In this document: piece by piece, positions 1-64,000 of the stretch
Position numbering within the stretch: the first letter of the stretch is position 1
Layout of the letters: every line of letters begins with the position of its first letter
From: Bacillota bacterium
Lineage (GTDB): Bacteria; Bacillota; Limnochordia; DTU087
Length of the DNA stretch: 64,000 nucleotides
Assembly: GCA_012798695.1 (NCBI GenBank)
Contig: JAAZMR010000070.1
Span: 1 to 64,000, forward strand
Direction of reading: 5' to 3'
Translations under genes and position numbers: made by a program
Notes under the pieces: generated by a model
Told to the model about the DNA's origin: nothing
Databases searched by the model: none
What the model saw: the letters and a program-made list of their open reading frames with translations, nothing else

Positions 1-10
1 AGGGAATCAG

Positions 11-1909
11 TTGAAGCGTATTCACTTGATCGTATGGGCGTTGATGCTGTGTATTGCGCTGTCAGTTCCAGCACTGGCCATGGAGTACAATGAAGCGCCA
101 ATGCTGAAGGAAATGGTAAAGGCAGGAAAGCTACCCCCTGTAGAAGAGCGTTTACCAAAAGACCCGGTTGTAATAGAACCGACCGAGGAGATCGGTCAGT
201 ATGGTGGAACACTGCAGATGGCAGCTGTATCTGCTTCTCAATATTCACCCGCTGCCCAATCCACTATCGAGTACATGCTGATGATGGATCGCAGCTTTAC
301 CGAAGTTATTCCAAACATCGCGGCAGGTTGGGAGTTTAGTGACGATGGACGGATTCTCACTATGCATTTCCGTGAAGGTCTAAAGTGGTCTAACGGTGAT
401 CTCTTTACCGCCGATGACATCATATTCTGGTGGGAAGACGTTTTGCTCAATAAGGAGATTACTCCCGTTCTACCTAGACAGTGGGTAGTTGGCGGAGAAC
501 CTATGAAGGTTACCAAGGTAGACGATTGTACAGTGCGCTACGAATTCAAGGAACCGTACTTCAGCATATTACACTATTTCAATGGGATCATGTTCCGTGG
601 CGGACAAGAGTATTGCTTCCTGCCAGCTGAGGCCTTGAAGAAATTCCACATCAAGTATAATCCTGATGCCGGGAAACTGGCTGAAGAAGCTGGCTATGAA
701 TACTGGTGGCAGTTATTTAGGGTCAAGTCAGAGTTTAGCATATCCCAACAGGCTAACCCAGATATTCCGGTCATGGGGCCATGGATGCCCATGGAAGTCT
801 TGCCTGATGGCGTGATTTTCGAACGCAACCCCTATTACTTCAAAGTCGATACTGCTGGGAACCAGCTGCCCTATGCCGATCGCCTCAGAGCTACTTTCTT
901 TGGTGAGACTCAACAGCACCTAATGCGGATGGTGGCTGGGCAAGTGGACTTTGAAGGCTGGGGCACGGGTATAATGGACTATCCAGTGCTGAAGAAAAAC
1001 GAGCAAGATGGTGGCTACAACGTCTGGATGGGTAGGGACCTGTGGTCATCGGCCTGTGCCTATGGGTTTAACCAGAACTACGTGGGCGATGAGGAAATGG
1101 CTGAATTGCTGCGAAATAAACAGTTCCGACAGGCTCTCTCGTTGGCAATCAACCGCGAGGAGATTATCGATATTGTGGGCTTGGGTAATGGCCGGCCTTG
1201 GAACCCAACAGTGGCTCCCAATGCTAGCTTCTTTAAGGAAGAATGGGCACTATCTTATGCAGAGTTCGATCCGGCGAGAGCTGGGAAAATGCTAGATGAC
1301 ATCGGCCTGGACAAACGGGATGCCGAGGGCTTCCGATTAATGCCCAGCGGTAAACCACTGAGCCTTGTCGTTGAACTGACTTCAGACATGCCCCAATGGC
1401 CAGCTATCAGTGAATTGGTCAAGGAGTATTGGGACGATGTCGGTGTCCGGACTGTGCTGAAAGTGCAGAACCGTGAACTATTGGGCACCCGGGGTGGTGC
1501 GGGTGAGACCCAGGTTTACACTTGGGTAGTAGATGGCTTCTCCGAATACGCTTTCATTAGCGGTCGTGGTGGCAACTATCTCTATTCATGGACCTGGGCA
1601 CCACTATGGCAAAGTTGGTGGACTTCAGACGGAGAAAGTGGAACAGAGCCTCCAGCAGAAATGGTAGAGATTTTTGCTAAATGTGAGAGTCTCCCGAGTC
1701 TATCGCCGGAGGAAGCTGAGTTAGCAGCCATTGAGATTCTCGATGCATTTGCCGAGAACCTATGGATGATCGGTACTATTGGGTATGTTGGTAAACCGAT
1801 CATTGCTAACGAGAAGCTGGGAAACATCAACCGTGAGGCCTTTGCTGATAATGCTGACACAGGCGGAGTTCGCAATAACTGGCTAGAAGAGGTATTCTTC
1901 AAGAAATAG
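11..1909 (+). CDS. ABC transporter solute-binding protein, family 5 (oligosaccharide/oligopeptide type)
   Basis: Extracytoplasmic binding protein of the SBP_bac_5 family, delivering ligand to the two permeases that follow. The 632-residue product starts at TTG behind AGGGA. Residues 1-23 form a Sec signal peptide (basic MKR, hydrophobic core, ALA cleavage site followed by MEYNEAP). There is no lipobox cysteine, so it would be free in a periplasm or released rather than lipid-anchored. The family 5 core (residues about 85-560) contains the 'GWEFSDDGRILTMHFREGLK' stretch typical of the family. It is longer than the usual 520-560 residues, as in the branch found in sugar loci of Thermotoga and spirochaetes. 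Downstream GH78 rhamnosidase suggests the ligand is a rhamnose-containing oligosaccharide; this is inference from context. Confidence 0.88.
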   Translation: MKRIHLIVWALMLCIALSVPALAMEYNEAPMLKEMVKAGKLPPVEERLPKDPVVIEPTEEIGQYGGTLQMAAVSASQYSPAAQSTIEYMLMMDRSFTEVIPNIAAGWEFSDDGRILTMHFREGLKWSNGDLFTADDIIFWWEDVLLNKEITPVLPRQWVVGGEPMKVTKVDDCTVRYEFKEPYFSILHYFNGIMFRGGQEYCFLPAEALKKFHIKYNPDAGKLAEEAGYEYWWQLFRVKSEFSISQQANPDIPVMGPWMPMEVLPDGVIFERNPYYFKVDTAGNQLPYADRLRATFFGETQQHLMRMVAGQVDFEGWGTGIMDYPVLKKNEQDGGYNVWMGRDLWSSACAYGFNQNYVGDEEMAELLRNKQFRQALSLAINREEIIDIVGLGNGRPWNPTVAPNASFFKEEWALSYAEFDPARAGKMLDDIGLDKRDAEGFRLMPSGKPLSLVVELTSDMPQWPAISELVKEYWDDVGVRTVLKVQNRELLGTRGGAGETQVYTWVVDGFSEYAFISGRGGNYLYSWTWAPLWQSWWTSDGESGTEPPAEMVEIFAKCESLPSLSPEEAELAAIEILDAFAENLWMIGTIGYVGKPIIANEKLGNINREAFADNADTGGVRNNWLEEVFFKK

Positions 1910-1932
1910 ACTAGAAGTCATAGAATCTCTGG

Positions 1933-1957
1933 GGGTATGCCCTTTTTGGGCATACCC
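1933..1957 (+). terminator. Intergenic hairpin between binding protein and permease genes
   Basis: A perfect 10-bp inverted repeat, GGGTATGCCC and GGGCATACCC, is separated by five T. The sequence after it is TTCCCGAC, a poor uridine tract, so partial read-through is expected. Hairpins in this position often protect the abundant binding-protein mRNA and lower permease expression. Confidence 0.7.
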
Positions 1958-1977
1958 TTCCCGACAATTTACGGGGG

Positions 1978-2973
1978 GTGGCACCACTGCTTCTTGATTT
2001 CGCACTGCGCAGATTTGGCTACATGCTCTGTGTCCTGGCTGTGTTGTCATTAGTGATATTCTTCATCATTCAACTTCCGCCTGGTGACTATCTGACATCA
2101 TATGTGATGCAGCTGAGATTGAGTGGCCAGGAGGTCAGTGATGCGGAGCTAGCGGCTCTAGAGCGTCAATATGGTTTGGATCGCCCTTTCATGTCTCAGT
2201 ATTTTAAATGGATAACTAATTGGTTGCGAGGAGACCTTGGCCGTTCCTTTCAATGGAATAGGCCTGTGAGGGATTTACTGGCGGAGAGACTGCCCATTAC
2301 CATATTGATTTCCTTGAGTACTCTGGTATTTACCTACGCAGTGGCTATTCCTATTGGTATATACTCAGCCACGCATCAGTACTCTTTCTTTGATTATGCT
2401 GTGACTATCCTGGGATTTATCGGAGTATCGGTGCCTGGCTTTTTGTTAGCCATGTTAGTCATGTTCTTTTTCCATCGGGTCTTTGGGGTAAGTGTCGGTG
2501 GGCTTTTCTCGCCTGAACTGGTAGATGCTCCGTGGAGTTTTGCCAAAGCAATAGACCTGATCAATCACCTATGGATCCCGATTATTGTAATTGGATTGTC
2601 TGGTACAGCCGGAGTCATCAGGGTCATGCGAGGTTGTTTACTGGATGAGTTAAACAAGCCTTATGTCGACACAGCTCGTTCAAAAGGGCTTACTGAGAAT
2701 GTTTTACTGTTTAAGTATCCAGTCAGGATTGCCCTCAATCCGATAATCAGTACGATAGGTTGGATATTGCCAGGCATTTTCTCGGGCCAAACTATTGTAG
2801 CTGTGGTACTGAATCTACCCACAGTGGGTCCACTGCTGCTCAATTCCCTCATGTTTCAGGATATGTACTTGGCAGGCAGCATCGTAATGATCCTAAGTAC
2901 TCTCACAGTCCTGGGAACATTCATCTCGGATCTTCTATTGGCCTATGCCGATCCGCGTATCAGATACGACTAA
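1978..2973 (+). CDS. ABC transporter permease, DppB/OppB type
   Basis: Inner-membrane permease (331 residues) of the binding-protein-dependent transport family, first of two. Six hydrophobic segments are visible. The cytoplasmic EAA-type loop lies around residues 220-255 (DELNKPYVDTARSKGLTENVLLFKYPVR) and contacts the ATPases. The start is uncertain: GTG at 1978 has GGGGGG directly against it, while an in-frame CTG at 1987 would have ideal spacing. The gene ends 17 bases before the next permease, whose AAAGGAGG site lies in the gap. Confidence 0.88.
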   Translation: MAPLLLDFALRRFGYMLCVLAVLSLVIFFIIQLPPGDYLTSYVMQLRLSGQEVSDAELAALERQYGLDRPFMSQYFKWITNWLRGDLGRSFQWNRPVRDLLAERLPITILISLSTLVFTYAVAIPIGIYSATHQYSFFDYAVTILGFIGVSVPGFLLAMLVMFFFHRVFGVSVGGLFSPELVDAPWSFAKAIDLINHLWIPIIVIGLSGTAGVIRVMRGCLLDELNKPYVDTARSKGLTENVLLFKYPVRIALNPIISTIGWILPGIFSGQTIVAVVLNLPTVGPLLLNSLMFQDMYLAGSIVMILSTLTVLGTFISDLLLAYADPRIRYD

Positions 2974-2990
2974 AGGAGGCCTGAGAGACA

Positions 2991-4133
2991 ATGGATGCAC
3001 AGAGCCACACCACTATTGATGAAACGTCAATGCCCGTATCACAGAGCAAGTTGCACAGAGCCACACCGGCACAGCTCATGTGGCTGAAGTTCAGAAGGCA
3101 TCGCCTGGCAGTTGTAGCCGGGGTTTTCCTGATTATTGTATATATGGTCGCTATTATGTGGGAATTCGTTGCACCCTATAACATGAACCAACGAACCCCA
3201 TATCAATATCATTCTCCATGCAAGATCCATTTTGTTGATTCTGAAGGCAGCTTTCATTGGCGTCCTTTTGTGTATGGAGTCAAGACAGGTAGGGATCCAG
3301 TGACCTTTGAAAAAACTTTCGAGGTTGATACACAAGTGAAATACCCCATATATTTCCTTGTGCGCAGTTGGGAGTACAAGTTCTTAGGGCTATTTCCAAC
3401 GGATCTTCACCTGTTTGGCGCGGGGAATGATGGTAAGGGTGATATCTTTTTATTTGGGACAGATAAACTTGGAAGAGATTTGTTTTCTCGTATTCTCGCC
3501 GGGTCTAGGGTATCACTGTCTATTGGATTGATCGGGGTGGCACTTAGCTTCATACTTGGCTGCCTCTTAGGGGGTATATCGGGATACTTCGGTGGCGTGG
3601 TTGATGTGGTTATCCAACGGGCGATCGAATTCCTGATGTCTATTCCAACAGTGCCTCTGTGGATGGCTTTGAGCGCAGCGTTGCCCCCTGACTGGTCTCC
3701 ACTGAAAGTATATTTTGGGATCACCATAATCCTATCATTAGTCGGCTGGTGTGGCCTGGCGCGAGTTGTTAGGGGCAAAATGCTGGAAGTGCGAGAGCAG
3801 GACTACATTACTGCCGCGAAGCTCGCGGGTTCATCAGAACTGGAAATCATCGTGAAGCACATGCTTCCTGGCTTTCTGAGTTACCTGATCGTGAACCTCA
3901 CCTTATCCATACCAGGTATGATTATCGGGGAAACTAGCCTCAGTTACCTTGGCTTAGGTCTGCGTCCTCCAGTAGTAAGCTGGGGAGTCTTGCTTCAAGA
4001 TTCGCAGAATGTTCAATCACTGTATTTGTATCCTTGGCTCCTGCTCCCTGCTGTTTTCGTGATTCTTGTTGTCCTGGCGTTCAACAGTTTGGGTGATGGC
4101 CTCCGGGACGCGGCTGATCCGTACTCAAGGTAG
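2991..4133 (+). CDS. ABC transporter permease, DppC/OppC type with inserted extracytoplasmic region
   Basis: Second permease of the importer, 380 residues against about 300 for ordinary DppC. The N-terminus has a cytoplasmic tail and a first membrane segment (about 38-60). About 90 extra residues (roughly 62-155) follow before the conserved 'FGTDKLGRDLFSRI' entry to the remaining five segments. Similar insertions occur in permeases paired with long family 5 binding proteins. The EAA loop (REQDYITAAKLAGSSELEIIVKH) is near residues 265-290. AAAGGAGG sits 12 bases upstream of ATG. Bases 2996-3011 and 3052-3067 in the N-terminal coding region are a perfect 16-base direct repeat read in different frames. 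Confidence 0.88.
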   Translation: MDAQSHTTIDETSMPVSQSKLHRATPAQLMWLKFRRHRLAVVAGVFLIIVYMVAIMWEFVAPYNMNQRTPYQYHSPCKIHFVDSEGSFHWRPFVYGVKTGRDPVTFEKTFEVDTQVKYPIYFLVRSWEYKFLGLFPTDLHLFGAGNDGKGDIFLFGTDKLGRDLFSRILAGSRVSLSIGLIGVALSFILGCLLGGISGYFGGVVDVVIQRAIEFLMSIPTVPLWMALSAALPPDWSPLKVYFGITIILSLVGWCGLARVVRGKMLEVREQDYITAAKLAGSSELEIIVKHMLPGFLSYLIVNLTLSIPGMIIGETSLSYLGLGLRPPVVSWGVLLQDSQNVQSLYLYPWLLLPAVFVILVVLAFNSLGDGLRDAADPYSR

Positions 4134-4141
4134 GTGGAAAA

Positions 4142-5152
4142 ATGCAAAAACTTCTTGATGTCAAGAATTTGAAAACATATTTCTATACCGAACAAGGGAC
4201 AGTAAGAGCCGTTGATGGTATCTCTTTCTCACTTGATAAGGGAACTACGCTAGGAGTCGTCGGAGAGAGTGGCTGTGGCAAGAGTGTTACTGCACGGTCG
4301 ATCTTGCGCATTACTGGACCGAGGAGCAAAATAGTGGATGGGCAGATGATTCTTTATCGGGATCACGAGGTGGTGGATCTGGCCCAACTAGATGACAGGG
4401 GGCCGGAGATCCGCGACATCAGGGGACAGGATATAGCAATGGTTTTTCAAGAGCCGATGGCCTCTTTGAGTCCTGTGCACACTATTGGAGATCAGATCAT
4501 TGAAGCAATTTCACTCCATCAGGATGTCGATCAGGATGTTGCTCGTCAAATGGCGATTGATATACTTGGTCACGTAGGCATACCTCGTCCGGAGCAACGA
4601 GTTGACGAATACCCCCATCAACTTAGTGGGGGAATGCGGCAGAGAGCGATGATCGCCATGGCTCTATCTTGTCGTCCGAAGCTGTTGATAGCTGATGAGC
4701 CTACCACTGCACTGGATGTAACGATCCAAGCACAGATTCTTGACCTGATGAGAGATCTCCAAGCAGAGCTGGGCATGTCCATTATGCTGATTACCCATGA
4801 TCTGGGAGTTATTGCTGAGTTATCCGACGAAGTGATAGTCATGTACCTAGGGCAAATAGTGGAGCAGGCACCTGTAAGAGATTTGTTTCACAATCCCTTG
4901 CATCCCTATACACAGGCTTTACTAAGGTCTGTTCCTAAGATTGAAAAGCAGCGGACAAAGGAGCCGCTCTTCTCTATCAAGGGTGTTGTGCCCGATCCAT
5001 TTACTATCCCTAGTGGTTGTCGCTTTCATCCTCGCTGTCAGCGATTTCAACCGGGTTTGTGTGATAGGGTTTCACCGGAGTTGGAGCAGATCACAGGTAA
5101 CCGTTCAGTTAGCTGTCTACTGGTGAAAAAGGAGGAGAGTCGCCATGCATAG
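4142..5152 (+). CDS. ABC transporter ATP-binding protein, DppD/OppD type
   Basis: First of two nucleotide-binding subunits that power the importer. Visible motifs are Walker A GESGCGKS (41-48), Q-loop around 103, signature LSGGMRQ (161-167), Walker B LLIADEP (181-187) and the switch histidine in LITHDLG. The C-terminal oligopeptide-transporter extension has the conserved CRFHPRC...C pattern. Length (336) is normal for the family. The gene starts 8 bases after the permease stop and its last 8 bases overlap the second ATPase gene, so the two are translationally coupled. Confidence 0.92.
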
Positions 5153-6161
5153 GGACTACCTTCTTGAGGTAAAGAACCTCAAGAAATACTTCCCGATTCG
5201 CCAAGGACTTCTCCGACGGGTGGCGGGCAATGTCAAGGCCGTAGATGATGTTAGTTTTGCCATACGTTCAGGAGAGACACTGGGGCTAGTGGGAGAAAGT
5301 GGCTGTGGGAAGACAACAATAGGGCGTTGTATTTTGCGAGCACTGGATCCAACGGCAGGTACAGTATTGCTTCATACCAATTCGCATAGTATCGATATCG
5401 CCCAACTGGAAACGAGAAAACTTAGGCCACTGCGTAAAGACATGCAGATGATATTTCAAGATCCATATTCCTCATTAAATCCACGGATGACTGTTCTGGA
5501 AATAGTAGGAGAACCTTTGCGTGTCAACAAACTGTCCAAAGGGGATGAATTGGAAGATCGAGTGGCAGAGTTACTTCACTTGGTGGGGTTGCGCTCAGAA
5601 TACATGAACAACTACCCCCATGCGTTTAGTGGGGGGCAAAGACAGAGAATCAGTATTGCCAGGGCTCTGTCGGTCAATCCCAAGTTTCTTGTTTGTGACG
5701 AGCCTGTCTCAGCCTTGGATGTATCTATTCAAGCCCAGATCCTGAATCTGCTTCAGGAACTACAGCGCAATCTAAAGCTGACCTATCTGTTCATCTCCCA
5801 TGACTTGAGTGTGGTTCAACACATCAGTGATCGGGTGGCAGTGATGTACGTAGGCAAGCTCGTGGAACTAGCTGAGACTGATGAGCTGTTCTCCAGTCCA
5901 CTACATCCATATACCGAAGCCTTACTGTCAGCCGTGCCTATCGCTGACCCCGATATGAGAACTAGGCGTATCCGTTTGGGGGGAGAAGCGGCCGATCCCT
6001 CAAGTCCGCCATCAGGCTGTTACTTTCATCCACGCTGTCGCTATGTTGAAAATATTTGTAGGCACGAGACTCCGGAGTTTGAAAACTTAGGGTCACCTAA
6101 TCAGCCTCACTACGTCGCCTGTCATCTGGCAGAGAAGTTGACATTAGGTGGGATTGCATAG
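5145..6161 (+). CDS. ABC transporter ATP-binding protein, DppF/OppF type
   Basis: Second nucleotide-binding subunit (338 residues), pairing with the DppD-type ATPase. Walker A is GESGCGKT (50-57); the signature FSGGQRQR, Walker B FLVCDEP and switch FISHDLS follow. The C-terminal extension carries the CYFHPRCRY...C pattern of the family. AAAGGAGG lies inside the end of the preceding gene. This completes a five-gene importer: binding protein, B, C, D and F. Confidence 0.92.
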
Positions 6162-6204
6162 TATGTTTTAATGTGAAAATGAGCAGTAGATGGAGGCAAG
6201 CGAA

Positions 6205-8925
6205 ATGACGGCCGAGTGTAAGGAGAAGAGAGAGTACGATGCAGCGCTAGATGCCCCCGTGCACCTGCGATGTGAGTACCTGGAGAATCCCATAGGGATC
6301 GATGTTGAGCGGCCGCGTTTAGGCTGGCAGCTGCGGTCATTGGCCCGCAATCAGGTACAGACAGCATATCGGGTCTTGGTGGCCAGTGACCAAAGCAAGC
6401 TAGATGATGACGTGGGGGATCTATGGGACAGTGGCAAGGTAGAGAGCTCCCAGTCTGTGCATGTGGAGTATCAGGGGCGACCATTAAGTAGTGGAGATAT
6501 CTGTTATTGGAAAGTACAGGCTTGGGATGGAGCTGGTTTCCCTACCCCCTACAGTGAAGTTGCCCGGTTCGAAATGGGTTTGCTGGAAGCCTCCGATTGG
6601 GATGGAATCTGGATTCAGGCAGCAGAGGATATTTCGGCACCGTTATTGCGCAAATCAATTGCCCTGGCCGACAAGCAAGTGCACAAGGCGCGAGCCTATG
6701 TTTGTGGGTTGGGGTATTTTGAATTGTACATTAATGGAAATCAGATCGGCACCGATGTACTGGTACCCCAATGGACCAATTACGATGTGCGAGAACTCAA
6801 AGATCTCATCTATCCATTTGATGATCAGACCAGTCAGCGAGTGCTCTATGTGTCGTATGATGTCACCGACAACCTGGATTCGGGCCTAAACGGTATTGGT
6901 GTAATCTTGGGCAATGGCTGGTACAATCAAACAGAACGCAATGTGGAAGGCAAAATGTGGTACGGGACGCCCAGAATGTGCCTGCAGCTCAACATTGAGT
7001 ATGTTGATGGAACTAGGCAGAGCATATATACTGATGAGACTTGGGTCACCAGTTCCAGCCCCATCACCTTTAACAATATTTACTATGGTGAGCATTATGA
7101 TGCCCGGCTGGAGAAGCCGGGTTGGTCATTGCCTGATTATGATGATTCTGCCTGGATAAAGGCCCGTCGGGCACAGGCTCCGACCGGGGTGCTTCGTTCA
7201 CAAGTTGCTCCAGCCGATCGGGTGGTACAGACAATTAGACCAATCGAGATGTGGCAACCGCAAACAGGGGTATATGTCTTTGATTTGGGCCAGAATATTT
7301 CCGGTTGGGTAAAACTGAAGATTCGGGGTGAGCGGGGAACCAAGCTCAGATTGCGGTTTGCAGAAGAGATAGACGACAGCCGCATGCTGGATTTTACCAG
7401 CACTGGGGGTAAGGCGCAGATCCAAGCTGATGTTTATGTACTCAAAGGGCAAGGTTGGGAAGAGTGGGAGCCTCGCTTCACATGGCACGGATTTCGTTAT
7501 GTAGAAGTTACTGGATTGACGGATGAACCGCCGGCTGGTCTCTTAGAAGGCGAAGTTGTTCACACGGCAGTCGATCGGGTCGGGACCTTCTCTTGCTCTA
7601 GTTCCTTGCTCAACCAGATTGATGAGATGTATGGTTGGAGTCAGCTGACCAACCTACATGGAGGTGTCCCTAGTGACTGCCCCCATCGTGAGCGGTTGGG
7701 GTATACGGGTGATGGTCATATCACAGCTGAGGCAGGAATGTACTGTTTTGACCTGAGTCAGTTCTATACCAAATGGCTGCAAGATATCAGTGATGCCCAG
7801 AATAGGAATACTGGATTTGTCCCCCATACTGTACCTTTCGCTGGGGGCGGTGGAGGACCGGGATGGGGCTGTGCCTGTGTGCTTATTCCCTGGCAAATGT
7901 ACCAGTTCTATGCCGACCGCCGCATCTTAGATGAACATTATGGGATGATGTCACACTGGATGGAATACCTGATCAGCCGAGCAGATGCTGATTACATAAT
8001 TACCCATGAAGAACCGGGTTCGTGGTGTCTAGGGGACTGGTGCACAGCAGGCAAATTGAGGATTCCGCCAGAATATGTGAATACATTCTTTTTCGGCCTG
8101 GTCAGTCAGCAGATGGCAGAAATTGCCGGGGTCTTAGGCAAGCCCGCTGATGTGAGCAAATATGAAACATTGCTTCAACAGATCAGACAGGGTATGGCCA
8201 GACGTTTCCTCAATGATGATAGGGCAAGTTTTTCCATCGGGGCACAAGGGACGGAGGCTTTCGCTCTAGCCATTGGTGCAGTCCCGCAGAACCTCCAGGC
8301 AGGCGTTGTTGAGTATCTTCGTCATCACGTATCGGTGAAGAAGGGTGGGCATGTTGATACTGGGATCTTCGGTACTCCCATACTTCTGGATGTCTTGACT
8401 AACCATGGGCTCGTGGAGTTAGCTTACGAAACGCTGAACAAGCATGACTATCCTAGCTATGGATATATGTTGGCTCAAGGGGCGACGACTCTGTGGGAAA
8501 CTTGGGAGGGGACCGGATCTCATAATCATCCCATGTTTGGGAGTGTGGTGGCCTGGTTCTATCGAGTACTGGCTGGCATCAAACCACAGCTGCCGGGTTT
8601 CGCCAGGGTGATCATACAACCCCGGGTGATCAAAGACTTAGAGTACGCAAAAGCATCTGTGCATACCGTTAGGGGTCTAGTCTCTTCAGCTTGGCTACGG
8701 CGGAACGGAGAGCTGGTACTGAATGTATCTATTCCCGCCAACACATCAGGAAAAGTGTTTGTACCCAAAGTATCTAGTGACCCAATGGTTAGGGAAAGTG
8801 GAGAGACAATCTGGAGTCAGGAGGGGTCTGGCAGGCTTACAGACGGCATAAATGCGTGCCAAGAACAGGACTCTTGCATAGTCTTCGATATCGGGTCTGG
8901 GTCATATACTTTTATTTCTTCCTGA
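6205..8925 (+). CDS. Alpha-L-rhamnosidase, GH78
   Basis: Releases terminal alpha-L-rhamnose from oligosaccharides or glycosides, probably in the cytosol because no signal peptide is present. The 906-residue product has the GH78 order: N-terminal fibronectin-like region, Bac_rhamnosid_N beta domain (about 130-330), second beta domain, (alpha/alpha)6 catalytic domain (about 455-800) and a C-terminal beta domain. The signature DCPHRERLGYTGD (491-503) holds the acidic catalytic cluster, and LWETWEG near 763-769 supplies the second conserved glutamate. An in-frame ATG at 6190 exists, but GGAGG at 6192-6196 is correctly spaced only for ATG 6205, so 6205 was chosen. It follows the importer by 43 bases and probably shares its transcript. 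Confidence 0.93.
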   Translation: MTAECKEKREYDAALDAPVHLRCEYLENPIGIDVERPRLGWQLRSLARNQVQTAYRVLVASDQSKLDDDVGDLWDSGKVESSQSVHVEYQGRPLSSGDICYWKVQAWDGAGFPTPYSEVARFEMGLLEASDWDGIWIQAAEDISAPLLRKSIALADKQVHKARAYVCGLGYFELYINGNQIGTDVLVPQWTNYDVRELKDLIYPFDDQTSQRVLYVSYDVTDNLDSGLNGIGVILGNGWYNQTERNVEGKMWYGTPRMCLQLNIEYVDGTRQSIYTDETWVTSSSPITFNNIYYGEHYDARLEKPGWSLPDYDDSAWIKARRAQAPTGVLRSQVAPADRVVQTIRPIEMWQPQTGVYVFDLGQNISGWVKLKIRGERGTKLRLRFAEEIDDSRMLDFTSTGGKAQIQADVYVLKGQGWEEWEPRFTWHGFRYVEVTGLTDEPPAGLLEGEVVHTAVDRVGTFSCSSSLLNQIDEMYGWSQLTNLHGGVPSDCPHRERLGYTGDGHITAEAGMYCFDLSQFYTKWLQDISDAQNRNTGFVPHTVPFAGGGGGPGWGCACVLIPWQMYQFYADRRILDEHYGMMSHWMEYLISRADADYIITHEEPGSWCLGDWCTAGKLRIPPEYVNTFFFGLVSQQMAEIAGVLGKPADVSKYETLLQQIRQGMARRFLNDDRASFSIGAQGTEAFALAIGAVPQNLQAGVVEYLRHHVSVKKGGHVDTGIFGTPILLDVLTNHGLVELAYETLNKHDYPSYGYMLAQGATTLWETWEGTGSHNHPMFGSVVAWFYRVLAGIKPQLPGFARVIIQPRVIKDLEYAKASVHTVRGLVSSAWLRRNGELVLNVSIPANTSGKVFVPKVSSDPMVRESGETIWSQEGSGRLTDGINACQEQDSCIVFDIGSGSYTFISS

Positions 8926-8974
8926 ATGGGGATTAGGCTAAATAGCTCTCCTCGGCATAAACCAGAAATCGTTT

Positions 8975-9002
8975 AGAGCTGTCCGGAAGGATGGCTCTTT
9001 TT
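8975..9002 (+). terminator. Rho-independent terminator after the rhamnosidase gene
   Basis: AGAGCTGTCC pairs with GGATGGCTCT (10 bp including two G-U pairs) around a GGAA loop. The transcript then runs into five U. It closes the importer-rhamnosidase operon. Confidence 0.85.
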
Positions 9003-9101
9003 CATTACAGAAACTGTGAAAGAGGAATATCACATTAACAAGAGAAACCAAACAGAAACTAGCAACTAATCGCAGTAGATTGATGGGAAGGAGCAAGCAA
9101 T

Positions 9102-10163
9102 ATGGTCATAACTGCTCGAGAAAGGGTACTTCAATCACTAGCCCATCAGGGCTATGATCGAATACCTGTTAAACATGCTGGGACACCAGAGATCGATGCA
9201 GAACTAATGAGTCATTTTCAGGTAGAAGAATATGAGGAATTGCTGCAGATAGTTGGAGATGATTTTCGCTATGTCAACCCTCGGTATATAGGGCCTGAGC
9301 TTAAAACCTACGCTGATGGAAGTTGGGATGGGCTTTTCGGCGAAAGATACAAGAATATTGCTTTTGGAGAAGGAGTTTACCCAGAAGCAGTATACTTGCC
9401 TTTTGAGGGTATGAACGATGTACAAGAGCTCGATAATGCTCGGTTTCCATCAGCAGATTGGTTCGACTACTCTTCAGTCCCCGAGCAGTGTGATCAGTTT
9501 GAGGATTATGCTTTAGTGCTTGGAGGTGCAGGCACACCGGATTTCATTAATGGTATCGCACGGTGCCGGGGTGTGGAGCAAGTGCTCTTAGATATGGGCC
9601 TAGAGTCACCAGTGTTTCTAGAACTGGTGGAGCGGCGTTTCCGGTTTTTCTATGAGCAATTGGATCGCGCACTACAGGCTGCCGATGGCCGCATCGATAT
9701 TGTGCATTTTGGAGAAGACCTCGGGACACAAAATGGTCCCTTGATTAGCCCCTCTTGTTTTGAGCGGCTCTTTGCAAAGAAGTATGAAATGCTGTTCGAC
9801 CTCGTACATGCATATGGCGCCCGGACAATGCTGCATTCTTGTGGGAGTGTTTACCGGTTTATTCCCCGGCTAATTGAGTTGGGTTTGGACATATTGGATG
9901 TGGTGCAGGTACAGGCAGTCGATATGGAGATTGAGAGATTAGCCCGGGAGTTTGGGGATAGGTTGGCTTTCTGTGGCAGTATGTGTGTACAGAGCTTCCT
10001 TCCCTTTGGCACTGTGGAAGATGTAAGAAGAGAAGTTGATCAGCGTTTGCGTCTCTTCCCTGAGGGTGGACTGATTTTGGGACCCAGCCATGCTATTCAG
10101 GTGGGCACACCCCTGGAAAACATCCTGGAGATGTACAGACGGGCAGGTAGTCTAGCCCGATGA
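9102..10163 (+). CDS. Uroporphyrinogen decarboxylase (UroD)-superfamily protein, sugar-locus type
   Basis: A 353-residue TIM-barrel protein of the UroD/methylcobamide methyltransferase superfamily; its reaction is unknown. It lacks the RQAGRY motif near the N-terminus of true HemE, so it is not a heme enzyme. The C-terminal half has HSCGS (H245, C247), matching the first two zinc ligands of MtaA/MtbA methyltransferases. The third-ligand position appears as serine in GPSHAI instead of cysteine. AAGGAG precedes ATG with 8-base spacing. It is flanked by terminators and lies between a rhamnosidase and a sugar regulator. One possibility is handling methyl groups from O-methylated sugars; this is speculation, as no corrinoid protein is in the window. 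Confidence 0.85.
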   Translation: MVITARERVLQSLAHQGYDRIPVKHAGTPEIDAELMSHFQVEEYEELLQIVGDDFRYVNPRYIGPELKTYADGSWDGLFGERYKNIAFGEGVYPEAVYLPFEGMNDVQELDNARFPSADWFDYSSVPEQCDQFEDYALVLGGAGTPDFINGIARCRGVEQVLLDMGLESPVFLELVERRFRFFYEQLDRALQAADGRIDIVHFGEDLGTQNGPLISPSCFERLFAKKYEMLFDLVHAYGARTMLHSCGSVYRFIPRLIELGLDILDVVQVQAVDMEIERLAREFGDRLAFCGSMCVQSFLPFGTVEDVRREVDQRLRLFPEGGLILGPSHAIQVGTPLENILEMYRRAGSLAR

Positions 10164-10221
10164 TTTTCCAAGGAATCTGCAATCGGGTTAGTTAGGTTAT
10201 CATCAGGTTTTCTGGCTGATG

Positions 10222-10267
10222 CCCACGGTGGCAATGGGTGAGTTTGTCGCCGTGGGTGTGTTTTTTT
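10222..10267 (+). terminator. Rho-independent terminator
   Basis: CCCACGGTGGC and GTCGCCGTGGG form an 11-bp stem with two wobble pairs and a 13-base loop. TGTG and eight T follow. It separates the UroD-like gene from the regulator. Confidence 0.88.
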
Positions 10268-10304
10268 GTCAGTTCTTGCAGGAGTTATTCAACCGGGGGA
10301 GGAA

Positions 10305-10325
10305 TTAGTATACTAAGATACTAAG
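10305..10325 (+). promoter_or_regulatory. Probable operator of the GntR/LacI hybrid regulator
   Basis: TTAGTATACTAA (10305-10316) is a perfect 12-base palindrome, and ATACTAAG is repeated in tandem at 10310-10317 and 10318-10325. It lies 37-57 bases upstream of the regulator start. AT-rich palindromes with this half-site spacing are typical of winged-helix GntR/AraR operators, so autoregulation is likely. No second copy was seen elsewhere in the window. Confidence 0.6.
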
Positions 10326-10361
10326 TGCAGGTCATAACTTATTAGATATTCGAGGGATTAT

Positions 10362-11453
10362 GTGAGTATCAAGCAGGAAACATTGTACTCAATAATTTAT
10401 AGAGATCTAGAGAGGGCCATTCGCAGTGGGGAATTGTCCCCCGGGAAGGCACTGCCTTCACAGAATGAGCTGGCAAAGATTTACCAGGTTAGTACAACAA
10501 CCACTCGGCGGGCCCTTAGTGAGTTGGAAAAGAGTGGTCTGATTCGACGCATCCAGGGAAAAGGTAGTTTTGTTGAAGACCTGGGTCAGGGGTCAGATGC
10601 TTTTTCTCATATTGGGTTTGTACACCACCTAAACGACGAGACCAATAGTGAATCCTTGTTTAACCCCTATTATGTAGGTGCGATAGAAGGGGTAGAGCAA
10701 GGGGCAGAAAAACATGGTCTTGAAGTCCTCTATCAGGTGGTCTCTGATGAATATGACAGGATTGAGATATGGAATGATACAGCCTGGATACTACTGGATG
10801 TCAGTCGGGAAATAGTTGCCAGGCTCAAGCGGTCAAATAAGCCGGTGGTGAGTATCCACAGTTACTATCCTGATTTGGGTATCCCCTTTGTGATTTCAGA
10901 TGATGTAGCGGGTGGCTACGAGGTCACCTGCCATTTGCTTTCATTAGGTCACAGCCGGATAGGCATCCTCCTACCGGAAAGCCTGATGAATCTGTCTCAG
11001 GAATTTTCCAATCGCTATCAAGGTTATATAAGTGCTCTCAACCAACACAAAGTAGAGCCAGAACCCGAATTGATCTCAGAGGGTGTAGGAACCAGTGTAT
11101 ATGATGGTTATGTTGCTGCTCTCAAGATGCTAGATTGCCCCGAGCCGCCTACAGCGATCTTTGCCCTAACAGATATGCAAGCATTAGGTGTGCTCAGAGC
11201 CGCTCGGGAGCTAGGCATGCGAGTGCCGGAAGAACTCAGTGTAGCTGGCTATGATGATCAGATATATGCCCGCCTCACACGACCGGCTCTTACCACAGTG
11301 CGGCAGAATTTCGTGGCCATAGGAGAACGAGCTGTAGACATACTCGTTAGTGAGATACGAGTCAAAAAACGCCAGAACCTTATGGCCAGCCTAAAACCGG
11401 AGCTAGTTGTGAGGAAGTCAACAGCTCAGGCCATATCCAAGAAAAGGAAGTGA
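10362..11453 (+). CDS. GntR-type DNA-binding / LacI-type effector hybrid regulator (AraR-like)
   Basis: Sugar-responsive transcription factor of 363 residues. Residues about 5-70 form a GntR winged helix (YRDLERAIRSGELSPGKALPSQNELAKIYQVSTTTTRRALSELEKSGLIRR). Residues about 83-355 form a LacI/periplasmic-binding-like effector domain with the typical HSRIGILLPE, PTAIFALTD and LSVAGYDDQ stretches. This is the architecture of Bacillus AraR. Start is GTG with GAGGG about six bases upstream. The adjacent palindrome at 10305 is its likely binding site. The effector is probably a sugar released by the island's glycosidases, not identifiable from sequence. Confidence 0.9.
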   Translation: MSIKQETLYSIIYRDLERAIRSGELSPGKALPSQNELAKIYQVSTTTTRRALSELEKSGLIRRIQGKGSFVEDLGQGSDAFSHIGFVHHLNDETNSESLFNPYYVGAIEGVEQGAEKHGLEVLYQVVSDEYDRIEIWNDTAWILLDVSREIVARLKRSNKPVVSIHSYYPDLGIPFVISDDVAGGYEVTCHLLSLGHSRIGILLPESLMNLSQEFSNRYQGYISALNQHKVEPEPELISEGVGTSVYDGYVAALKMLDCPEPPTAIFALTDMQALGVLRAARELGMRVPEELSVAGYDDQIYARLTRPALTTVRQNFVAIGERAVDILVSEIRVKKRQNLMASLKPELVVRKSTAQAISKKRK

Positions 11454-11461
11454 GTTAGTCA

Positions 11462-13288
11462 ATGCACAGCCAGCCAATCTCTTTGGACAAAAACGCCATC
11501 CAGGTCCTAGAGGACATAGTGATCACTGTTCAATGGCTTGAGGAAGCCACTGCGCTGCAACTGATAGTGACTGACGCTGAGGGAGTCCCCTATAGTCAGC
11601 TGGAGCTGCAGCGCCGGCCGTCTGATTTGGCATCGGTCCAGATACAGCTGCGGCCTCAGGGAGCATTGGGAGAACACTTGGTGCACGTTATCTATGATAC
11701 CGATGTGGAGGCCAATGCAACTTTCCAGCTCCACTGTGAAACATCGGTGAGCACAGATAGCGGCGAATTTGATGGGTTCTACTCACAGATCAGGAAGTTC
11801 ATGGCTCATGATACCCTGACGATAGACTTGGATGGGAAGCAGGTATATGGCTATAGAAGTCCTGATTCCCCCATGATCTGGATCCGAGATCATGCTCATC
11901 AGATGAAGGGCTTTCGTTACTTTGAGCCAGATGTGGTCAGCGCGGTGGAGTTTTTCCTGACTCATCAGATGCCGGATGGCAGCATCTATGATTTTATTGC
12001 TGAAGATGGTACCTGCAAGCGGGTCGAAGTCGAAGCTGATGTAGAGTACCTAGTAGTGGAAGCTGCTTTTCATGTTTGGCAGGTCACCGGGGATCTTGAT
12101 TGGGTGAGGGAGTTGTTGCCCAATATGGAGGCTGCCTTGCGCTATACCATGACTTCTCCGCTGCGTTGGTCCGAAGAGCATGGTTTAGTCAAACGCGCCT
12201 TTACTATAGATACATGGGATTTCGCCTATACAGGAGGTGAAGAACGGGCCTCTGGCCGGATACGGGAGAATGAGCCCTTCTGCATCATGCATGGGGACAA
12301 TACAGGTTTTGCCCAGGCATGTAACATGTTGGGTACTTTATTCGAGGAATGTGGCCAGGCAGAGAAGGCCAACTACTGGCGCAAGGTTAGTGCCGATGTA
12401 GTCGCAAACCTGAACAAATATTGCTGGAATGGGAAGTTCTATACACACCAGGTGCATATTGACCCTGTGGAGGTACATGGTGTGGATGAAACCAAACAGC
12501 TGAGTTTAAGTAATAGTTATGGGATGAATCGTGGAGTCGTAGATCACGAGCGATGTGTCTCTATCATTCGTGAGTACATGGAGAGGCGTGCAACCGCCGA
12601 TGCTTTTGCCGAATGGTTCAGTATCGATCCGCCATTTCCTGTGGGAGCCTTTGGGTATAATCGATTGGTCCCTGGTGCTTATGTGAATGGCGGGATCATG
12701 CCATTGGTAGGAGGTGAACTAGCTAGAGCTACTTTTGATCATGGCTTTGAGACATACGGTGTTGATATTTTGCGCCGTTACAAAAACATGATTGAGGAAA
12801 CAGGTGAGACTTACCTTTGGTATTTTCCCTCTGGTGAACCTTCTTCACAGGAAACGAGTACCAGCCCAGAAGCTCTGCCAACAGATGGTTGGGGCTCTTC
12901 GGCAATGCTCTATGCCTTTATTGAGGGATTATGCGGAGTCGTGGATTTGAGCAAGAGGTTTGAAAAGGTGAAGATTGCTCCCCGATGGGGTGCGGCTGAG
13001 GCCGAGAAGGCTCAGGTAAGAGTATGCTATGGTGCTTCACCTGCATATGTGGCATATGAGTGGGAGCACATTCCCGAAAAGCGAGAATACCTATTGCGGA
13101 TAGTCTCTGTAGCAGAAGATGTAGATGTTCAACTCTTGCTTCCCAATGGCGTGATGGTAGATTCTTTGTCTTGTAATGGCAAGATTCTAACTAATGATGA
13201 TTACGACTTGATAGATGTAGAAGAATCAGTCTATGCTCAGCTGCAGCTTTCAACCGGTAATGCCTTAATTAAGCTGCGTTATCGATAG
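11462..13288 (+). CDS. Six-hairpin (alpha/alpha)6 glycosidase-superfamily protein, specificity unknown
   Basis: Predicted intracellular glycoside hydrolase of 608 residues without a signal peptide. An N-terminal beta region (about 1-115) precedes an (alpha/alpha)6-toroid region (about 125-520) and a C-terminal beta tail. Toroid-type motifs are IWIRDHAHQMKGFRYF (R142, D143), WDFAYTGGEE, YVNGGIMPLVGGELARATF and TDGWGSSAMLYAFIEGL; the last resembles the end of GH78/GH94/GH63-like domains. No single GH family could be assigned by eye. It sits between the regulator (8 bases away) and a sugar importer, which supports a role in breaking down the imported glycan. Confidence 0.75.
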   Translation: MHSQPISLDKNAIQVLEDIVITVQWLEEATALQLIVTDAEGVPYSQLELQRRPSDLASVQIQLRPQGALGEHLVHVIYDTDVEANATFQLHCETSVSTDSGEFDGFYSQIRKFMAHDTLTIDLDGKQVYGYRSPDSPMIWIRDHAHQMKGFRYFEPDVVSAVEFFLTHQMPDGSIYDFIAEDGTCKRVEVEADVEYLVVEAAFHVWQVTGDLDWVRELLPNMEAALRYTMTSPLRWSEEHGLVKRAFTIDTWDFAYTGGEERASGRIRENEPFCIMHGDNTGFAQACNMLGTLFEECGQAEKANYWRKVSADVVANLNKYCWNGKFYTHQVHIDPVEVHGVDETKQLSLSNSYGMNRGVVDHERCVSIIREYMERRATADAFAEWFSIDPPFPVGAFGYNRLVPGAYVNGGIMPLVGGELARATFDHGFETYGVDILRRYKNMIEETGETYLWYFPSGEPSSQETSTSPEALPTDGWGSSAMLYAFIEGLCGVVDLSKRFEKVKIAPRWGAAEAEKAQVRVCYGASPAYVAYEWEHIPEKREYLLRIVSVAEDVDVQLLLPNGVMVDSLSCNGKILTNDDYDLIDVEESVYAQLQLSTGNALIKLRYR

Positions 13289-13320
13289 GGCAGGCATATT
13301 TCTGGAAGGGGTGGGAACTA

Positions 13321-14256
13321 ATGTCAGTAGTGCCTTCGAAGGCTGTACATCGCTCGAAGGCCAAGGGTGAATCACTTTGGAGTCGCATTGTAGCCAATCG
13401 CTACTGCTACCTGGCCTTGTTACCGATGTTCGTGTTCTTAATACTATTTAGTTATTATCCGCCACTACTGGCGCTCTTCCGATCGTTTTTCGATTGGAAT
13501 GGTGCTCAATCAATTTTTATGGGTATTGGCAACTACCTAGAGCTATTCAAGGATAAGATCTTCCTTAAATCAGTTGCCAATGTTGCCAAACTATCAGTGT
13601 TTCGCATATTGGCTATTAACGCCATGTCACTGCTGGTAGCAGAATTGTTGTTCAATCTCAAGAGTGATAGAGCTCGCCGTTGCTATCAGGTTGCTTTCCT
13701 GATTCCAATGGTAGTGCCAACGATTGTTTCTCTCTTCCTATGGCAGTTTATCTATGATGGTCAGTTTGGGTTGCTGAATGCGTTGCTGAGTGCTCTAGGC
13801 CTAGAACACCTTCAGCACGCTTGGTTAGGGGAAACGGGTACTGCCCTCCGCGCCCTGATGTTCGTTGGGTGTCCTTGGATAGTGGGCACTAATACCCTCA
13901 TATATTTGGCGGGCCTACAGGGCATATCTGAGTCGGTGATCGAAAGTGCTGTTCTGGAAGGCTGCACTATATTCAAACGCTTCTGGAAGATAGATCTACC
14001 CATGATTTTGGGGCAGGTGCGATTGCTGCTGATTCTCAGTCTGATTACTGAGGTGCAAAGCTATGAGATGCAATTTGTGTTGACCAATGGAGGTCCGGGT
14101 ACGGCGACAATGGTGCCAGGACTGCATATGTATCAGGTGGCCTTCAGTTATGGAAGATTGGGCTATGCGTGTGCTATTGGGATGGCAATCTTCGCAATTA
14201 CCCTGATCCTGACATGGTTGAACATGAAGTATATCAGGCCGAACGTAGATGTCTAG
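13321..14256 (+). CDS. Sugar ABC transporter permease, MalF/UgpA type
   Basis: Inner-membrane subunit (311 residues) of a CUT1-family sugar importer. A cytoplasmic N-terminus of about 30 residues leads into six membrane segments. The EAA loop is ESVIESAVLEGCTIFKRFWKIDLPMI (about residues 206-231), and the 'LTNGGPGTATMVPGLHMYQVAF' stretch is typical of MalF-like permeases. It precedes its partner permease by 13 bases. No MalK-type ATPase is encoded in the island, so the complex probably uses a shared ATPase encoded elsewhere, as is common in Bacillota. Confidence 0.92.
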   Translation: MSVVPSKAVHRSKAKGESLWSRIVANRYCYLALLPMFVFLILFSYYPPLLALFRSFFDWNGAQSIFMGIGNYLELFKDKIFLKSVANVAKLSVFRILAINAMSLLVAELLFNLKSDRARRCYQVAFLIPMVVPTIVSLFLWQFIYDGQFGLLNALLSALGLEHLQHAWLGETGTALRALMFVGCPWIVGTNTLIYLAGLQGISESVIESAVLEGCTIFKRFWKIDLPMILGQVRLLLILSLITEVQSYEMQFVLTNGGPGTATMVPGLHMYQVAFSYGRLGYACAIGMAIFAITLILTWLNMKYIRPNVDV

Positions 14257-14269
14257 GGGGGTATAAGCT

Positions 14270-15094
14270 ATGCTTGGACGTATACGAAAAATGCAATTGC
14301 CTATTCACATCATCCTGATAGTGTTTTTGTTCATGATCTTTGTACCGGTTGTGGAAATGATCAACATTTCCCTGAAGAGCGATACACAGTTTGATCACAA
14401 TCCTTGGGGAGTTGAACCTCCCTTTCAATGGGAAAACTATAGTGCAGTATGGCCTATGATCTCTGGATATCTACTAAACACGGTCATTTATGCAGTGGCT
14501 ATAGCCCTTGGCACGGTAGTCTTATCTTGCATTTCAGCTTATGTGTTTGCACGGTTTGACTTTCCCGGGCGGAATGGCTTGTATTTGATGGTGATTAGCT
14601 TACTAATGGTCCCACCTGTAGTCACTTTGGTGCCGGGTTTCGTCTTGGTCAAGAAGTTGGGCTTGCTGGGGACTCGCTGGGCGATGATCCTGCCCATGGT
14701 GGCTAGTGGCCAAGTCTTTGGGATATTCCTGTTGAAAGGCTTTTTCGAGAATTTGCCGGAAGAGCTGTTTGAGGCAGCTCGGGTCGATGGTGCTGACAAC
14801 CTGCGTAGTTTCTTCTATATAGGACTGCCACTATCTAAGCCAATTGTTGGTACTTTGGTCGTCATGAACGTCCTCAGTACGTGGAATAACATTATTTGGC
14901 CCCGGGTTGTGTTATCAGATGATGCACTGTTTCCTCTAACTGTAGGGCTCATGCAGTTTAGACAGCTCTTCTATACAGTTTGGGGGCCACTCATGGCAGG
15001 TTATGTCATAGCTTCGATCCCATTGATTGTGCTATTTGCGCTAGCTAGTCGGCTGTTTGTTCAGGGGCTGACCAGTGGAGCTTTGAAAGTCTAA
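14270..15094 (+). CDS. Sugar ABC transporter permease, MalG/UgpE type
   Basis: Second permease of the CUT1 importer, 274 residues with six membrane segments. The EAA loop ELFEAARVDGADNLRSFFYIGLPLSKP (about residues 165-191) is well conserved, and 'STWNNIIWPRVVL' is a usual MalG-type stretch. ATG follows a GGGGGTATAAGCT site. It works with the preceding permease and the binding protein encoded at 15232. Confidence 0.92.
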   Translation: MLGRIRKMQLPIHIILIVFLFMIFVPVVEMINISLKSDTQFDHNPWGVEPPFQWENYSAVWPMISGYLLNTVIYAVAIALGTVVLSCISAYVFARFDFPGRNGLYLMVISLLMVPPVVTLVPGFVLVKKLGLLGTRWAMILPMVASGQVFGIFLLKGFFENLPEELFEAARVDGADNLRSFFYIGLPLSKPIVGTLVVMNVLSTWNNIIWPRVVLSDDALFPLTVGLMQFRQLFYTVWGPLMAGYVIASIPLIVLFALASRLFVQGLTSGALKV

Positions 15095-15231
15095 GAGCAT
15101 ATAACTTGGTTTTCATATGATGGATGATGTTGTTGCAGGTGAGAGAGTGTGGAAGGAGGTGTTATAGAGCGAAGGCTTTGGGTAGTTAGGTATCAGAAGC
15201 AAAATCAATCATCTTAGAGAGGGGAAATTCA

Positions 15232-16698
15232 ATGAAGAGCACCAAAACAGTACTGATTTTGCTGTCAATCTGTCTGATCATGAGCATGAGCACGGTGGTA
15301 GCAAGTGCTGCCAAAGAGATCATCTTCCACGCTGGAGGAGATCAGTTCAACTACAATCCGACCAAGGTGCAAGTTCGCACTCCAGCCAACCCTTATCCGA
15401 CTAAGGTTTTGGCCGATCTAGCGAAAGAATGGGAAAAACTGAATCCGGGCTATAAGATCAAGTTCCCGGCTATACCTCAATGCCAGGAACGAGACTGGAT
15501 GGTAGCTCAGTTTGCCGGTGGCACTGCACCACACATTATTTTCCAGAACATGGGTATCCACAAGGACTCCGATTATGGTAAGGGCTGGGTTGTCAATCTG
15601 AGTCCATATCTTGAAAAGCCTAATCCCTATGTAGAGGGTAACGAACGATGGGGAGATTTGTTCTATGAGACTTGGATGCAATCATTAAAATCCGCTGATG
15701 GCAATTTCTATTGGGTCGGCGTCGATATGGTTCCTATCGGTTATATGTACAATGCGGATATTTTCGCTGAGTTAGGTCTTCAACCACCTACGACCTTTAC
15801 AGAGTTTCTCAATGTGATCGAGAAGCTCGAGGCAGCAGGATATGTAGCCCTTAGCACCATGAAATCATCAGGGGGTGCCGGAGGCAGTTCCGGGCCAACC
15901 TGGTTTATGCATCCTCTCGAGTCTGTCATGTGGTCTGATAAGATAGCTGAAATGGATGTACTGCGTCAGGACAATATCATCGATACCGAAGAGCTGGTCA
16001 GGGCCATCAAGAAGGGCATTTTCAGCGGCACCGATGAGAGAAACCTAGAATTCCTGAAGTGGAACAAGCGCATCGCTGACCATTATCCCAAAGGTTGGGC
16101 TAGTGGTGGTATTGACCCATATTCACTGTTTGTCCAGGGCAAAATTGCCATGCTTGAGGGTGTAGGTGGCCATATTGTCCGAGCGATGGAAGATGACAAG
16201 CGTGAATTTGACCTGCTCACCTTTGGATATCCGGACATGACAGAGGAAGACTCCGTCTTCGGTGGTGGCGTAATGTCTGGTAAGGGTTCAGCTGGCTATA
16301 GCACTACTTGGCAGATCACCGATACTGCTGTCAAAGATGGTACTGTGGAGAAATGTGTAGACTTTCTCATGTTCATCACGGCTCCTGAGAACCTGAAGAA
16401 GTATGTCAACCAGTATGGCTTCAACCTACCAGGTATTAAGGGTGTAGAAGCTGCTCCTCATCTGCAGGGCTTCAAGGAGACGATTGACGTTGCCGAGCCA
16501 GATTACTACTGGCACACTCTCAATAGCCAGATGATCACATCTGAGCTGTGGACGAACTGGACCAGGGTTGTAACTGAATTCATTCTAGAAGACATTACCC
16601 TAGAAGAAGCAGCTAATCGGCTGCAAGACTGGTATGAGAAATCGGCAGACGAAGTCTACCGCCAGAACAAGGATACCTGGGATTTGAGTAAGTGGTAA
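15232..16698 (+). CDS. Sugar ABC transporter solute-binding protein, family 1
   Basis: Extracytoplasmic binding protein (488 residues) for the CUT1 importer. Residues 1 to about 26 are a signal peptide ending VVASAA. A cysteine lies within the hydrophobic core (LSIC), but the position before it is isoleucine, so it is not a convincing lipobox. The mature part has family 1 features: 'WMVAQFAGGTAPHIIFQN' near the N-terminus and 'VQGKIAMLEGVGGHIVRAM' in the middle. The start has GAGAGGGG spaced 7 bases. The gene is separated from the permeases by 137 bases, which lets it be expressed more strongly, and is followed by a hairpin. Confidence 0.9.
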   Translation: MKSTKTVLILLSICLIMSMSTVVASAAKEIIFHAGGDQFNYNPTKVQVRTPANPYPTKVLADLAKEWEKLNPGYKIKFPAIPQCQERDWMVAQFAGGTAPHIIFQNMGIHKDSDYGKGWVVNLSPYLEKPNPYVEGNERWGDLFYETWMQSLKSADGNFYWVGVDMVPIGYMYNADIFAELGLQPPTTFTEFLNVIEKLEAAGYVALSTMKSSGGAGGSSGPTWFMHPLESVMWSDKIAEMDVLRQDNIIDTEELVRAIKKGIFSGTDERNLEFLKWNKRIADHYPKGWASGGIDPYSLFVQGKIAMLEGVGGHIVRAMEDDKREFDLLTFGYPDMTEEDSVFGGGVMSGKGSAGYSTTWQITDTAVKDGTVEKCVDFLMFITAPENLKKYVNQYGFNLPGIKGVEAAPHLQGFKETIDVAEPDYYWHTLNSQMITSELWTNWTRVVTEFILEDITLEEAANRLQDWYEKSADEVYRQNKDTWDLSKW

Positions 16699-16731
16699 TC
16701 TGAGAGTGGCGTACCGTTTGTAGTTATGCTG

Positions 16732-16765
16732 GACGGGGCTGCTGATGGCAAGCCCCGTCTGCTTT
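16732..16765 (+). terminator. Probable terminator after the family 1 binding-protein gene
   Basis: GACGGGGCT and AGCCCCGTC form a 9-bp perfect stem with a 10-base loop, followed by TGCTTTAAT. The weak T run may allow partial read-through. Confidence 0.65.
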
Positions 16766-16838
16766 AATGGCTCAATGTATCAGAGCCCGACTCACAAGAG
16801 GGGCGCGGGAAACCACTTTTTCAAAAGGGGGCTAATAT

Positions 16839-17864
16839 GTGCGCAGCTCATATCGTAAACCAAACATTCAACGTTTGCTCACAGCCTTTAATGGGGGAAA
16901 GGCTGATCGAGTCCCTAATTTCGAGGTTTTGATTGATAATCCTACCATCGGCAGCCTGCTGGGCAGACCAAGTGAGCATTCATTGGCCAATATTCCACCC
17001 CAGGATTACATCCAACTAGTGGAGAGCATCGGGCAAGATGCCATTGGTTTGTGTTTTTATGATAACCCATTGCGTTATCTCGGTGAGGATGGCAAGCCGC
17101 GGCCCTTGGATTTCAAGATCCGTTCTCGAGAAGATTGGCAACGGGTACTTCCGGTAACAATGGATCACCTAGCTGATCGGTTTGCTCTGTTGGCAGATTA
17201 TTGTACAGCCGTTGAAGGCACAAATATCGGTGTCTTTGTGTTATTGGGGGAGTTTTTGACCACCACCTATTTCGATGTATTTGGTTTTGAGAACTTCATG
17301 CTGATGCTGTATGATGACCTAGAATTGATTGAGGTAGTACTGGAAACGCTGTCCCAATATTATGCCGCCGTAGTCAAGAAAGTGTTGGAATATGACCTAT
17401 CATTTTTGTATATAGGCGATGATGTAGCCTATAAATCCGGTCTGTTTTTCCAGCCCGCTGTGTTTCGGCGTGTATGGATACATCGCATGGATCGGTTGAT
17501 GGCTCCCGCACGGGAAAAGGGTATCCCCATCATGTATCACAGTGATGGTGACATTATGGAGATATTGCCAGATCTTCTAGATATGGGAGTCAACGCTCTT
17601 AACCCCATCGAGCCATATGGTATGGACATTCGAGCAGTCCGCAAACGTTTTGGCAACCGCCTCTGTCTTGTAGGCAATTTGGATGTAGGAGGCAATCTCA
17701 GCTCAGGCACTCCAGCTGATGTGCGGGCAGAAGCTGAGGATATAATTGATGCAGTCGGCCAGGACGGGGCCTTTGTGTTAGCTTCAAGCCACAGCATTAC
17801 ACCAAATGTTCCACCAGAGAATTTCCTGGCCATGATAGAAACGGCACACAGCTCGGTTTACTAA
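16839..17864 (+). CDS. Second UroD-superfamily protein of the sugar island
   Basis: A 341-residue UroD-like TIM-barrel protein, only distantly similar to the one at 9102. The zinc-ligand region reads YHSDGD (H234, D236), so the methyltransferase HxC pair is HxD here, and the third-ligand region is LASSHSI. The 'VGNLDVGGNLSSGTPADVRAEAEDII' stretch is the superfamily's usual C-terminal block. HemE motifs are missing. Start is GTG behind AGGGGG (8-base spacing); an overlapping ATG two bases earlier is out of frame. Many uncharacterised UroD homologues sit next to sugar transporters; function is not known, and loss of cysteine ligands argues against ordinary zinc methyltransferase chemistry. Confidence 0.85.
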   Translation: MRSSYRKPNIQRLLTAFNGGKADRVPNFEVLIDNPTIGSLLGRPSEHSLANIPPQDYIQLVESIGQDAIGLCFYDNPLRYLGEDGKPRPLDFKIRSREDWQRVLPVTMDHLADRFALLADYCTAVEGTNIGVFVLLGEFLTTTYFDVFGFENFMLMLYDDLELIEVVLETLSQYYAAVVKKVLEYDLSFLYIGDDVAYKSGLFFQPAVFRRVWIHRMDRLMAPAREKGIPIMYHSDGDIMEILPDLLDMGVNALNPIEPYGMDIRAVRKRFGNRLCLVGNLDVGGNLSSGTPADVRAEAEDIIDAVGQDGAFVLASSHSITPNVPPENFLAMIETAHSSVY

Positions 17865-17910
17865 ACTAGATAAACAGGGGAAGGCCAAGTTGCAATGAAG
17901 CATCGGCAGT

Positions 17911-17937
17911 GGGGGAGACTAGACGTCATCCCCCTTT
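17911..17937 (+). terminator. Probable rho-independent terminator
   Basis: GGGGGA pairs with TCCCCC, extended inside by GAC/GTC across one bulged A, and TTT follows. It ends the second UroD-like gene. Confidence 0.7.
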
Positions 17938-17979
17938 CTGTGTTAGGCTTGGCGTAGGTAAAAGAAGGGAATGAGCTAG

Positions 17980-18438
17980 GTGACTCTACCTGAGGTTGTC
18001 ATTTACACTGATGGAGCTTGCTCCGGAAATCCCGGCCCCGGTGGGTGGGCTGCTCTACTCATGTATGGCCCGCGTGAGAAGGAGATCTGCGGTTATGAGG
18101 CTCACACTACGAACCAGCGTATGGAGCTATTGGCGGCTATCAAGGGATTAGAGGCACTCAGGCGGCCGTGTTCCGTGCATTTGCATAGTGATAGTGCTTA
18201 TCTGATCAATGCTTTTCACAGGAAGTGGCTGGACAAATGGCAGCATAATGGCTGGCTCACCGTAAGAAAGCGGCCCATAGAGAACCAGGATCTGTGGAAA
18301 CGGCTTGTAGAACTGACAACACAGCATGAAGTGCAATGGGTAAAAGTGGAAGGCCATTCTGATGATGAATTGAATAATCGCTGTGACTATCTCGCCAAGC
18401 AAGCGATCAAAGAGCATACTAGTAATGGCGCAGATTGA
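17980..18438 (+). CDS. rnhA: Ribonuclease HI
   Basis: Cytosolic endonuclease that cuts the RNA strand of RNA-DNA hybrids. The 152-residue product has all four catalytic acids: D11 (YTDGACSGNPGPGG), E49 (QRMELLAAI), D71 (HSDSAYLI) and D136 (NNRCDYLAKQAI). Basic and tryptophan residues around 80-95 (RKWLDKWQHNGW) form the usual handle region. Length is normal for type HI. Start is GTG with AAGGGA about 10 bases upstream. It has no evident functional link to the flanking sugar genes. Confidence 0.95.
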   Translation: MTLPEVVIYTDGACSGNPGPGGWAALLMYGPREKEICGYEAHTTNQRMELLAAIKGLEALRRPCSVHLHSDSAYLINAFHRKWLDKWQHNGWLTVRKRPIENQDLWKRLVELTTQHEVQWVKVEGHSDDELNNRCDYLAKQAIKEHTSNGAD

Positions 18439-18521
18439 GCGCCTGACTTAGGGAAGGAAACAAATACCTGCCCAAGAATAAGAGAGTAGAGAGATGCTTG
18501 TGTTTCATGGAGGTGAGGACA

Positions 18522-19529
18522 GTGAGGGTTGGAATCGTAGGATTGGGCACTATGGGTACTACCCATGCAGCCGGTTACCAGAATATCGGGGATTGTGAGC
18601 TGGTGGCCGTGGCCGATATTCAACCAGAGCGGCGGGCACGCACAGCCAAAGGTTATGGGGTACGGGGCTATGCTACTCTTGCTGATATGCTCTCTGCAGA
18701 GACGCTGGATGTAATCGATGTATGTCTACCGACTCATCTGCATCGTGAGCATGTGGAGATGGCTGCTGCAGCGGGCAAACATGTCTTCTGCGAAAAACCT
18801 TTGGCTCGCGATCGAGCCGAGGGTGAGGCAATGGTGGAGGCGTGTCGCAAGGCGGGGGTAACACTTGGTGTTGGCCATGTAGTCAGGTTCTTTCCGGAGT
18901 ATCGGCATGCCCACAAGATCATTCAAAGTGGGGAGCTAGGTAATGTCGGTACGGTATATACCTATCGTGGTGGGGGAGGATTTCCCACGGCTTGGCAGGA
19001 TTGGTATGCCAACTATGCGTGGAGTGGTGGCCTCACACTGGATATGATCATCCATGACTTTGACTTTCTGCGTTGGACCCTGGGTGATGTGGAACGGGTA
19101 TATGCCAAAAGCACCTTTGGCCGTGACTATAATCGTCTAGAACATGTGTTGGTCAGTCTTCGGTTCGAAAATGGAGTGATCGGCAATGTAGAGGGTACAT
19201 GGCTGAATGTGGGCGGTTTTGGCACGAAGTTCGAGTTTGCCTGTGAGAACGGGCTTTTGATCCATGACTCCAAATCAGCCAGTGCGTTTCGCAGCTACCG
19301 GCAAAGCAACAGTTCGCCAGCAGGTAGCCCAGGTGTGGCTGTACCGGAAAGCCCGATGGATAAGGATCCCTATACCCTGGAGTTAGAACATTTTATTCAG
19401 TGTTTGCATGAGGGCAAGGAGCCGTTGATTAATGGTCAAGAGGCTCTGCAGGCGGTTAACATAGCTGTGGCTGCCCTGGAATCGATCAAAACTGGGAGGC
19501 CGATAACCTTAAGGCCGGAAAGGGGGTAA
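18522..19529 (+). CDS. Gfo/Idh/MocA-family NAD(P)-dependent oxidoreductase
   Basis: Predicted sugar or sugar-alcohol dehydrogenase/oxidoreductase. The N-terminal Rossmann fold opens with MRVGIVGLGTMG, then VADIQPE and the family signature CEKPLA. The C-terminal alpha/beta domain carries the 'LDMIIHDFDFLRWTLG' block with the usual catalytic-region histidine and aspartate. The frame is open from TTG 18498, but GGAGG at 18509-18513 is placed 8 bases from GTG 18522, which also gives the canonical N-terminus; 335 residues result. It pairs with the next gene of the same family, suggesting a two-step sugar conversion. Confidence 0.9.
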   Translation: MRVGIVGLGTMGTTHAAGYQNIGDCELVAVADIQPERRARTAKGYGVRGYATLADMLSAETLDVIDVCLPTHLHREHVEMAAAAGKHVFCEKPLARDRAEGEAMVEACRKAGVTLGVGHVVRFFPEYRHAHKIIQSGELGNVGTVYTYRGGGGFPTAWQDWYANYAWSGGLTLDMIIHDFDFLRWTLGDVERVYAKSTFGRDYNRLEHVLVSLRFENGVIGNVEGTWLNVGGFGTKFEFACENGLLIHDSKSASAFRSYRQSNSSPAGSPGVAVPESPMDKDPYTLELEHFIQCLHEGKEPLINGQEALQAVNIAVAALESIKTGRPITLRPERG

Positions 19530-19533
19530 AGTG

Positions 19534-20514
19534 ATGATGAAGCTCGGTATTATGAGTTTTGCCCATATGCACGCATATAGCTACGCAGATGTTATCAAGA
19601 AGCTGCCAGGCGCGGAACTCGTGGGTATTGCTGATGAGAATCAGGATCGTGGTAGACAGGTAGCGGATTATCTTGACACCAGGTATTATCCAACCTACGA
19701 GGATCTACTCAAGAGCGAAATAGATGGTGTGATTATCACGGCAGCCAACCGCGATCACCGGGAATTGACGGAGATGGCCGCGGCGGCTGGCAAGGACATA
19801 CTCTGTGAGAAACCAATTGCCACTACTCTGGAAGATGCTAAGGCTATGGAAAAAATTACCCGAGAGGCTGGGGTCAAGTTCCAAATGGCCTTTCCCTGCC
19901 GTTACATTCCTGCTGTGCAACGGCTGAAGACTCAGTATGAAAGCGGCAGCCTGGGGCGGATTCTGGCCATTCGTGGGACCAACCATGGGCGCATGCCCGG
20001 TGGGTTTTTCATTGACCCTCAAGCGGCTGGAGGCGGGGCTGTCATCGATCATACAGTGCATTTGGTGGATCTAGTCCGCTGGGTTTTCCAGACGGAATTT
20101 CGGGAAGTATATTGCGAGATGGATCGTCGCTTCCATGATATTCCTACTGAAGATTGCGGCCTTTTGACGTTAGAGCTGACTAATGGGGCCTTCATGACTT
20201 TAGACCCCAGCTGGTCCAAACCAGATTGTTTCTACACTTGGGGAGATCTTTATATGCAAGTTGTAGGCACAGAAATGGTCACCGAGGTAGATATGATGCG
20301 TCAAAGCTTGGAACGGATCAGCCCTGAAGCCCCTAATTACCGGTGGGAATTTTGGGGAGCTAACAGTGATTACTATCTCGTCAAGGAATTTGTGGACAGC
20401 TTCCGAGAACAGCGGGAACCCAGTATTAGCGCACTAGATGGTATTCGAGCTCTAGAAGTGGCTGTGGGTGCCTATGAATCGGCGAGGACAGGCCAGCCGG
20501 TTAAGCTCAGGTAA
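19534..20514 (+). CDS. Gfo/Idh/MocA-family oxidoreductase (second copy)
   Basis: Second dehydrogenase of the family, 326 residues, only modestly similar to its neighbour. The Rossmann N-terminus is MKLGIMSFAHMHAYSYADV, where the usual GxGxxG is replaced by SFAHMH. This variant occurs in family branches that bind the cofactor loosely or act on sugar derivatives. CEKPIATT and GGGAVIDHTVHLVDLVRW are intact. GGGGG at 19522-19526 favours ATG 19534 over the GTG at 19531. Only 4 bases separate it from the previous stop, so the pair is an operon. Confidence 0.88.
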   Translation: MMKLGIMSFAHMHAYSYADVIKKLPGAELVGIADENQDRGRQVADYLDTRYYPTYEDLLKSEIDGVIITAANRDHRELTEMAAAAGKDILCEKPIATTLEDAKAMEKITREAGVKFQMAFPCRYIPAVQRLKTQYESGSLGRILAIRGTNHGRMPGGFFIDPQAAGGGAVIDHTVHLVDLVRWVFQTEFREVYCEMDRRFHDIPTEDCGLLTLELTNGAFMTLDPSWSKPDCFYTWGDLYMQVVGTEMVTEVDMMRQSLERISPEAPNYRWEFWGANSDYYLVKEFVDSFREQREPSISALDGIRALEVAVGAYESARTGQPVKLR

Positions 20515-20560
20515 GATCAATTCTGGCCACTAGTGCAGCTTCTGGGATGCAAGAATCACT

Positions 20561-20596
20561 AGGAGGTTAGGTGTCAGTTCGACACCGCTTGTTATG
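20561..20596 (+). promoter_or_regulatory. Split ribosome binding site with an intervening hairpin
   Basis: AGGAGG (20561-20566) is 27 bases from the ATG at 20594, too far to work directly. GGTGTC (20570-20575) and GACACC (20581-20586) form a 6-bp hairpin between them. Folding it would reduce the effective spacing to about 10 bases. No in-frame start lies closer. Confidence 0.5.
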
Positions 20597-21346
20597 GATG
20601 GAGAGACCTTTCGGACTCTAAGGCAGCAAAGGGGTTTGACTTTACAGGACGTAGCTGATCGCAGCGGCCTTTCACGTTCCTATCTGAGCGAAATTGAAAA
20701 TGGGAAAAAACAACCTTCGGTCAAGGCTTTGGAGGCTATAGCGGCGGCGTTGAATGTTTCACTGGAAGTGCTTCTGCCAGAGGCAAAAAAGGAAGCAGAA
20801 TTGGGAGAACGGCTGAGAGCAGCCCGGGAAAGGGAAGGCCTGTCGATGGCTGAGGCGGCCGAAGCTGCCGGCATATCGCCTGGCTATCTGGGTGAGATCG
20901 AGCGTGGGCAATCACTGCCGTCAGTGAATACCCTCAAGCAGCTGGCCGATGTCGTGGCACTGCCCCTTTCCCATGCTCTGCACTGTGGCACCATTGGAGA
21001 TAAGATAAGGATGCTGCGAGAACGCTTGGGGTTATCTCGGGCCGAGCTGGCGCGAATGGCGGATGTGACACCGAGTTTCATTGCCCAGTTAGAGTATAAT
21101 AAGACCCAAGCCTCCCTGCCGACACTGCGGCGCATAGCTGAGTGCCTGGGGGTTTCGCCCTGTTATCTGATTTTGGAAAATGATCATGCAGAAGAATTGA
21201 TTCGGGTGCTCAATCCCGAGCTGAGGCAGCTCTTGCAGGAACCCCGGGTAGAGCTGGTACTGCGGATGGTCTGTGACATGACGGACAAGGAATTCGAGTT
21301 CTTGCTGCAGTTTATTCGCTTACTAAAGCAAAGTGGTTTGCAGTAA
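20594..21346 (+). CDS. Transcriptional regulator with three tandem XRE (HTH_3) domains
   Basis: DNA-binding protein of 250 residues with three consecutive Cro/CI-type helix-turn-helix domains at about 5-61, 71-127 and 136-192. Each has the pattern R..RGL/EGLS/LGLS, two short helices, and a recognition region ending in a YLSEIENGK-, YLGEIERGQ- or FIAQLEYNK-type stretch, followed by PSVKAL/PSVNTL/LPTLRR. The last 55 residues are helical and contain no known effector domain. Most XRE regulators have one such domain. The target is unknown; the adjacent flavoprotein gene 39 bases downstream is a candidate. Confidence 0.88.
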   Translation: MDGETFRTLRQQRGLTLQDVADRSGLSRSYLSEIENGKKQPSVKALEAIAAALNVSLEVLLPEAKKEAELGERLRAAREREGLSMAEAAEAAGISPGYLGEIERGQSLPSVNTLKQLADVVALPLSHALHCGTIGDKIRMLRERLGLSRAELARMADVTPSFIAQLEYNKTQASLPTLRRIAECLGVSPCYLILENDHAEELIRVLNPELRQLLQEPRVELVLRMVCDMTDKEFEFLLQFIRLLKQSGLQ

Positions 21347-21385
21347 ATCGTAGGTTTTGCGGATGCTGGAAAAAGGGGTAGCATA

Positions 21386-22894
21386 ATGGCAAAAGAACTG
21401 GATGTCGTAGTCATTGGCGGTGGTGTTGCCGGTTTGACGGCAGCTGCCTATCTGGCCCAGGCGGGGCTGAGTGTCTGTGTGCTGGAACAACACCATAAGC
21501 TCGGAGGCTTAGCCGGGGCTTTTGCCCGGGGGGAGTATCTATTTGAGCAGGCCCTGCAATCGGTTGTGGGCTGCCATCCAGGTGGGACGATCAACAGATG
21601 TAGGGAAGAGCTGGGCCTTACTTTGAGTTTCAAGCAGCTGGATCCTTGTAGCCGTCAGATTGGCCCCGGCTTTGATATTCTCCTTTCTTCTGATGTAGGG
21701 CAGTGGACTAGTGAGCTGTGTCGATTGTTTCCCAAGGAGGCCGCGGGGATCCAGCGGTTGGTGGCTGATGCAGTGAAACTTTTCCGGCGGATACCGGAGG
21801 CTCCCAAGAAGCCCCAAGAGCTGATCTCTAAATGGGAAATGTTTAGGATCGGGTTAGCCACCATGTGGAATATGAAACTCTATAGAAAATACGCGGGGCT
21901 CAATATCCAAGATTTACTGTTCCAGGAGTTTAAAGATCCACAACTGCGTACTTTCTTTTATTCCCTCTGTCCGGTAGGTGCCGCTTCGGCAATATTGCTT
22001 TTGACCACGATTGGGTGGATTAGAGAACAGCATCTATACTACCCGGTTGGTGGTGGACAAGCGATCATTGAGAGCCTGCGGCATGTCATCCAAGAAAACG
22101 GGGGAGAGATCCATTGCGGAACTGAAGTCGAGAGGATATTGGTGGAAGATGGTCGGGCCATCGGCGTAGTATTGGCCAACACGGAAAGCGTCCACAGCGA
22201 TTCTGTGGTGGCAGCCTGTGATGCCATGCAGTTATACGGTGAACTGATTCCCAAGGGCGAAGTACCGGAATATGTTCTGGAGGACCTGGGCGATCTGGAG
22301 CCTTGGCCTTCATATTTCTTGATTTCCTTAGGGGTAGATGATGGGATTACAGACTTGGCTTGCTGGCATCATCGTCTAACCTATTGCCCTGCCTTGATGG
22401 ATGCTATGGAAAGTGAAGACCCGACCCACTGGTTGCTCAATGTGGTGGATCACAGCTATGCAGATACCTTACATGCACCGAGTGGATATCGCAGCCTAGC
22501 GGTGGGTGCTCAGGTACCTTTTGAGTATCGACAGAGGTGGCAGACAATTGGCGAGATGAGGGGCCCTGAGTACTTAGCCTTGAAGGAAGAGATTGCCGTG
22601 AATCTCCTTGCCTCTGCGGAGAGGTTACTGCCCGGTTTGCGGGAACGGGTCAAGGTGGCAGATGTGGCTACACCAATTACATACCGACGCTATACGGGGA
22701 ATTGGAGAGGCGCCCGGAGAGGTTGGTTGCCGACGGTTGAGACTATGACCCATATCAAACGCGAGAAGACGCTGTTACCCGGTCTGTTTCAGTGTGGCCA
22801 TTGGCAGGTCCACTCTGGCAGCATCAGTAGTGCCATGCAATCGGGGAAGAATGCAGCACTATTGATCATGAAAGAGGCTGAAGGTGGCAAATAG
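21386..22894 (+). CDS. Phytoene dehydrogenase/CrtISO-like FAD-dependent oxidoreductase
   Basis: Flavoprotein of 502 residues in the amine-oxidase-like/phytoene-desaturase superfamily. The N-terminal dinucleotide-binding motif VVVIGGGVAGLTAAAYLAQAG and the following LEQHHKLGG bind FAD. The C-terminal 'LFQCGHWQVHSGSISSAMQSGKNAA' is the second FAD contact found in carotenoid isomerase and retinol saturase relatives. No other carotenoid genes are present, so the substrate is unknown. Start ATG has AGGGG 7 bases upstream. It may be controlled by the triple-HTH protein encoded immediately before it. Confidence 0.85.
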   Translation: MAKELDVVVIGGGVAGLTAAAYLAQAGLSVCVLEQHHKLGGLAGAFARGEYLFEQALQSVVGCHPGGTINRCREELGLTLSFKQLDPCSRQIGPGFDILLSSDVGQWTSELCRLFPKEAAGIQRLVADAVKLFRRIPEAPKKPQELISKWEMFRIGLATMWNMKLYRKYAGLNIQDLLFQEFKDPQLRTFFYSLCPVGAASAILLLTTIGWIREQHLYYPVGGGQAIIESLRHVIQENGGEIHCGTEVERILVEDGRAIGVVLANTESVHSDSVVAACDAMQLYGELIPKGEVPEYVLEDLGDLEPWPSYFLISLGVDDGITDLACWHHRLTYCPALMDAMESEDPTHWLLNVVDHSYADTLHAPSGYRSLAVGAQVPFEYRQRWQTIGEMRGPEYLALKEEIAVNLLASAERLLPGLRERVKVADVATPITYRRYTGNWRGARRGWLPTVETMTHIKREKTLLPGLFQCGHWQVHSGSISSAMQSGKNAALLIMKEAEGGK

Positions 22895-22931
22895 GTCACG
22901 GAAGAGGCCATAACCACCCGAGGACCTAATA

Positions 22932-23270
22932 TCAGTTGGTCATTGGCTCTGGATCAGGTTTAGATGTACTTTGTAGTTTGGCGTTCTCCGCCTCCGCCAC
23001 GGCTCGCTTCTTGGCGACTTCTACCATGAGTTTATCTTGGAAGGAGATGCCCCGCAGCTTCTCCCACAAGCTAGGCGGATGGACTCGAGCCGATACCCGT
23101 GGTGATGCTTTATACCAGGCACACTTGGGTCCATTAATTGCTTCTACCTGAGCAGTAGCTTGATAGAGTGTGACTCTAATTCCCCAGACCTGATGTGGGG
23201 CTATTTCTGTATATACCGCCATTTTGTCAGTGGGGCGGGTCCAGATGCCTTGAGTAAGCAACCTATACAT
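22932..23270 (-). CDS. Conserved-looking hypothetical protein of 112 residues
   Basis: No family is recognised. The protein opens with 'RLLTQGIWTRPTDKMAVYTE', has a central beta-like stretch with the PRVSARVHPPSLWEKLRG block, and ends in a charged, probably helical tail. There is no signal peptide or membrane segment. An in-frame stop lies just upstream of ATG 23270, which fixes the start region, but no strong Shine-Dalgarno site is seen. It lies downstream of the zinc-ribbon gene on the same strand and may depend on it for translation. Protein-like composition and strand organisation support it as real, with moderate certainty. Confidence 0.55.
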   Translation of the reverse strand: MYRLLTQGIWTRPTDKMAVYTEIAPHQVWGIRVTLYQATAQVEAINGPKCAWYKASPRVSARVHPPSLWEKLRGISFQDKLMVEVAKKRAVAEAENAKLQSTSKPDPEPMTN

Positions 23271-23385
23271 GTAGTCTCATCCCATCGCTGCACATAGTGA
23301 CTAGTGTCTAGATTCCTTGATGGAGTTTCCCGAACAACGGATGGGATCCCTGCTTGGAGAGCATTGCTTGTGTTTAGTATTTTGG

Positions 23386-23541
23386 CTAATCAGCCGGTGT
23401 ATTCTCTTCGGTTCCCCAGAGCTTCCCCAATAGGCTGGTCTCTTGTTCTAGACAGGTCGGGCAGCGTACTACACCGGAGACTAGGTCAAAGTGAGGATTG
23501 TCGGTTTCCTGGCCACATTTCATACAGACATAGTTCGGCAT
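23386..23541 (-). CDS. Small zinc-ribbon protein, 51 residues
   Basis: Very small cytosolic protein with two CxxC pairs: VCMKCGQE at residues 5-12 and VRCPTCLEQE at 25-34. Together they form a complete four-cysteine zinc ribbon. The tail is acidic. ATG is preceded by GGGGAGGTGA, a near-perfect Shine-Dalgarno sequence with good spacing, which makes this a confident gene despite its length. It may bind nucleic acid or a protein partner; the sequence does not say. It belongs to a minus-strand group between the CBM25 gene and the 112-residue gene. Confidence 0.8.
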   Translation of the reverse strand: MPNYVCMKCGQETDNPHFDLVSGVVRCPTCLEQETSLLGKLWGTEENTPAD

Positions 23542-23614
23542 ACTCTCACCTCCCCGTAGTTTTCCTGGAAGCCGGAAGTGTTCTGGGCATGTAGGCTATA
23601 CGGCGTATGAGACG

Positions 23615-23646
23615 GGGCGAAACCTCTGTACTGCGTGGTTTCGCCC
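23615..23646. repeat. 10-bp inverted repeat between CBM25 and zinc-ribbon genes
   Basis: GGGCGAAACC and GGTTTCGCCC are separated by 12 bases. Read on the minus strand, no T tract follows, so it is more likely an mRNA-stabilising or attenuating hairpin than a full terminator. It could also act on plus-strand RNA, where CCTTTATTAG follows. Confidence 0.6.
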
Positions 23647-23686
23647 TCCCTTTATTAGATTATGCTGGATGGGTGGTTGGTGTACC

Positions 23687-23980
23687 CTAGTGTACGCGGA
23701 TGGTCCAGTCTAGGCCATTGTTGTTGTCCCAGTTCATAGCACTGTCGTGGAAACAGAAGTTTACTTCGTCTCTAGCCGAAGCTCTGATCATAGAATTGAA
23801 GGAGCCTATGTGACTGCGCATCATCGGCACCGTAGTCGGGCTTTTCCACCCATCAACCCCAAAATGCAGGTAGACCTGATCCGCACCACTCTGGCGAAGG
23901 AGGCCATCGTAGTTTATGGTAATATCTTGATTCTGATATGGGTTACTAGGTTCAATAGAGACTCCATGGATCAACTGCAT
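23687..23980 (-). CDS. Stand-alone carbohydrate-binding module, CBM25-like
   Basis: The whole 97-residue protein is one beta-sandwich carbohydrate-binding domain of the CBM25 type, normally fused to secreted amylases. Diagnostic stretches are SIEPSNPYQNQDITINYDGLL, SGADQVYLHFGVDGW and EVNFCFHDSAMNWDNNNGLDW; the last carries the conserved aromatic and asparagine-rich ligand site. There is no signal peptide and no catalytic domain. A GGGGTTGA site lies about 9 bases before ATG. A free intracellular CBM25 suggests binding to stored glycogen-like polymer or a regulatory role; this is inference. Confidence 0.8.
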   Translation of the reverse strand: MQLIHGVSIEPSNPYQNQDITINYDGLLRQSGADQVYLHFGVDGWKSPTTVPMMRSHIGSFNSMIRASARDEVNFCFHDSAMNWDNNNGLDWTIRVH

Positions 23981-24332
23981 GAACTCAACCCCTTTTTCAA
24001 AGTTTCACAGACCTAGGTTACCCGTTGCCCATGGGAGTCATGCATACTCCCAAAGGTTGTATCTGGAAGATTCTTGAGGTGATTACATTTTCAACACTAC
24101 ATGTCGAACTAAGGAAAAGGAGGATTGTGAGCGCTTGTGTAGTATTGGAGAGGGGTAATAGGTGGAACCCTAGATCCGTGGAGGACTGGAGAGATTCGCA
24201 GGATTTTGTGTCCGCCTAGAGATGTGCCACCGGCCTTAGGGAAGAGGCGAGGCGTTGCCTGTCGATGATGAGGCCGGACGCCAGGTAGCCAGAGTATGCG
24301 CTTTTGCCGGAGGCCTGGGAGGAGGTCCTATT
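23981..24332. other. Intergenic region between divergent CBM25 and CoA-transferase genes
   Basis: These 352 bases should hold two divergent promoters. No clear -35/-10 pair is seen. AGGAGG at 24118-24123 precedes a GTG that would open a 31-codon frame, which has no recognisable protein features. TTGTGAGCGCTTGTG at 24125-24139 vaguely resembles a LacI-family half-operator but is not symmetrical enough to call. Confidence 0.4.
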
Positions 24333-25652
24333 TTGCTCACTATCACCAAGAGTGTGCAGCACAAGTACAAAGACAAACTAATGACACCAGAGGAGGCGGT
24401 ATCCAGGATCGAGAGCAATTCCACCGTTATCCAGCCATTGGGTGCCGGCGAGCCTCCAGCCCTGCTGGAGGCGGTCGCGGCTGCGGTGAAAGCCGGTGAT
24501 TTGCGGAACATAACTATGCATGCTATGCTGCCGCTGACCAACACGATGCAGACGGTATTGCGTTCTGACCTGCCCCCTGAGATCAATTGGGAATCGTATT
24601 TCTTTAGTGGTGTAGATCGCAAAGCCTATCGAGAGGGAAGGGCAACATATACACCTAACCTTTTCTACCAGGCGCCTCGGATCTTTTCGGAATTCCGCCA
24701 GATCGATACGGCTATTACAGCTGTTTCCCCTATGGATCGCCATGGTTGTTTTAGTTTGGGTGTATCAGTTGACTATAACATAGAGGTTTGCCGCAAAGCT
24801 CGTCAGGTGATTGTTGAAGTGAACCCCAACATGCCCCGTACTCATGGTGCCGGGTTTTTACATATCGACGAGGTCGATGCTGTTGTGGAACACGAGGCAC
24901 CTTTATCGGAATTGGAACCACCCACGTTTGGTCCCGAAGATGAAAAGATCGGCCAACTGATCGCCGAGATGATTCCCAATGGTGCGACTTTGCAATTGGG
25001 GATAGGGGGAATCCCCAGTGCCGTAATCAAGTATTTAATGGACCATCGGGACTTGGGTATCCATACAGAGATGCTCAGTGATGGTCTGATGGAATTGATG
25101 CTTGCCGGGGTGGCGACTGGCCGCTGCAAGACAGTCCATCCATACAAAGCAGTTATAGCCTTTGCCACCGGCACCCGACGCTTATACGATTTCCTTGATG
25201 ACAATCCCATGATCGAAGCCCATCCAGTGCAATATGTGAATGATCCGGCATTGATTGCCAGAAATTATCAGCAAATTGCTATTAATGCCGCCCTACAGGT
25301 CGATCTCACAGGCCAATGCTGTGCAGAGTCTTTCGGTGTCCAGCAATATAGTGGTACCGGCGGGCAACTGGATTTCACCAGAGGGGCGTTTGATTCACCT
25401 GGGGGTAAAGCCATTCTGGCTTTCAACTCCACAGCCAAGAGAGGGGAATTCTCCCGGATCGTGCCTACCTTGAGCCCCGGAGCAGTGGTCACTACTCCCA
25501 GGACTGATGTGCACTATATAGTTACTGAATATGGAGTAGCCCAGCTGAAAGGCAAGTCCTTGCGGGAAAGGGCCCGCCTGCTAATCGGTTTGGCCCATCC
25601 CAAATTCCGAGATGTGCTTAGATCAGAGGCCAGAAAAATAGGTTTGCTATAG
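24333..25652 (+). CDS. Acetyl-CoA hydrolase/transferase family CoA-transferase
   Basis: Cytosolic CoA-transferase of 439 residues, related to 4-hydroxybutyrate and butyryl-CoA:acetate CoA-transferases. The N-terminal domain begins KYKDKLMTPEEAVSRI. The C-terminal domain has LQLGIGGIPSAVIKYL, followed by HTEMLSDG, which carries the catalytic glutamate, and the late block VHYIVTEYGVAQLKGKSLRERA. The frame is open from 24255, but GGGAGGAGG at 24317-24325 points to TTG 24333. It probably moves CoA between short-chain acids during fermentation. It stands alone, and the acid substrate cannot be told from sequence. Confidence 0.9.
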   Translation: MLTITKSVQHKYKDKLMTPEEAVSRIESNSTVIQPLGAGEPPALLEAVAAAVKAGDLRNITMHAMLPLTNTMQTVLRSDLPPEINWESYFFSGVDRKAYREGRATYTPNLFYQAPRIFSEFRQIDTAITAVSPMDRHGCFSLGVSVDYNIEVCRKARQVIVEVNPNMPRTHGAGFLHIDEVDAVVEHEAPLSELEPPTFGPEDEKIGQLIAEMIPNGATLQLGIGGIPSAVIKYLMDHRDLGIHTEMLSDGLMELMLAGVATGRCKTVHPYKAVIAFATGTRRLYDFLDDNPMIEAHPVQYVNDPALIARNYQQIAINAALQVDLTGQCCAESFGVQQYSGTGGQLDFTRGAFDSPGGKAILAFNSTAKRGEFSRIVPTLSPGAVVTTPRTDVHYIVTEYGVAQLKGKSLRERARLLIGLAHPKFRDVLRSEARKIGLL

Positions 25653-25656
25653 CACT

Positions 25657-25683
25657 AAGCCGGGCATGAAAGAGGCCCGGCTT
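25657..25683. terminator. Bidirectional terminator between convergent genes
   Basis: AAGCCGGGC and GCCCGGCTT form a 9-bp perfect stem with a 9-base loop. CTTTAT follows on the plus strand. It lies between the CoA-transferase gene and the convergent metallophosphoesterase gene. Confidence 0.8.
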
Positions 25684-25742
25684 TATGATGTGTGGTGTAT
25701 ATAATGTTGTTTTGCCACAAAATGCGGCTTGTAGAAGTGGTA

Positions 25743-26444
25743 TCAGCCTAGGCTGGTGATATATGATGGCTTAAAGCCAATGGCATCACAGGCTACTAGG
25801 TGGTAGGAGATACCTCGATGCACACCGGTAAGGGCCTGCCTATGTGATTGCCCGTGGAGATGGCCATATACGCAGTATTCTACGCCCGCTGCTTCCATGA
25901 TCTCAGTAAATCCCGAGGGTATTCGGCTTTCATCGGTAGGAGGATAATGGAGCATAACTATATAGGGCATGTAATTGCTGTCCTTGGCTGATTTCAAGGA
26001 GAGCTGCAACCTTTCTAGCTCCCGGAGATAGATCTTCTCATCCTCGGCAGTGAAATCAGCTGCCGTAGGGCATTTCCACCCCCTGCTGCCGCAAATCGCC
26101 AATCGGCCAGGGAGTGGGAAAAAATCGTTTTGCAGGGCAAAGACATTATCGGGAAGCCGGTTGCGGAGCCGAGTAATGCTTTTCCACCATAGGTCATGAT
26201 TACCTTTTACCAGCAGGGTTGTGCCTGGGAGGGTGCCGAGAAAATCCAAATCCGGGCCAGCGGCATCCAGCTTCATAGCCCAGGAGAGGTCGCCTGGAGA
26301 AAGCACCAGATCTGCTGGGGTCACTGTTGCTTTCCAGGCGGTGGCGATGCGGTCTATGTGGTTAGACCAGTCAGGGCCGAAAATGTCCATAGGTTTATCT
26401 TCTCCCCCAGGGAGATGTAAATCACTAATACCATATATATGCAT
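25743..26444 (-). CDS. Metallophosphoesterase (calcineurin-like)
   Basis: Cytosolic metal-dependent phosphoesterase of 233 residues. All five superfamily metal-binding motifs are present in order: DLHL near the N-terminus, GDLSW, GNHD, H in MLHYPP, and GHLHG near the C-terminus. The protein is close to the uncharacterised YkuE/YpbG-like group. An in-frame GTG 21 bases upstream gives a longer form, but MHIYGISDLHL is the usual N-terminus for the family, so ATG 26444 was chosen. Substrate is unknown. It is divergent from the FlgN-like gene. Confidence 0.9.
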   Translation of the reverse strand: MHIYGISDLHLPGGEDKPMDIFGPDWSNHIDRIATAWKATVTPADLVLSPGDLSWAMKLDAAGPDLDFLGTLPGTTLLVKGNHDLWWKSITRLRNRLPDNVFALQNDFFPLPGRLAICGSRGWKCPTAADFTAEDEKIYLRELERLQLSLKSAKDSNYMPYIVMLHYPPTDESRIPSGFTEIMEAAGVEYCVYGHLHGQSHRQALTGVHRGISYHLVACDAIGFKPSYITSLG

Positions 26445-26505
26445 TGATGAGTGCCAGCCTCCCACTCTATTTAGGTCCCAGAGAAATCGACATTTCTTCC
26501 AAGAG

Positions 26506-26549
26506 TAGATTTCTTCTGGTAGGAGTTTTTTCCTCTTCGAAGAAATCTA
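26506..26549. promoter_or_regulatory. Large interrupted palindrome in a divergent intergenic region
   Basis: TAGATTTCTTC (26506-26516) and GAAGAAATCTA (26539-26549) are perfect 11-base inverted repeats. Between them, AGGA and TCCT also pair. A second palindrome, TCTTCGAAGA, spans 26534-26543. The element lies between the divergent metallophosphoesterase and FlgN-like genes and could be an operator or an RNA hairpin. Confidence 0.55.
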
Positions 26550-26608
26550 TTATGTTTAGGGCTATTAGTTATCCGCTATTAAAGAACCCGTTAGGCGGTG
26601 AACAAGTG

Positions 26609-27082
26609 ATGGAGCGGTTAGTTAATCAGCTGGATACTGGGTATCAGAAAATGATGGGGTCATACGAACAGATGTTAATCTTAGCCAAGTCTATAGGCGA
26701 GAGCCTAGAAGCAGGCCAATGGGAGGTGGTAGATGCACAATTAAGTAGGAAGCAAGCGATTATGCAATCCATCGATGCCCAAGAAGCCAAACTTGCCCGA
26801 ATACGCGAAAAGCTGCGACAAGAGCTGGGCCTGGAGAGGTTTTCTGTGAGTGTGGTTGCAGAGCGGGTGCCTGTCACTTCGCTGAGCAATACCATAGCAG
26901 AACTCATGGATTTGATTGAGAAATTGCAGGAATGTGAAAAGAATAATGAAGCTATCTTGCGCAAGCTGGTTGTGGGTGTCCAGAATCAATTGGAGGATTT
27001 TAGCAAGAGCAAACGGGTGGCGGAAGCTTACCTATCCGGGCCGCCGGCTCATGAAGCTCGATTCATAGATGAAAAGAAATAA
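26609..27082 (+). CDS. FlgN-like helical protein
   Basis: A 157-residue, almost wholly alpha-helical, coiled-coil-like protein resembling the flagellar export chaperone FlgN. Matching features are LEAGQWEVVDAQLSRKQAIMQSIDAQEAKLARIREKL in the middle and a short tail ending RFIDEKK. In flagellate bacteria FlgN holds hook-associated proteins FlgK and FlgL before secretion. No other flagellar gene lies in this window, so it may be an isolated part of a scattered regulon or a helical protein of different function. The frame is open upstream to 26444, but that part overlaps the divergent gene and has no protein character; ATG 26609 was chosen. Confidence 0.65.
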   Translation: MERLVNQLDTGYQKMMGSYEQMLILAKSIGESLEAGQWEVVDAQLSRKQAIMQSIDAQEAKLARIREKLRQELGLERFSVSVVAERVPVTSLSNTIAELMDLIEKLQECEKNNEAILRKLVVGVQNQLEDFSKSKRVAEAYLSGPPAHEARFIDEKK

Positions 27083-27138
27083 TAGCTGAGGCAAACCCCA
27101 AGTAGGGGCCATACAATACGGGGGGACATACTTAGACG

Positions 27139-29868
27139 ATGGAAGATGGTAGAGAGCAACACTGGTACACAATGAGTAGGGAAGAGGCCGCAGCCGCGCT
27201 GAACACAGATATGTACACAGGGTTGGATTCTACAGAGGCTGCACGGAGGCTGGGGAAATACGGACCCAATGAGCTGCAGGCCCAGCCCGGCAGGACGATT
27301 TGGTCAATGCTCTTGGACCAGTTCAAAGAAGGCATGGTGCTGATGCTGATCGGGGCTGCCATCATTTCTGGTTTGGTGGGAGAAGTTGAGGACAGTATCA
27401 TTATTCTCTTGATAGTAGTTCTCAACGCTATTCTCGGGGTAGCCCAAGAGAGTAAAGCGGAGAATTCGCTGGAAGCCTTAAAGAAAATGTCAGCACCTGT
27501 GGCCACTGTCATCCGGGGGAGCAAGGCACAGCAGATCCCCGCTCGGGAACTAGTGCCTGGTGATCTGATTATCGTGGAAGCAGGTACGAATATCCCTGCT
27601 GATGCTCGATTAGTGGAAGCAGTGAATCTCAGATGTGAAGAGTCGGCTCTGACCGGAGAATCGGTTCCAGTAGAGAAGTCAACCGCTTCTTTGCCAAACA
27701 AGGATGCAGGCATTGGTGACTGGATCAATATGGTATTTAGTGGCACAACTTCAGTCTATGGCCGGGGGCGTGCCTTGGTGGTGGGGACAGGCATGCAGAC
27801 CCAGATGGGCAAGATCGCCAGCATGATCCAAGCAGCTCCACAAGAGCCGACCCCGCTTCAGGTCAAGCTGGAAGAACTGGGCAAGAGCTTGGGTGCTGTA
27901 GCCTTGGTATTAGTTGTATTGGTCTTTCTGGCGGGGTTACTGCGGGGAGAGCCTGCTTTTGAAATGTTCATGACGGCGATTAGTTTGGCAGTAGCGGCTA
28001 TCCCGGAGGGGTTACCGGCCATTGTCACAATCGTTTTGGCCTTAGGTGTACAACGGATGATCAAGCGGCAAGCCATTATTCGTAAACTACCGGCGGTCGA
28101 AACTTTGGGGACGGCCACTGTGATCGCCTCAGACAAGACAGGGACTCTAACAAAGAATGAAATGACTGTCACCCGTGTCTATGTAGATGGTGAATTGCTG
28201 GAAGTGACAGGCCGAGGCTATGAGCCTGTGGGGGAGTTTCTCGGTCAAAATGGTCAAGTAAGACAAGAACCTTTGGCTGACCAACACTTGAACTTGATGT
28301 TGCATGGGTTCTCATTAGCTAATGATGCAGGGTTTGATGCCAACAGTAGTGGGTATGAAATTATTGGTGATCCTACCGAGGGAGCTTTGCTGGTGGTGGC
28401 TGCTAAGGGCGGTATTGTGGTGGATGATGAAACTATCTATCCCCGAGCAGGTGAGATCCCGTTTGACTCACGCCGGAAGCGCATGACCACCTTTCACAGG
28501 CTAAATGGCACCGGCAAATTGTCGGAGATTAAGGCTTTAGACACAGATGTGGTCTCTTTCTCCAAGGGTGCGCCTGATGTACTCCTACCACTTTGCCGAT
28601 ATGTATATGCACAAGGTGACATCAGACCACTAACTGAGGCTGAGCGGCAGCAGCTTCTGGAGATCAATGAAGCTATGGGGCAGGAAGCCTTGAGGGTTTT
28701 GGCCCTGGCATTTCGCTGCTGGGAAAGTATACCTGAGAAAATTACCCCGGAAGCAGTGGAACAAGACCTGGTCTTCGTAGGTTTTGCGGGCATGATCGAT
28801 CCTCCGCGGCCAGAGGTAAAGGCTGCAGTAGAGACGGCCAAAGCAGCTGGCATCAGAACAATAATGGTGACTGGGGACCATAAGCTCACAGCCACCGCTA
28901 TTGCCCGGGACCTGGGTGTTTTGGAAAGCGAAGATCAGCTGGTGGTATCGGGGCCGGAACTCGAGAAACTTACTGATGCAGAACTCGAGCAGATGATCGA
29001 AAGAGTACGGGTCTTTGCCCGAGTATCTCCAGAGCATAAGGTAAGAATCGTCAATGCCCTCAAGAGCCGGGGCCATGTCGTTGCTATGACCGGTGACGGG
29101 GTCAATGATGCTCCGGCTTTGAAGCGAGCTGATATCGGGGCATCAATGGGGATCACCGGCACCGATGTGGCGAAAGAGGCATCAGAAATGGTGCTGGCTG
29201 ACGATAATTTTGCGACCATTGTAGCTGCAGTCGCCGAGGGGCGCACGATCTATGCCAACATTCGCAAAGCGATCTACTACCTCTTGTCTTGTAATGTAGG
29301 TGAGATTTTCGCGATCTTCATGTCGATTATGTTGGGGTGGGGGAGGCCGCTTACTGCCATCCAGATCTTGTGGATCAACTTGGTCACCGATGGTTTGCCG
29401 GCCCTGGCTTTGGGAGTCGAACTTCCTGAGGCAGGAGTGATGCATCAGCAGCCGCGCAGCAATCGAGAGAGTGTTTTCGCCGGTGGAATGTCCTACAGGA
29501 TAATGTTATATGGATGTCTAATAGGTACTTTGGGATTGACAGCCTATTATTTGGGAATCAGGCGAGGGGCACCTATAGCTATGGCGCGCACTATGGCCTT
29601 TGCTACTTTGGCTTTTTCTCAGTTGTTTCAAGCCCTGAATGTCAGGTCAACTCGATCATTGTTTAGGATAGGGATTTTCAGTAACAAGTATATGGTCTTA
29701 GCTTTCATCGGTTCTGCAATACTGCAGTTGATGGTGATGATCATACCAGCTCTACGGTCGGTTTTCGGTGTGGTACAGTTGGATCTTGTGCATTGGGACT
29801 TGGTAATCGGGCTTTCTGTTGTCCCTGTATTGGTAGGTGAATTACACAAACTGACTCGGAAGGAGTAG
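27139..29868 (+). CDS. Calcium-transporting P-type ATPase (P2A, PMCA/SERCA-like)
   Basis: Membrane pump of 909 residues that uses ATP to move Ca2+ out of the cytosol. Order: N-terminal cation-ATPase domain, TGES actuator motif, phosphorylation site SDKTGTLT (D332), nucleotide-binding domain, hinge motif TGDGVNDAPALKRADIG and ten membrane segments. Ca2+-ligand residues of SERCA are conserved: IPEGLPA in segment 4, SCNVGEI in segment 5 and NLVTDGLPA in segment 6. This points to Ca2+ rather than heavy metals. The N-terminal MSREEAAAALNTD region is typical of bacterial members. Confidence 0.93.
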   Translation: MEDGREQHWYTMSREEAAAALNTDMYTGLDSTEAARRLGKYGPNELQAQPGRTIWSMLLDQFKEGMVLMLIGAAIISGLVGEVEDSIIILLIVVLNAILGVAQESKAENSLEALKKMSAPVATVIRGSKAQQIPARELVPGDLIIVEAGTNIPADARLVEAVNLRCEESALTGESVPVEKSTASLPNKDAGIGDWINMVFSGTTSVYGRGRALVVGTGMQTQMGKIASMIQAAPQEPTPLQVKLEELGKSLGAVALVLVVLVFLAGLLRGEPAFEMFMTAISLAVAAIPEGLPAIVTIVLALGVQRMIKRQAIIRKLPAVETLGTATVIASDKTGTLTKNEMTVTRVYVDGELLEVTGRGYEPVGEFLGQNGQVRQEPLADQHLNLMLHGFSLANDAGFDANSSGYEIIGDPTEGALLVVAAKGGIVVDDETIYPRAGEIPFDSRRKRMTTFHRLNGTGKLSEIKALDTDVVSFSKGAPDVLLPLCRYVYAQGDIRPLTEAERQQLLEINEAMGQEALRVLALAFRCWESIPEKITPEAVEQDLVFVGFAGMIDPPRPEVKAAVETAKAAGIRTIMVTGDHKLTATAIARDLGVLESEDQLVVSGPELEKLTDAELEQMIERVRVFARVSPEHKVRIVNALKSRGHVVAMTGDGVNDAPALKRADIGASMGITGTDVAKEASEMVLADDNFATIVAAVAEGRTIYANIRKAIYYLLSCNVGEIFAIFMSIMLGWGRPLTAIQILWINLVTDGLPALALGVELPEAGVMHQQPRSNRESVFAGGMSYRIMLYGCLIGTLGLTAYYLGIRRGAPIAMARTMAFATLAFSQLFQALNVRSTRSLFRIGIFSNKYMVLAFIGSAILQLMVMIIPALRSVFGVVQLDLVHWDLVIGLSVVPVLVGELHKLTRKE

Positions 29869-29908
29869 AAGGTTAACTTAATGATTACTCTCCTAGGGGG
29901 TCCAGCCA

Positions 29909-31756
29909 ATGGCTTTTGATGACCAGGCAAGGACAGATAGGCAAGATGTCTTTGAACAGGAGACAATGGGCCACCAAGACACTCTAGAGACAATCCCTGA
30001 AGTCACCATGGCACCAGTCGATGGCCGGATTTCTGTTCAGGATGGTGAAGTAACCATCATACCACCAGAAGGAGGCGGACGCTGGCCGGTAATCAAACCG
30101 GGCGATAATGTGCTTGTCAAGGTGAATGGCAGGGAGATTAAGGAAAAATACACCCTATCCGAAGATGAAGTGGTTGAAGTACTGCCTGTCGATGAAGCAG
30201 CGGTCTGTGATATCCAGATCACTGTTAGCTCTAACAAGATGCAGGCATTAGCCACATTTCGGCGTCATGCCGGCAAGAAGTTTCGCATAAAGGATGTACC
30301 AGAAGGCCCGTTTGCCTATGTGTCAGCAGAACTGATAGAAGTAGTCACTCCCCCCGAGCCTACTATAGAAGATGTAAGGGATAAGCTGGCCGAGGCCAAG
30401 GTAGTCTTTGGCATTGATGAGGCAGGGATGAGGCAGCTGGTTCAAGGGATGGGCACCATTCCCGTGGTAGTTGCCGAGGGGCAGGCTCCGATCGAGCCAG
30501 TAGATGGATTGATTAGGTACCTGTTTGCAGAGCTGACCGAGAAGGACATAGACCTAAACGCCACACGTGTTGATTTGTATGACCGGCATTCAATCCCTTG
30601 GGTTCAGCCTCGAGATATCCTGGCCGAGAAAATCGAACCCCAGCCTGGAAACCCAGGTACCGATGTCTATGGCAACCCGGTGCGCACCCGCAACTACCGA
30701 AATCCCGTGCTTTCTGTAGGGGAAGGTGTAGAGCTGCTCGATGAAGGCCGCCGGGCGATTGCTACGCGTGAAGGCCGGCCGATCTTGGATGGCAAGACTA
30801 TTAAGGTAATTCCCACCTTTCTGGTCCCCCAAGATGCCGATGCCAGTACCGGACATATTCGCTTTTCAGGAGATGTTGTGGTCAATGGAGATGTCCTAGA
30901 CCGGGTTGAGGTCATTTCCGGAGGTGTGGTAGAGGTTTCTGGTTTGATCTCCCATGCCAGAGTCATGGGGCAACAGGGTGTCTTAGTGCGCAAGGGTGTG
31001 GTTGGCGGCCAAGTTCGGGCAGGAGGCGTATCGGCAGAATGTAAGAGGATTCTGTCAGTGGTCAGGGTGTTGAGCTTACGCTTAGAAGAGCTGCTGAAAG
31101 CCCTGCAGCAGTTGCAGCGAGATCCCCGAATGCAGGAACTGAGGCTGCCTGATGGCCAGGTGGTGAAGCAGCTCTTGGAGAGTCGCTTTAATGAGATCCC
31201 CAAACGCATTGTGGAGTTGGAAGACTATGCCGCTGCTTCTCCCGAACTCTTCAAAGAGTTCCCACAGCTCGTGCCGGTGCTGCGGAACAAGCTGATGGGT
31301 TTGGGCCCTACATCTATCGCCTCTCGGTGGGAACTGCAGCCGCTGATCAATTCACTGCAAGATCTGGCTCTTTACTTGGAGGCTATGCAGGCCGCCGATG
31401 CGGACATTGAAGTGAAGGGCCTTCAGAATGCAGTGCTGGAAGCTAGTGGCAAGGTAGTCATTGATGGTACCGGTTGCTATTACTCAACCATTATCGCCGG
31501 CAAGGGGGTAAGAGCCCCGCGGGGATTGCTGAGGGGCGGTAAGGTCATAGTCAACGAAGGAAATGTCGAGTTTAAGGAACTAGGGGGCCCTGGTGGTGTT
31601 ACCACTGAAGTGACCATAGTCGGCAGTGGGATCATCACAGCTCAGACAGTCTATCCCAATGTTTCACTTTCTATCCAGGGCGAAAACCGCGTGTTTAGAG
31701 ATGTGCAGCGGCGCGTGAGAGCCTTTGTCAACGAAGACGGAGAGTTGGTAGTGTAG
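29909..31756 (+). CDS. DUF342 (FapA) family protein
   Basis: Cytosolic protein of 615 residues. An N-terminal region (about 30-115) is followed by the FapA/DUF342 core from about 145, beginning with repeated 'DKLAEAKVVFGIDEAGM' type segments and HSIPWVQPRDILAEK, then a right-handed beta-helix-like part with evenly spaced GDVVVNGDVLDRVEVISGG. A helical segment (about 385-510) interrupts the beta-helix, and ASGKVVIDGTGCYYSTIIAGKGV resumes it. FapA proteins are common in Bacillota and spirochaetes, and members have been linked to polymerisation and cell-surface control, but the biochemical role is unsettled. It follows the Ca2+ pump by 40 bases. Confidence 0.85.
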   Translation: MAFDDQARTDRQDVFEQETMGHQDTLETIPEVTMAPVDGRISVQDGEVTIIPPEGGGRWPVIKPGDNVLVKVNGREIKEKYTLSEDEVVEVLPVDEAAVCDIQITVSSNKMQALATFRRHAGKKFRIKDVPEGPFAYVSAELIEVVTPPEPTIEDVRDKLAEAKVVFGIDEAGMRQLVQGMGTIPVVVAEGQAPIEPVDGLIRYLFAELTEKDIDLNATRVDLYDRHSIPWVQPRDILAEKIEPQPGNPGTDVYGNPVRTRNYRNPVLSVGEGVELLDEGRRAIATREGRPILDGKTIKVIPTFLVPQDADASTGHIRFSGDVVVNGDVLDRVEVISGGVVEVSGLISHARVMGQQGVLVRKGVVGGQVRAGGVSAECKRILSVVRVLSLRLEELLKALQQLQRDPRMQELRLPDGQVVKQLLESRFNEIPKRIVELEDYAAASPELFKEFPQLVPVLRNKLMGLGPTSIASRWELQPLINSLQDLALYLEAMQAADADIEVKGLQNAVLEASGKVVIDGTGCYYSTIIAGKGVRAPRGLLRGGKVIVNEGNVEFKELGGPGGVTTEVTIVGSGIITAQTVYPNVSLSIQGENRVFRDVQRRVRAFVNEDGELVV

Positions 31757-31877
31757 AAGCGGGTCGGGTTTGGGTTAATGGCACCTTGGGGTACATAGGC
31801 CGCGGTTTATGGCCTCACTTTTCGGGAAGGTGTGTACCGGTTATCCGTACCGTGCTTATCTATATCGTGAATGAGAG

Positions 31878-31906
31878 TTGTTTTCTTTGATTGGGCAAGA
31901 TATAAT
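31878..31906 (+). promoter_or_regulatory. SigA-type promoter of the structured RNA / zinc-ribbon unit
   Basis: TTGTTT (31878-31883), a 17-base spacer and a perfect TATAAT (31901-31906). The expected transcription start is near 31913, which is just where the long closing helix of the downstream RNA element begins. Confidence 0.65.
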
Positions 31907-31914
31907 TACATTGA

Positions 31915-32069
31915 TAGTGTGGGCCCTCGCGGTCGATGTGCCGCGCATCATATCTGCTACGGCAGCGAGACCAAGCCCAAAGGCCACGTCTTGATCCCCA
32001 GGAGTGTCAGCTAGACAAGACACGTCCCCGGCGGGGTGGAGGGAATGAGGCAAAGGCAGGCCCGCGCTG
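31915..32069 (+). ncRNA. Candidate structured RNA (three-way junction), family not recognised
   Basis: Bases 31915-31925 (TAGTGTGGGCC) pair with 32059-32069 (GGCCCGCGCTG) to give an 11-bp closing helix with three G-U pairs. Inside, CTCGC/GCGAG (31926-31930 and 31965-31969) closes an arm with a GATGTG/CGCATC hairpin and a CTGC-UACG-GCAG hairpin, the latter capped by a stable UNCG-type tetraloop. A second arm pairs CCAC with GTGG and GTCTTG with CAAGAC (31984-31993 with 32016-32039). The element starts at a predicted transcription start and lies 47 bases before a zinc-ribbon gene. It could be a leader or a stand-alone RNA. It did not match remembered 6S, SRP, RNase P or riboswitch consensus patterns. 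Confidence 0.5.
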
Positions 32070-32115
32070 GGTTACTGAGATGAGTGACTACCGACTAAAG
32101 AAGGGGATCAGATTA

Positions 32116-32409
32116 ATGGGTGCCTTTGTTGACAAGGTTTTGGTCTGCCGTGATTGCGGTTTGGAGTTTACGTTTACCGCTGGGGAACAAGCGTTTTACG
32201 AGGAAAAAGGGTTTACGAATGAACCGACCCGGTGCCCTGAATGTCGCCGGAATCGGAAACAGCAGCGGAGCGGCTCTCCTCGCTCACGTCAAAGAGAGAT
32301 GTTCAAAGCCATTTGTGCTGATTGTGGAGTAGAGACTGAAGTGCCGTTCAAACCGCAGCTAGATAGGCCCGTTTACTGCCGAGATTGCTTTGCCAGGCAT
32401 CGAGCCTAG
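32116..32409 (+). CDS. Small zinc-ribbon protein, 97 residues
   Basis: Cytosolic protein with two zinc-ribbon-like halves. The first is VCRDCGLEFTFTAGEQAFYEEKGF...RCPECRR (about residues 11-42). The second is AICADCGVETEVPFKPQLDRPVYCRDCFARHR (about 66-97). This is a widespread pattern of 'probable zinc-binding' proteins, joined here by a basic linker rich in R, Q and S. A nucleic-acid role is plausible but not shown. AGGGG lies 9 bases before ATG. The frame is open upstream to 31936, but that part has no protein character and coincides with the structured RNA, so the short form was chosen. Confidence 0.85.
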   Translation: MGAFVDKVLVCRDCGLEFTFTAGEQAFYEEKGFTNEPTRCPECRRNRKQQRSGSPRSRQREMFKAICADCGVETEVPFKPQLDRPVYCRDCFARHRA

Positions 32410-32437
32410 GTTGAGTTTGCCGAGTTAACCGGATTGA

Positions 32438-32493
32438 GAGTAAGAGCTTCTATCAGTAGGGTACCGGGGAAATACTGATGGAAGTTCTTGTTC
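32438..32493 (+). ncRNA. Candidate structured RNA: 21-bp hairpin with palindromic loop
   Basis: Bases 32438-32458 pair with 32473-32493 in an uninterrupted 21-bp helix containing four G-U pairs. The 14-base loop contains GGTACC, a palindrome able to form a kissing dimer. No T tract follows, so it is not an ordinary terminator. A second hairpin, GCCG/CGGC, follows at 32501-32520. The element lies in a 421-base gene-free stretch upstream of cspA and hpf. The rest of that stretch (32521-32667) shows only short possible stems. Confidence 0.5.
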
Positions 32494-32667
32494 ACTATTA
32501 GCCGGTGAAAAGTTTTCGGCCGGGTGTTTCCATGAACCTACAGTTTTTTCGGTGTTTGGGAGCATTATCTATGGGGCATTAATATTTAGGGATAGGTCGA
32601 TTTGGCCAGAAGCTCGTGGTGGCGCAGAAAGTCGAGGAAATTGATTGACGGGTAACCAGATAGCCTC

Positions 32668-32697
32668 TTGACAGGCTGAAGCTGTGTGTGATACCAT
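32668..32697 (+). promoter_or_regulatory. Probable SigA-type promoter of cspA
   Basis: TTGACA (32668-32673), an 18-base spacer and TACCAT (32692-32697). Transcription from about 32704 would give a leader of about 127 bases, similar to the long leaders of other csp mRNAs. Confidence 0.55.
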
Positions 32698-32713
32698 TAG
32701 TTCGAAAGTTGGA

Positions 32714-32801
32714 AACTCTTAGGCGTTGCTGCTACCGGGCAACATCGGGCCCTTATCCTAGTCCCCTTGTTCTTGGCCTCGCTTGCTTCACCTTAAGAGT
32801 T
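32714..32801 (+). promoter_or_regulatory. Long-range helix in the cspA leader
   Basis: AACTCTTA (32714-32721) pairs perfectly with TAAGAGTT (32794-32801), and the adjoining GG can pair with CC. The 3' strand ends 12 bases before the AGGAGG site at 32814. Temperature-dependent melting or refolding of such a helix could affect ribosome access; this is inference from geometry. Confidence 0.4.
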
Positions 32802-32830
32802 GGAGAAATCTTTAGGAGGAATGCGTAGTA

Positions 32831-33028
32831 ATGCTAGGCAGAGTTAAGTGGTTTAACGCGGAGAAGGGGTACGGCTTCATTGAAAGAGAAGACGGCGGGG
32901 ACGTATTTGTTCACTTTTCCGCTATCCAGGAGCAGGGCTTCAAGTCCTTGGATGAGGGGCAGGAAGTCGAGTTTGATATCGTAGAAGGCGAGAGGGGCCC
33001 ACAGGCCGCTAATGTCGTCAAAGTGTGA
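32831..33028 (+). CDS. cspA: Cold-shock protein, CspA family
   Basis: A 65-residue single-domain RNA/ssDNA chaperone with the cold-shock fold. [32 protein letters not shown] contains RNP1 (KGYGFIER) and RNP2 (VFVHF) with their aromatic residues intact. Length is exactly normal. AGGAGG lies 11 bases upstream; another ATG one base after the AGGAGGA stretch is out of frame and closes after eight codons. It has its own promoter and terminator, so it is an independent unit. Confidence 0.95.
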
Positions 33029-33055
33029 GGATACGATACTAAACTAGTCGTCAAC

Positions 33056-33088
33056 GACTCCGTGGAACTAAGTTCCACGGAGTCTTTT
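33056..33088 (+). terminator. Rho-independent terminator of cspA
   Basis: GACTCCGTGGAAC and GTTCCACGGAGTC form a perfect 13-bp stem around a TAA loop, followed by TTTT. Confidence 0.95.
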
Positions 33089-33192
33089 GCATTTTACCGC
33101 ATCGATGCCAGGCAACACGTCAAGCCATAAGGTGTATCCAGCCAGAAATCTGGGTACATATAAATAGTATAGACCTCCTCTTTTGGTGACCA

Positions 33193-33221
33193 TTGTCCCT
33201 GAAGGAGTTTCATGGTACACT
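33193..33221 (+). promoter_or_regulatory. Probable SigA-type promoter of hpf
   Basis: TTGTCC (33193-33198), a 17-base spacer and TACACT (33216-33221). It lies about 50 bases before the chosen GTG start. Confidence 0.5.
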
Positions 33222-33273
33222 ACGGAAATATATAGGTGAGGTCGACAATCCAAACTCAAAGGAGTTGGTGAGG

Positions 33274-33840
33274 GTGGCTGTAGACGACATCCGTGTAGTG
33301 GTCAAAGGCAAGAACCTCGATGTTACTCCCGCTCTACGGGAGTATGCACAGAAGAAAGTGAAAAAGACAGCCAAGTTCTTTGACGAGCCACACGCACCCT
33401 TAGCTGAGGTAGTTTTGAAGCTTGAGCGGGAACTCCAGATAGCGGAAATCACCTTGCAAGTCGGCGGTTTGCTGGTGAGGGGTGAGGGCAGGACAGAAGA
33501 CATGTATGCATCAATGGATGAGGCTATTGATCGAATCGAACGCCAGATTCGCAAACACAAGACCCGCTTTCAGAAGCGCCATCAGGGACCAGGTCTTGGC
33601 GAACTTGCCGGTAATGGGTCTTTGGAAGTGGCAGAAAATCGTAAGGGTGAAGTCACTCTACCACGAATTGTGAGGACGAAACGGTTCGCAATGAAGCCCA
33701 TGTCTGTAGAGGAAGCAGTGCTGCAGATGGACCTTTTGGGCCACGATTTCTTCGTTTTTGGCAATGCGGCTACCGGTGAAGTAAACGTAGTATACAAACG
33801 GCGTAGTGGCGACTATGGGCTAATTGAGCCGGAGTTCTAG
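33274..33840 (+). CDS. hpf: Ribosome hibernation-promoting factor, long form
   Basis: Binds idle 70S ribosomes and joins them into 100S dimers during starvation. The 188-residue product has the N-terminal RaiA/YfiA domain (about 1-105: IRVVVKGKNLDVTPALREYAQKKVKK...) and the C-terminal dimerisation domain (about 130-186: IVRTKRFAMKPMSVEEAVLQMDLLGHDFFVF...GLIEPEF). This is the standard long HPF of Gram-positive-related bacteria. The frame is open from 33193, but GGAG at 33261-33264 with 9-base spacing selects GTG 33274 and gives the usual length. A terminator follows, then secA, a common gene order in Bacillota. Confidence 0.95.
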   Translation: MAVDDIRVVVKGKNLDVTPALREYAQKKVKKTAKFFDEPHAPLAEVVLKLERELQIAEITLQVGGLLVRGEGRTEDMYASMDEAIDRIERQIRKHKTRFQKRHQGPGLGELAGNGSLEVAENRKGEVTLPRIVRTKRFAMKPMSVEEAVLQMDLLGHDFFVFGNAATGEVNVVYKRRSGDYGLIEPEF

Positions 33841-33867
33841 AACCATTTGCATGTAGAGCAAGTTCAG

Positions 33868-33893
33868 AGGGTGGGCAGATATCTGCCCACCCT
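33868..33893 (+). terminator. Hairpin terminator after hpf
   Basis: AGGGTGGGCAG and CTGCCCACCCT form a perfect 11-bp stem with an ATAT loop. ATCTCTT follows, a modest T tract. Confidence 0.75.
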
Positions 33894-34017
33894 ATCTCTT
33901 CATAGGGAGATTTGTCGGCCGATGTGCGTTTCCAAGCACGAGGCAGATATGGTATAGTAAAGCTTGAAAAGTCGACATGAAAACTAACTGGAGCTCAACC
34001 GGAAAGGATGAGCCACT

Positions 34018-36534
34018 ATGCTGGCTTTGTTGCGGAGATTATTCGATACCAATACTAAAGAGCTAAAGCGCTTGCAGGAACAGGTAGAGATTATCAATAG
34101 TTGGGAACCGGAAGTCCAGGCTTTATCTGACTCAGAATTGCAGGCTAAAACCGGGGAGTTTAGGACACACCTTGAGCAAGGGGCCGCTTTGGAGGACCTC
34201 TTGCCGGAGGCCTTCGCAGTTGTCAGAGAGACGGCCCGAAGAACTGTGCAGATGCGCCACTTCGATGTACAGCTGATGGGTGGTATTGTGCTCCATGAGG
34301 GCCGCATAGCAGAGATGAAAACTGGAGAAGGCAAGACGCTGGCAGCGACCTTGCCAGCCTATCTGAATGCCTTAGCGGGTAAAGGAGTTCACGTAGTTAC
34401 TGTCAATGATTACCTGGCCCGGCGAGATGCCGAGTGGATGGGGGAAATATATCGTTTTCTGGGATTGTCTGTGGGGGTTATCGTCCACGGTTTGGATTTT
34501 GAGGAGCGCCGAGAAGCATATAACGCCGATGTTACTTATGGAACCAATAATGAGTTCGGATTCGATTACCTGCGGGACAATATGGTACTCTATGCTGATC
34601 AGATGGTGCAGCGCCCCTTGCATTATGCTATTGTTGACGAGGTCGACAGTATCTTGATCGATGAAGCTCGTACCCCTTTGATTATCTCGGGCCCATCGGA
34701 AGAAGCGCCAGAGCTGTATTACCGCTTTGCGCAGTTGGTGCCGCGGCTCAAGCGGGATACCCACTTTACAGTGGATGAGAAAGCCAAAGCGGTAGCCCTG
34801 ACGGAAGAAGGCGTGGCTAGAGTTGAAGATATGCTAAAGATCGACAACCTGTTCGATGAAGAGCATTTCCAGCTCAATCATTATCTGAATCAAGCCCTCA
34901 AGGCAGCTACCCTCTTTAGGAGGGACCGGGACTATGTTGTGAAAGACGGTGAAGTGATCATCGTCGATGAGTTTACGGGACGCCTTATGCACGGACGCCG
35001 CTATAGTGATGGATTGCATCAAGCCATCGAGGCGCGGGAGAACGTAAAGATTGAGCGGGAGAGTCAGACCTTAGCCTCCATTACTTTCCAGAACTATTTT
35101 CGTATGTATGAGAAACTAGCAGGGATGACCGGTACAGCGGCCACTGAGGAAGATGAGTTCCAAAGGATCTATGGTATGGATGTAGTAGTGATCCCCACCC
35201 ATAAGCCCATGATCCGTATCGATCACCCTGATGCTGTGTATAGGACTGAGAAAGCTAAGTTTGAGGCTGTGGTAGAGGAAGTCTGCCAACTGTATGCCCA
35301 GCAGCGGCCGGTGCTGGTGGGGACTATTTCTATAGAGAAATCCGAGATGCTCAGCAACATGCTGAAAAGGCAGGGTATCCCCCATTCGGTCCTCAATGCC
35401 AAGTACCATGAAAGAGAAGCCGAGATCGTGAAAGAGGCCGGCCAAAAGGGCATTGTGACCATTGCCACTAATATGGCGGGACGTGGAACTGATATCATCC
35501 TGGGAGAAGGCGTGAATGAGCTCGGAGGGCTGCATATCATAGGCAGTGAGCGCCACGAAAGCCGGCGCATCGACAATCAGCTGCGGGGGAGAGCCGGTCG
35601 ACAGGGAGATGCTGGCTCATCCCGGTTCTATGTATCCCTGGAAGATGATTTGATGCGGCTGTTCGGTTCCGAGCGAGTGGCCGGGCTGATGGACCGATTG
35701 GGCTGGGAGGAGAATGAAGCAATTGAGCATCCCCAGATCAGCCGAGCCATTGAGAGTGCGCAAAAGAAACTGGAGGCCTATCATTTCGATATTCGTAAAC
35801 AAGTTCTGGAATACGATGATGTAATGAGCCGGCAGCGGGAGACTATCTACAGCCAGCGGCGGAAAGTCTTGGAGCGAGCAGACCTGCGAGACAACATGCT
35901 GGATATGCTGCAGCACCAGGTAGATACCGCTTTGGATATCTATGCCGATGAGAAAGTGTTTCAAGAAGACTGGGATCTGGTCGGTTTAGGTCGGCATTTG
36001 GCCGAACTGACTAACCACAGTGTGAGCGTGACTGCCGAGGACTTGGCTGCCAAGAGCAGAGAGGAATTGCAGGAATTTCTCTACAGTCGAATCTTGGCTG
36101 CCTACGAAGAACGAGAGCAACTCTTGGGTCTGGAGCAGATGCGGGAACTGGAGCGGATTGTCCTTTTGCGGGTAATGGATAGCAAATGGATGGAGCACCT
36201 GCGGGCTATGGATGATCTGAGGGAAGGCATCGGGCTGCGTGCCTATGGACAGCGGGATCCTTTGCTGGAGTACAAGTTTGAGGCTTACGAGATGTTCCAG
36301 GCCATGATGCAAGAGATGCAAGAAGATGTAGTACAGCTTGTCTTTAGAGTGAGATTGGTTACTGAAGAGGAAAGGCAACGGGAAGATCGTTTGCGACAGG
36401 CTGTTACCAACCGCGACCAAGATGGGGCTGTCAGGCAGGCTCCCATCCCCCAGCGGCGGGTTGTGAAGATCGGCCGCAATGACCCGTGTCCTTGCGGCAG
36501 TGGCAAGAAGTATAAAAGGTGTTGTGGAAGATAA
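34018..36534 (+). CDS. secA: Protein translocase ATPase SecA
   Basis: Motor of the Sec pathway, pushing preproteins through SecYEG at the membrane. The 838-residue product has the DEAD-type NBD1 with Walker [12 protein letters not shown] (about 100-110) and Walker B region [15 protein letters not shown], preprotein-crosslinking domain, NBD2 ([24 protein letters not shown]), helical wing and scaffold. The C-terminal zinc motif [18 protein letters not shown] is complete. Length is typical of Bacillota SecA. It begins 177 bases after hpf, with a possible TATAGT -10 at 33953-33958. Confidence 0.97.
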
Positions 36535-36558
36535 CTAGGAGAGGAAGGAGCACGAACA

Positions 36559-37675
36559 GTGATTTGGGAAGTCGAATTGCCGGAGCTTGAGGGTTGGTTG
36601 GAAGAGTTAGAGGAAAAAGCCAATGAAATGGGGTCTTATCTTTGACCTGGCCGGCCGCAAACGACAGGTCGGTGAATATGAAGAGCTCATGGCTGAACCA
36701 GGGTTTTGGGATGATCCCGAAGCTGCCCAGGAAGTCATTCAGAAGCTGAATGTGATTAAACGTCCTCTTACTGCTTGGCAAGAGCTGAACATGCGGCTGG
36801 AGGATCTCAATATACTGCTGGAGCTGGGGAAGTCTGAACACGATGAGGAGACCATAGCTGAAGTCAAAGCTGAGCTAGAGCAGGTCCAGGGTAAAGTGGA
36901 AGAACTGGAGATGGCTACCTTGCTTGGTGGTGAACATGATGGCAACAATGCTTATGTCTCCATTCATTCGGGTGCAGGGGGTACTGAGTCCCAAGACTGG
37001 GCCCAGATGCTCTTGAGAATGTACAGCCGCTGGGCGGAGGAGCGGGGCTTCGCAATGGATATGATTGATCTAATGCCTGGGGATGAAGCCGGTGTCAAGA
37101 ATGCTACACTCCTCATTAAAGGTGAAAATGCCTATGGCTATCTTCGGGCCGAGAAGGGAGTTCATCGCTTGGTTAGAATCTCTCCATTTGATGCCTCTGG
37201 ACGCAGACATACATCTTTTGCATCGGTTGATGTCATCCCAGAGGTAGAAGACAATGGTGAGATTGATATAGAGCCCGGTGATTTGCGTATCGATACCTAT
37301 CGGGCCAGTGGCGCCGGTGGTCAGCATGTTAACAAGACTGATTCGGCGGTACGCATTACTCACTTGCCGACTGGCATAGTGGTGCAATGCCAGGGGGAAC
37401 GGTCTCAACACTCAAATCGGGAGCGGGCGATGCAGCTGTTGCGGGCTCGGTTAATGGAGCGAAAAATACAGGAACAGGAAGCCAAGCTGGATGAACTGCG
37501 GGGCGAACAGAGTGAGATCGCTTGGGGCAGTCAGATTCGGTCTTATGTTTTCTGTCCATACACTATGGTGAAAGACCATCGTACTGAACACGAGACCGGG
37601 AATGTACAGGCGGTCATGGATGGTGAGTTAGATCCTTTCATCCAGGCATATCTGCATTGGAACAAACGGCGGTGA
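36559..37675 (+). CDS. prfB: Peptide chain release factor 2, expressed by +1 programmed frameshift
   Basis: Recognises UGA and UAA and releases finished proteins from the ribosome. Translation starts at GTG 36559 (AAGGAG 8 bases upstream) and reads 28 codons to CTT TGA at 36640-36645. There it must shift +1, skipping T 36643 and continuing GAC CTG GCC from 36644. The joined product is about 371 residues, the normal RF2 length. The codon-recognition tripeptide SPF (ISPFDASGRRHTSF) confirms RF2 rather than RF1, and the catalytic GGQ is at about 253-255. An in-frame ATG at 36623 in the downstream frame is not the true start. Confidence 0.95.
36631..36646 (+). promoter_or_regulatory. prfB +1 frameshift (recoding) site
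   Basis: The slippery sequence CTTTGAC (36640-36646) is the same as in E. coli prfB. GGGG six bases upstream can act as the internal Shine-Dalgarno-like stimulator, although its spacing is longer than in E. coli. Low RF2 lets the ribosome slip at the UGA, giving autoregulation. Confidence 0.9.
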
Positions 37676-37728
37676 GCTAATGGTCTCGTAGAGCTCATGG
37701 ACAACCTCCGGGGAGGGGAAGGCAGGGA

Positions 37729-38427
37729 ATGTGTACGAAGATTACCTGGGCGGTAGTTGTTGCTCTCATAGTCATGGGGTTGAATCAATTCCTACTTCCC
37801 CCGGTCTTGGAAAATCGGGTGGAGCAAGCACTGCAGGATCGGTTGATGGAACCTGATTATCTGAAAGTAGACATTCAGTCCTGGCCGGCGGTAATGAGCT
37901 TGATGGGCCGCTTTCATCGAATTCATATAGAGGCCAGGGATTTCGCTGTCGATGGCCTGCCGGTGAGTGTCTTTTTGGTCCAAGGCCGCCAAGTACGGCT
38001 AGATCCAGGGGCATTGTATCATAATGGCCAGGTTGTGCTGGAAAACGCAGCAGACTTGCGGCTGACCGTGTTGCTTAGTGAGGAGGGCATTAACCAGTAT
38101 TTTTGGAGGCAAGTCGATCCGGAGAAGCGGTTGCGCATATCTCTCACGCCTGAGGGTGCAGTGTTGGAAGGGGCCATTGTCTTTTTTGGACAGCAGATTG
38201 ATCTCGCTGTGCAAGGCATTTTTGAGATCCGTGACCAAACCCGGATCGTTTTTATGCCCGAAGCCTTGACAGTTCACGATATTGTGGTGCCGCAAGTCAT
38301 CCTCAAGGGCCTGGTAGAAGATAAAGTACTACTAATGGATTTGGCGGGCTTGCCGGTGCCATTGGTGATCGACGAGATGCGGCTGGAGCAAGGACAGTTA
38401 TATGCTTTTGGCCATTATGAGAAGTAG
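37729..38427 (+). CDS. DUF2993 (LmeA-like) family protein
   Basis: A 232-residue protein with one N-terminal membrane segment (about 5-24: ITWAVVVALIVMGLNQFLL) acting as uncleaved anchor or signal peptide, and an extracytoplasmic beta-rich domain. DUF2993 proteins, including mycobacterial LmeA, bind phospholipid-like ligands and are relatives of lipid-binding tubular folds. The 'VMSLMGRFHRIHIEARDFAVDGLPV' stretch matches the family's N-terminal part. It lies between prfB and a group of envelope genes, consistent with a cell-surface role. Function here is not established. Confidence 0.65.
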   Translation: MCTKITWAVVVALIVMGLNQFLLPPVLENRVEQALQDRLMEPDYLKVDIQSWPAVMSLMGRFHRIHIEARDFAVDGLPVSVFLVQGRQVRLDPGALYHNGQVVLENAADLRLTVLLSEEGINQYFWRQVDPEKRLRISLTPEGAVLEGAIVFFGQQIDLAVQGIFEIRDQTRIVFMPEALTVHDIVVPQVILKGLVEDKVLLMDLAGLPVPLVIDEMRLEQGQLYAFGHYEK

Positions 38428-38444
38428 CGGGAAGGGCGGTAGCG

Positions 38445-40289
38445 GTGCAAAGGTGGGCTGTGGTACTAATTGCCCTGGGACTTGCAGCAGGGCTTATAGT
38501 AGGTGGGCAGCGGTTCATATTGGAGCAGGATTTCACAACAGTGGAGATGGCTGTGGATCTAGCCGATCTGATGGCCCAGGAAGGCACGCAAGACCTAAGT
38601 AAGATCCTCACCGGACTTGACACTTGGGGTGCTGACAGTCTGGTGATTACTTTGCCTACCACACAACAGTGGAAGCCAGATGAGCTGCGCAAGATGGCCC
38701 AGGCGATCAGGAGTGCCGGCTGTCGCGTGATACTCAGGGTCGGGGGCGATGAAGAGGCAGCAGAGCAACAAGGGCTGGAGCTAGGGGGCCGCCCGGAGCC
38801 AGCAGATGGTACTTTTAGTGTGAATGAGTTGGCTGCCTGGATCTCACTAATACAGCCTCAAGTGGTCATGTTTGGCGGTGCCTGTATCGCGGTTTCCCCC
38901 GAAGATCTGGTGCTGTTGGCATCTCTTCTGCGGGGTACGGGAACCCGTTTTGGACTGCAGGAGTTCGCCCATCAGGTAGGAGAGGCGGAGCTGGCCAGAT
39001 TAGCTCCTACGCACGTTGTGAGGGTGCATACTATATATCCACGGGAACTACCACGTTATGAAGTCCAGAGTGCCCAGACACGGTTTTTGAGGGCTGTGAG
39101 GGAGCGGTCATATCGTTTACTCTATGTGAGATTTTGGCCAGGCATGCTGCCCACCAACCGGGAGTTGTTGAGCGAGCTGGCAGCATCGCTGCAGGCGGCA
39201 GGCTACACTAGGGGTCCGGCCGCGAGCCTGCCCTCCTGGCAGGCCGGCAGGGGTTATTTCGCTATGGCCATATTGGGTTGGCTGGGGGCCGGGCTGATGC
39301 TTTGCAGCTGCCTTGGTGGACATGCCCCCTCTAGATGGAAACGGTGGAGTTGTTGGTGTTTAACAGGTGTGGCTGTGGCCCTCTTTGCCCTTTATCTATT
39401 TTATGATCAGCTTCTGGCTGGGCAAGCCTTAGCTTTCCTGGCAGCCATCACTTTCCCTACCTTAGCCGCTATTCCTCAGCGCTGGGCACCAGCTGAGTTG
39501 ACTTCCAGTACGAATGCTTTTTCAACAAAAGGACTCTCACCTGTCTGCACTGGTAGGTGGCAGGCTATCGGTCAGAGTTTGCGGCAATTTGGCCGGGCAG
39601 TGGGAATCACCTTGGCGGGAGCTGCAGTGGTGGTGACAGCTCTGGGTGATTATCGCTTTATGCTCAAGATCGCTCAATTTCGGGGTGTCAAGGCCATGTC
39701 ATTATTGCCTTTGGTTATTGTGGGATATGCCGCCATAGCGCATTTTCTCAGCTTGGGCAGGCCTCTGAAGCTGCGGCGGCGGTGGCAAGCCATGTCCGCC
39801 GCAGCTCGAACGCTATCAGTAATCGGTGCTCTGGCCGTAATAGTGATCTACATCGGCCGTACAGGTAATTTCGTCATTCCGGTACCAGCTCTGGAATTGC
39901 GGCTGCGGGAAGCCTTGGAAGAGCTGTTCCTTTTCCGGCCCAGAACGAAGGAGTTTGTGATTGGACATCCACTTCTGATCTTAGGGTTGGGGCTGTATGG
40001 ATGGGGATGGCATAATGCTGGGCTTTTGGGTGTGGTTTTCGGTACCATTGGACAGATTTCTCTTCTCAACACTTTTGCTCATATCCATTCACCATTACAG
40101 GCCTGCCTTTCTCGGTCGGCCTGGGGGCTGTCATTGGGGGCCATCATAGGTTGTTGCCTATTATCTGCTGCCCTCTTACTGTTGGATAGACATATTGGTG
40201 GGCGGGCAGAGGCAGGCGATCAGCCGGGAAAAACCAACCAGGGCAAGGATATGAACATGGGCTACCACAGCCCATCGGTGAAGGGGTGA
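38445..40289 (+). CDS. DUF5693-type multispanning membrane protein
   Basis: A 614-residue protein with an N-terminal membrane segment (about 4-22), an extracytoplasmic region (about 25-265) and around eight to ten C-terminal membrane segments. The extracytoplasmic part looks like a TIM-barrel-type fold (LDTWGADSLVITLP, RVILRVGGDE, PQVVMFGGA, HVVRVHTIYPRELPRY). In many Bacillota this family directly precedes csaB, as here, where the stop overlaps the next open frame. A role in making or exporting a secondary cell-wall polymer is likely from this neighbourhood, but no biochemical activity is known. Confidence 0.65.
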   Translation: MQRWAVVLIALGLAAGLIVGGQRFILEQDFTTVEMAVDLADLMAQEGTQDLSKILTGLDTWGADSLVITLPTTQQWKPDELRKMAQAIRSAGCRVILRVGGDEEAAEQQGLELGGRPEPADGTFSVNELAAWISLIQPQVVMFGGACIAVSPEDLVLLASLLRGTGTRFGLQEFAHQVGEAELARLAPTHVVRVHTIYPRELPRYEVQSAQTRFLRAVRERSYRLLYVRFWPGMLPTNRELLSELAASLQAAGYTRGPAASLPSWQAGRGYFAMAILGWLGAGLMLCSCLGGHAPSRWKRWSCWCLTGVAVALFALYLFYDQLLAGQALAFLAAITFPTLAAIPQRWAPAELTSSTNAFSTKGLSPVCTGRWQAIGQSLRQFGRAVGITLAGAAVVVTALGDYRFMLKIAQFRGVKAMSLLPLVIVGYAAIAHFLSLGRPLKLRRRWQAMSAAARTLSVIGALAVIVIYIGRTGNFVIPVPALELRLREALEELFLFRPRTKEFVIGHPLLILGLGLYGWGWHNAGLLGVVFGTIGQISLLNTFAHIHSPLQACLSRSAWGLSLGAIIGCCLLSAALLLLDRHIGGRAEAGDQPGKTNQGKDMNMGYHSPSVKG

Positions 40290-40294
40290 TGCCG

Positions 40295-41434
40295 ATGCGA
40301 GCTCAGCCCCAGGCGACTGTCCTAGTTTCGGGTTATTATGGGTTTGGCAATGCCGGGGATGAGGCTGTTCTAGCAGGGATTTTGCTGCAGTTGTCCTCTC
40401 TTTGGCCAGAGGCCCGGTATCTGGTCTTATCTGGCGATCCGGAAAGCACCTACAGGGAACATGGGGTGTTGGCTGTCGACCGTTCGGACCTAAGGGCTGT
40501 CTCGGCAGCTTTGCGAGAGAGCACTTTATTGATCAGTGGAGGGGGCACGCTGCTGCAAGATGTGACTAGCTCCCGGTCACTATATTATTATCTCTTTCTC
40601 ATCATGGCCGCTCACTGGCATGGGCTGCCGGTAGCCATCTATGGACAAGGGCTCGGTCCCTTGCGGTCGATGTGGAATAGGTTTCTTACACTGCGTGTGT
40701 TGCGCTTGGCCCAATTAGTCATCCTCCGGGATCCTGCTGCCTATGAGCAGCTATTGGCCTGGGGCTTCGATGAAGAAAGACTGTGCCTAGGTGCTGACCC
40801 GGTGGTTGCTCTCGAGGCTCTAGATAATGCTGGTATCATAGATGAGCTATATAGCCAGATCGAGGAGTCTAAGGCAGCATTGTATGTGTCACTTCGACCT
40901 TGGCCTTCGCTCACTGCCCATTTGCCGGCAGTGGCCGCCGCCTTAGACAGCCTATCTCAGAAGGCATGGCAAGTGGTATTTATTCCTTTCCAGTTCGAAG
41001 CAGACTATCCCGTGTGTCAAGCTTGTGCTGAATTGATGCGGGAACCGGCATTGGTCTGGGAAACACCCCTTACCTTTCAGGAAATCCTGACCCTTTTTGG
41101 TGAGGCTGATTATTGCTTGGGTATGAGGCTGCATTCATTGGTTTTCGCCGCGATACAGCAGGTGCCCATGGTGGGGCTCGCATATGATCCGAAAGTTGCG
41201 CAGTTTATGGGGCAACTGGGTTTAGAGAATTTGGTTATCACTTTGTCGGGTGCCCCAGGAGAATGTTTGGATGCCCAGCGCCTGGTCACCTATCTCTTAT
41301 GGCTAGAAGAAAAGCAAGAAGAACTTATGGTGCAGATTAAGGAGAAGGTGGGGCAGATGATAGCTAGGCTTAGAGCTGCTACACAGCATATGGGAGAGCA
41401 GGTTGGAAAATCGGGAACCCAGTCAAGAATGTGA
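40295..41434 (+). CDS. csaB: Polysaccharide pyruvyl transferase CsaB
   Basis: Transfers pyruvate from phosphoenolpyruvate to a secondary cell-wall polysaccharide; the ketal-pyruvyl group is what S-layer-homology domains bind. The protein (379 residues) begins ATVLVSGYYGFGNAGDEAVLAGIL, the family hallmark, and has LLISGGGTLLQDVTSSRSLYYY and, near the C-terminus, YCLGMRLHSLVFAAIQQVPMVGLAYDPKV. Length is normal. GTG 40286 and ATG 40289 are in frame, but GGGG at 40283-40286 fits ATG 40295 best. Its presence predicts SLH-anchored surface proteins elsewhere in the genome. Confidence 0.92.
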   Translation: MRAQPQATVLVSGYYGFGNAGDEAVLAGILLQLSSLWPEARYLVLSGDPESTYREHGVLAVDRSDLRAVSAALRESTLLISGGGTLLQDVTSSRSLYYYLFLIMAAHWHGLPVAIYGQGLGPLRSMWNRFLTLRVLRLAQLVILRDPAAYEQLLAWGFDEERLCLGADPVVALEALDNAGIIDELYSQIEESKAALYVSLRPWPSLTAHLPAVAAALDSLSQKAWQVVFIPFQFEADYPVCQACAELMREPALVWETPLTFQEILTLFGEADYCLGMRLHSLVFAAIQQVPMVGLAYDPKVAQFMGQLGLENLVITLSGAPGECLDAQRLVTYLLWLEEKQEELMVQIKEKVGQMIARLRAATQHMGEQVGKSGTQSRM

Positions 41435-41469
41435 TCAAGTAATCTCCGGGTAAGGGGAGCAGCGGGGAG

Positions 41470-42282
41470 GTGGCGAGTCTCGACCGATCCTCCGTATGGC
41501 AGAGGGTGTCGGCGGGATGCCTAGGTGTGCAGGACACAGTGAATGTGCATGTACCGATCGCAGATATTTTGGGAATACCTATACATCGGGTAAGCCGACA
41601 GCAACTGCTTCAGCTCCTTCAGGAGCGAAAAGAGGCAGGGCTGACGACTTGGCTGATTACTGCTAATGCCGAGCTGATCGTAAGAGCAGACGATAATCCG
41701 AGCTTGGCCCAAACACTGCGGAAAGCAGATTTGTTGGTGGCTGATGGATCCGGTGTAGTATGGGCGGGGCGAGTGTTGGGCAGTTATCTGCCGGAGCGGC
41801 TCCCCGGTGTGGAGATAGCAGAAGAACTGATCAAATGGGCGGCTGATGAGGGCCTCAGTGTCTACTTTTTCGGGGCTGAACCGGGGGTGGCTGAGGCCGC
41901 TGTCAAGCAGCTCTGCTCCAAGTACCCCGGCCTGCCGGTGGCTGGATACCATCATGGCTATTTTGCGGAATCAGAAGGACGAGAGATCGTACGGGAGATC
42001 GAGCAGCTGAAACCCGATATCCTTTTGGTTGCTCTGGGTGCTCCCCGGCAAGAGCTGTGGATAGAGCAGCATATCTCCTTCCTGGATGTATCGATCGCTA
42101 TAGGCGTTGGGGGTAGTTTTGATATATGGGCAGGAAGGGTAAAACGGGCACCGGGTTGGATGGGTGACTGGGGGTTGGAATGGTTGTATCGCCTGGCAAC
42201 TCAGCCGCGGCGAGCAAAGAGGATGCTAGCTTTACCACAGTTTGTCTATAGAGTGATCAAGGCTAGGTTTACTAGCAGATAA
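41470..42282 (+). CDS. WecG/TagA/CpsF-family glycosyltransferase
   Basis: Membrane-associated glycosyltransferase (GT26) that adds ManNAc or a related sugar to a lipid-linked primer in the synthesis of teichoic-acid-like or secondary wall polymers. Conserved blocks are TTWLITANAELIVRADDN, LLVADGSGVVWAGRVLG, LPGVEIAEEL, VYFFGAEPGVAEAA, LVALGAPRQELWI and IGVGGSFDIWAGRVKRAPGWM. The last contains the usual GVGGxFD...RAP motif. The GTG at 41470 touches GGGGAGG, which is poor spacing; a later in-frame GTG near the VNVHVPIADILG stretch may be the true start, which would remove about 23 residues. It follows csaB by 35 bases. Confidence 0.9.
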   Translation: MASLDRSSVWQRVSAGCLGVQDTVNVHVPIADILGIPIHRVSRQQLLQLLQERKEAGLTTWLITANAELIVRADDNPSLAQTLRKADLLVADGSGVVWAGRVLGSYLPERLPGVEIAEELIKWAADEGLSVYFFGAEPGVAEAAVKQLCSKYPGLPVAGYHHGYFAESEGREIVREIEQLKPDILLVALGAPRQELWIEQHISFLDVSIAIGVGGSFDIWAGRVKRAPGWMGDWGLEWLYRLATQPRRAKRMLALPQFVYRVIKARFTSR

Positions 42283-42299
42283 CGAGAGGCGGGCACAGC

Positions 42300-43142
42300 G
42301 TGTCTCGATGGCAGCGAACAGCATATGAATATGGCATAGTTACTCTAGGTGTGGTTATTACCGCTTTAGGCTATAATTGGTTTTTAATACCCAATCGAAT
42401 TGCTGCCGGTGGTGTAAGCGGGATTGGTACAATATTACATTATCTGTGGGGTTTTCCGGTAGGCTTTACAATGTTGGCCCTCAATATTCCCCTGTTTATT
42501 GCTGTAAGCTATGTCCTAGGGCCTAGGTTTGGGCTGAAGAGTGTCTATGGAGCCGTCCTTTTGGGTGTATTGACTGACGTCTTTGCGGCCTATACGAGCC
42601 CCGTCACCAGTGATCCTTTGCTGGCGGCTATCTATGGCGGCAGTTTCGTGGGGACAGGCATCGGGTTGGCCATGAGGCAAAGGGGGTCCACTGGTGGTAC
42701 CGATTTGGCTGCTCTTTTGATCAACCATTTCACCCAGATGCGAGTCGGTCAATCCCTACTCATGGTTGATGCCGGCATTATCCTATTAGCAGGTATTGTC
42801 TTTGGTCCCGAACAGGCATTGTACGCGTTTCTAAGCCTTTACATTTCATCCAAAGCCATTGATTTAGTACAAGAAGGGACCGGTTATAATAAGGCGGCAT
42901 ATATCATCTCCGCCCACCCGGAGGAGATCGCCAATGTGGTGATGACGAGACTGGGGCGAGGAGTCACTGCTTTACAGGGAACCGGCATGTTCACCGGAAC
43001 TGATCGGCAAGTCCTGTCTGTCATTGTCAGTCGGCAGGAAATCACCATCATCAAGGATATGGTGCGGGAGATCGACCCCAAGGCTTTCCTGGTAATCAGT
43101 GATGTCCGGGAAGTACTGGGTGAAGGGTTTAGGGGTATGTAG
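42300..43142 (+). CDS. YitT family membrane protein (DUF161 + DUF2179)
   Basis: A 280-residue protein with five to six N-terminal membrane segments containing the family's IPNRIAAGGVSGIGTILHYL and RQRGSTGGTDLAALL blocks. The C-terminal cytosolic DUF2179 domain spans about 205-278 (EIANVVMTRLGRGVTALQGTGMFTGTDRQVLSVIVSRQEI...REIDPKAFLVISDVREVLGEGF). The family is very common in Bacillota, and its transport or sensing role is unknown. GTG start; it lies 17 bases after the glycosyltransferase gene, probably in the same transcript. Confidence 0.9.
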   Translation: MSRWQRTAYEYGIVTLGVVITALGYNWFLIPNRIAAGGVSGIGTILHYLWGFPVGFTMLALNIPLFIAVSYVLGPRFGLKSVYGAVLLGVLTDVFAAYTSPVTSDPLLAAIYGGSFVGTGIGLAMRQRGSTGGTDLAALLINHFTQMRVGQSLLMVDAGIILLAGIVFGPEQALYAFLSLYISSKAIDLVQEGTGYNKAAYIISAHPEEIANVVMTRLGRGVTALQGTGMFTGTDRQVLSVIVSRQEITIIKDMVREIDPKAFLVISDVREVLGEGFRGM

Positions 43143-43215
43143 ATGGTGGCTTGGCAGGAAAAGCATAGTATTGAGCTGAATACGATCAACAGCAAGCAGT
43201 TAGGAGTGATACACA

Positions 43216-44055
43216 ATGACCGGCTGTGAACAGCAAGTATTGCATACACTGGCTAGACAGGCCAGTGTCCTCAGAAGGCATGTCATACGCATGCTGGGAG
43301 AAGCAGGTTCGGGTCACCCCGGAGGTTCCCTTTCGGCAGCAGATATTATGACTGTGCTTTACTGGCATGAGATGAACATAGATCCATCAAGACCGGACTG
43401 GCCAGATCGAGACCGGTTGGTCCTCTCCAAGGGTCATGCGGCTCCGATTCTGTATGCCTGCTTGGCGGAGAAGGGCTTTTTCCCTGTAGATGATTTGATG
43501 ACACTGCGGCAGCTAGGCAGCCATCTGCAGGGCCATCCCGATAGCATTAGAACCCCTGGAGTGGAGGTCCCCACCGGTTCTTTGGGGCAGGGTCTGTCTA
43601 TGGCCAACGGCATGGCTTTGGCAGCCAAAATGGATGGACGAGACTATCGGGTATATGCCTTGCTGGGTGATGGCGAGTTGGAGGAAGGCATGGTTTGGGA
43701 AGCGGCCATGACCACTGCCCACTATCAACTGGATAATCTCGTTGCCATCATCGACAATAACAACTTACAGATTGATGGTGATGTTCGGGAAGTCATGGGT
43801 ATTAGAGACCTGGCCGATCGTTTTCGCAGCTTTGGTTGGGCTGCACTAGATATTGATGGCCACGATTACCGTCAGATAATCTCGGCACTGAAATTGGCTC
43901 GGGGTACTAAGGGGCGGCCCACAGTGATTGTGGCTCGTACGGTTAAGGGCAAGGGTGTGTCTTTCATGGAGAACCAAGTGGGTTGGCATGGTTCTGCCCC
44001 CTCCCAGGAGCAGGTTAAGACAGCCCTAGCGGAACTGGCTGTTGGAGAGGAGTGA
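43216..44055 (+). CDS. Transketolase, N-terminal subunit
   Basis: Thiamine-diphosphate-binding half of a split transketolase, which moves two-carbon units between sugar phosphates in the non-oxidative pentose phosphate pathway. The 279-residue product has GEAGSGHPGGSLSAADI near the N-terminus, GSLGQGLSMANGMALA and the ThDP/Mg2+ motif GDGELEEGMVWEAAMTTAHYQLDNLVAIIDNNNLQIDG. AGGAG is placed 10 bases before ATG. It must combine with the C-terminal subunit encoded next. Confidence 0.95.
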   Translation: MTGCEQQVLHTLARQASVLRRHVIRMLGEAGSGHPGGSLSAADIMTVLYWHEMNIDPSRPDWPDRDRLVLSKGHAAPILYACLAEKGFFPVDDLMTLRQLGSHLQGHPDSIRTPGVEVPTGSLGQGLSMANGMALAAKMDGRDYRVYALLGDGELEEGMVWEAAMTTAHYQLDNLVAIIDNNNLQIDGDVREVMGIRDLADRFRSFGWAALDIDGHDYRQIISALKLARGTKGRPTVIVARTVKGKGVSFMENQVGWHGSAPSQEQVKTALAELAVGEE

Positions 44056-44060
44056 TCTTA

Positions 44061-45002
44061 ATGGCCGAAAAGAAAGCAACACGAGATGCATATGGAGAAG
44101 CTTTGGTGGAGCTCGGCAAAACAAACCCGAACATAGTGGTATTGGATGCTGACCTATCCCAATCGACCCGGACGGCAGCCTTTGCTCGGGAGTTTCCGGA
44201 ACGCTTTGTACAGATAGGCATTGCTGAACAAGACTTGATCGGAACCGCCGCTGGATTGGCGGCAGCCGGGAAGATCCCTTTTGCAAGTTCTTTTGCGGTC
44301 TTTGCCAGTGGCAGGGCCTTTGATCAGATACGCAACTCTGTAGCCTATGGGAGACTGAATGTGAAGATTGCAGCTACCCATGCCGGGGTGACTGTGGGCG
44401 AAGATGGTGGTTCTCACCAGATGCTGGAAGATATTGGCTTAATGCGAGTGCTGCCGGGGATGACTGTGATCGTTCCCGCTGATGCAGTAGAAGCTAAAGC
44501 AGCAGTGAAGGCAGCAACCAATTTCGTGGGCCCAGTGTATCTTCGCATGGGCCGGGGCGGCTGGCCGGTTATCTTTGATGAGAGTCACGAGTTTGAAATC
44601 GGGAAAGCGGCACTGCTCCAAGACGGAGATGCTGCCACGCTCATCGCTTGTGGAGTCATGGTTTCCAAGGCCATAGAAGCCGCCCAATTGCTGGAAGCCG
44701 AGCACATCAATGTCCGAGTACTGGATATGGCTACCATCAAGCCTTTGGATATCAAGGCTGTGCTCAAGGCTGCCCAGGAGACAGGAGCGATAGTCACAGC
44801 TGAGGAGCATAATATCATCGGCGGCCTCGGCTCTGCGGTTGCTGAAGTCCTGGTGGAGAATGATCCTATTCCCATGGAGAGGCTGGGCGTAAAAGATACC
44901 TTTGGCCAATCGGGAAAGCCTGATGAGCTGCTTAAACTCTATGAGCTTACTGCTCAGGATATCGTGGGGGCTGTGAAGCGGGTCATTAAGCGCAAGGCCT
45001 AG
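44061..45002 (+). CDS. Transketolase, C-terminal subunit
   Basis: Second half of the split transketolase, 313 residues, with the pyrimidine-binding domain and transketolase C-terminal domain. It begins KKATRDAYGEALVELGKTNPNIVVLDADLSQS; the catalytic glutamate lies in GIAEQDLIGTAAGLA. DGGSHQMLEDIGLMRVLPGMTV and the C-terminal VTAEEHNIIGGLGSAVAEVL are typical. An in-frame GTG at 44052 overlaps the previous stop, but GGAGAGGAG favours ATG 44061. Confidence 0.95.
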   Translation: MAEKKATRDAYGEALVELGKTNPNIVVLDADLSQSTRTAAFAREFPERFVQIGIAEQDLIGTAAGLAAAGKIPFASSFAVFASGRAFDQIRNSVAYGRLNVKIAATHAGVTVGEDGGSHQMLEDIGLMRVLPGMTVIVPADAVEAKAAVKAATNFVGPVYLRMGRGGWPVIFDESHEFEIGKAALLQDGDAATLIACGVMVSKAIEAAQLLEAEHINVRVLDMATIKPLDIKAVLKAAQETGAIVTAEEHNIIGGLGSAVAEVLVENDPIPMERLGVKDTFGQSGKPDELLKLYELTAQDIVGAVKRVIKRKA

Positions 45003-45031
45003 ACTAAACGAGTACAAATTAATCCTATCAT

Positions 45032-45118
45032 ACCACCGCTGTGAGAATTGGAGCAGGCATCGATCTTCTCAACTTTTAGACTGAGCAAGGTGTATGTCCT
45101 GGCTCGGCCGGCGGTGGT
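45032..45118 (+). ncRNA. Candidate structured leader RNA upstream of the GH3 gene
   Basis: ACCACCGC (45032-45039) pairs with GCGGTGGT (45111-45118) as an 8-bp closing helix. Inside are TGAGAA/TTCTCA (45042-45047 with 45066-45071) and an arm CTGAGC-A-AGG / CCT-G-GCTCGG (45081-45090 with 45098-45107) closed by a 7-base loop. TTTT follows directly, which resembles a terminator. It could be the end of the transketolase transcript, an attenuator, or a leader element. No known riboswitch consensus was recognised. Confidence 0.4.
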
Positions 45119-45119
45119 T

Positions 45120-45135
45120 TTGACATTTATGTCAA
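45120..45135 (+). promoter_or_regulatory. 16-base palindrome, probable operator for the GH3 gene
   Basis: TTGACAT TT ATGTCAA is a 16-base interrupted palindrome (7-base arms, 2-base spacer). TTGACA in its left arm also matches a -35 hexamer, but no good -10 lies 17 bases further. A repressor on this site would block a promoter upstream of the GH3 gene. Confidence 0.5.
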
Positions 45136-45237
45136 CAAATTGATGAGTAGTGCCTACAGCTGGATGTGGACAATGAAAAGTCTTGAAGGTGAACAAGTCT
45201 TTCAGTAGTTGCCATCGAAAAATCTGGAGGGAGAGGA

Positions 45238-47493
45238 ATGAAGCTAGAGGAAAAGGTCAAGAAGCTAGTGGAAGAGCTAACCTTAGAGGAGAAAGCCTCA
45301 CTTTGTTCTGGAGCGAGTATGTGGGAGACGAAGCCGATTGAGCGACTCGGCATTCCATCCATTTGCATGACTGACGGGCCCCATGGTGTGCGGCTAAGTG
45401 AGGGAGAGAACTTGGAAGAAGGTTTGCGAGCGGTACCGGCCACGTGTTTCCCGACAGCATGTGGATTGGCTGCTACCTGGGACACCGGACTTTTACATGA
45501 GGTGGGCACTGCTCTAGGCAAAGAATCCAACAGCCTGGGAGTGCATATCCTCTTGGGACCCGGGGTGAATATCAAACGATCGCCTCTCGGAGGCCGCAAC
45601 TTCGAATACTATTCAGAGGATCCCGTCTTGGCCGGAGACTTGGGTGCCGCCTTTGTCCAGGGAGTACAGGGACAGGGAGTCGGGACATCGGTAAAACATT
45701 TTGCTTGTAACAACCAAGAATATGAGCGCATGAATATCAGTGCTGAGATTGAAGAACGCCCCTTGCGGGAAATCTATCTGGCAGCCTTTGAGCGGGTAGT
45801 CAAGAAAGGCAAGCCCTGGACCGTGATGTCGGCTTACAATAGGGTGAATGGCATATATGCATCCGAGCACCGAGAGTTTCTGACCGAGATCCTCAGGGGT
45901 GAATGGGGCTTTGCCGGTATAGTGATCTCGGATTGGACTGGTGTGGAAGATCGGGTAAAGGCAGCCCAGGCAGGCTTAGACTTGCAGATGCCGGGACCGG
46001 CTTCTGCCAATGATCAGAGACTCATTGAGGCCGTGAGATCGGGAGCAATGGCTGAATCAGTACTAGATGAGATCGTCGCTCGCTATTTGACAGTGATCTT
46101 GCGGGCAGTAGAGAGTAAGAAGGGAGCAGCATTTGACCAAGATGCTCATCATGCTCTGGCCCGGCAAGCAGCAGCTGCAAGCATGGTATTGCTGAAGAAT
46201 ACAGAAGGACTGCTTCCACTGCAGCCTGGGACATTCGATTCTCTGGCCGTTATTGGTGGCATGGCTCAAGACCCGCGGTTCCAGGGTGGGGGGAGCTCAG
46301 AGGTGACTCCGACGAGAATGGATAGTCCGTTGGAGGAGATCAAGCGAGCTGTAGGAGGCAAGGCCAGAGTCTCCTATCAGGCAGGGTATCCAGCTGATGA
46401 TCAGGTTGATTCTGAATTGCTGAATGCCGCGGTCGAGACAGCCAAGAATAGCGATGTAGCGATTGTGTTCGCGGGCTTGCCTGCACACATGGAATCCGAA
46501 GGATATGACCGTTCCCATATGTTGATGCCCAAGAATCACGTAAAGCTGATCAAAGCTGTAGCTGCCATACAGCCTCGTCTAGTGGTGGTGCTCAACAACG
46601 GGTCAGCCATAGCTCTTGGAGATTGGATTGATCGAGTGCCGGCGGTCCTGGAGGCTTGGCTGCCGGGGCAAGGCGGCGGTCGGGCTGTGGCCGATATTCT
46701 ATTTGGTGAAATAAATCCATCTGGCAAGCTGCCAGAGACTTTACCCGTCTGCTTATCAGATAATCCTTCCTTCCTGAATTTCCCTGGCGAAAATGGCCGA
46801 GTGTTGTATGGCGAGGGCCTCTATGTGGGATACCGCTACTATGACAAAAAGAGGATCGAGCCTCTCTTTCCATTTGGCTATGGCCTTTCATATACGACTT
46901 TTCAATATAGTGACATAGCATGCAGCCGAGCACAGATGCGAGACACCGAGTCAGTTGAGGTGTCTTGCCAGATCACCAATACCGGTACCAGGGGTGGCAA
47001 GGAAATTGTGCAGTTGTATGTGCAGCCCGGGCAAAGCCGGCTCCAACGTCCGGAGAAAGAGCTGAAGGCATTTGCCAAAGTAGAACTGGCACCTGGTGAG
47101 GCCGCTACCGTCAGTTTCTCCTTGGGGTATCGGGATTTTGCCTATTATGATCCACTGAGAGAAGATTGGGTAGTTGATACAGGTACTTATACGGTTCTGA
47201 TCGGCAGTTCCTCGCGGGATGTCCGCCTGGAAACAGATATACAAATAGAGTCGAGCCAAGGGCCTTTGCCACTGACTAAGGATAGCTCCTTAGGAGAGTG
47301 GTGGGCCAATGATCGGGGTCGCACGCTCTTGCTGCAGCTGCTTCCCGCAGAGTATGCTGAGCTGCTCAGCCCCGAAAGCCCAGGGGTACCGGCGTTCATC
47401 ATGAATATGCCCTTTAGGAAGTTGGTTTTCTTTAGTGGTGGGGCACTGACAGAGGAAATGCTCGATCGATTGGTGGCAGCGGCCCAGGGCTAA
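45238..47493 (+). CDS. Beta-glucosidase-type glycoside hydrolase, GH3
   Basis: Intracellular (no signal peptide) GH3 enzyme of 751 residues that removes beta-linked glucose or xylose from the ends of oligosaccharides. Order: N-terminal (beta/alpha)8 domain, (alpha/beta)6 sandwich, and C-terminal fibronectin-III-like domain (about 560-660). The nucleophile is D232 in VISDWTGVED. KHFACNNQEYERM and GRNFEYYSEDP, which form the -1 subsite, are intact. GGAGGGAGAGG lies just before ATG. It adds to the GH78 and six-hairpin enzymes as a third cytosolic glycosidase, but is far from the sugar island and preceded by its own candidate regulatory elements. Confidence 0.93.
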   Translation: MKLEEKVKKLVEELTLEEKASLCSGASMWETKPIERLGIPSICMTDGPHGVRLSEGENLEEGLRAVPATCFPTACGLAATWDTGLLHEVGTALGKESNSLGVHILLGPGVNIKRSPLGGRNFEYYSEDPVLAGDLGAAFVQGVQGQGVGTSVKHFACNNQEYERMNISAEIEERPLREIYLAAFERVVKKGKPWTVMSAYNRVNGIYASEHREFLTEILRGEWGFAGIVISDWTGVEDRVKAAQAGLDLQMPGPASANDQRLIEAVRSGAMAESVLDEIVARYLTVILRAVESKKGAAFDQDAHHALARQAAAASMVLLKNTEGLLPLQPGTFDSLAVIGGMAQDPRFQGGGSSEVTPTRMDSPLEEIKRAVGGKARVSYQAGYPADDQVDSELLNAAVETAKNSDVAIVFAGLPAHMESEGYDRSHMLMPKNHVKLIKAVAAIQPRLVVVLNNGSAIALGDWIDRVPAVLEAWLPGQGGGRAVADILFGEINPSGKLPETLPVCLSDNPSFLNFPGENGRVLYGEGLYVGYRYYDKKRIEPLFPFGYGLSYTTFQYSDIACSRAQMRDTESVEVSCQITNTGTRGGKEIVQLYVQPGQSRLQRPEKELKAFAKVELAPGEAATVSFSLGYRDFAYYDPLREDWVVDTGTYTVLIGSSSRDVRLETDIQIESSQGPLPLTKDSSLGEWWANDRGRTLLLQLLPAEYAELLSPESPGVPAFIMNMPFRKLVFFSGGALTEEMLDRLVAAAQG

Positions 47494-47577
47494 ATCATCA
47501 CCCTGGGGTATAGTTCCCAGCTGCCTGGTGGAGATCAACGCGTCTGGGAAAATGATGTGGGCGGGGAAGTAGGCTGC

Positions 47578-48495
47578 CTAGTGCAGGCCCGTGCCGGTTA
47601 CTTCCCGAAAGACTTGGCCCAGGGATGCTTCCTGAGAATGGATAGTTAGGATCTCGCCATAACCGCGTAATTGATCAAGCTGTATGCCGAGATCTGGCTG
47701 TTGGAGAGGCAGTCTGACCATTGTTAGGTCATCTTTGCTAGATACCTGGGCTGTGGGGATTGCCTCTTTTAGCATTTCCAGTCTCGATAGATCAGTTCGC
47801 ATCTCGATGATTACCACAGGCTGGCCGTGCCGTCGTTTGAGGGTGCCGGGCCGGTCGAGGGCGGCGATTTCTCCCTGATTAATGAATGCCACTCGATCAC
47901 AGAGGGTATCGGCTTCAGACATGTCATGAGTGCTGAGAAAGATAGTTTTGCCTTGTTTGCGGTAATTATCGATGGCTGCATGAATCACCCCGGCGGAGGT
48001 CGGATCTAGTCCACTGGTAGGTTCATCCATAATCAAGACTTCAGGATCATGCAGTAAAGCCCGGCAAATGAGCAGGCGCCGCTTCATGCCTTTAGAATAG
48101 GTGCCGACCGCTCGCTTGCCGGCTTTCTCCAGCCCATATGCCTGAAGCAGTGCGTGCACCCGAGCAGGGCCGATTCCATGGAGCCGAGCAAAAAAGGACA
48201 GGTTTTCGACTCCCGAGAGCCTCTCATAGAGATTGCTTTCCTCGAAGACTACACCGAGATGATTATACAAGCCCGGATTCCCCGTGGTGCTTTGACCGAG
48301 AACGGTACAGTATCCGCTGGTGGGATGGCTTAATCCGGCGAGGATGCGGATAGTAGTTGTCTTGCCGGCACCATTGGGGCCAAGGTATCCAAAAACCTCT
48401 CCCGGATAGACTTGGAAATTCAAGCCTTTGAGGGCTGATAGATCACCATATTGCTTGACTAGATCTTTGACCATAATGGCTGGAGAATCGGTCAT
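47578..48495 (-). CDS. ABC transporter ATP-binding protein, NatA/CcmA type
   Basis: Nucleotide-binding subunit (305 residues) of a two-gene ABC exporter. Walker A is GPNGAGKTTT, signature YSKGMKRRL, Walker B VLIMDEPTSGLDP and the switch is FLSTHDM. The C-terminal extension after about residue 215 resembles other NatA/drug-export ATPases. ATG 48495 follows GGTGAT with suitable spacing; an in-frame TTG two codons earlier was rejected. It is downstream of, and 26 bases from, the permease gene on the minus strand. Substrate could be Na+, an antibiotic or a lipid; this cannot be decided. Confidence 0.92.
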   Translation of the reverse strand: MTDSPAIMVKDLVKQYGDLSALKGLNFQVYPGEVFGYLGPNGAGKTTTIRILAGLSHPTSGYCTVLGQSTTGNPGLYNHLGVVFEESNLYERLSGVENLSFFARLHGIGPARVHALLQAYGLEKAGKRAVGTYSKGMKRRLLICRALLHDPEVLIMDEPTSGLDPTSAGVIHAAIDNYRKQGKTIFLSTHDMSEADTLCDRVAFINQGEIAALDRPGTLKRRHGQPVVIIEMRTDLSRLEMLKEAIPTAQVSSKDDLTMVRLPLQQPDLGIQLDQLRGYGEILTIHSQEASLGQVFREVTGTGLH

Positions 48496-48521
48496 GGACA
48501 ATCACCGCTTTCGCTTGGAAA

Positions 48522-49553
48522 TCAACGATCTTGGCGTAATACTCTTCTATATCCCAGGAAGCTGGCACTGGCAAGTATGACGGCAAACAGGGTCAACCCC
48601 AGGATATCCGCCCTGATGGCACTTAGTGACGCTTGATGCTGGAGAGTGCCCTTCAGGCCCCTATAAAGATAAAAACTGGGCAAGATTGCTGCTATGTATT
48701 GGGTAGTCTCTGAAATATCTGCCGCCAATGCCGGGAAGATCAGGGGAAAATAGACTATAGTGCTAATCGCCCGGGCTGCCGACTGGGTTTTTGTGAACAG
48801 CCCGATCAGAAGGCCGATGGCAGTGAAGCTAATCGCCCCCAGCAACAGCAGCAGGCCACAGCCTATGGCTGCCTGTTGGCTGAGCTGCACTCGGTTCAAA
48901 ACCAACATGATCAAAGAGATCAACATGACCAGTAGAGTACCTGAGATGCCTTTGCTGAGCAGAATCTCACCATCAGTAGCCGGTGATATGCGGATATTGT
49001 CCAAAGTACCCTTTTCCTTCTCTTCAGCAAAACTGCCTGATAGAACCATGACACCGATCATCACTGCTGTGATAGTCAACCACAGAGGCAATAGTGATGC
49101 ACTGGCTTTGCCTTGATTTACCACTACCAAATCAACAACTGGTTTCAGGGCCTGGCCTTTGTAGGCTGCCAGCAGTGTTTCTACCATATCTTTGAGAGCA
49201 AGATACGTCAAGGGGTTGCTGCCATCAAGATACGCGGTCAAATCGCCTGCTGCTGTGACCAGGATCAGGGCATCAATCTGACCCGCGGTGATTGCCTCTT
49301 TCCCTTCAGTAATATCTGGATAACGGTATACGGCTAGGGTATCAGGGGCCGCACTAGTCAAAAAAGTCTGCAGCTGTGAGCTCTCTGGGCCGGTTATACC
49401 GATATGAAAGAACTGCGGCTGCTGCGGACTATCGATAACAGCCAAGAACAAGGAGGCGGCCAATGGCAAGAAGACTGCGATCAGAATGGTCTTGTTGCGC
49501 AGTGCTTCCACGAAATCTTTATGAGTAATGGCACATATGCGGCGAAGGTCCAT
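48522..49553 (-). CDS. ABC-2 type permease, NatB-like
   Basis: Membrane partner of the ATPase above, 343 residues. One N-terminal membrane segment (about 22-42) precedes an extracytoplasmic domain of roughly 130 residues, and five C-terminal segments follow. The block SGSFAEEKEKGTLDNIRISPATDGEILLSKGI between segments is the ABC-2 hallmark. The extracytoplasmic insertion after the first segment is as in NatB and related exporters. GGGGAG with 8-base spacing picks ATG 49553 over an earlier in-frame start at 49586. Confidence 0.9.
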   Translation of the reverse strand: MDLRRICAITHKDFVEALRNKTILIAVFLPLAASLFLAVIDSPQQPQFFHIGITGPESSQLQTFLTSAAPDTLAVYRYPDITEGKEAITAGQIDALILVTAAGDLTAYLDGSNPLTYLALKDMVETLLAAYKGQALKPVVDLVVVNQGKASASLLPLWLTITAVMIGVMVLSGSFAEEKEKGTLDNIRISPATDGEILLSKGISGTLLVMLISLIMLVLNRVQLSQQAAIGCGLLLLLGAISFTAIGLLIGLFTKTQSAARAISTIVYFPLIFPALAADISETTQYIAAILPSFYLYRGLKGTLQHQASLSAIRADILGLTLFAVILASASFLGYRRVLRQDR

Positions 49554-49601
49554 CAATAATTCTCCCCAGTCAGATTGAATTGGCAAGGGTCTACATAGGA
49601 A

Positions 49602-49629
49602 GGGAAATAGCCCATACGGGCTATTTCCC
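49602..49629 (-). terminator. Terminator of the 24-codon membrane peptide gene
   Basis: GGGAAATAGCCC and GGGCTATTTCCC form a perfect 12-bp stem around a 4-base loop. Read on the minus strand it follows the micropeptide stop by 16 bases and is followed by TTCC, so the T tract is weak. Confidence 0.75.
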
Positions 49630-49645
49630 AGTTGCTTGAGTTGTC

Positions 49646-49720
49646 CTAGAGGACAGACTGACTATTGAGATATGTGACCACTACCCAGATCACTACAATA
49701 GCGCCAATCAATGCGAGCAT
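49646..49720 (-). CDS. Single-span membrane micropeptide, 24 residues
   Basis: A 25-codon frame (with stop) encodes an almost wholly hydrophobic peptide: MLALIGAIVVIWVVVTYL forms one membrane helix, and the polar tail is NSQSVL. ATG is preceded by AAGGGGTGATC, which matches the 16S anti-Shine-Dalgarno with one mismatch and about 5-7 base spacing. A strong hairpin follows the stop. Possible promoter on the minus strand: AAGACA, 18 bases, TATAGT (near 49780-49811). Together these make a small but complete gene unit upstream of the NatAB-like genes. Function is unknown; small regulators of membrane complexes often look like this. Confidence 0.65.
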   Translation of the reverse strand: MLALIGAIVVIWVVVTYLNSQSVL

Positions 49721-49860
49721 ATTCGATCACCCCTTCTAGATGATTGAAGCTGATCTCTCCTATTACATGTGTTTCTCAGTTACTTACTATATTACTATTC
49801 AACGCCAGGTGTCTTGTCCCTCTTAGGAAAAACCTACTAAGGGTCGGCCGCAAAAGGTAT

Positions 49861-49891
49861 TTGACCGGTGGCAAGGAAGGAACCATATACA
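49861..49891 (+). promoter_or_regulatory. Possible promoter for the APH-family gene
   Basis: TTGACC (49861-49866) and TATACA (49886-49891) are separated by 19 bases, somewhat long. The rest of 49741-49925 holds AT-rich sequence and a CTTAGG/CTAAG inverted repeat near 49821-49840. Confidence 0.35.
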
Positions 49892-49994
49892 CATTAGTCT
49901 AACTTAATAAGATCATTGGTATTTCATGATTGTGGCCAGACCCCCTGGAAAGTGTGAAGAAGGATGGCTGGCAGAGCTGATGGAGGATGGCGAG

Positions 49995-51053
49995 ATGGAT
50001 AATTCTACTAGTTGGCAGATCGAATCAATAGCACAGCCACTGCTGCTTTATTTACAGGAACGTTTGTCTGGCAGAGACAATGTGGTAATCAAAGATCTGG
50101 CCAGGATCACTACTGGCTGGGAGACAGAGGTCTACTCTTTCCGGCTGGTTGATCGTGGTAACGAGTTGAGCCTTGATTTGATTCTGCGCATATACCCCGG
50201 GGACGATGCCCAGGTGAAATCTCAGCGCGAGTTTGGCATCATGGATCTACTGAAAAGATCGAACTTCTCAGTTCCAGCGGTGTTTTTTCTGGAAACAGGT
50301 ACTTCTCGTCTGCCAAAGCCCTTCATGATTATGGAAAGAATCTGGGGCCCGTCCTTGCGGGAGATGTTTGGCAGCCATATGCTTGACCCCAAAGGCGCGG
50401 AGCTAGTCGCTCTTTTCTGTCGATTATTTACCGATTTACATAGATGGAACTGGTGTGAACATGCAGATGCACTAGCCCAGATACCCTCCCTGAGCTGCCC
50501 CCTGCATTTGCCGGCAGAGCTGGAACGATGGCGCAAGTCTGGAGGGTCGGGATGGGAGCCAGCCTTTGACTTGCTCCTCGCCCAATACCCCAAAATAACC
50601 TGCCAGTCGCCTTGCCTTACCCATGGCGATTTCCATCCAGATAATATTATCCTAGAAGGGGGACTTAAGCCTTATATCATCGATTGGGGGGGTGCTCGGC
50701 TGCAGGATTTTCGAATTGATCTGGCCTGGACGATGCTGCTGCTCGGGACTTATGGCTCCTGGGAACTGGGGGATATGGTTTTGAGACAGTATGAGACGAT
50801 TTTGGGGAAAGCTATCCCCGATATGCCTTACTTCCTAACAGTGGCGGCACTGAAGCGGTTGCTGAGTATCTATTTGTCGGTTACGGTCGGGGCTGAGCAG
50901 CTGGGCATGCGGGAAGGAGCAGCGGCAATGATGGTCAAAGATTTGCCTCATTTACAGAAGGTATACGAGGTTTTTCAGGATCATGCGGGCGTAGAACTAC
51001 CTCCAATACGAAGTTTGCTCGATGACATGGCTGCATCAACAGGTAATCAATAG
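49995..51053 (+). CDS. Aminoglycoside phosphotransferase (APH)/choline kinase family protein
   Basis: Small-molecule kinase-like protein of 352 residues. The N-lobe has TGWETEVYSFRLV and LDLILRIYPG, which likely supplies the ATP lysine position (arginine is seen there, not lysine). The catalytic loop is CLTHGDFHPDNII (H210, D212, N217), and the metal-binding motif is YIIDWGGARLQDFRIDLAW. The substrate is not known; most such genomic proteins phosphorylate metabolites rather than antibiotics. The frame opens at ATG 49926, but GGAGG at 49982-49986 with 8-base spacing supports ATG 49995. Confidence 0.8.
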   Translation: MDNSTSWQIESIAQPLLLYLQERLSGRDNVVIKDLARITTGWETEVYSFRLVDRGNELSLDLILRIYPGDDAQVKSQREFGIMDLLKRSNFSVPAVFFLETGTSRLPKPFMIMERIWGPSLREMFGSHMLDPKGAELVALFCRLFTDLHRWNWCEHADALAQIPSLSCPLHLPAELERWRKSGGSGWEPAFDLLLAQYPKITCQSPCLTHGDFHPDNIILEGGLKPYIIDWGGARLQDFRIDLAWTMLLLGTYGSWELGDMVLRQYETILGKAIPDMPYFLTVAALKRLLSIYLSVTVGAEQLGMREGAAAMMVKDLPHLQKVYEVFQDHAGVELPPIRSLLDDMAASTGNQ

Positions 51054-51190
51054 GGTATCAAGCAGCAGCGGTAGTGGAGAAGCGGTATCCTGCAGGCAGG
51101 TTTTGGGCTGCATAATCTAAGCCAAAGCTGCGGATATTTGAGGTGAAAACACGAGCAACATTACTGCCACTTCGGGAGGGTGATTGCACA

Positions 51191-51778
51191 ATGGAGGGGA
51201 CTGATCCCGGCAGCTTGCTTGATCTGCAAAGTGACATTACCCTGGAGCCAGTCACCTATGAAAGAAAATCGGCATTGCGAAACCTTCTGGAACTATTCCT
51301 CTATGATCTCAGCGAATTCGAAGATGAAGAGACCGATGTAAATGAGTGCGGCCTGTATGAATACGAGTATCTTGACCATTATTGGACACAACCCGGGCGA
51401 TATGCCTATTTCATCCGGGTCAGAGACAAACTAGCTGGTTTTGCCCTGATCTCACAATCACGCAGTGATGACGGTTATTTCCATACTATTATGGAAGAGT
51501 TCTTTGTCATGCGCAGGTATCGAGGCCAGCGGGTGGGCCAAACTGCGGCACACAGATTGTTTAGCCTGTTCCCTGGGTGTTGGCGGATCCCCGAGATGCG
51601 GCTAGACATACCGGCCCAGCGATTCTGGCGGAAGATCATTCCCCGCTATACTGGTGGTCAATATGTGGAAACAGAGGATCCAGATTGGCAGGGGCCTATC
51701 CAGGAGTTTTGGACGGTCCCCTGGGCAGAAAAGGCACCGGCTGTTCCTTACTCCCTGGATGAGCGGAGTCCCAGATAG
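51191..51778 (+). CDS. GNAT-family N-acetyltransferase
   Basis: A 195-residue acetyltransferase-like protein. The GNAT core covers about residues 15-165, with strand 4 at HTIMEEFFVMRRYRGQRVGQTAAHRLFSLFPG. This contains the acetyl-CoA pyrophosphate-binding R/Q-x-x-G-x-G/A-like loop (RYRGQRVG). The substrate is unknown. GGGAGGGTGAT upstream favours ATG 51191 over the in-frame GTG at 51143. It follows the APH-family gene by 137 bases on the same strand. Confidence 0.85.
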   Translation: MEGTDPGSLLDLQSDITLEPVTYERKSALRNLLELFLYDLSEFEDEETDVNECGLYEYEYLDHYWTQPGRYAYFIRVRDKLAGFALISQSRSDDGYFHTIMEEFFVMRRYRGQRVGQTAAHRLFSLFPGCWRIPEMRLDIPAQRFWRKIIPRYTGGQYVETEDPDWQGPIQEFWTVPWAEKAPAVPYSLDERSPR

Positions 51779-51847
51779 CCTGAAGATGCCATGTCAACGG
51801 GCCTGTCCATCTTAGGGAAAGCCGTCGAAAAGGCTCCCTGGGCTCAC

Positions 51848-51876
51848 TTGCACTGCCCCCTATCCTAGGCTATAAT
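51848..51876 (+). promoter_or_regulatory. SigA-type promoter of the ctpA gene
   Basis: TTGCAC (51848-51853), a 17-base spacer and a perfect TATAAT (51871-51876), about 100 bases upstream of the peptidase start. An AGGG/CCCT-AGCC/GGCT hairpin at 51810-51840 just before it may end the acetyltransferase transcript. Confidence 0.75.
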
Positions 51877-51979
51877 GAAATAGTAACTTTCTATCGTTAT
51901 TGCTCAAAGCAGCTGGTAACGAGAGCATAGCCCCGTGCCGGTTCGCATATAGGATAGGGAGACTTTTGGAGAAGGACGG

Positions 51980-53218
51980 GTGAGCGTGGTGGGGAATAAA
52001 CGCAGGCTCCTTTTGGTGCTTATAGTAGTGGCAATGCTAGCGGCGGGGGTTTCTGGTTCGATTCTCAGCAAGGCCGGGGCCAATGAGAGCAGATTCGCTG
52101 ACCTACGCTCAGTGCTGGAAGTAGCGGCTCTCGTAAAGACTCAGTATGTGGAACCCATTAGTATGACTGACTTGCTGAGGAGCTATGTTGCTCATGGCAC
52201 TATCAATGGTATGTTAAGGCTGCTTGACGATCCATATACTAGGTATCTGGAGCCATATGCCTATAAACAGATGCAGGTAGATACGACCGGCATCTATGGA
52301 GGCATAGGCATTGTCGTGGGAATCCGGGATGAGAAATTGACCATCGTCGCACCCATTGAGCAGACACCCGGTTTTCATGCTGGTTTGAGGGGTGGAGACG
52401 TAATTGAGTTCATTGATGGCAAACCGACCAAGAACATGTCCCAAGATGAGGCGGTTAGCCTCATGCGGGGTGAGCCTGGGGCGAAGGTAATTCTAGGCAT
52501 CCGCAAGAAAAACGGTGAATTTCACGATGTCCCCATTATTCGGGAAGTTATCGAGGTGCGCAGTATCACCAAACAGGTGCTGTTTGATGATGGCATCGGT
52601 TATGTGCGGTTATCCAGCTTTAGTGAACGGTCAGCTCAGGAATTAGACCAGGCTTTGTCCGCTTTGGAAAGCCAGGGCATGAGATCCTTAATTTTGGATC
52701 TGCGGGGTAACCCTGGGGGGTTGCTGACTGCCGCCATAGAAGTAGCCAACCAATTCATACCCGAAGGCCCGATACTGCATGTTGTAGGGCGGAATAGTGT
52801 GACACAGACGGTTGAAGCTTTTCCCGAAGCCGCTCACAGGAGCTACCCCATGATTGTGATGGTAGATGGGTATAGTGCTAGTGCTTCCGAGATAGTATCC
52901 GGTGCCTTGAAGGATACCGGTCTGGCTACCTTGGTTGGTGCCCAGACCTTTGGTAAAGGCTTGGTACAGACAGTGATACCCTTACGGGACGGTTCAGCAT
53001 TATCCTTGACTACTGCTCGGTACCAGACGGCTGGAGGCAATGATATTCATGCAGTGGGCATTCAGCCAGATGTGATCGTGGAGCTGCCGGAAGGTGAAGA
53101 ACCTCCATATTATGCCTCGGATGTGGAAGGCGGCAATGGTGTGGATGTCGCCAATGATATTCAGCTGCAAGCCGCGCTGGAGCTGCTGGGCTTCCAGGCA
53201 TTGAAAAAGGCAAGCTAG
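51980..53218 (+). CDS. C-terminal processing peptidase (S41), CtpA/CtpB-like
   Basis: Membrane-anchored extracytoplasmic serine protease of 412 residues. An N-terminal membrane segment (about 9-29) precedes a helical region, a PDZ domain (about 95-175: GIYGGIGIVVGIRDEKL...GLRGGDVIEFIDG) and the tail-protease core. The catalytic serine is in DGYSASASEIVSGALKD and the general-base lysine in GAQTFGKGLVQT, so the Ser-Lys dyad is intact. Relatives process PBPs, murein hydrolase adaptors or sporulation signals. Start GTG is preceded by AGAAGGA. It heads a group with a PDZ membrane protein and a divergent deacetylase. Confidence 0.93.
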   Translation: MSVVGNKRRLLLVLIVVAMLAAGVSGSILSKAGANESRFADLRSVLEVAALVKTQYVEPISMTDLLRSYVAHGTINGMLRLLDDPYTRYLEPYAYKQMQVDTTGIYGGIGIVVGIRDEKLTIVAPIEQTPGFHAGLRGGDVIEFIDGKPTKNMSQDEAVSLMRGEPGAKVILGIRKKNGEFHDVPIIREVIEVRSITKQVLFDDGIGYVRLSSFSERSAQELDQALSALESQGMRSLILDLRGNPGGLLTAAIEVANQFIPEGPILHVVGRNSVTQTVEAFPEAAHRSYPMIVMVDGYSASASEIVSGALKDTGLATLVGAQTFGKGLVQTVIPLRDGSALSLTTARYQTAGGNDIHAVGIQPDVIVELPEGEEPPYYASDVEGGNGVDVANDIQLQAALELLGFQALKKAS

Positions 53219-53240
53219 TGTATCTTAGTCCAATCGATGG

Positions 53241-53300
53241 AACCCGGAATGCGGAAAGTCATGCAGTCATGTGACTGCTCCTTACCCATATTCGGGTTTT
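53241..53300 (+). terminator. Branched terminator after the S41 peptidase gene
   Basis: AACCCG (53241-53246) and CGGGTT (53293-53298) form the outer stem, and GCAGTCA/TGACTGC (53263-53269 and 53272-53278) forms an inner hairpin. The T run begins in the outer stem (CGGGTTTT) and is followed by CC. Confidence 0.6.
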
Positions 53301-53387
53301 CCGTTCATTGCCTCCCTTGAGTCAGAGCCCGCCTAGGAGTGGGCCGAGATTGGCGGGGGCGAAAGAAGAGATGCGGGGTGGCTGCAG

Positions 53388-54638
53388 ATGCCCGTCTGGG
53401 AACTCGTGCGCTTGATCGGTCGAGCTATCCCCCAAACCTTGACTAATATTGATTTTCTGATAGTCATGGCCGTAGTGCTGATGCTGATCTACGGGCAATA
53501 TCGCCGCATAGCCGTGATGGAAGCCTATGTCCTGGGTAGTTCGTGCACTAATCCCCTTTCAGAGACGATTACCGCTTTGTCATATGGCCTACTGGGTGGC
53601 ATGCTAGCTAGTGCCGTGTTTATCGGGGTAGGTATTCCCCTTTCCGAAACCGGCATCTGGTACCTATGGCCTTTGGCACTATTACTGATGCTTATCCACC
53701 CCCGCCTTCTGTGCTTTTCCTACGCGGGAGGCATTCTGGCGATCAGCTACCTCGTTATCGAATGGCCCATTCTCAATGTATCGGCAACCATGGCTTTGGT
53801 CGCTGTATTACACTTAGTAGAGGCAGCCTTGATTCGGCTGCATGGTCATCTTACTCCCAGCCCAGTTTATATCCGGCGTGAAGGGGGAGAGGTTGTGGGG
53901 GGCTTGAGTCTGCAAAAATTCTGGCCACTACCAATCATTGCCCTAGTGTTGGTCACGGTCAGTGGCGAGTTGGATGGTGCAGACCTTGTGGCTATGCCTG
54001 ATTGGTGGCCCCTGATCCAACCCTATCACTCACCAGGGGAGGGCCAGAGGTTTTTATACCTGCTGTTTCCCATGGTTGCTGCATTAGGTTATGGTGATAT
54101 CTGTGTGTCTCGGCTGCCGCAGGCGAAAGCGAAGCTCTCGTCATTCTATTTGACGACTTACAGCCTATTGCTTCTCGGCACGGCGATTGGTGCTGTCTAT
54201 GTACCAATACTGCGCTGGATTGCCGCCTTAGGAGCCCCTTTGGGGCATGAACTGGTAATCTACTTAGGCCGACAGAGCGAGAAGGCCGCCCCTCCTATCT
54301 TCCGATCCGATCAGGGAGCAATGGTACTGGCGGTGCAGCGGGGCTCTCCAGCCGAGGCTATGGGCCTTGTGCCCGGGGATATCCTGATGGCTGTCAATGA
54401 TTACCCAGTATCTTCATCCATGGATGTGCAACAAGTGATGGCCCCCTGGGTGATTGATCCAGTTATTGCCGTCCAAGGGCAGATCAGTGGTAGGGGAGAC
54501 CGGATAGTGAGATACAAAGGGAAAATACCTCCATTAGGAGTAGTATTTGTACCAGGTCCGCATGAGGAACGGGCTTTAACTTTACGAAATGATGGTTTTC
54601 TGGCTCGCTTACTGCAACGTCGTCGCCGAGAGCGTTAA
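53388..54638 (+). CDS. Multispanning membrane protein with C-terminal PDZ domain
   Basis: A 416-residue protein with about seven to eight membrane segments in residues 1-300 and a PDZ domain at about 315-385 (GAMVLAVQRGSPAEAMGLVPGDILMAVNDYPVSSSMDVQQVM). A basic tail follows. The order of segments then PDZ resembles MinJ of Bacillus, which links MinD and DivIVA in division-site selection, and related uncharacterised PDZ proteins found next to ctpA genes. MinJ function should not be assumed; what is seen is the architecture and the position behind a PDZ-containing protease. Confidence 0.75.
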   Translation: MPVWELVRLIGRAIPQTLTNIDFLIVMAVVLMLIYGQYRRIAVMEAYVLGSSCTNPLSETITALSYGLLGGMLASAVFIGVGIPLSETGIWYLWPLALLLMLIHPRLLCFSYAGGILAISYLVIEWPILNVSATMALVAVLHLVEAALIRLHGHLTPSPVYIRREGGEVVGGLSLQKFWPLPIIALVLVTVSGELDGADLVAMPDWWPLIQPYHSPGEGQRFLYLLFPMVAALGYGDICVSRLPQAKAKLSSFYLTTYSLLLLGTAIGAVYVPILRWIAALGAPLGHELVIYLGRQSEKAAPPIFRSDQGAMVLAVQRGSPAEAMGLVPGDILMAVNDYPVSSSMDVQQVMAPWVIDPVIAVQGQISGRGDRIVRYKGKIPPLGVVFVPGPHEERALTLRNDGFLARLLQRRRRER

Positions 54639-54659
54639 GGCACTCCCAACGGAGGTCGT

Positions 54660-55844
54660 GTGCTGGTGGATGAGATGCGCAAGGTCGCCCAACTAAACAG
54701 AGATTACCTCGCCATGGCGATAGTAATTATTCTCTTAGTAGTAGGTTTGGTTTTCATCGTGCAGCTAGTGCGCCTGCGCCAGACCGAATCTGCTCTGTCA
54801 GTCTCTCTTTCCAGTGCAGCTACCGGAGCAGAGCCGAGAGGAGCTGGTTGGGCAGAACCAGGAGCCGATTATCCTCAGGGAGGGGACCCAGGCCGGCCAC
54901 AACTGCCTTTTCCGAACCCTGAAGGAGATGAGCCTAATGATAAATGGGAAGAGGAAGCCGAGAGGAGGCTGAGCCAGGAGCGTTGGACTTTGCAGCCGCA
55001 ACTGCCCCCATCGGTTGAGATCGCCAATGGCAGTTGGTTTCTGTCAGCTGCTGCTCCCCAGGATGGGGAATTGTGCCTGGATGCCCAATTGCCTCCTCTA
55101 GACACAGGTGCTCGGCCCAGCTTCTTGCATCCTGATACGGACCCCCCCCTCTCAAGAGGTACTCTCATCATCCGATTCCTGCCGCGTTTGGCCTTGATCA
55201 TTGATGACTGGGGCTATGACTGGGATATGGCAAAAGAGTTCCTTAAACTGGATATTCCTTTTACCGCGGCGGTGCTTCCCTATAGAACGGAAACCGAGAA
55301 TCAGCTGACACTCTTACGGCAGACGGGTCATGAGGTGATCTTGCATCTGCCCATGGAGCCCAAGAATCCCGCAATCGAGCTGGATGACCAATGCATTAAG
55401 ACAGACCTGTCTGATGCTGAGATCCGCAGCCGAGTAGAGGCAGCCCTCGCAGCGGTCAGGCCAGTAGCCGGTGTCAATAACCATATGGGGTCTAAGGCTA
55501 CTTCTGATGAGAGGGTAGTACGGGCCGTGTTAGAAGTGATTCGGGAAAACAAGCTGTATTTCGTGGATAGCTGGACAGCACCCACGTCAGTAGCTCGAGC
55601 GCTGGCAGCAGAGATGGAGATACCTAGTGCTACCAACCAGGCGTTTCTAGACCATTATGATGATGTAGAGAAGGTAAAGAGACAAATAGAGCGCCTCATT
55701 AGATTGGCTAAACGAGATGGACAAGCACTGGGGATTGGGCATGTGCGGCCACAGACCTATCGAGCCCTGACAGAGATGATAACACGCTTTGCCGAGGAAG
55801 GAATCCTGATCGTGCCGGCATCACAAGTTGTATCCGTTCCATAA
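54660..55844 (+). CDS. Divergent polysaccharide deacetylase (DUF610/YibQ) family protein
   Basis: A 394-residue extracytoplasmic protein. One N-terminal membrane segment (about 18-38) is followed by a proline/acid-rich linker (about 50-165) and the divergent deacetylase domain (about 176-392). Conserved blocks are ALIIDDWGYDWDMAKEFL, FTAAVLPYRTETENQ, EVILHLPMEPKNP, GVNNHMGSKATSD and LYFVDSWT. These keep part of the NodB metal motif (D, H and H). In proteobacteria yibQ sits beside an envC and ctpA-like pair, and the same association with an S41 peptidase is seen here. The start is GTG 54660 with short GGAGG spacing; GTG 54666 would be better spaced. Confidence 0.85.
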   Translation: MLVDEMRKVAQLNRDYLAMAIVIILLVVGLVFIVQLVRLRQTESALSVSLSSAATGAEPRGAGWAEPGADYPQGGDPGRPQLPFPNPEGDEPNDKWEEEAERRLSQERWTLQPQLPPSVEIANGSWFLSAAAPQDGELCLDAQLPPLDTGARPSFLHPDTDPPLSRGTLIIRFLPRLALIIDDWGYDWDMAKEFLKLDIPFTAAVLPYRTETENQLTLLRQTGHEVILHLPMEPKNPAIELDDQCIKTDLSDAEIRSRVEAALAAVRPVAGVNNHMGSKATSDERVVRAVLEVIRENKLYFVDSWTAPTSVARALAAEMEIPSATNQAFLDHYDDVEKVKRQIERLIRLAKRDGQALGIGHVRPQTYRALTEMITRFAEEGILIVPASQVVSVP

Positions 55845-55905
55845 TATCCCCCCTTTCTTTTTTTCGAGGAAGCAGGATTTCAATATTCCAGAGAGAAAGA
55901 ATAAA

Positions 55906-55919
55906 AGAATATATGTTCG
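55906..55919 (+). promoter_or_regulatory. Possible LexA (DinR) box upstream of uvrB
   Basis: AGAATATATGTTCG agrees with the Bacillus consensus CGAACRNRYGTTYG except at positions 1 and 5. It lies about 50 bases before a TATAAT (55965-55970) and 175 bases before uvrB, a typical SOS gene. No good -35 pairs with that -10. Confidence 0.4.
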
Positions 55920-56093
55920 CATCCCGACTGTTGGAGGTTTGCCCGATAGTCTGGTAGGGTATGTGATATAATATACTGTTGACCGAAAGCAAGGCTAAGC
56001 GAAGCTGAGTGGGTTGATGGGAGCTTAGTGCCAGCCCATGTGTCTGGTTGATGGGAAACAAATATGGGTGAAGGCTAAGGGAGTGCATATGAG

Positions 56094-58100
56094 ATGGCAG
56101 AGGAACGGCCTTTTCAAGTTGTATCAGATTTTGCTCCAGCGGGAGACCAGCCGGAAGCCATCGAGGCCTTGGTGGAAGGGGTGTGGGCAGGTATGCGCGA
56201 CCAGACGCTTCTGGGAGCCACCGGCACCGGCAAGACTTTTACTTTGGCCCAGGTGATTGCCAAGGTCCAGAAGCCAACTCTGGTAATTGCCCACAACAAG
56301 ACTCTGGCGGCCCAACTGTGCAGCGAATTCCGCCAGTTTTTTCCCAACAATGCGGTGCATTATTTTGTCAGTTATTATGATTATTATCAGCCGGAGGCTT
56401 ATGTGCCCCAGACAGATACGTATATAGAGAAAGATGCATCGATCAATGATGAAATCGATCGGCTGCGACATGCTGCCACCAGTGCGCTCTTTGAAAGGCG
56501 TGATGTGATTATTGTGGCTAGTGTGTCCTGTATATATGGTTTGGGTTCACCAGAAGACTATGTAGGTATGACCCTATCATTACAGCATGGAGACTTTCGG
56601 GATCGGGATAAGATTCTGCGGCGACTGGTAGGCATTCAATACCATCGCAATGACATCGGTTTTAGCCGGGGGACTTTTCGGGTGAGGGGAGATGTGATCG
56701 AGATCATCCCTGTCTACAATGAGAATGTATTGCGGATTGAACTATTTGGGGATGAGGTCGATCGTATCCTGGAGCTCGATCCGATCACTGGAGAGATCCT
56801 GGGACAGTTAGATTCGATCACGGTTTACCCTGCCAACCACTTTGTTACTTCAGACGAAAAAATGAAACGGGCAATCAGCTCCATTGAAGAAGAGTTGGCA
56901 GAGCATTTAGCTTATTTGCGTTCCGAGGGCAAGCTCTTAGAAGCACAGCGGCTGGAGCAGAGGACCCGTTATGATCTGGAGATGCTGCAAGAGGTCGGGT
57001 ATTGTCAGGGAGTGGAAAACTATTCCCGACATTTGGCGGGACGCCGCCCTGGAGAGGCCCCCGCGACTTTGCTGGACTATTTCCCCAATGACTTTTTGAT
57101 GGTGATTGATGAGTCTCATATGACAATCCCTCAGGTAGGGGCCATGTATGCCGGTGATCGGTCTCGCAAGGAGACCTTAGTAGAGCACGGGTTCCGGTTG
57201 CCATCGGCTCTGGACAATCGTCCACTGCGCTTTGATGAGTTTGAAGAGCGTATCAACCAGGTGATATATCTTTCAGCAACCCCTGCCCGATATGAGAGAC
57301 AGCGGAGCCGGCAGATCGTAGAACAGATTATTCGCCCAACCGGTCTTGTTGATCCCGAGGTAATTGTCCGACCGGTGAAGGGACAGGTAGATGATCTGAT
57401 TGCCGCCATCCGAGAGGTAGTGAGCCGGGGTGAGCGGGTGCTGGTTACAACCTTAACCATTAAGATGGCAGAAGACCTAAGTGATTATCTCATCGATATG
57501 GGGCTCAAGGTCAAATACCTGCATTCCGAGATTGAAACCCTGGAAAGAATTGAAATCATCCGCGGCTTACGCCTGGGCGAATTTGATGTCTTGGTTGGCA
57601 TTAACCTACTGCGAGAAGGGCTCGATCTGCCAGAGGTTTCTCTAGTCGCCATTCTAGATGCAGACAAAGAGGGGTTCTTGCGTTCCGAGACCTCTTTGAT
57701 TCAGACCATTGGTCGGGCCGCCCGCAATGTCAATGGCAAGGTAATCATGTATGCTGATCGAATTACGGATTCCATGCGCCGGGCCATTGATGAGACCGAT
57801 CGCCGGCGGCAGATACAGATGGCCTATAACGAACGGCACGGGATCACTCCTACCACGATTCGTAAGGCTGTTCAGGATCTAGCGCAGGCAGTGGGGGCTG
57901 CAGAAACAGAGGCTGAGTATAAGACTACCAAGCCTAAGGTGGTGGCGGCAGAGCTGGCACCGGAAGAACTGGCAGCTCACATAAGCCGCTTGGAAGAGGA
58001 AATGTATGAAGCCGCCGACAAATTGGAGTTTGAGCGGGCGGCAGAGCTGCGCGATGAGATCGCCGTTTTGCGCCAGGAGCTAATCGGATTTGCTGGTTGA
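56094..58100 (+). CDS. uvrB: UvrABC system protein B
   Basis: Damage-verifying helicase-like subunit of nucleotide excision repair; it is loaded by UvrA and then recruits UvrC. The 668-residue product has the Walker [10 protein letters not shown] (about 40-48), the beta-hairpin region [21 protein letters not shown], helicase motifs ([24 protein letters not shown]) and the C-terminal UVR domain (about 625-660: [27 protein letters not shown]) that binds UvrC. Full length. GGGAG precedes ATG by 12 bases. uvrA follows 44 bases later. Confidence 0.97.
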
Positions 58101-58144
58101 TTGTCTAGATAGCACCAGGCTGAATGATGAGGAGGGTTACCCTT

Positions 58145-61054
58145 TTGAGTAGGGAGCATATAGTTGTTCAAGGTGCTCGGCAGCACAATCTGAAGAATAT
58201 TAGTGTCACTATCCCGAGGGATAAGCTCGTGGTTTTTACTGGATTGAGTGGTTCTGGTAAATCATCCCTGGCCTTTGACACTATCTATGCCGAAGGCCAG
58301 AGACGTTATGTGGAATCGCTATCCGCCTATGCCCGTCAGTTTCTGGGGCAGATGGATAAGCCGGATGTGGATTTCATTGAAGGGCTTTCTCCGGCCATCT
58401 CTATCGATCAGAGAACCACTAGCAAGAACCCGCGTTCAACGGTGGGTACCGTGACAGAGATTTATGACTATCTGCGCTTGCTTTATGCCCGGGTAGGGCA
58501 TCCCCATTGCCACAACTGCGGACGCCCTATTGCCCAGCAGACAGTGCAGCAAATGGTAGATCAGATCATGGCCATGCCTGAGGGTACTCGCCTACAAGTG
58601 TTAGCACCAGTAGTGCGAGGTAGGAAGGGCGAATACAAGAAACTGCTGGAGGAAATTCGCCGAGATGGTTTTGTCAGAGTACGAGTTGATGGAGAACTGC
58701 GGGAAGTTACCGAAAAGATTGAGCTGGACAAGAACAAGAAGCATGATATCGAGATCGTGGTGGACCGCATCATCTTGCGCCCCGGTGTACAGAACCGCCT
58801 AGCCGATTCCATTGAAATTGCTTTGAACCGGGCAGAGGGCATAGTTCTAATCGATACTCTCGATGGGCAGGAAACGTTGCTCAGTGAACGCTTTGCCTGT
58901 ATAGAGTGTGGTATTAGCTTTGATGAGTTGAGCCCGAGGATGTTTTCATTTAACAGCCCGTATGGTGCCTGCCCTACTTGTGATGGGCTCGGTACCAGAA
59001 TGGAGATCAGCCCCGATCTGGTGATTGATGAGGAACGCAGTATTGCCGATGGTGGTATCATCCCTTGGGCGAATACCAACAGCAAGTGGATTACCGGTAT
59101 TCTCGACGCGGTCTGCTCTGATTGCGGCATCGATCCCGATCGGCCCATCGGTCAGCTCACTGCCAGGCAGAAGGAGATCTTGCTTTGGGGTTTGGGGGAT
59201 GAAAAAGTCAGTTTTCGCTATACCAATCAGGCTGGGCGTACACGCACATTTAGCGTCCATTTCGAGGGAATAATCCCTCACCTTGCCAGGCGTCAGCGAG
59301 AGTCTACATCGGAATATATTCGCAATGGGATAGAACAATTCATGACCTATATCCCTTGTCAGCACTGCCAAGGTGCCCGGCTGCGGCCCGAAAGCTTGGC
59401 AGTAACAGTCGGGGGCCGGAATATCCATGCAATCACTGCTTTACCGGTCAGGGACACCCTCAAGTTCTTTGATGAATTGAGCTTGACTGAAAGAGAACAG
59501 CTGATCGCGCACCAAGTGCTGAAAGAGATTCGCGCTCGCTTAGGTTTCTTGGTCAGTGTGGGCCTAGATTACTTGACCTTAGATCGTGCTGCTGGCACCC
59601 TGTCTGGGGGTGAGGCCCAGCGCATCCAGCTAGCGACTCAAATCGGGTCCAGCCTCATGGGAGTCTTATATATCCTGGATGAACCCAGTATTGGCCTGCA
59701 TCAACGAGATAACCGGCGACTTCTAAATACGCTCAAGGGGCTTAGAGACCTGGGTAATACCGTGATCGTCGTAGAACATGATGAAGAAACGGTGCGAGAA
59801 GCCGATTATATCGTGGATATCGGGCCCGGTGCCGGCACCCATGGTGGGGAAGTAGTTGCGGCTGGTACATTACAAGATGTAATGGATTGCCCTGGCTCCA
59901 TTACAGGCCAGTATCTATCTGGCAAGAAGTTTATCCCTATCCCCAGGCAGCGGCGGCAGTGTAATGGCAAATATCTCGAAGTCTTGGGGGCACAAGAGCA
60001 CAATCTGAAAAACATCGATGTCCAGTTTCCCCTGGGTGTGTTTATTGGTGTGACGGGAGTATCCGGGTCAGGGAAAAGCACTTTGATCAACGAAATTCTT
60101 TATAAGGGCCTGGCCTCCCACCTGCACAGATCCACAGCCAGGCCTGGCCTTCATGCCGATATTCTCGGTATCGAGAACCTGGAAAAGGTGATCAATATCG
60201 ATCAATCACCCATTGGGCGTACACCGAGATCTAACCCGGCCACCTATACCGGCGCTTTTGATGGCATCCGAGAAATTTTCGCCCAGACTCCCGAAGCCCG
60301 GGCTCGGGGCTACAAAGTCGGTAGGTTTAGTTTCAATGTCAAGGGAGGTCGCTGTGAGGCCTGCCGGGGTGATGGGATTATCAAGATCGAGATGCATTTC
60401 CTACCCGATGTATATGTTCCCTGCGAGGTATGTGAGGGTAAGCGCTACAACCGGGAGACATTGCAGATCAGATACAAGGGCAAGAATATAGCCGATGTCT
60501 TGGCTATGCGAGTGGAAGAAGCCTTAGAGTTTTTCAAGAACATCCCTCGCGTCAGAAGACGGCTCGAAACCCTCTATGATGTAGGCTTGGGATACATGAA
60601 GTTGGGACAGCCGGCACCACAACTATCCGGAGGTGAAGCACAGCGGGTGAAACTGGCCACTGAGCTCAGCCGCCGCAGCAATGGCAAGACTTTGTATATC
60701 CTTGATGAACCGACTACGGGGCTGCATGTCGATGATATCAAGAAGTTGCTGGCTGTGTTGCATAGATTGGTGGACGCTGGAGATACCGTGGTAGTGATTG
60801 AGCATAATTTGGATGTGATTAAGACCGCTGATTACCTGATCGACCTGGGCCCCGAGGGAGGCGACCGGGGAGGCCAGATAGTTGCTTGTGGTACGCCCGA
60901 AGAAGTGGCCGCCAATCCAGCTTCCTATACAGGCGAGTATCTGCAGAAGGTGCTCAAGGCTCATCCAGGCATGCCCTCTGCTAGCAGCCTACCGCAGACA
61001 GCGGTGGATGGGGTGGAGCCAGATCAGATCTTCGCCGCAGCGAATGATGGTTAG
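58145..61054 (+). CDS. uvrA: UvrABC system protein A
   Basis: Damage-sensing ABC-type ATPase of excision repair, 969 residues. Two ATPase modules are present: Walker [13 protein letters not shown] near the N-terminus and [13 protein letters not shown] in the middle, with signatures [12 protein letters not shown] and [12 protein letters not shown]. Zinc-binding cysteine pairs are CHNCG, CIECG...CPTCDG and CEACRGDG...CEVCEGK. The frame opens at ATG 58124, but GGAGGG at 58131-58136 has 8-base spacing to TTG 58145, giving the canonical [19 protein letters not shown] start. Confidence 0.97.
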
Positions 61055-61137
61055 TTAATCTAGAGGATAGGAGTATTGAGCAGGTAGTTGATCAACGTGT
61101 AGTTGGCGAGAAAACGGCAGTGGAGGAACAGTAGATT

Positions 61138-63006
61138 ATGGTGACTGCTGCAGCTGATCTAGTTCCAACTAGTATAGAAGAGAAACTGAAGTTGCTGCCC
61201 AGCAAACCCGGTGTCTATTTGATGAAAAACGATAGTGATGAGATTATCTATGTGGGTAAGGCTGTCTCTTTGCGAAACCGGGTACGCTTCTACTTCCAAG
61301 CCAGCCGGCACAGCTCTCCCAAAGTAGAGGCTTTGGTCAACCATATCACAGATTTCGAGTATATTGTCACAGACTCGGAAGTGGAAGCCCTAATCCTGGA
61401 GTGCAATCTGATCAAAGAACATGCACCTTGGTATAATATCCGGCTGAAAGATGATAAAAGCTATCCCTATGTGAAAGTGACACTTCAGGAGCCCTTTCCT
61501 CGGGTGGCTATCGTGCGCCGGATGCAGAAAGATGGCTCCCGCTATTTTGGTCCATATACTAATGTGCAAGCTGTACGGCAGACTGTGCGTTTTCTGCAGA
61601 GGCTCTTTCCCATCAGAACATGCAAGCGGCAGATCGGTCCTGATGGAACTGGTGACCGTCCTTGCCTCAATTATCATATTGATCGCTGTTACGCTCCTTG
61701 TGCCCAGAAGATCAGCCCAGCAGAATACCGCCATATGATCGAAGAAGTGATGCTGGTATTGGAGGGCCGTCATGAGAGGTTGTTGGCAGCGCTTGAACAG
61801 CGTATGCAGAAAGCCGCTGCGGAGCTGCGTTTTGAAGAGGCGGCCCGCGTGCGGGACCAAATACAAGCACTGGCATCTGTAGTGGAGAAACAAAAGATTG
61901 TTTCCTTTGAGAATATTGACCAGGATATTATGGGTTTGGCTCAGGCTGGTGAGTTAGCCTGTATGCAGGTGTTCTTTGTGCGGAGTGGCAAGATCATTGG
62001 CAATGAGCACTTCTTCCTGGAAGCCTTAGCCGGTGTGGAAGAACAGGAGATCATCACTGCCTTTGTGGAGCAGTATTATTCAACAGCTTCATTTGTCCCT
62101 AAGGAATTGCTGCTGCCAGAGAAATTGCTGGAACAGGAAGTGGTTACCCGCTGGTTGAGTGATCGGAAGGGTGCCCGGGTTTACCTGCGAGTACCCCAGC
62201 GGGGTGAGAAAAAGCGATTGGTGGAAATGGTGGAACAAAACGCGGAGTTAGTTCTCAAGGAACGGCTTACTAGGGAAGAGAGAGCCCGTTCCCGCAGAGA
62301 GCAGGGCCTCCAGGAGCTGGAGTCATACCTAGGCTTAGATCAGCTTCCCCGGCGGATTGAGGCTTTTGATATTTCCAATATCCAAGGGACAGAAGCGGTA
62401 GGGTCTATGGTCGTCTTTGAAGAAGGTGAACCGGCACCAGAACAGTATCGGCGATTCAAGATCCGTACCAAGGACACTCCCGATGATTTCGCCATGATGC
62501 GGGAGCTAGTTTACCGGCGATTTGCTCGGGGATTGAGGGAACGGGAAGCAGGTGGGGAAGGTGGGTTTGCCGAGGCCCCACAGTTGATCCTAATCGATGG
62601 TGGTAAGGGGCAGCTAAATGCCGCCCGCCAGGTCATGTCTGAGCTGGGGATCGAAAATATCTTCGCCTTGGGGCTGGCAGAGCGTCTAGACGAGGTCTAC
62701 GTAGAGGACAAGAAGGATCCGCTCCTGCTTCCGCGAGATTCCCAGGCACTCTACATGCTGCAGCACTTACGTGATGAAGCACATCGATTCGCGTTGACAT
62801 ATCATCGACAGCTGCGTTCACGGCGTACTACACGTTCGGTTTTGGATGAAATCCCTGGTATAGGGCCCAAACGTAAGAAAGAGTTGATTCGCCGCTTTGG
62901 TTCAGTCCAGGCGGTGCGCAATGCCTCTTTAGAGGAGCTCAAGGCAGTCCCGGGTCTGCCACAGATAGTGGCTGAAAGAGTCTATCAGGAATTGCGGCCT
63001 GAGTAA
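61138..63006 (+). CDS. uvrC: UvrABC system protein C
   Basis: Nuclease that makes both cuts around the lesion in excision repair; 622 residues. N-terminal GIY-YIG nuclease domain (about 16-95: PGVYLMKNDSDEIIYVGKAVSLRNRVRFYF) makes the 3' cut. Next are a cysteine-rich region (CKRQIG...CLNYHIDRCYAPC), the UVR motif (about 205-240), the RNase H-like nuclease domain for the 5' cut (IEAFDISNIQGTEAVGSMVVF, LILIDGGKGQLNAA) and two helix-hairpin-helix motifs at the C-terminus (LDEIPGIGPKRKKELIRRFGS, LKAVPGLPQIVAERVY). The order uvrB-uvrA-uvrC is intact. Confidence 0.97.
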   Translation: MVTAAADLVPTSIEEKLKLLPSKPGVYLMKNDSDEIIYVGKAVSLRNRVRFYFQASRHSSPKVEALVNHITDFEYIVTDSEVEALILECNLIKEHAPWYNIRLKDDKSYPYVKVTLQEPFPRVAIVRRMQKDGSRYFGPYTNVQAVRQTVRFLQRLFPIRTCKRQIGPDGTGDRPCLNYHIDRCYAPCAQKISPAEYRHMIEEVMLVLEGRHERLLAALEQRMQKAAAELRFEEAARVRDQIQALASVVEKQKIVSFENIDQDIMGLAQAGELACMQVFFVRSGKIIGNEHFFLEALAGVEEQEIITAFVEQYYSTASFVPKELLLPEKLLEQEVVTRWLSDRKGARVYLRVPQRGEKKRLVEMVEQNAELVLKERLTREERARSRREQGLQELESYLGLDQLPRRIEAFDISNIQGTEAVGSMVVFEEGEPAPEQYRRFKIRTKDTPDDFAMMRELVYRRFARGLREREAGGEGGFAEAPQLILIDGGKGQLNAARQVMSELGIENIFALGLAERLDEVYVEDKKDPLLLPRDSQALYMLQHLRDEAHRFALTYHRQLRSRRTTRSVLDEIPGIGPKRKKELIRRFGSVQAVRNASLEELKAVPGLPQIVAERVYQELRPE

Positions 63007-63040
63007 CTTCGATGAATACAGCTATGCTCTATTGCTTGCC

Positions 63041-63065
63041 AAGGGGGGTGATGATAGCCCCCCTT
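63041..63065 (+). terminator. Probable terminator after uvrC
   Basis: AAGGGGGG and CCCCCCTT form an 8-bp stem with a 9-base loop. Only TT follows, so termination may be partial. Confidence 0.6.
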
Positions 63066-63104
63066 ACCTGATCGACGAATGGCAATCATTGTGTAATCTT
63101 CCTA

Positions 63105-63133
63105 TTGACTCCAACCACCGATCCGCGTATAAT
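63105..63133 (+). promoter_or_regulatory. SigA-type promoter of the DUF2089 operon
   Basis: TTGACT (63105-63110), an exact 17-base spacer and perfect TATAAT (63128-63133). It lies about 64 bases before the DUF2089 start and is one of the best promoters in the window. Confidence 0.85.
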
Positions 63134-63196
63134 TTGAGGTGGGACATTAATAATATTAATATGGCAATGAACAAATGTGAAGGTCGAGGTGAATAA

Positions 63197-63607
63197 ATGG
63201 TGGGCAGACGGGTATTAGGTGCTTGTCCAGTGTGTGGTAATCCGATGCAAGTGACGGGCCTTCACTGTCAGAGCTGTGACTCATCGCTCAACGGGTCTTT
63301 TGAGCTCTGCAAGTTCTGTCGATTAACCGAAGAACAGCAATGGTTTGTGGAGGTGTTTATTGCCGCCAGAGGCAATATCAAGGAGGTGGAGCGCATTCTG
63401 GGAATATCCTACCCCACGGTCCGCAGTCGGCTAGACGGAATAGTGGAGGGGTTGGGGTATGCAGTTCAGCACTCCAGTGACCAGAAAGACTCGGACTTGG
63501 AGCCAGAGGAGCGGCGACAGATTTTGGAAGCCCTGGATAGGGGCGATATTGATGCTGAAGAAGCGATTCGCCGCCTGCGCGGTCAAGAGAATGCCACCAA
63601 ACGGTGA
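63197..63607 (+). CDS. DUF2089 family protein (zinc ribbon plus HTH-like domain)
   Basis: A 136-residue cytosolic protein. The N-terminus has two zinc-binding cysteine pairs, ACPVCGNPM and LHCQSCDSSL, plus LCKFC. A helix-turn-helix-like region follows (about 43-80: LTEEQQWFVEVFIAARGNIKEVERILGISYPTVRSRLD), then an acidic helical tail with an ILEALDRGDIDAEEAIRRLRG repeat resembling a SHOCT-like helix pair. DUF2089 proteins are probable regulators of the neighbouring SHOCT/LiaX-like genes. The next gene starts 23 bases later, in line with that. Confidence 0.9.
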   Translation: MVGRRVLGACPVCGNPMQVTGLHCQSCDSSLNGSFELCKFCRLTEEQQWFVEVFIAARGNIKEVERILGISYPTVRSRLDGIVEGLGYAVQHSSDQKDSDLEPEERRQILEALDRGDIDAEEAIRRLRGQENATKR

Positions 63608-63630
63608 AGGTGGGTACAGGGGGGAACGGC

Positions 63631-64000
63631 ATGAATGAAGAGAGATTCTTGATTCTGAAAATGGTGGAAGAAGGCAAGATCACTGCCCAAGAAGCCGTCG
63701 CGCTGATCGAAGCTCTGGAGGCAGAATTATCGGTCGAAAGAACTGCCGAGTGGGCAGAAGCAGTTACAGAGGGGAGCACACCCGCGGAAAAAGTGGGGCC
63801 GAGCCAGTGTGCAAAGGTGCAGAATTTGCGTGATGTGGCCGAGAAAGCAGGAGATTCCGAGTTTACGCGCAGGCTGGAAGAAGAGGCCAACCGTTTTGCC
63901 AAAAATGTCGAGGAAGCGGCTGATAAACTTTCCCATGTCATAGAAGAGCGCATTGAAAAGGAAGTCAAGCCTGCTCTGGCTAACCTGCCTAGTTTTCTAG
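63631..64000 (+). CDS. SHOCT-like (YvlB/LiaX-type N-terminus) protein, cut off by window end
   Basis: Partial gene: 123 codons are visible before the window ends, with no stop. The N-terminus MNEERFLILKMVEEGKITAQ matches the SHOCT-like motif found at the start of YvlB and LiaX proteins, which are linked to envelope stress. A long charged helical stretch follows (about 60-120). The C-terminal beta-helix-like DUF4097 domain expected for such proteins would lie beyond the window. GGGGGGA precedes ATG. It is co-transcribed with DUF2089. Confidence 0.8.
   Translation, partial: MNEERFLILKMVEEGKITAQEAVALIEALEAELSVERTAEWAEAVTEGSTPAEKVGPSQCAKVQNLRDVAEKAGDSEFTRRLEEEANRFAKNVEEAADKLSHVIEERIEKEVKPALANLPSFL

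Follow-up and report, generated by a model that had tools for sequence, protein, structure and literature searches.

A conserved structured 5' leader carrying a complement of its own ribosome-binding site precedes a two-treble-clef zinc-finger gene in Bacillota

Introduction

In the E. coli cspA mRNA, the fold formed on transcription in the cold exposes the Shine-Dalgarno (SD) sequence, and whether the ribosome-binding site is accessible depends on which of the alternative leader folds has formed (PMC9947658). The 5' UTRs of the B. subtilis cspB and cspC genes carry conserved cold-shock boxes, in which suppressor point mutations arise (PMC8307031). The locus described here lies in the middle of a 64,000-nucleotide stretch of DNA (the window), in which positions 31913-32115 are the 5' UTR of a gene for a protein with two treble-clef zinc fingers and constitute a conserved structured RNA. 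On comparative grounds, this segment is probably a cis-acting leader that governs translation of the zinc-finger gene, whose ribosome-binding site it would either hide or leave free.

Conservation of the leader and its association with one gene

The gene encodes a 97-residue protein that matches PF13451 (E 1.5e-25), PF23477 (E 3.9e-20) and TIGR04272. The initial annotation had proposed an RNA at 31915-32069 with its own promoter, and this segment recurs in 9 of 11 genomes of the same bacterial family, exactly those in which a PF13451 gene was found. In all nine gene-carrying genomes (six genera, ten copies) the leader stands upstream of the zinc-finger gene, and these ten homologous loci were aligned as the comparative set. 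One assembly contributes two similar, distinct copies of the locus (L003 and L010, at G001:C44 and G001:C287); as this assembly has 7% contamination, the two copies may reflect a strain mixture rather than a duplication.

Mean pairwise identity among the ten leaders is 69%, compared with 45% at four-fold sites, 35% in flanking spacers and 74% in the gene. The conserved unit does not end at 32069 but reaches the start codon (32116), and the 21 bases before that codon (-21 to -1) reach 87% mean pairwise identity against 35% for flanking spacer. The fold energy of the segment is unremarkable when taken alone (z -1.63, with 15 of 200 shuffles equally stable), and the RNA is therefore established by conservation and covariation rather than by stability. 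A model of the window-type leader (R1) was scanned against 73 genomes of the class and a sample of 399 genomes of the phylum, and gave no convincing match outside the family in either set. Matches of 20-26 bits outside the family among the 399 genomes were dismissed on inspection; they were largely driven by the AAGGGGATCAG segment.

The predicted promoter, as first annotated, is present in the sequence and is retained in all ten loci, with TATAAT invariant and the -35 element reading TTGTTT or, in three loci, TTGTGT. A TGA at about +1 is likewise conserved across the aligned loci (promoter TTGTKT-17-TATAAT). The features of the leader are as follows.

31878-31906 (+): promoter TTGTTT-17-TATAAT, found at ten loci; -35 at 31878-31883, -10 at 31901-31906, predicted start at about 31913
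31916-31925 (+): 5' strand of the closing helix P1, AGUGUGGGCC, pairing with 32059-32068
31926-31972 (+): P2 arm, lineage-variable, either CUCGC:GCGAG or GGUC:GACC with an inner UGC-YACG-GCA hairpin
31975-31977 (+): 5' strand of P3a, GCC, pairing with GGC at 32055-32057
31983-31992 (+): 5' strand of P3b, GCC (31983-31985) or GUCUU (31988-31992), pairing with 32047-32051
31991-31999 (+): anti-Shine-Dalgarno (anti-SD) segment, UUGAUCCCC, nine possible pairs with 32103-32111
32004-32023 (+): P4 hairpin, GUGUC...GACAC, strands 32004-32008 and 32019-32023
32026-32036 (+): P5 hairpin, CCCC-GGC-GGGG, strands 32026-32029 and 32033-32036, 97.5% paired and mostly invariant
32047-32057 (+): conserved GAGGCAAAGGC, the 3' strands of P3b and P3a, near-invariant in ten sequences
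32059-32068 (+): 3' strand of P1, GGCCCGCGCU, partner of 31916-31925
32100-32115 (+): ribosome-binding segment GAAGGGGAUCAGAUUA, target of the anti-SD segment, with GAAGGGGATCAG identical in all ten sequences
32116-32409 (+): zinc-finger gene that the leader would regulate, 97 residues, two treble-clef zinc fingers, ATG at 32116

Architecture of the folded domain

Covariation in related genomes, which the initial annotation had itself named as a test of its proposal, was found: P1, P3 and P4 all carry compensatory changes. Across P1, P3a, P3b, P4 and P5, with the SD:anti-SD helix included, standard pairs occupy 98.8% of alignment cells, a figure that falls to 29-47% when partners are slid by 1-3 columns. 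Four pairs are changed on both sides (two in P1, one in P3a, one in P4), and a fifth such pair belongs to GUYUU:GRGGC, the alternative form of P3b. The closing helix, first predicted as 11 bp, is recovered by folding in that full form (31915-31925 with 32059-32069), and comparison supports its inner 10 bp with 98% of cells paired and the two double-change pairs. P3a is paired in 100% of cells; one sequence carries AU in place of GC, a double change, and another carries a GU. For P3b, GUYUU:GRGGC is paired in 100% of cells and has one pair changed on both sides from CG to UA, and the other option, GCC:GGC, is 97% paired. P4 is again 100% paired, and two sequences have UA for CG, a double change, at one of its pairs. 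Several unpaired bases (GAC.AA, AAUG and AAAGG) are conserved in the ten sequences beyond what the helices need.

The two inner arms that had been singled out in the sequence call for correction. The C(UACG)G tetraloop exists in the window; six relatives have C(CACG)G, and in three genomes (the g6 clade) the whole P2 arm is replaced by CUAGC:GCUAG. Because the arm was rebuilt in these three genomes, the P2 pairing given above is tentative. The CCAC-GTCTTG arm can likewise be read in the sequence, but if paired with CAAGAC it belongs to this genome only, since it depends on a CTAGACAAG insertion absent elsewhere.

An internal complement of the ribosome-binding site

A further feature, absent from the initial annotation, is a segment within the leader that is complementary to the ribosome-binding site. 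The junction segment UUGAUCCCC (31991-31999) is perfectly complementary to GGGGAUCAG (32103-32111) in the ribosome-binding region; each of the ten sequences can form every one of the nine pairs, and both segments are essentially invariant. With both strands near-invariant, this helix shows zero double changes in the window family. Its duplex energy beats that of shuffled leaders (p 0.013), and a helix of the GAUCCCC:GGGGAUC type appears in the minimum-energy folds of eight of the ten full leaders. The cost of opening the SD exceeds the shuffled-leader mean in all ten, the gain being modest for single sequences. At 37 C, the SD-blocked ensemble is computed to be favoured by about 5.6 kcal/mol. 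The blocked (OFF) state is predicted throughout 10 to 70 C, and in this thermodynamic model the gap between the OFF and open (ON) states hardly changes between 10 and 50 C. A simple RNA thermometer acting by melting is unsupported by a predicted fold that barely depends on temperature.

Leaders of the same gene family elsewhere in Bacillota

The upstream regions of relatives of the gene at 80 loci were compared. Although these regions do not look like kin of the window leader, many of them include complements of their own ribosome-binding sites, such as CCUUCUCAA with UUGAGGAGG, UCUCCUUUUUGG with CCAGAAGGGAGA, and CACUUCUUC with GAAGGAGUG. Among 55 non-redundant leaders, a set that includes at least one from the window family, SD complementarity exceeds that of dinucleotide shuffles (Fisher p about 8e-10, mean z -1.0; the p-value is overstated to some extent, as leaders of less than 75% similarity count as independent). 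Under the same limits and the same treatment, a control set of 59 other genes at these loci gave no excess (mean z -0.06, p 0.40). Taken singly, roughly one leader in four is significant, and the short leaders of rumen Selenomonadaceae mostly are not. Lineage-specific leaders of this gene family (zf_Tbcl), each with its own anti-SD segment in different surroundings, were seen in Syntrophomonadaceae and relatives (L058, L070, L081), in Clostridia (L034, L041, L049), and at L072, L074 and L085. Other Bacillota genomes (G456-G461) have between two and six copies of the gene each, and several of these copies have a leader.

The commonest of the other leader types (L024, L048, L066, L076, L079, L088, L089 and L148-L170) is about 125 nt long and follows the pattern GCYCAA ... 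GGUYUAG ... CCCUUCUCAA ... UUGRGC ... UUUGAGGAGG. A model of this type (R2), built from four sequences using sequence only and excluding coding sequence, found 15 places in ten whole genomes, with the gene, or in one case a fragmentary match to it, directly or closely downstream of all. A scan of the 399 phylum genomes gave 24 hits, one per genome, and each hit lies immediately in front of a PF13451-type gene. RNAalifold, run on 16 and on 39 aligned leaders with no structure given, returned the SD:anti-SD pairing as the only helix, with two double-change pairs. A putative closing helix recurs at a fixed position of this type (GCCCAA:UUGGGC, GCUCAA:UUGAGC, GCUCAUG:UGUGGGC) and is suggestive only; among the sequences covered by unaided stem finding, this helix was non-significant for most when taken singly.

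R2 gave no match to the window leader, so that homology of the two types is not supported by model search. The commoner type resembles the window leader in serving the same gene family, in its putative promoter-proximal closing helix and internal anti-SD segment, and in a ribosome-binding site located 3' of the helix. It differs in having no detectable sequence homology and in its length, about 125 nt compared with about 203. The two leader types thus have gene, layout and principle in common.

Genes around the locus

The neighbourhood of the zinc-finger gene includes csp, hpf and secA. In the window family and in L046 the zinc-finger gene is followed by csp and hpf, and most other lineages have no adjacent csp. 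The csp gene (32831-33028) has a strongly conserved leader of its own within the family (window 32668-32830), with a promoter TTGACA-18-TACCAT and a closing helix formed by AACTCTTA (32714-32721) and TAAGAGTT (32794-32801); this leader gave zero matches to Rfam. Just 3' of csp, at 33056-33084, lies a strong 13-bp terminator-like hairpin followed by TTTTGCATTT. Because this hairpin directly follows csp, the gene probably ends its transcription unit ahead of hpf. The raiA RNA, considered in view of the nearby hpf, was set aside when Rfam gave no match.

A proposed switch and its alternatives

The comparisons establish a conserved RNA with covarying helices and an invariant complementarity, and show that complementarity of this kind recurs before the same gene family across Bacillota. 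Two features of SD-sequestering leaders are present: a conserved segment complementary to the ribosome-binding site (ten of ten sequences, with a family-wide excess over shuffles and control genes) and an evolutionarily supported alternative or compatible fold (compensatory changes in P1, P3 and P4). In the mechanism that we propose, transcription would start near 31913, and the 5' part would fold into a domain closed by P1, placing UUGAUCCCC in the junction that P3 encloses, next to the P4 and P5 hairpins. The emerging GGGGAUCAG would pair with UUGAUCCCC over nine base pairs, which would break P1 and P3 or join them as a pseudoknot and block initiation (OFF). Were the P1-closed domain to hold, or the pairing to be prevented, the ribosome-binding site would be free (ON). 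We infer that the SD:anti-SD pairing forms in cells and represses translation. As to the input, our favoured guess, held tentatively, is that the choice is made during co-transcriptional folding and depends on cold or on RNA-chaperone status. Such a link is plausible given the nearby csp, hpf and secA genes and the second conserved leader before csp.

That the conservation reflects an upstream peptide or an N-terminal extension of the zinc-finger protein is extremely improbable. An open frame, described from the outset as lacking protein character, does span the segment in the window genome, but most relatives have in-frame stops. Translation in the gene's frame upstream of ATG 32116 meets these stops, one of them a few codons upstream, and length changes among relatives are not divisible by three; the coding reading is rejected on account of the stops. 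A stand-alone small RNA, one of two options raised in the initial annotation, is very improbable. Its promoter does lie directly at the 5' end, but no terminator occurs between 32069 and the gene, the ribosome-binding segment belongs to the conserved unit, and in the 73 class genomes the element never occurs apart from the gene at meaningful scores. Its placement solely and directly before the zinc-finger gene argues for the other option, a leader regulator.

The remaining alternatives keep the SD:anti-SD pairing and differ in what would govern it. The leader could be protein-controlled, bound either by the zinc-finger gene's own product or by the cold-shock protein encoded next to it, with a shift of the SD:anti-SD balance as the result (autogenous or chaperone control), which is possible though not probable. 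The two genes that follow, csp and hpf, in the window family and L046 suit this idea, as do the service of the leader to a single small gene whose product is probably nucleic-acid-binding and the presence of such leaders on paralogues; against it, csp is non-adjacent in most other lineages. A translational riboswitch for a metabolite or metal, in which P1-P5 would form an aptamer and ligand binding would control the pairing of UUGAUCCCC to the ribosome-binding site, is rather unlikely. The many conserved unpaired bases beyond helix needs are only suggestive of an aptamer, the layout is compatible with a pseudoknot, and a metal ligand is conceivable for a gene whose product has zinc fingers. 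The cores of riboswitches tend to be preserved, however, and other lineages retain the SD:anti-SD principle without the window core, as the lack of an R2 match to the window indicates; moreover, the regulated gene is neither a transporter nor an enzyme.

Comparison with known systems

The initial annotation recognized no known RNA class, and a search of the whole window against Rfam 15 agrees: there was no gathering hit, and around the segment only chance-level matches (E 0.9 and 6.1). The other zf_Tbcl leader type gave zero matches to Rfam 15 at strict and loose thresholds. A literature search on the zf_Tbcl family or on such a motif found nothing relevant, and the recent structured-RNA surveys that were compared, a set that excludes the large 224-motif survey, make no mention of zinc-finger or cold-shock genes. 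At least two RNA families missing from Rfam are thereby added. A gene family without a known function, with up to six copies per genome, is preceded in one lineage after another by leaders that could mask its ribosome-binding site, which makes zf_Tbcl regulation, and via the signal its role, directly testable. More broadly, zf_Tbcl leaders could quite possibly be new, Bacillota-wide bistable RNA switches whose principle is kept while the sequence is replaced by lineage, and zf_Tbcl a widespread and tightly controlled regulator; such switches would possibly sense a new ligand, a protein or cold.

Like the cspA-type leaders, the window leader is a long structured 5' UTR, and csp is the next gene downstream of the window zinc-finger gene. 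Unlike them, it precedes a zinc-finger gene rather than csp, has no sequence or Rfam match, and shows little temperature dependence in its folding model. With the SD-sequestering translational riboswitches it shares a compact multi-helix domain, an anti-SD segment and a ribosome-binding site 3' of the closing helix; it differs in regulating, as proposed, a small zinc-finger protein, in having no known ligand and in a core that changes between lineages. The kind of device is already known; both RNA families, like their association with zf_Tbcl, appear to be new.
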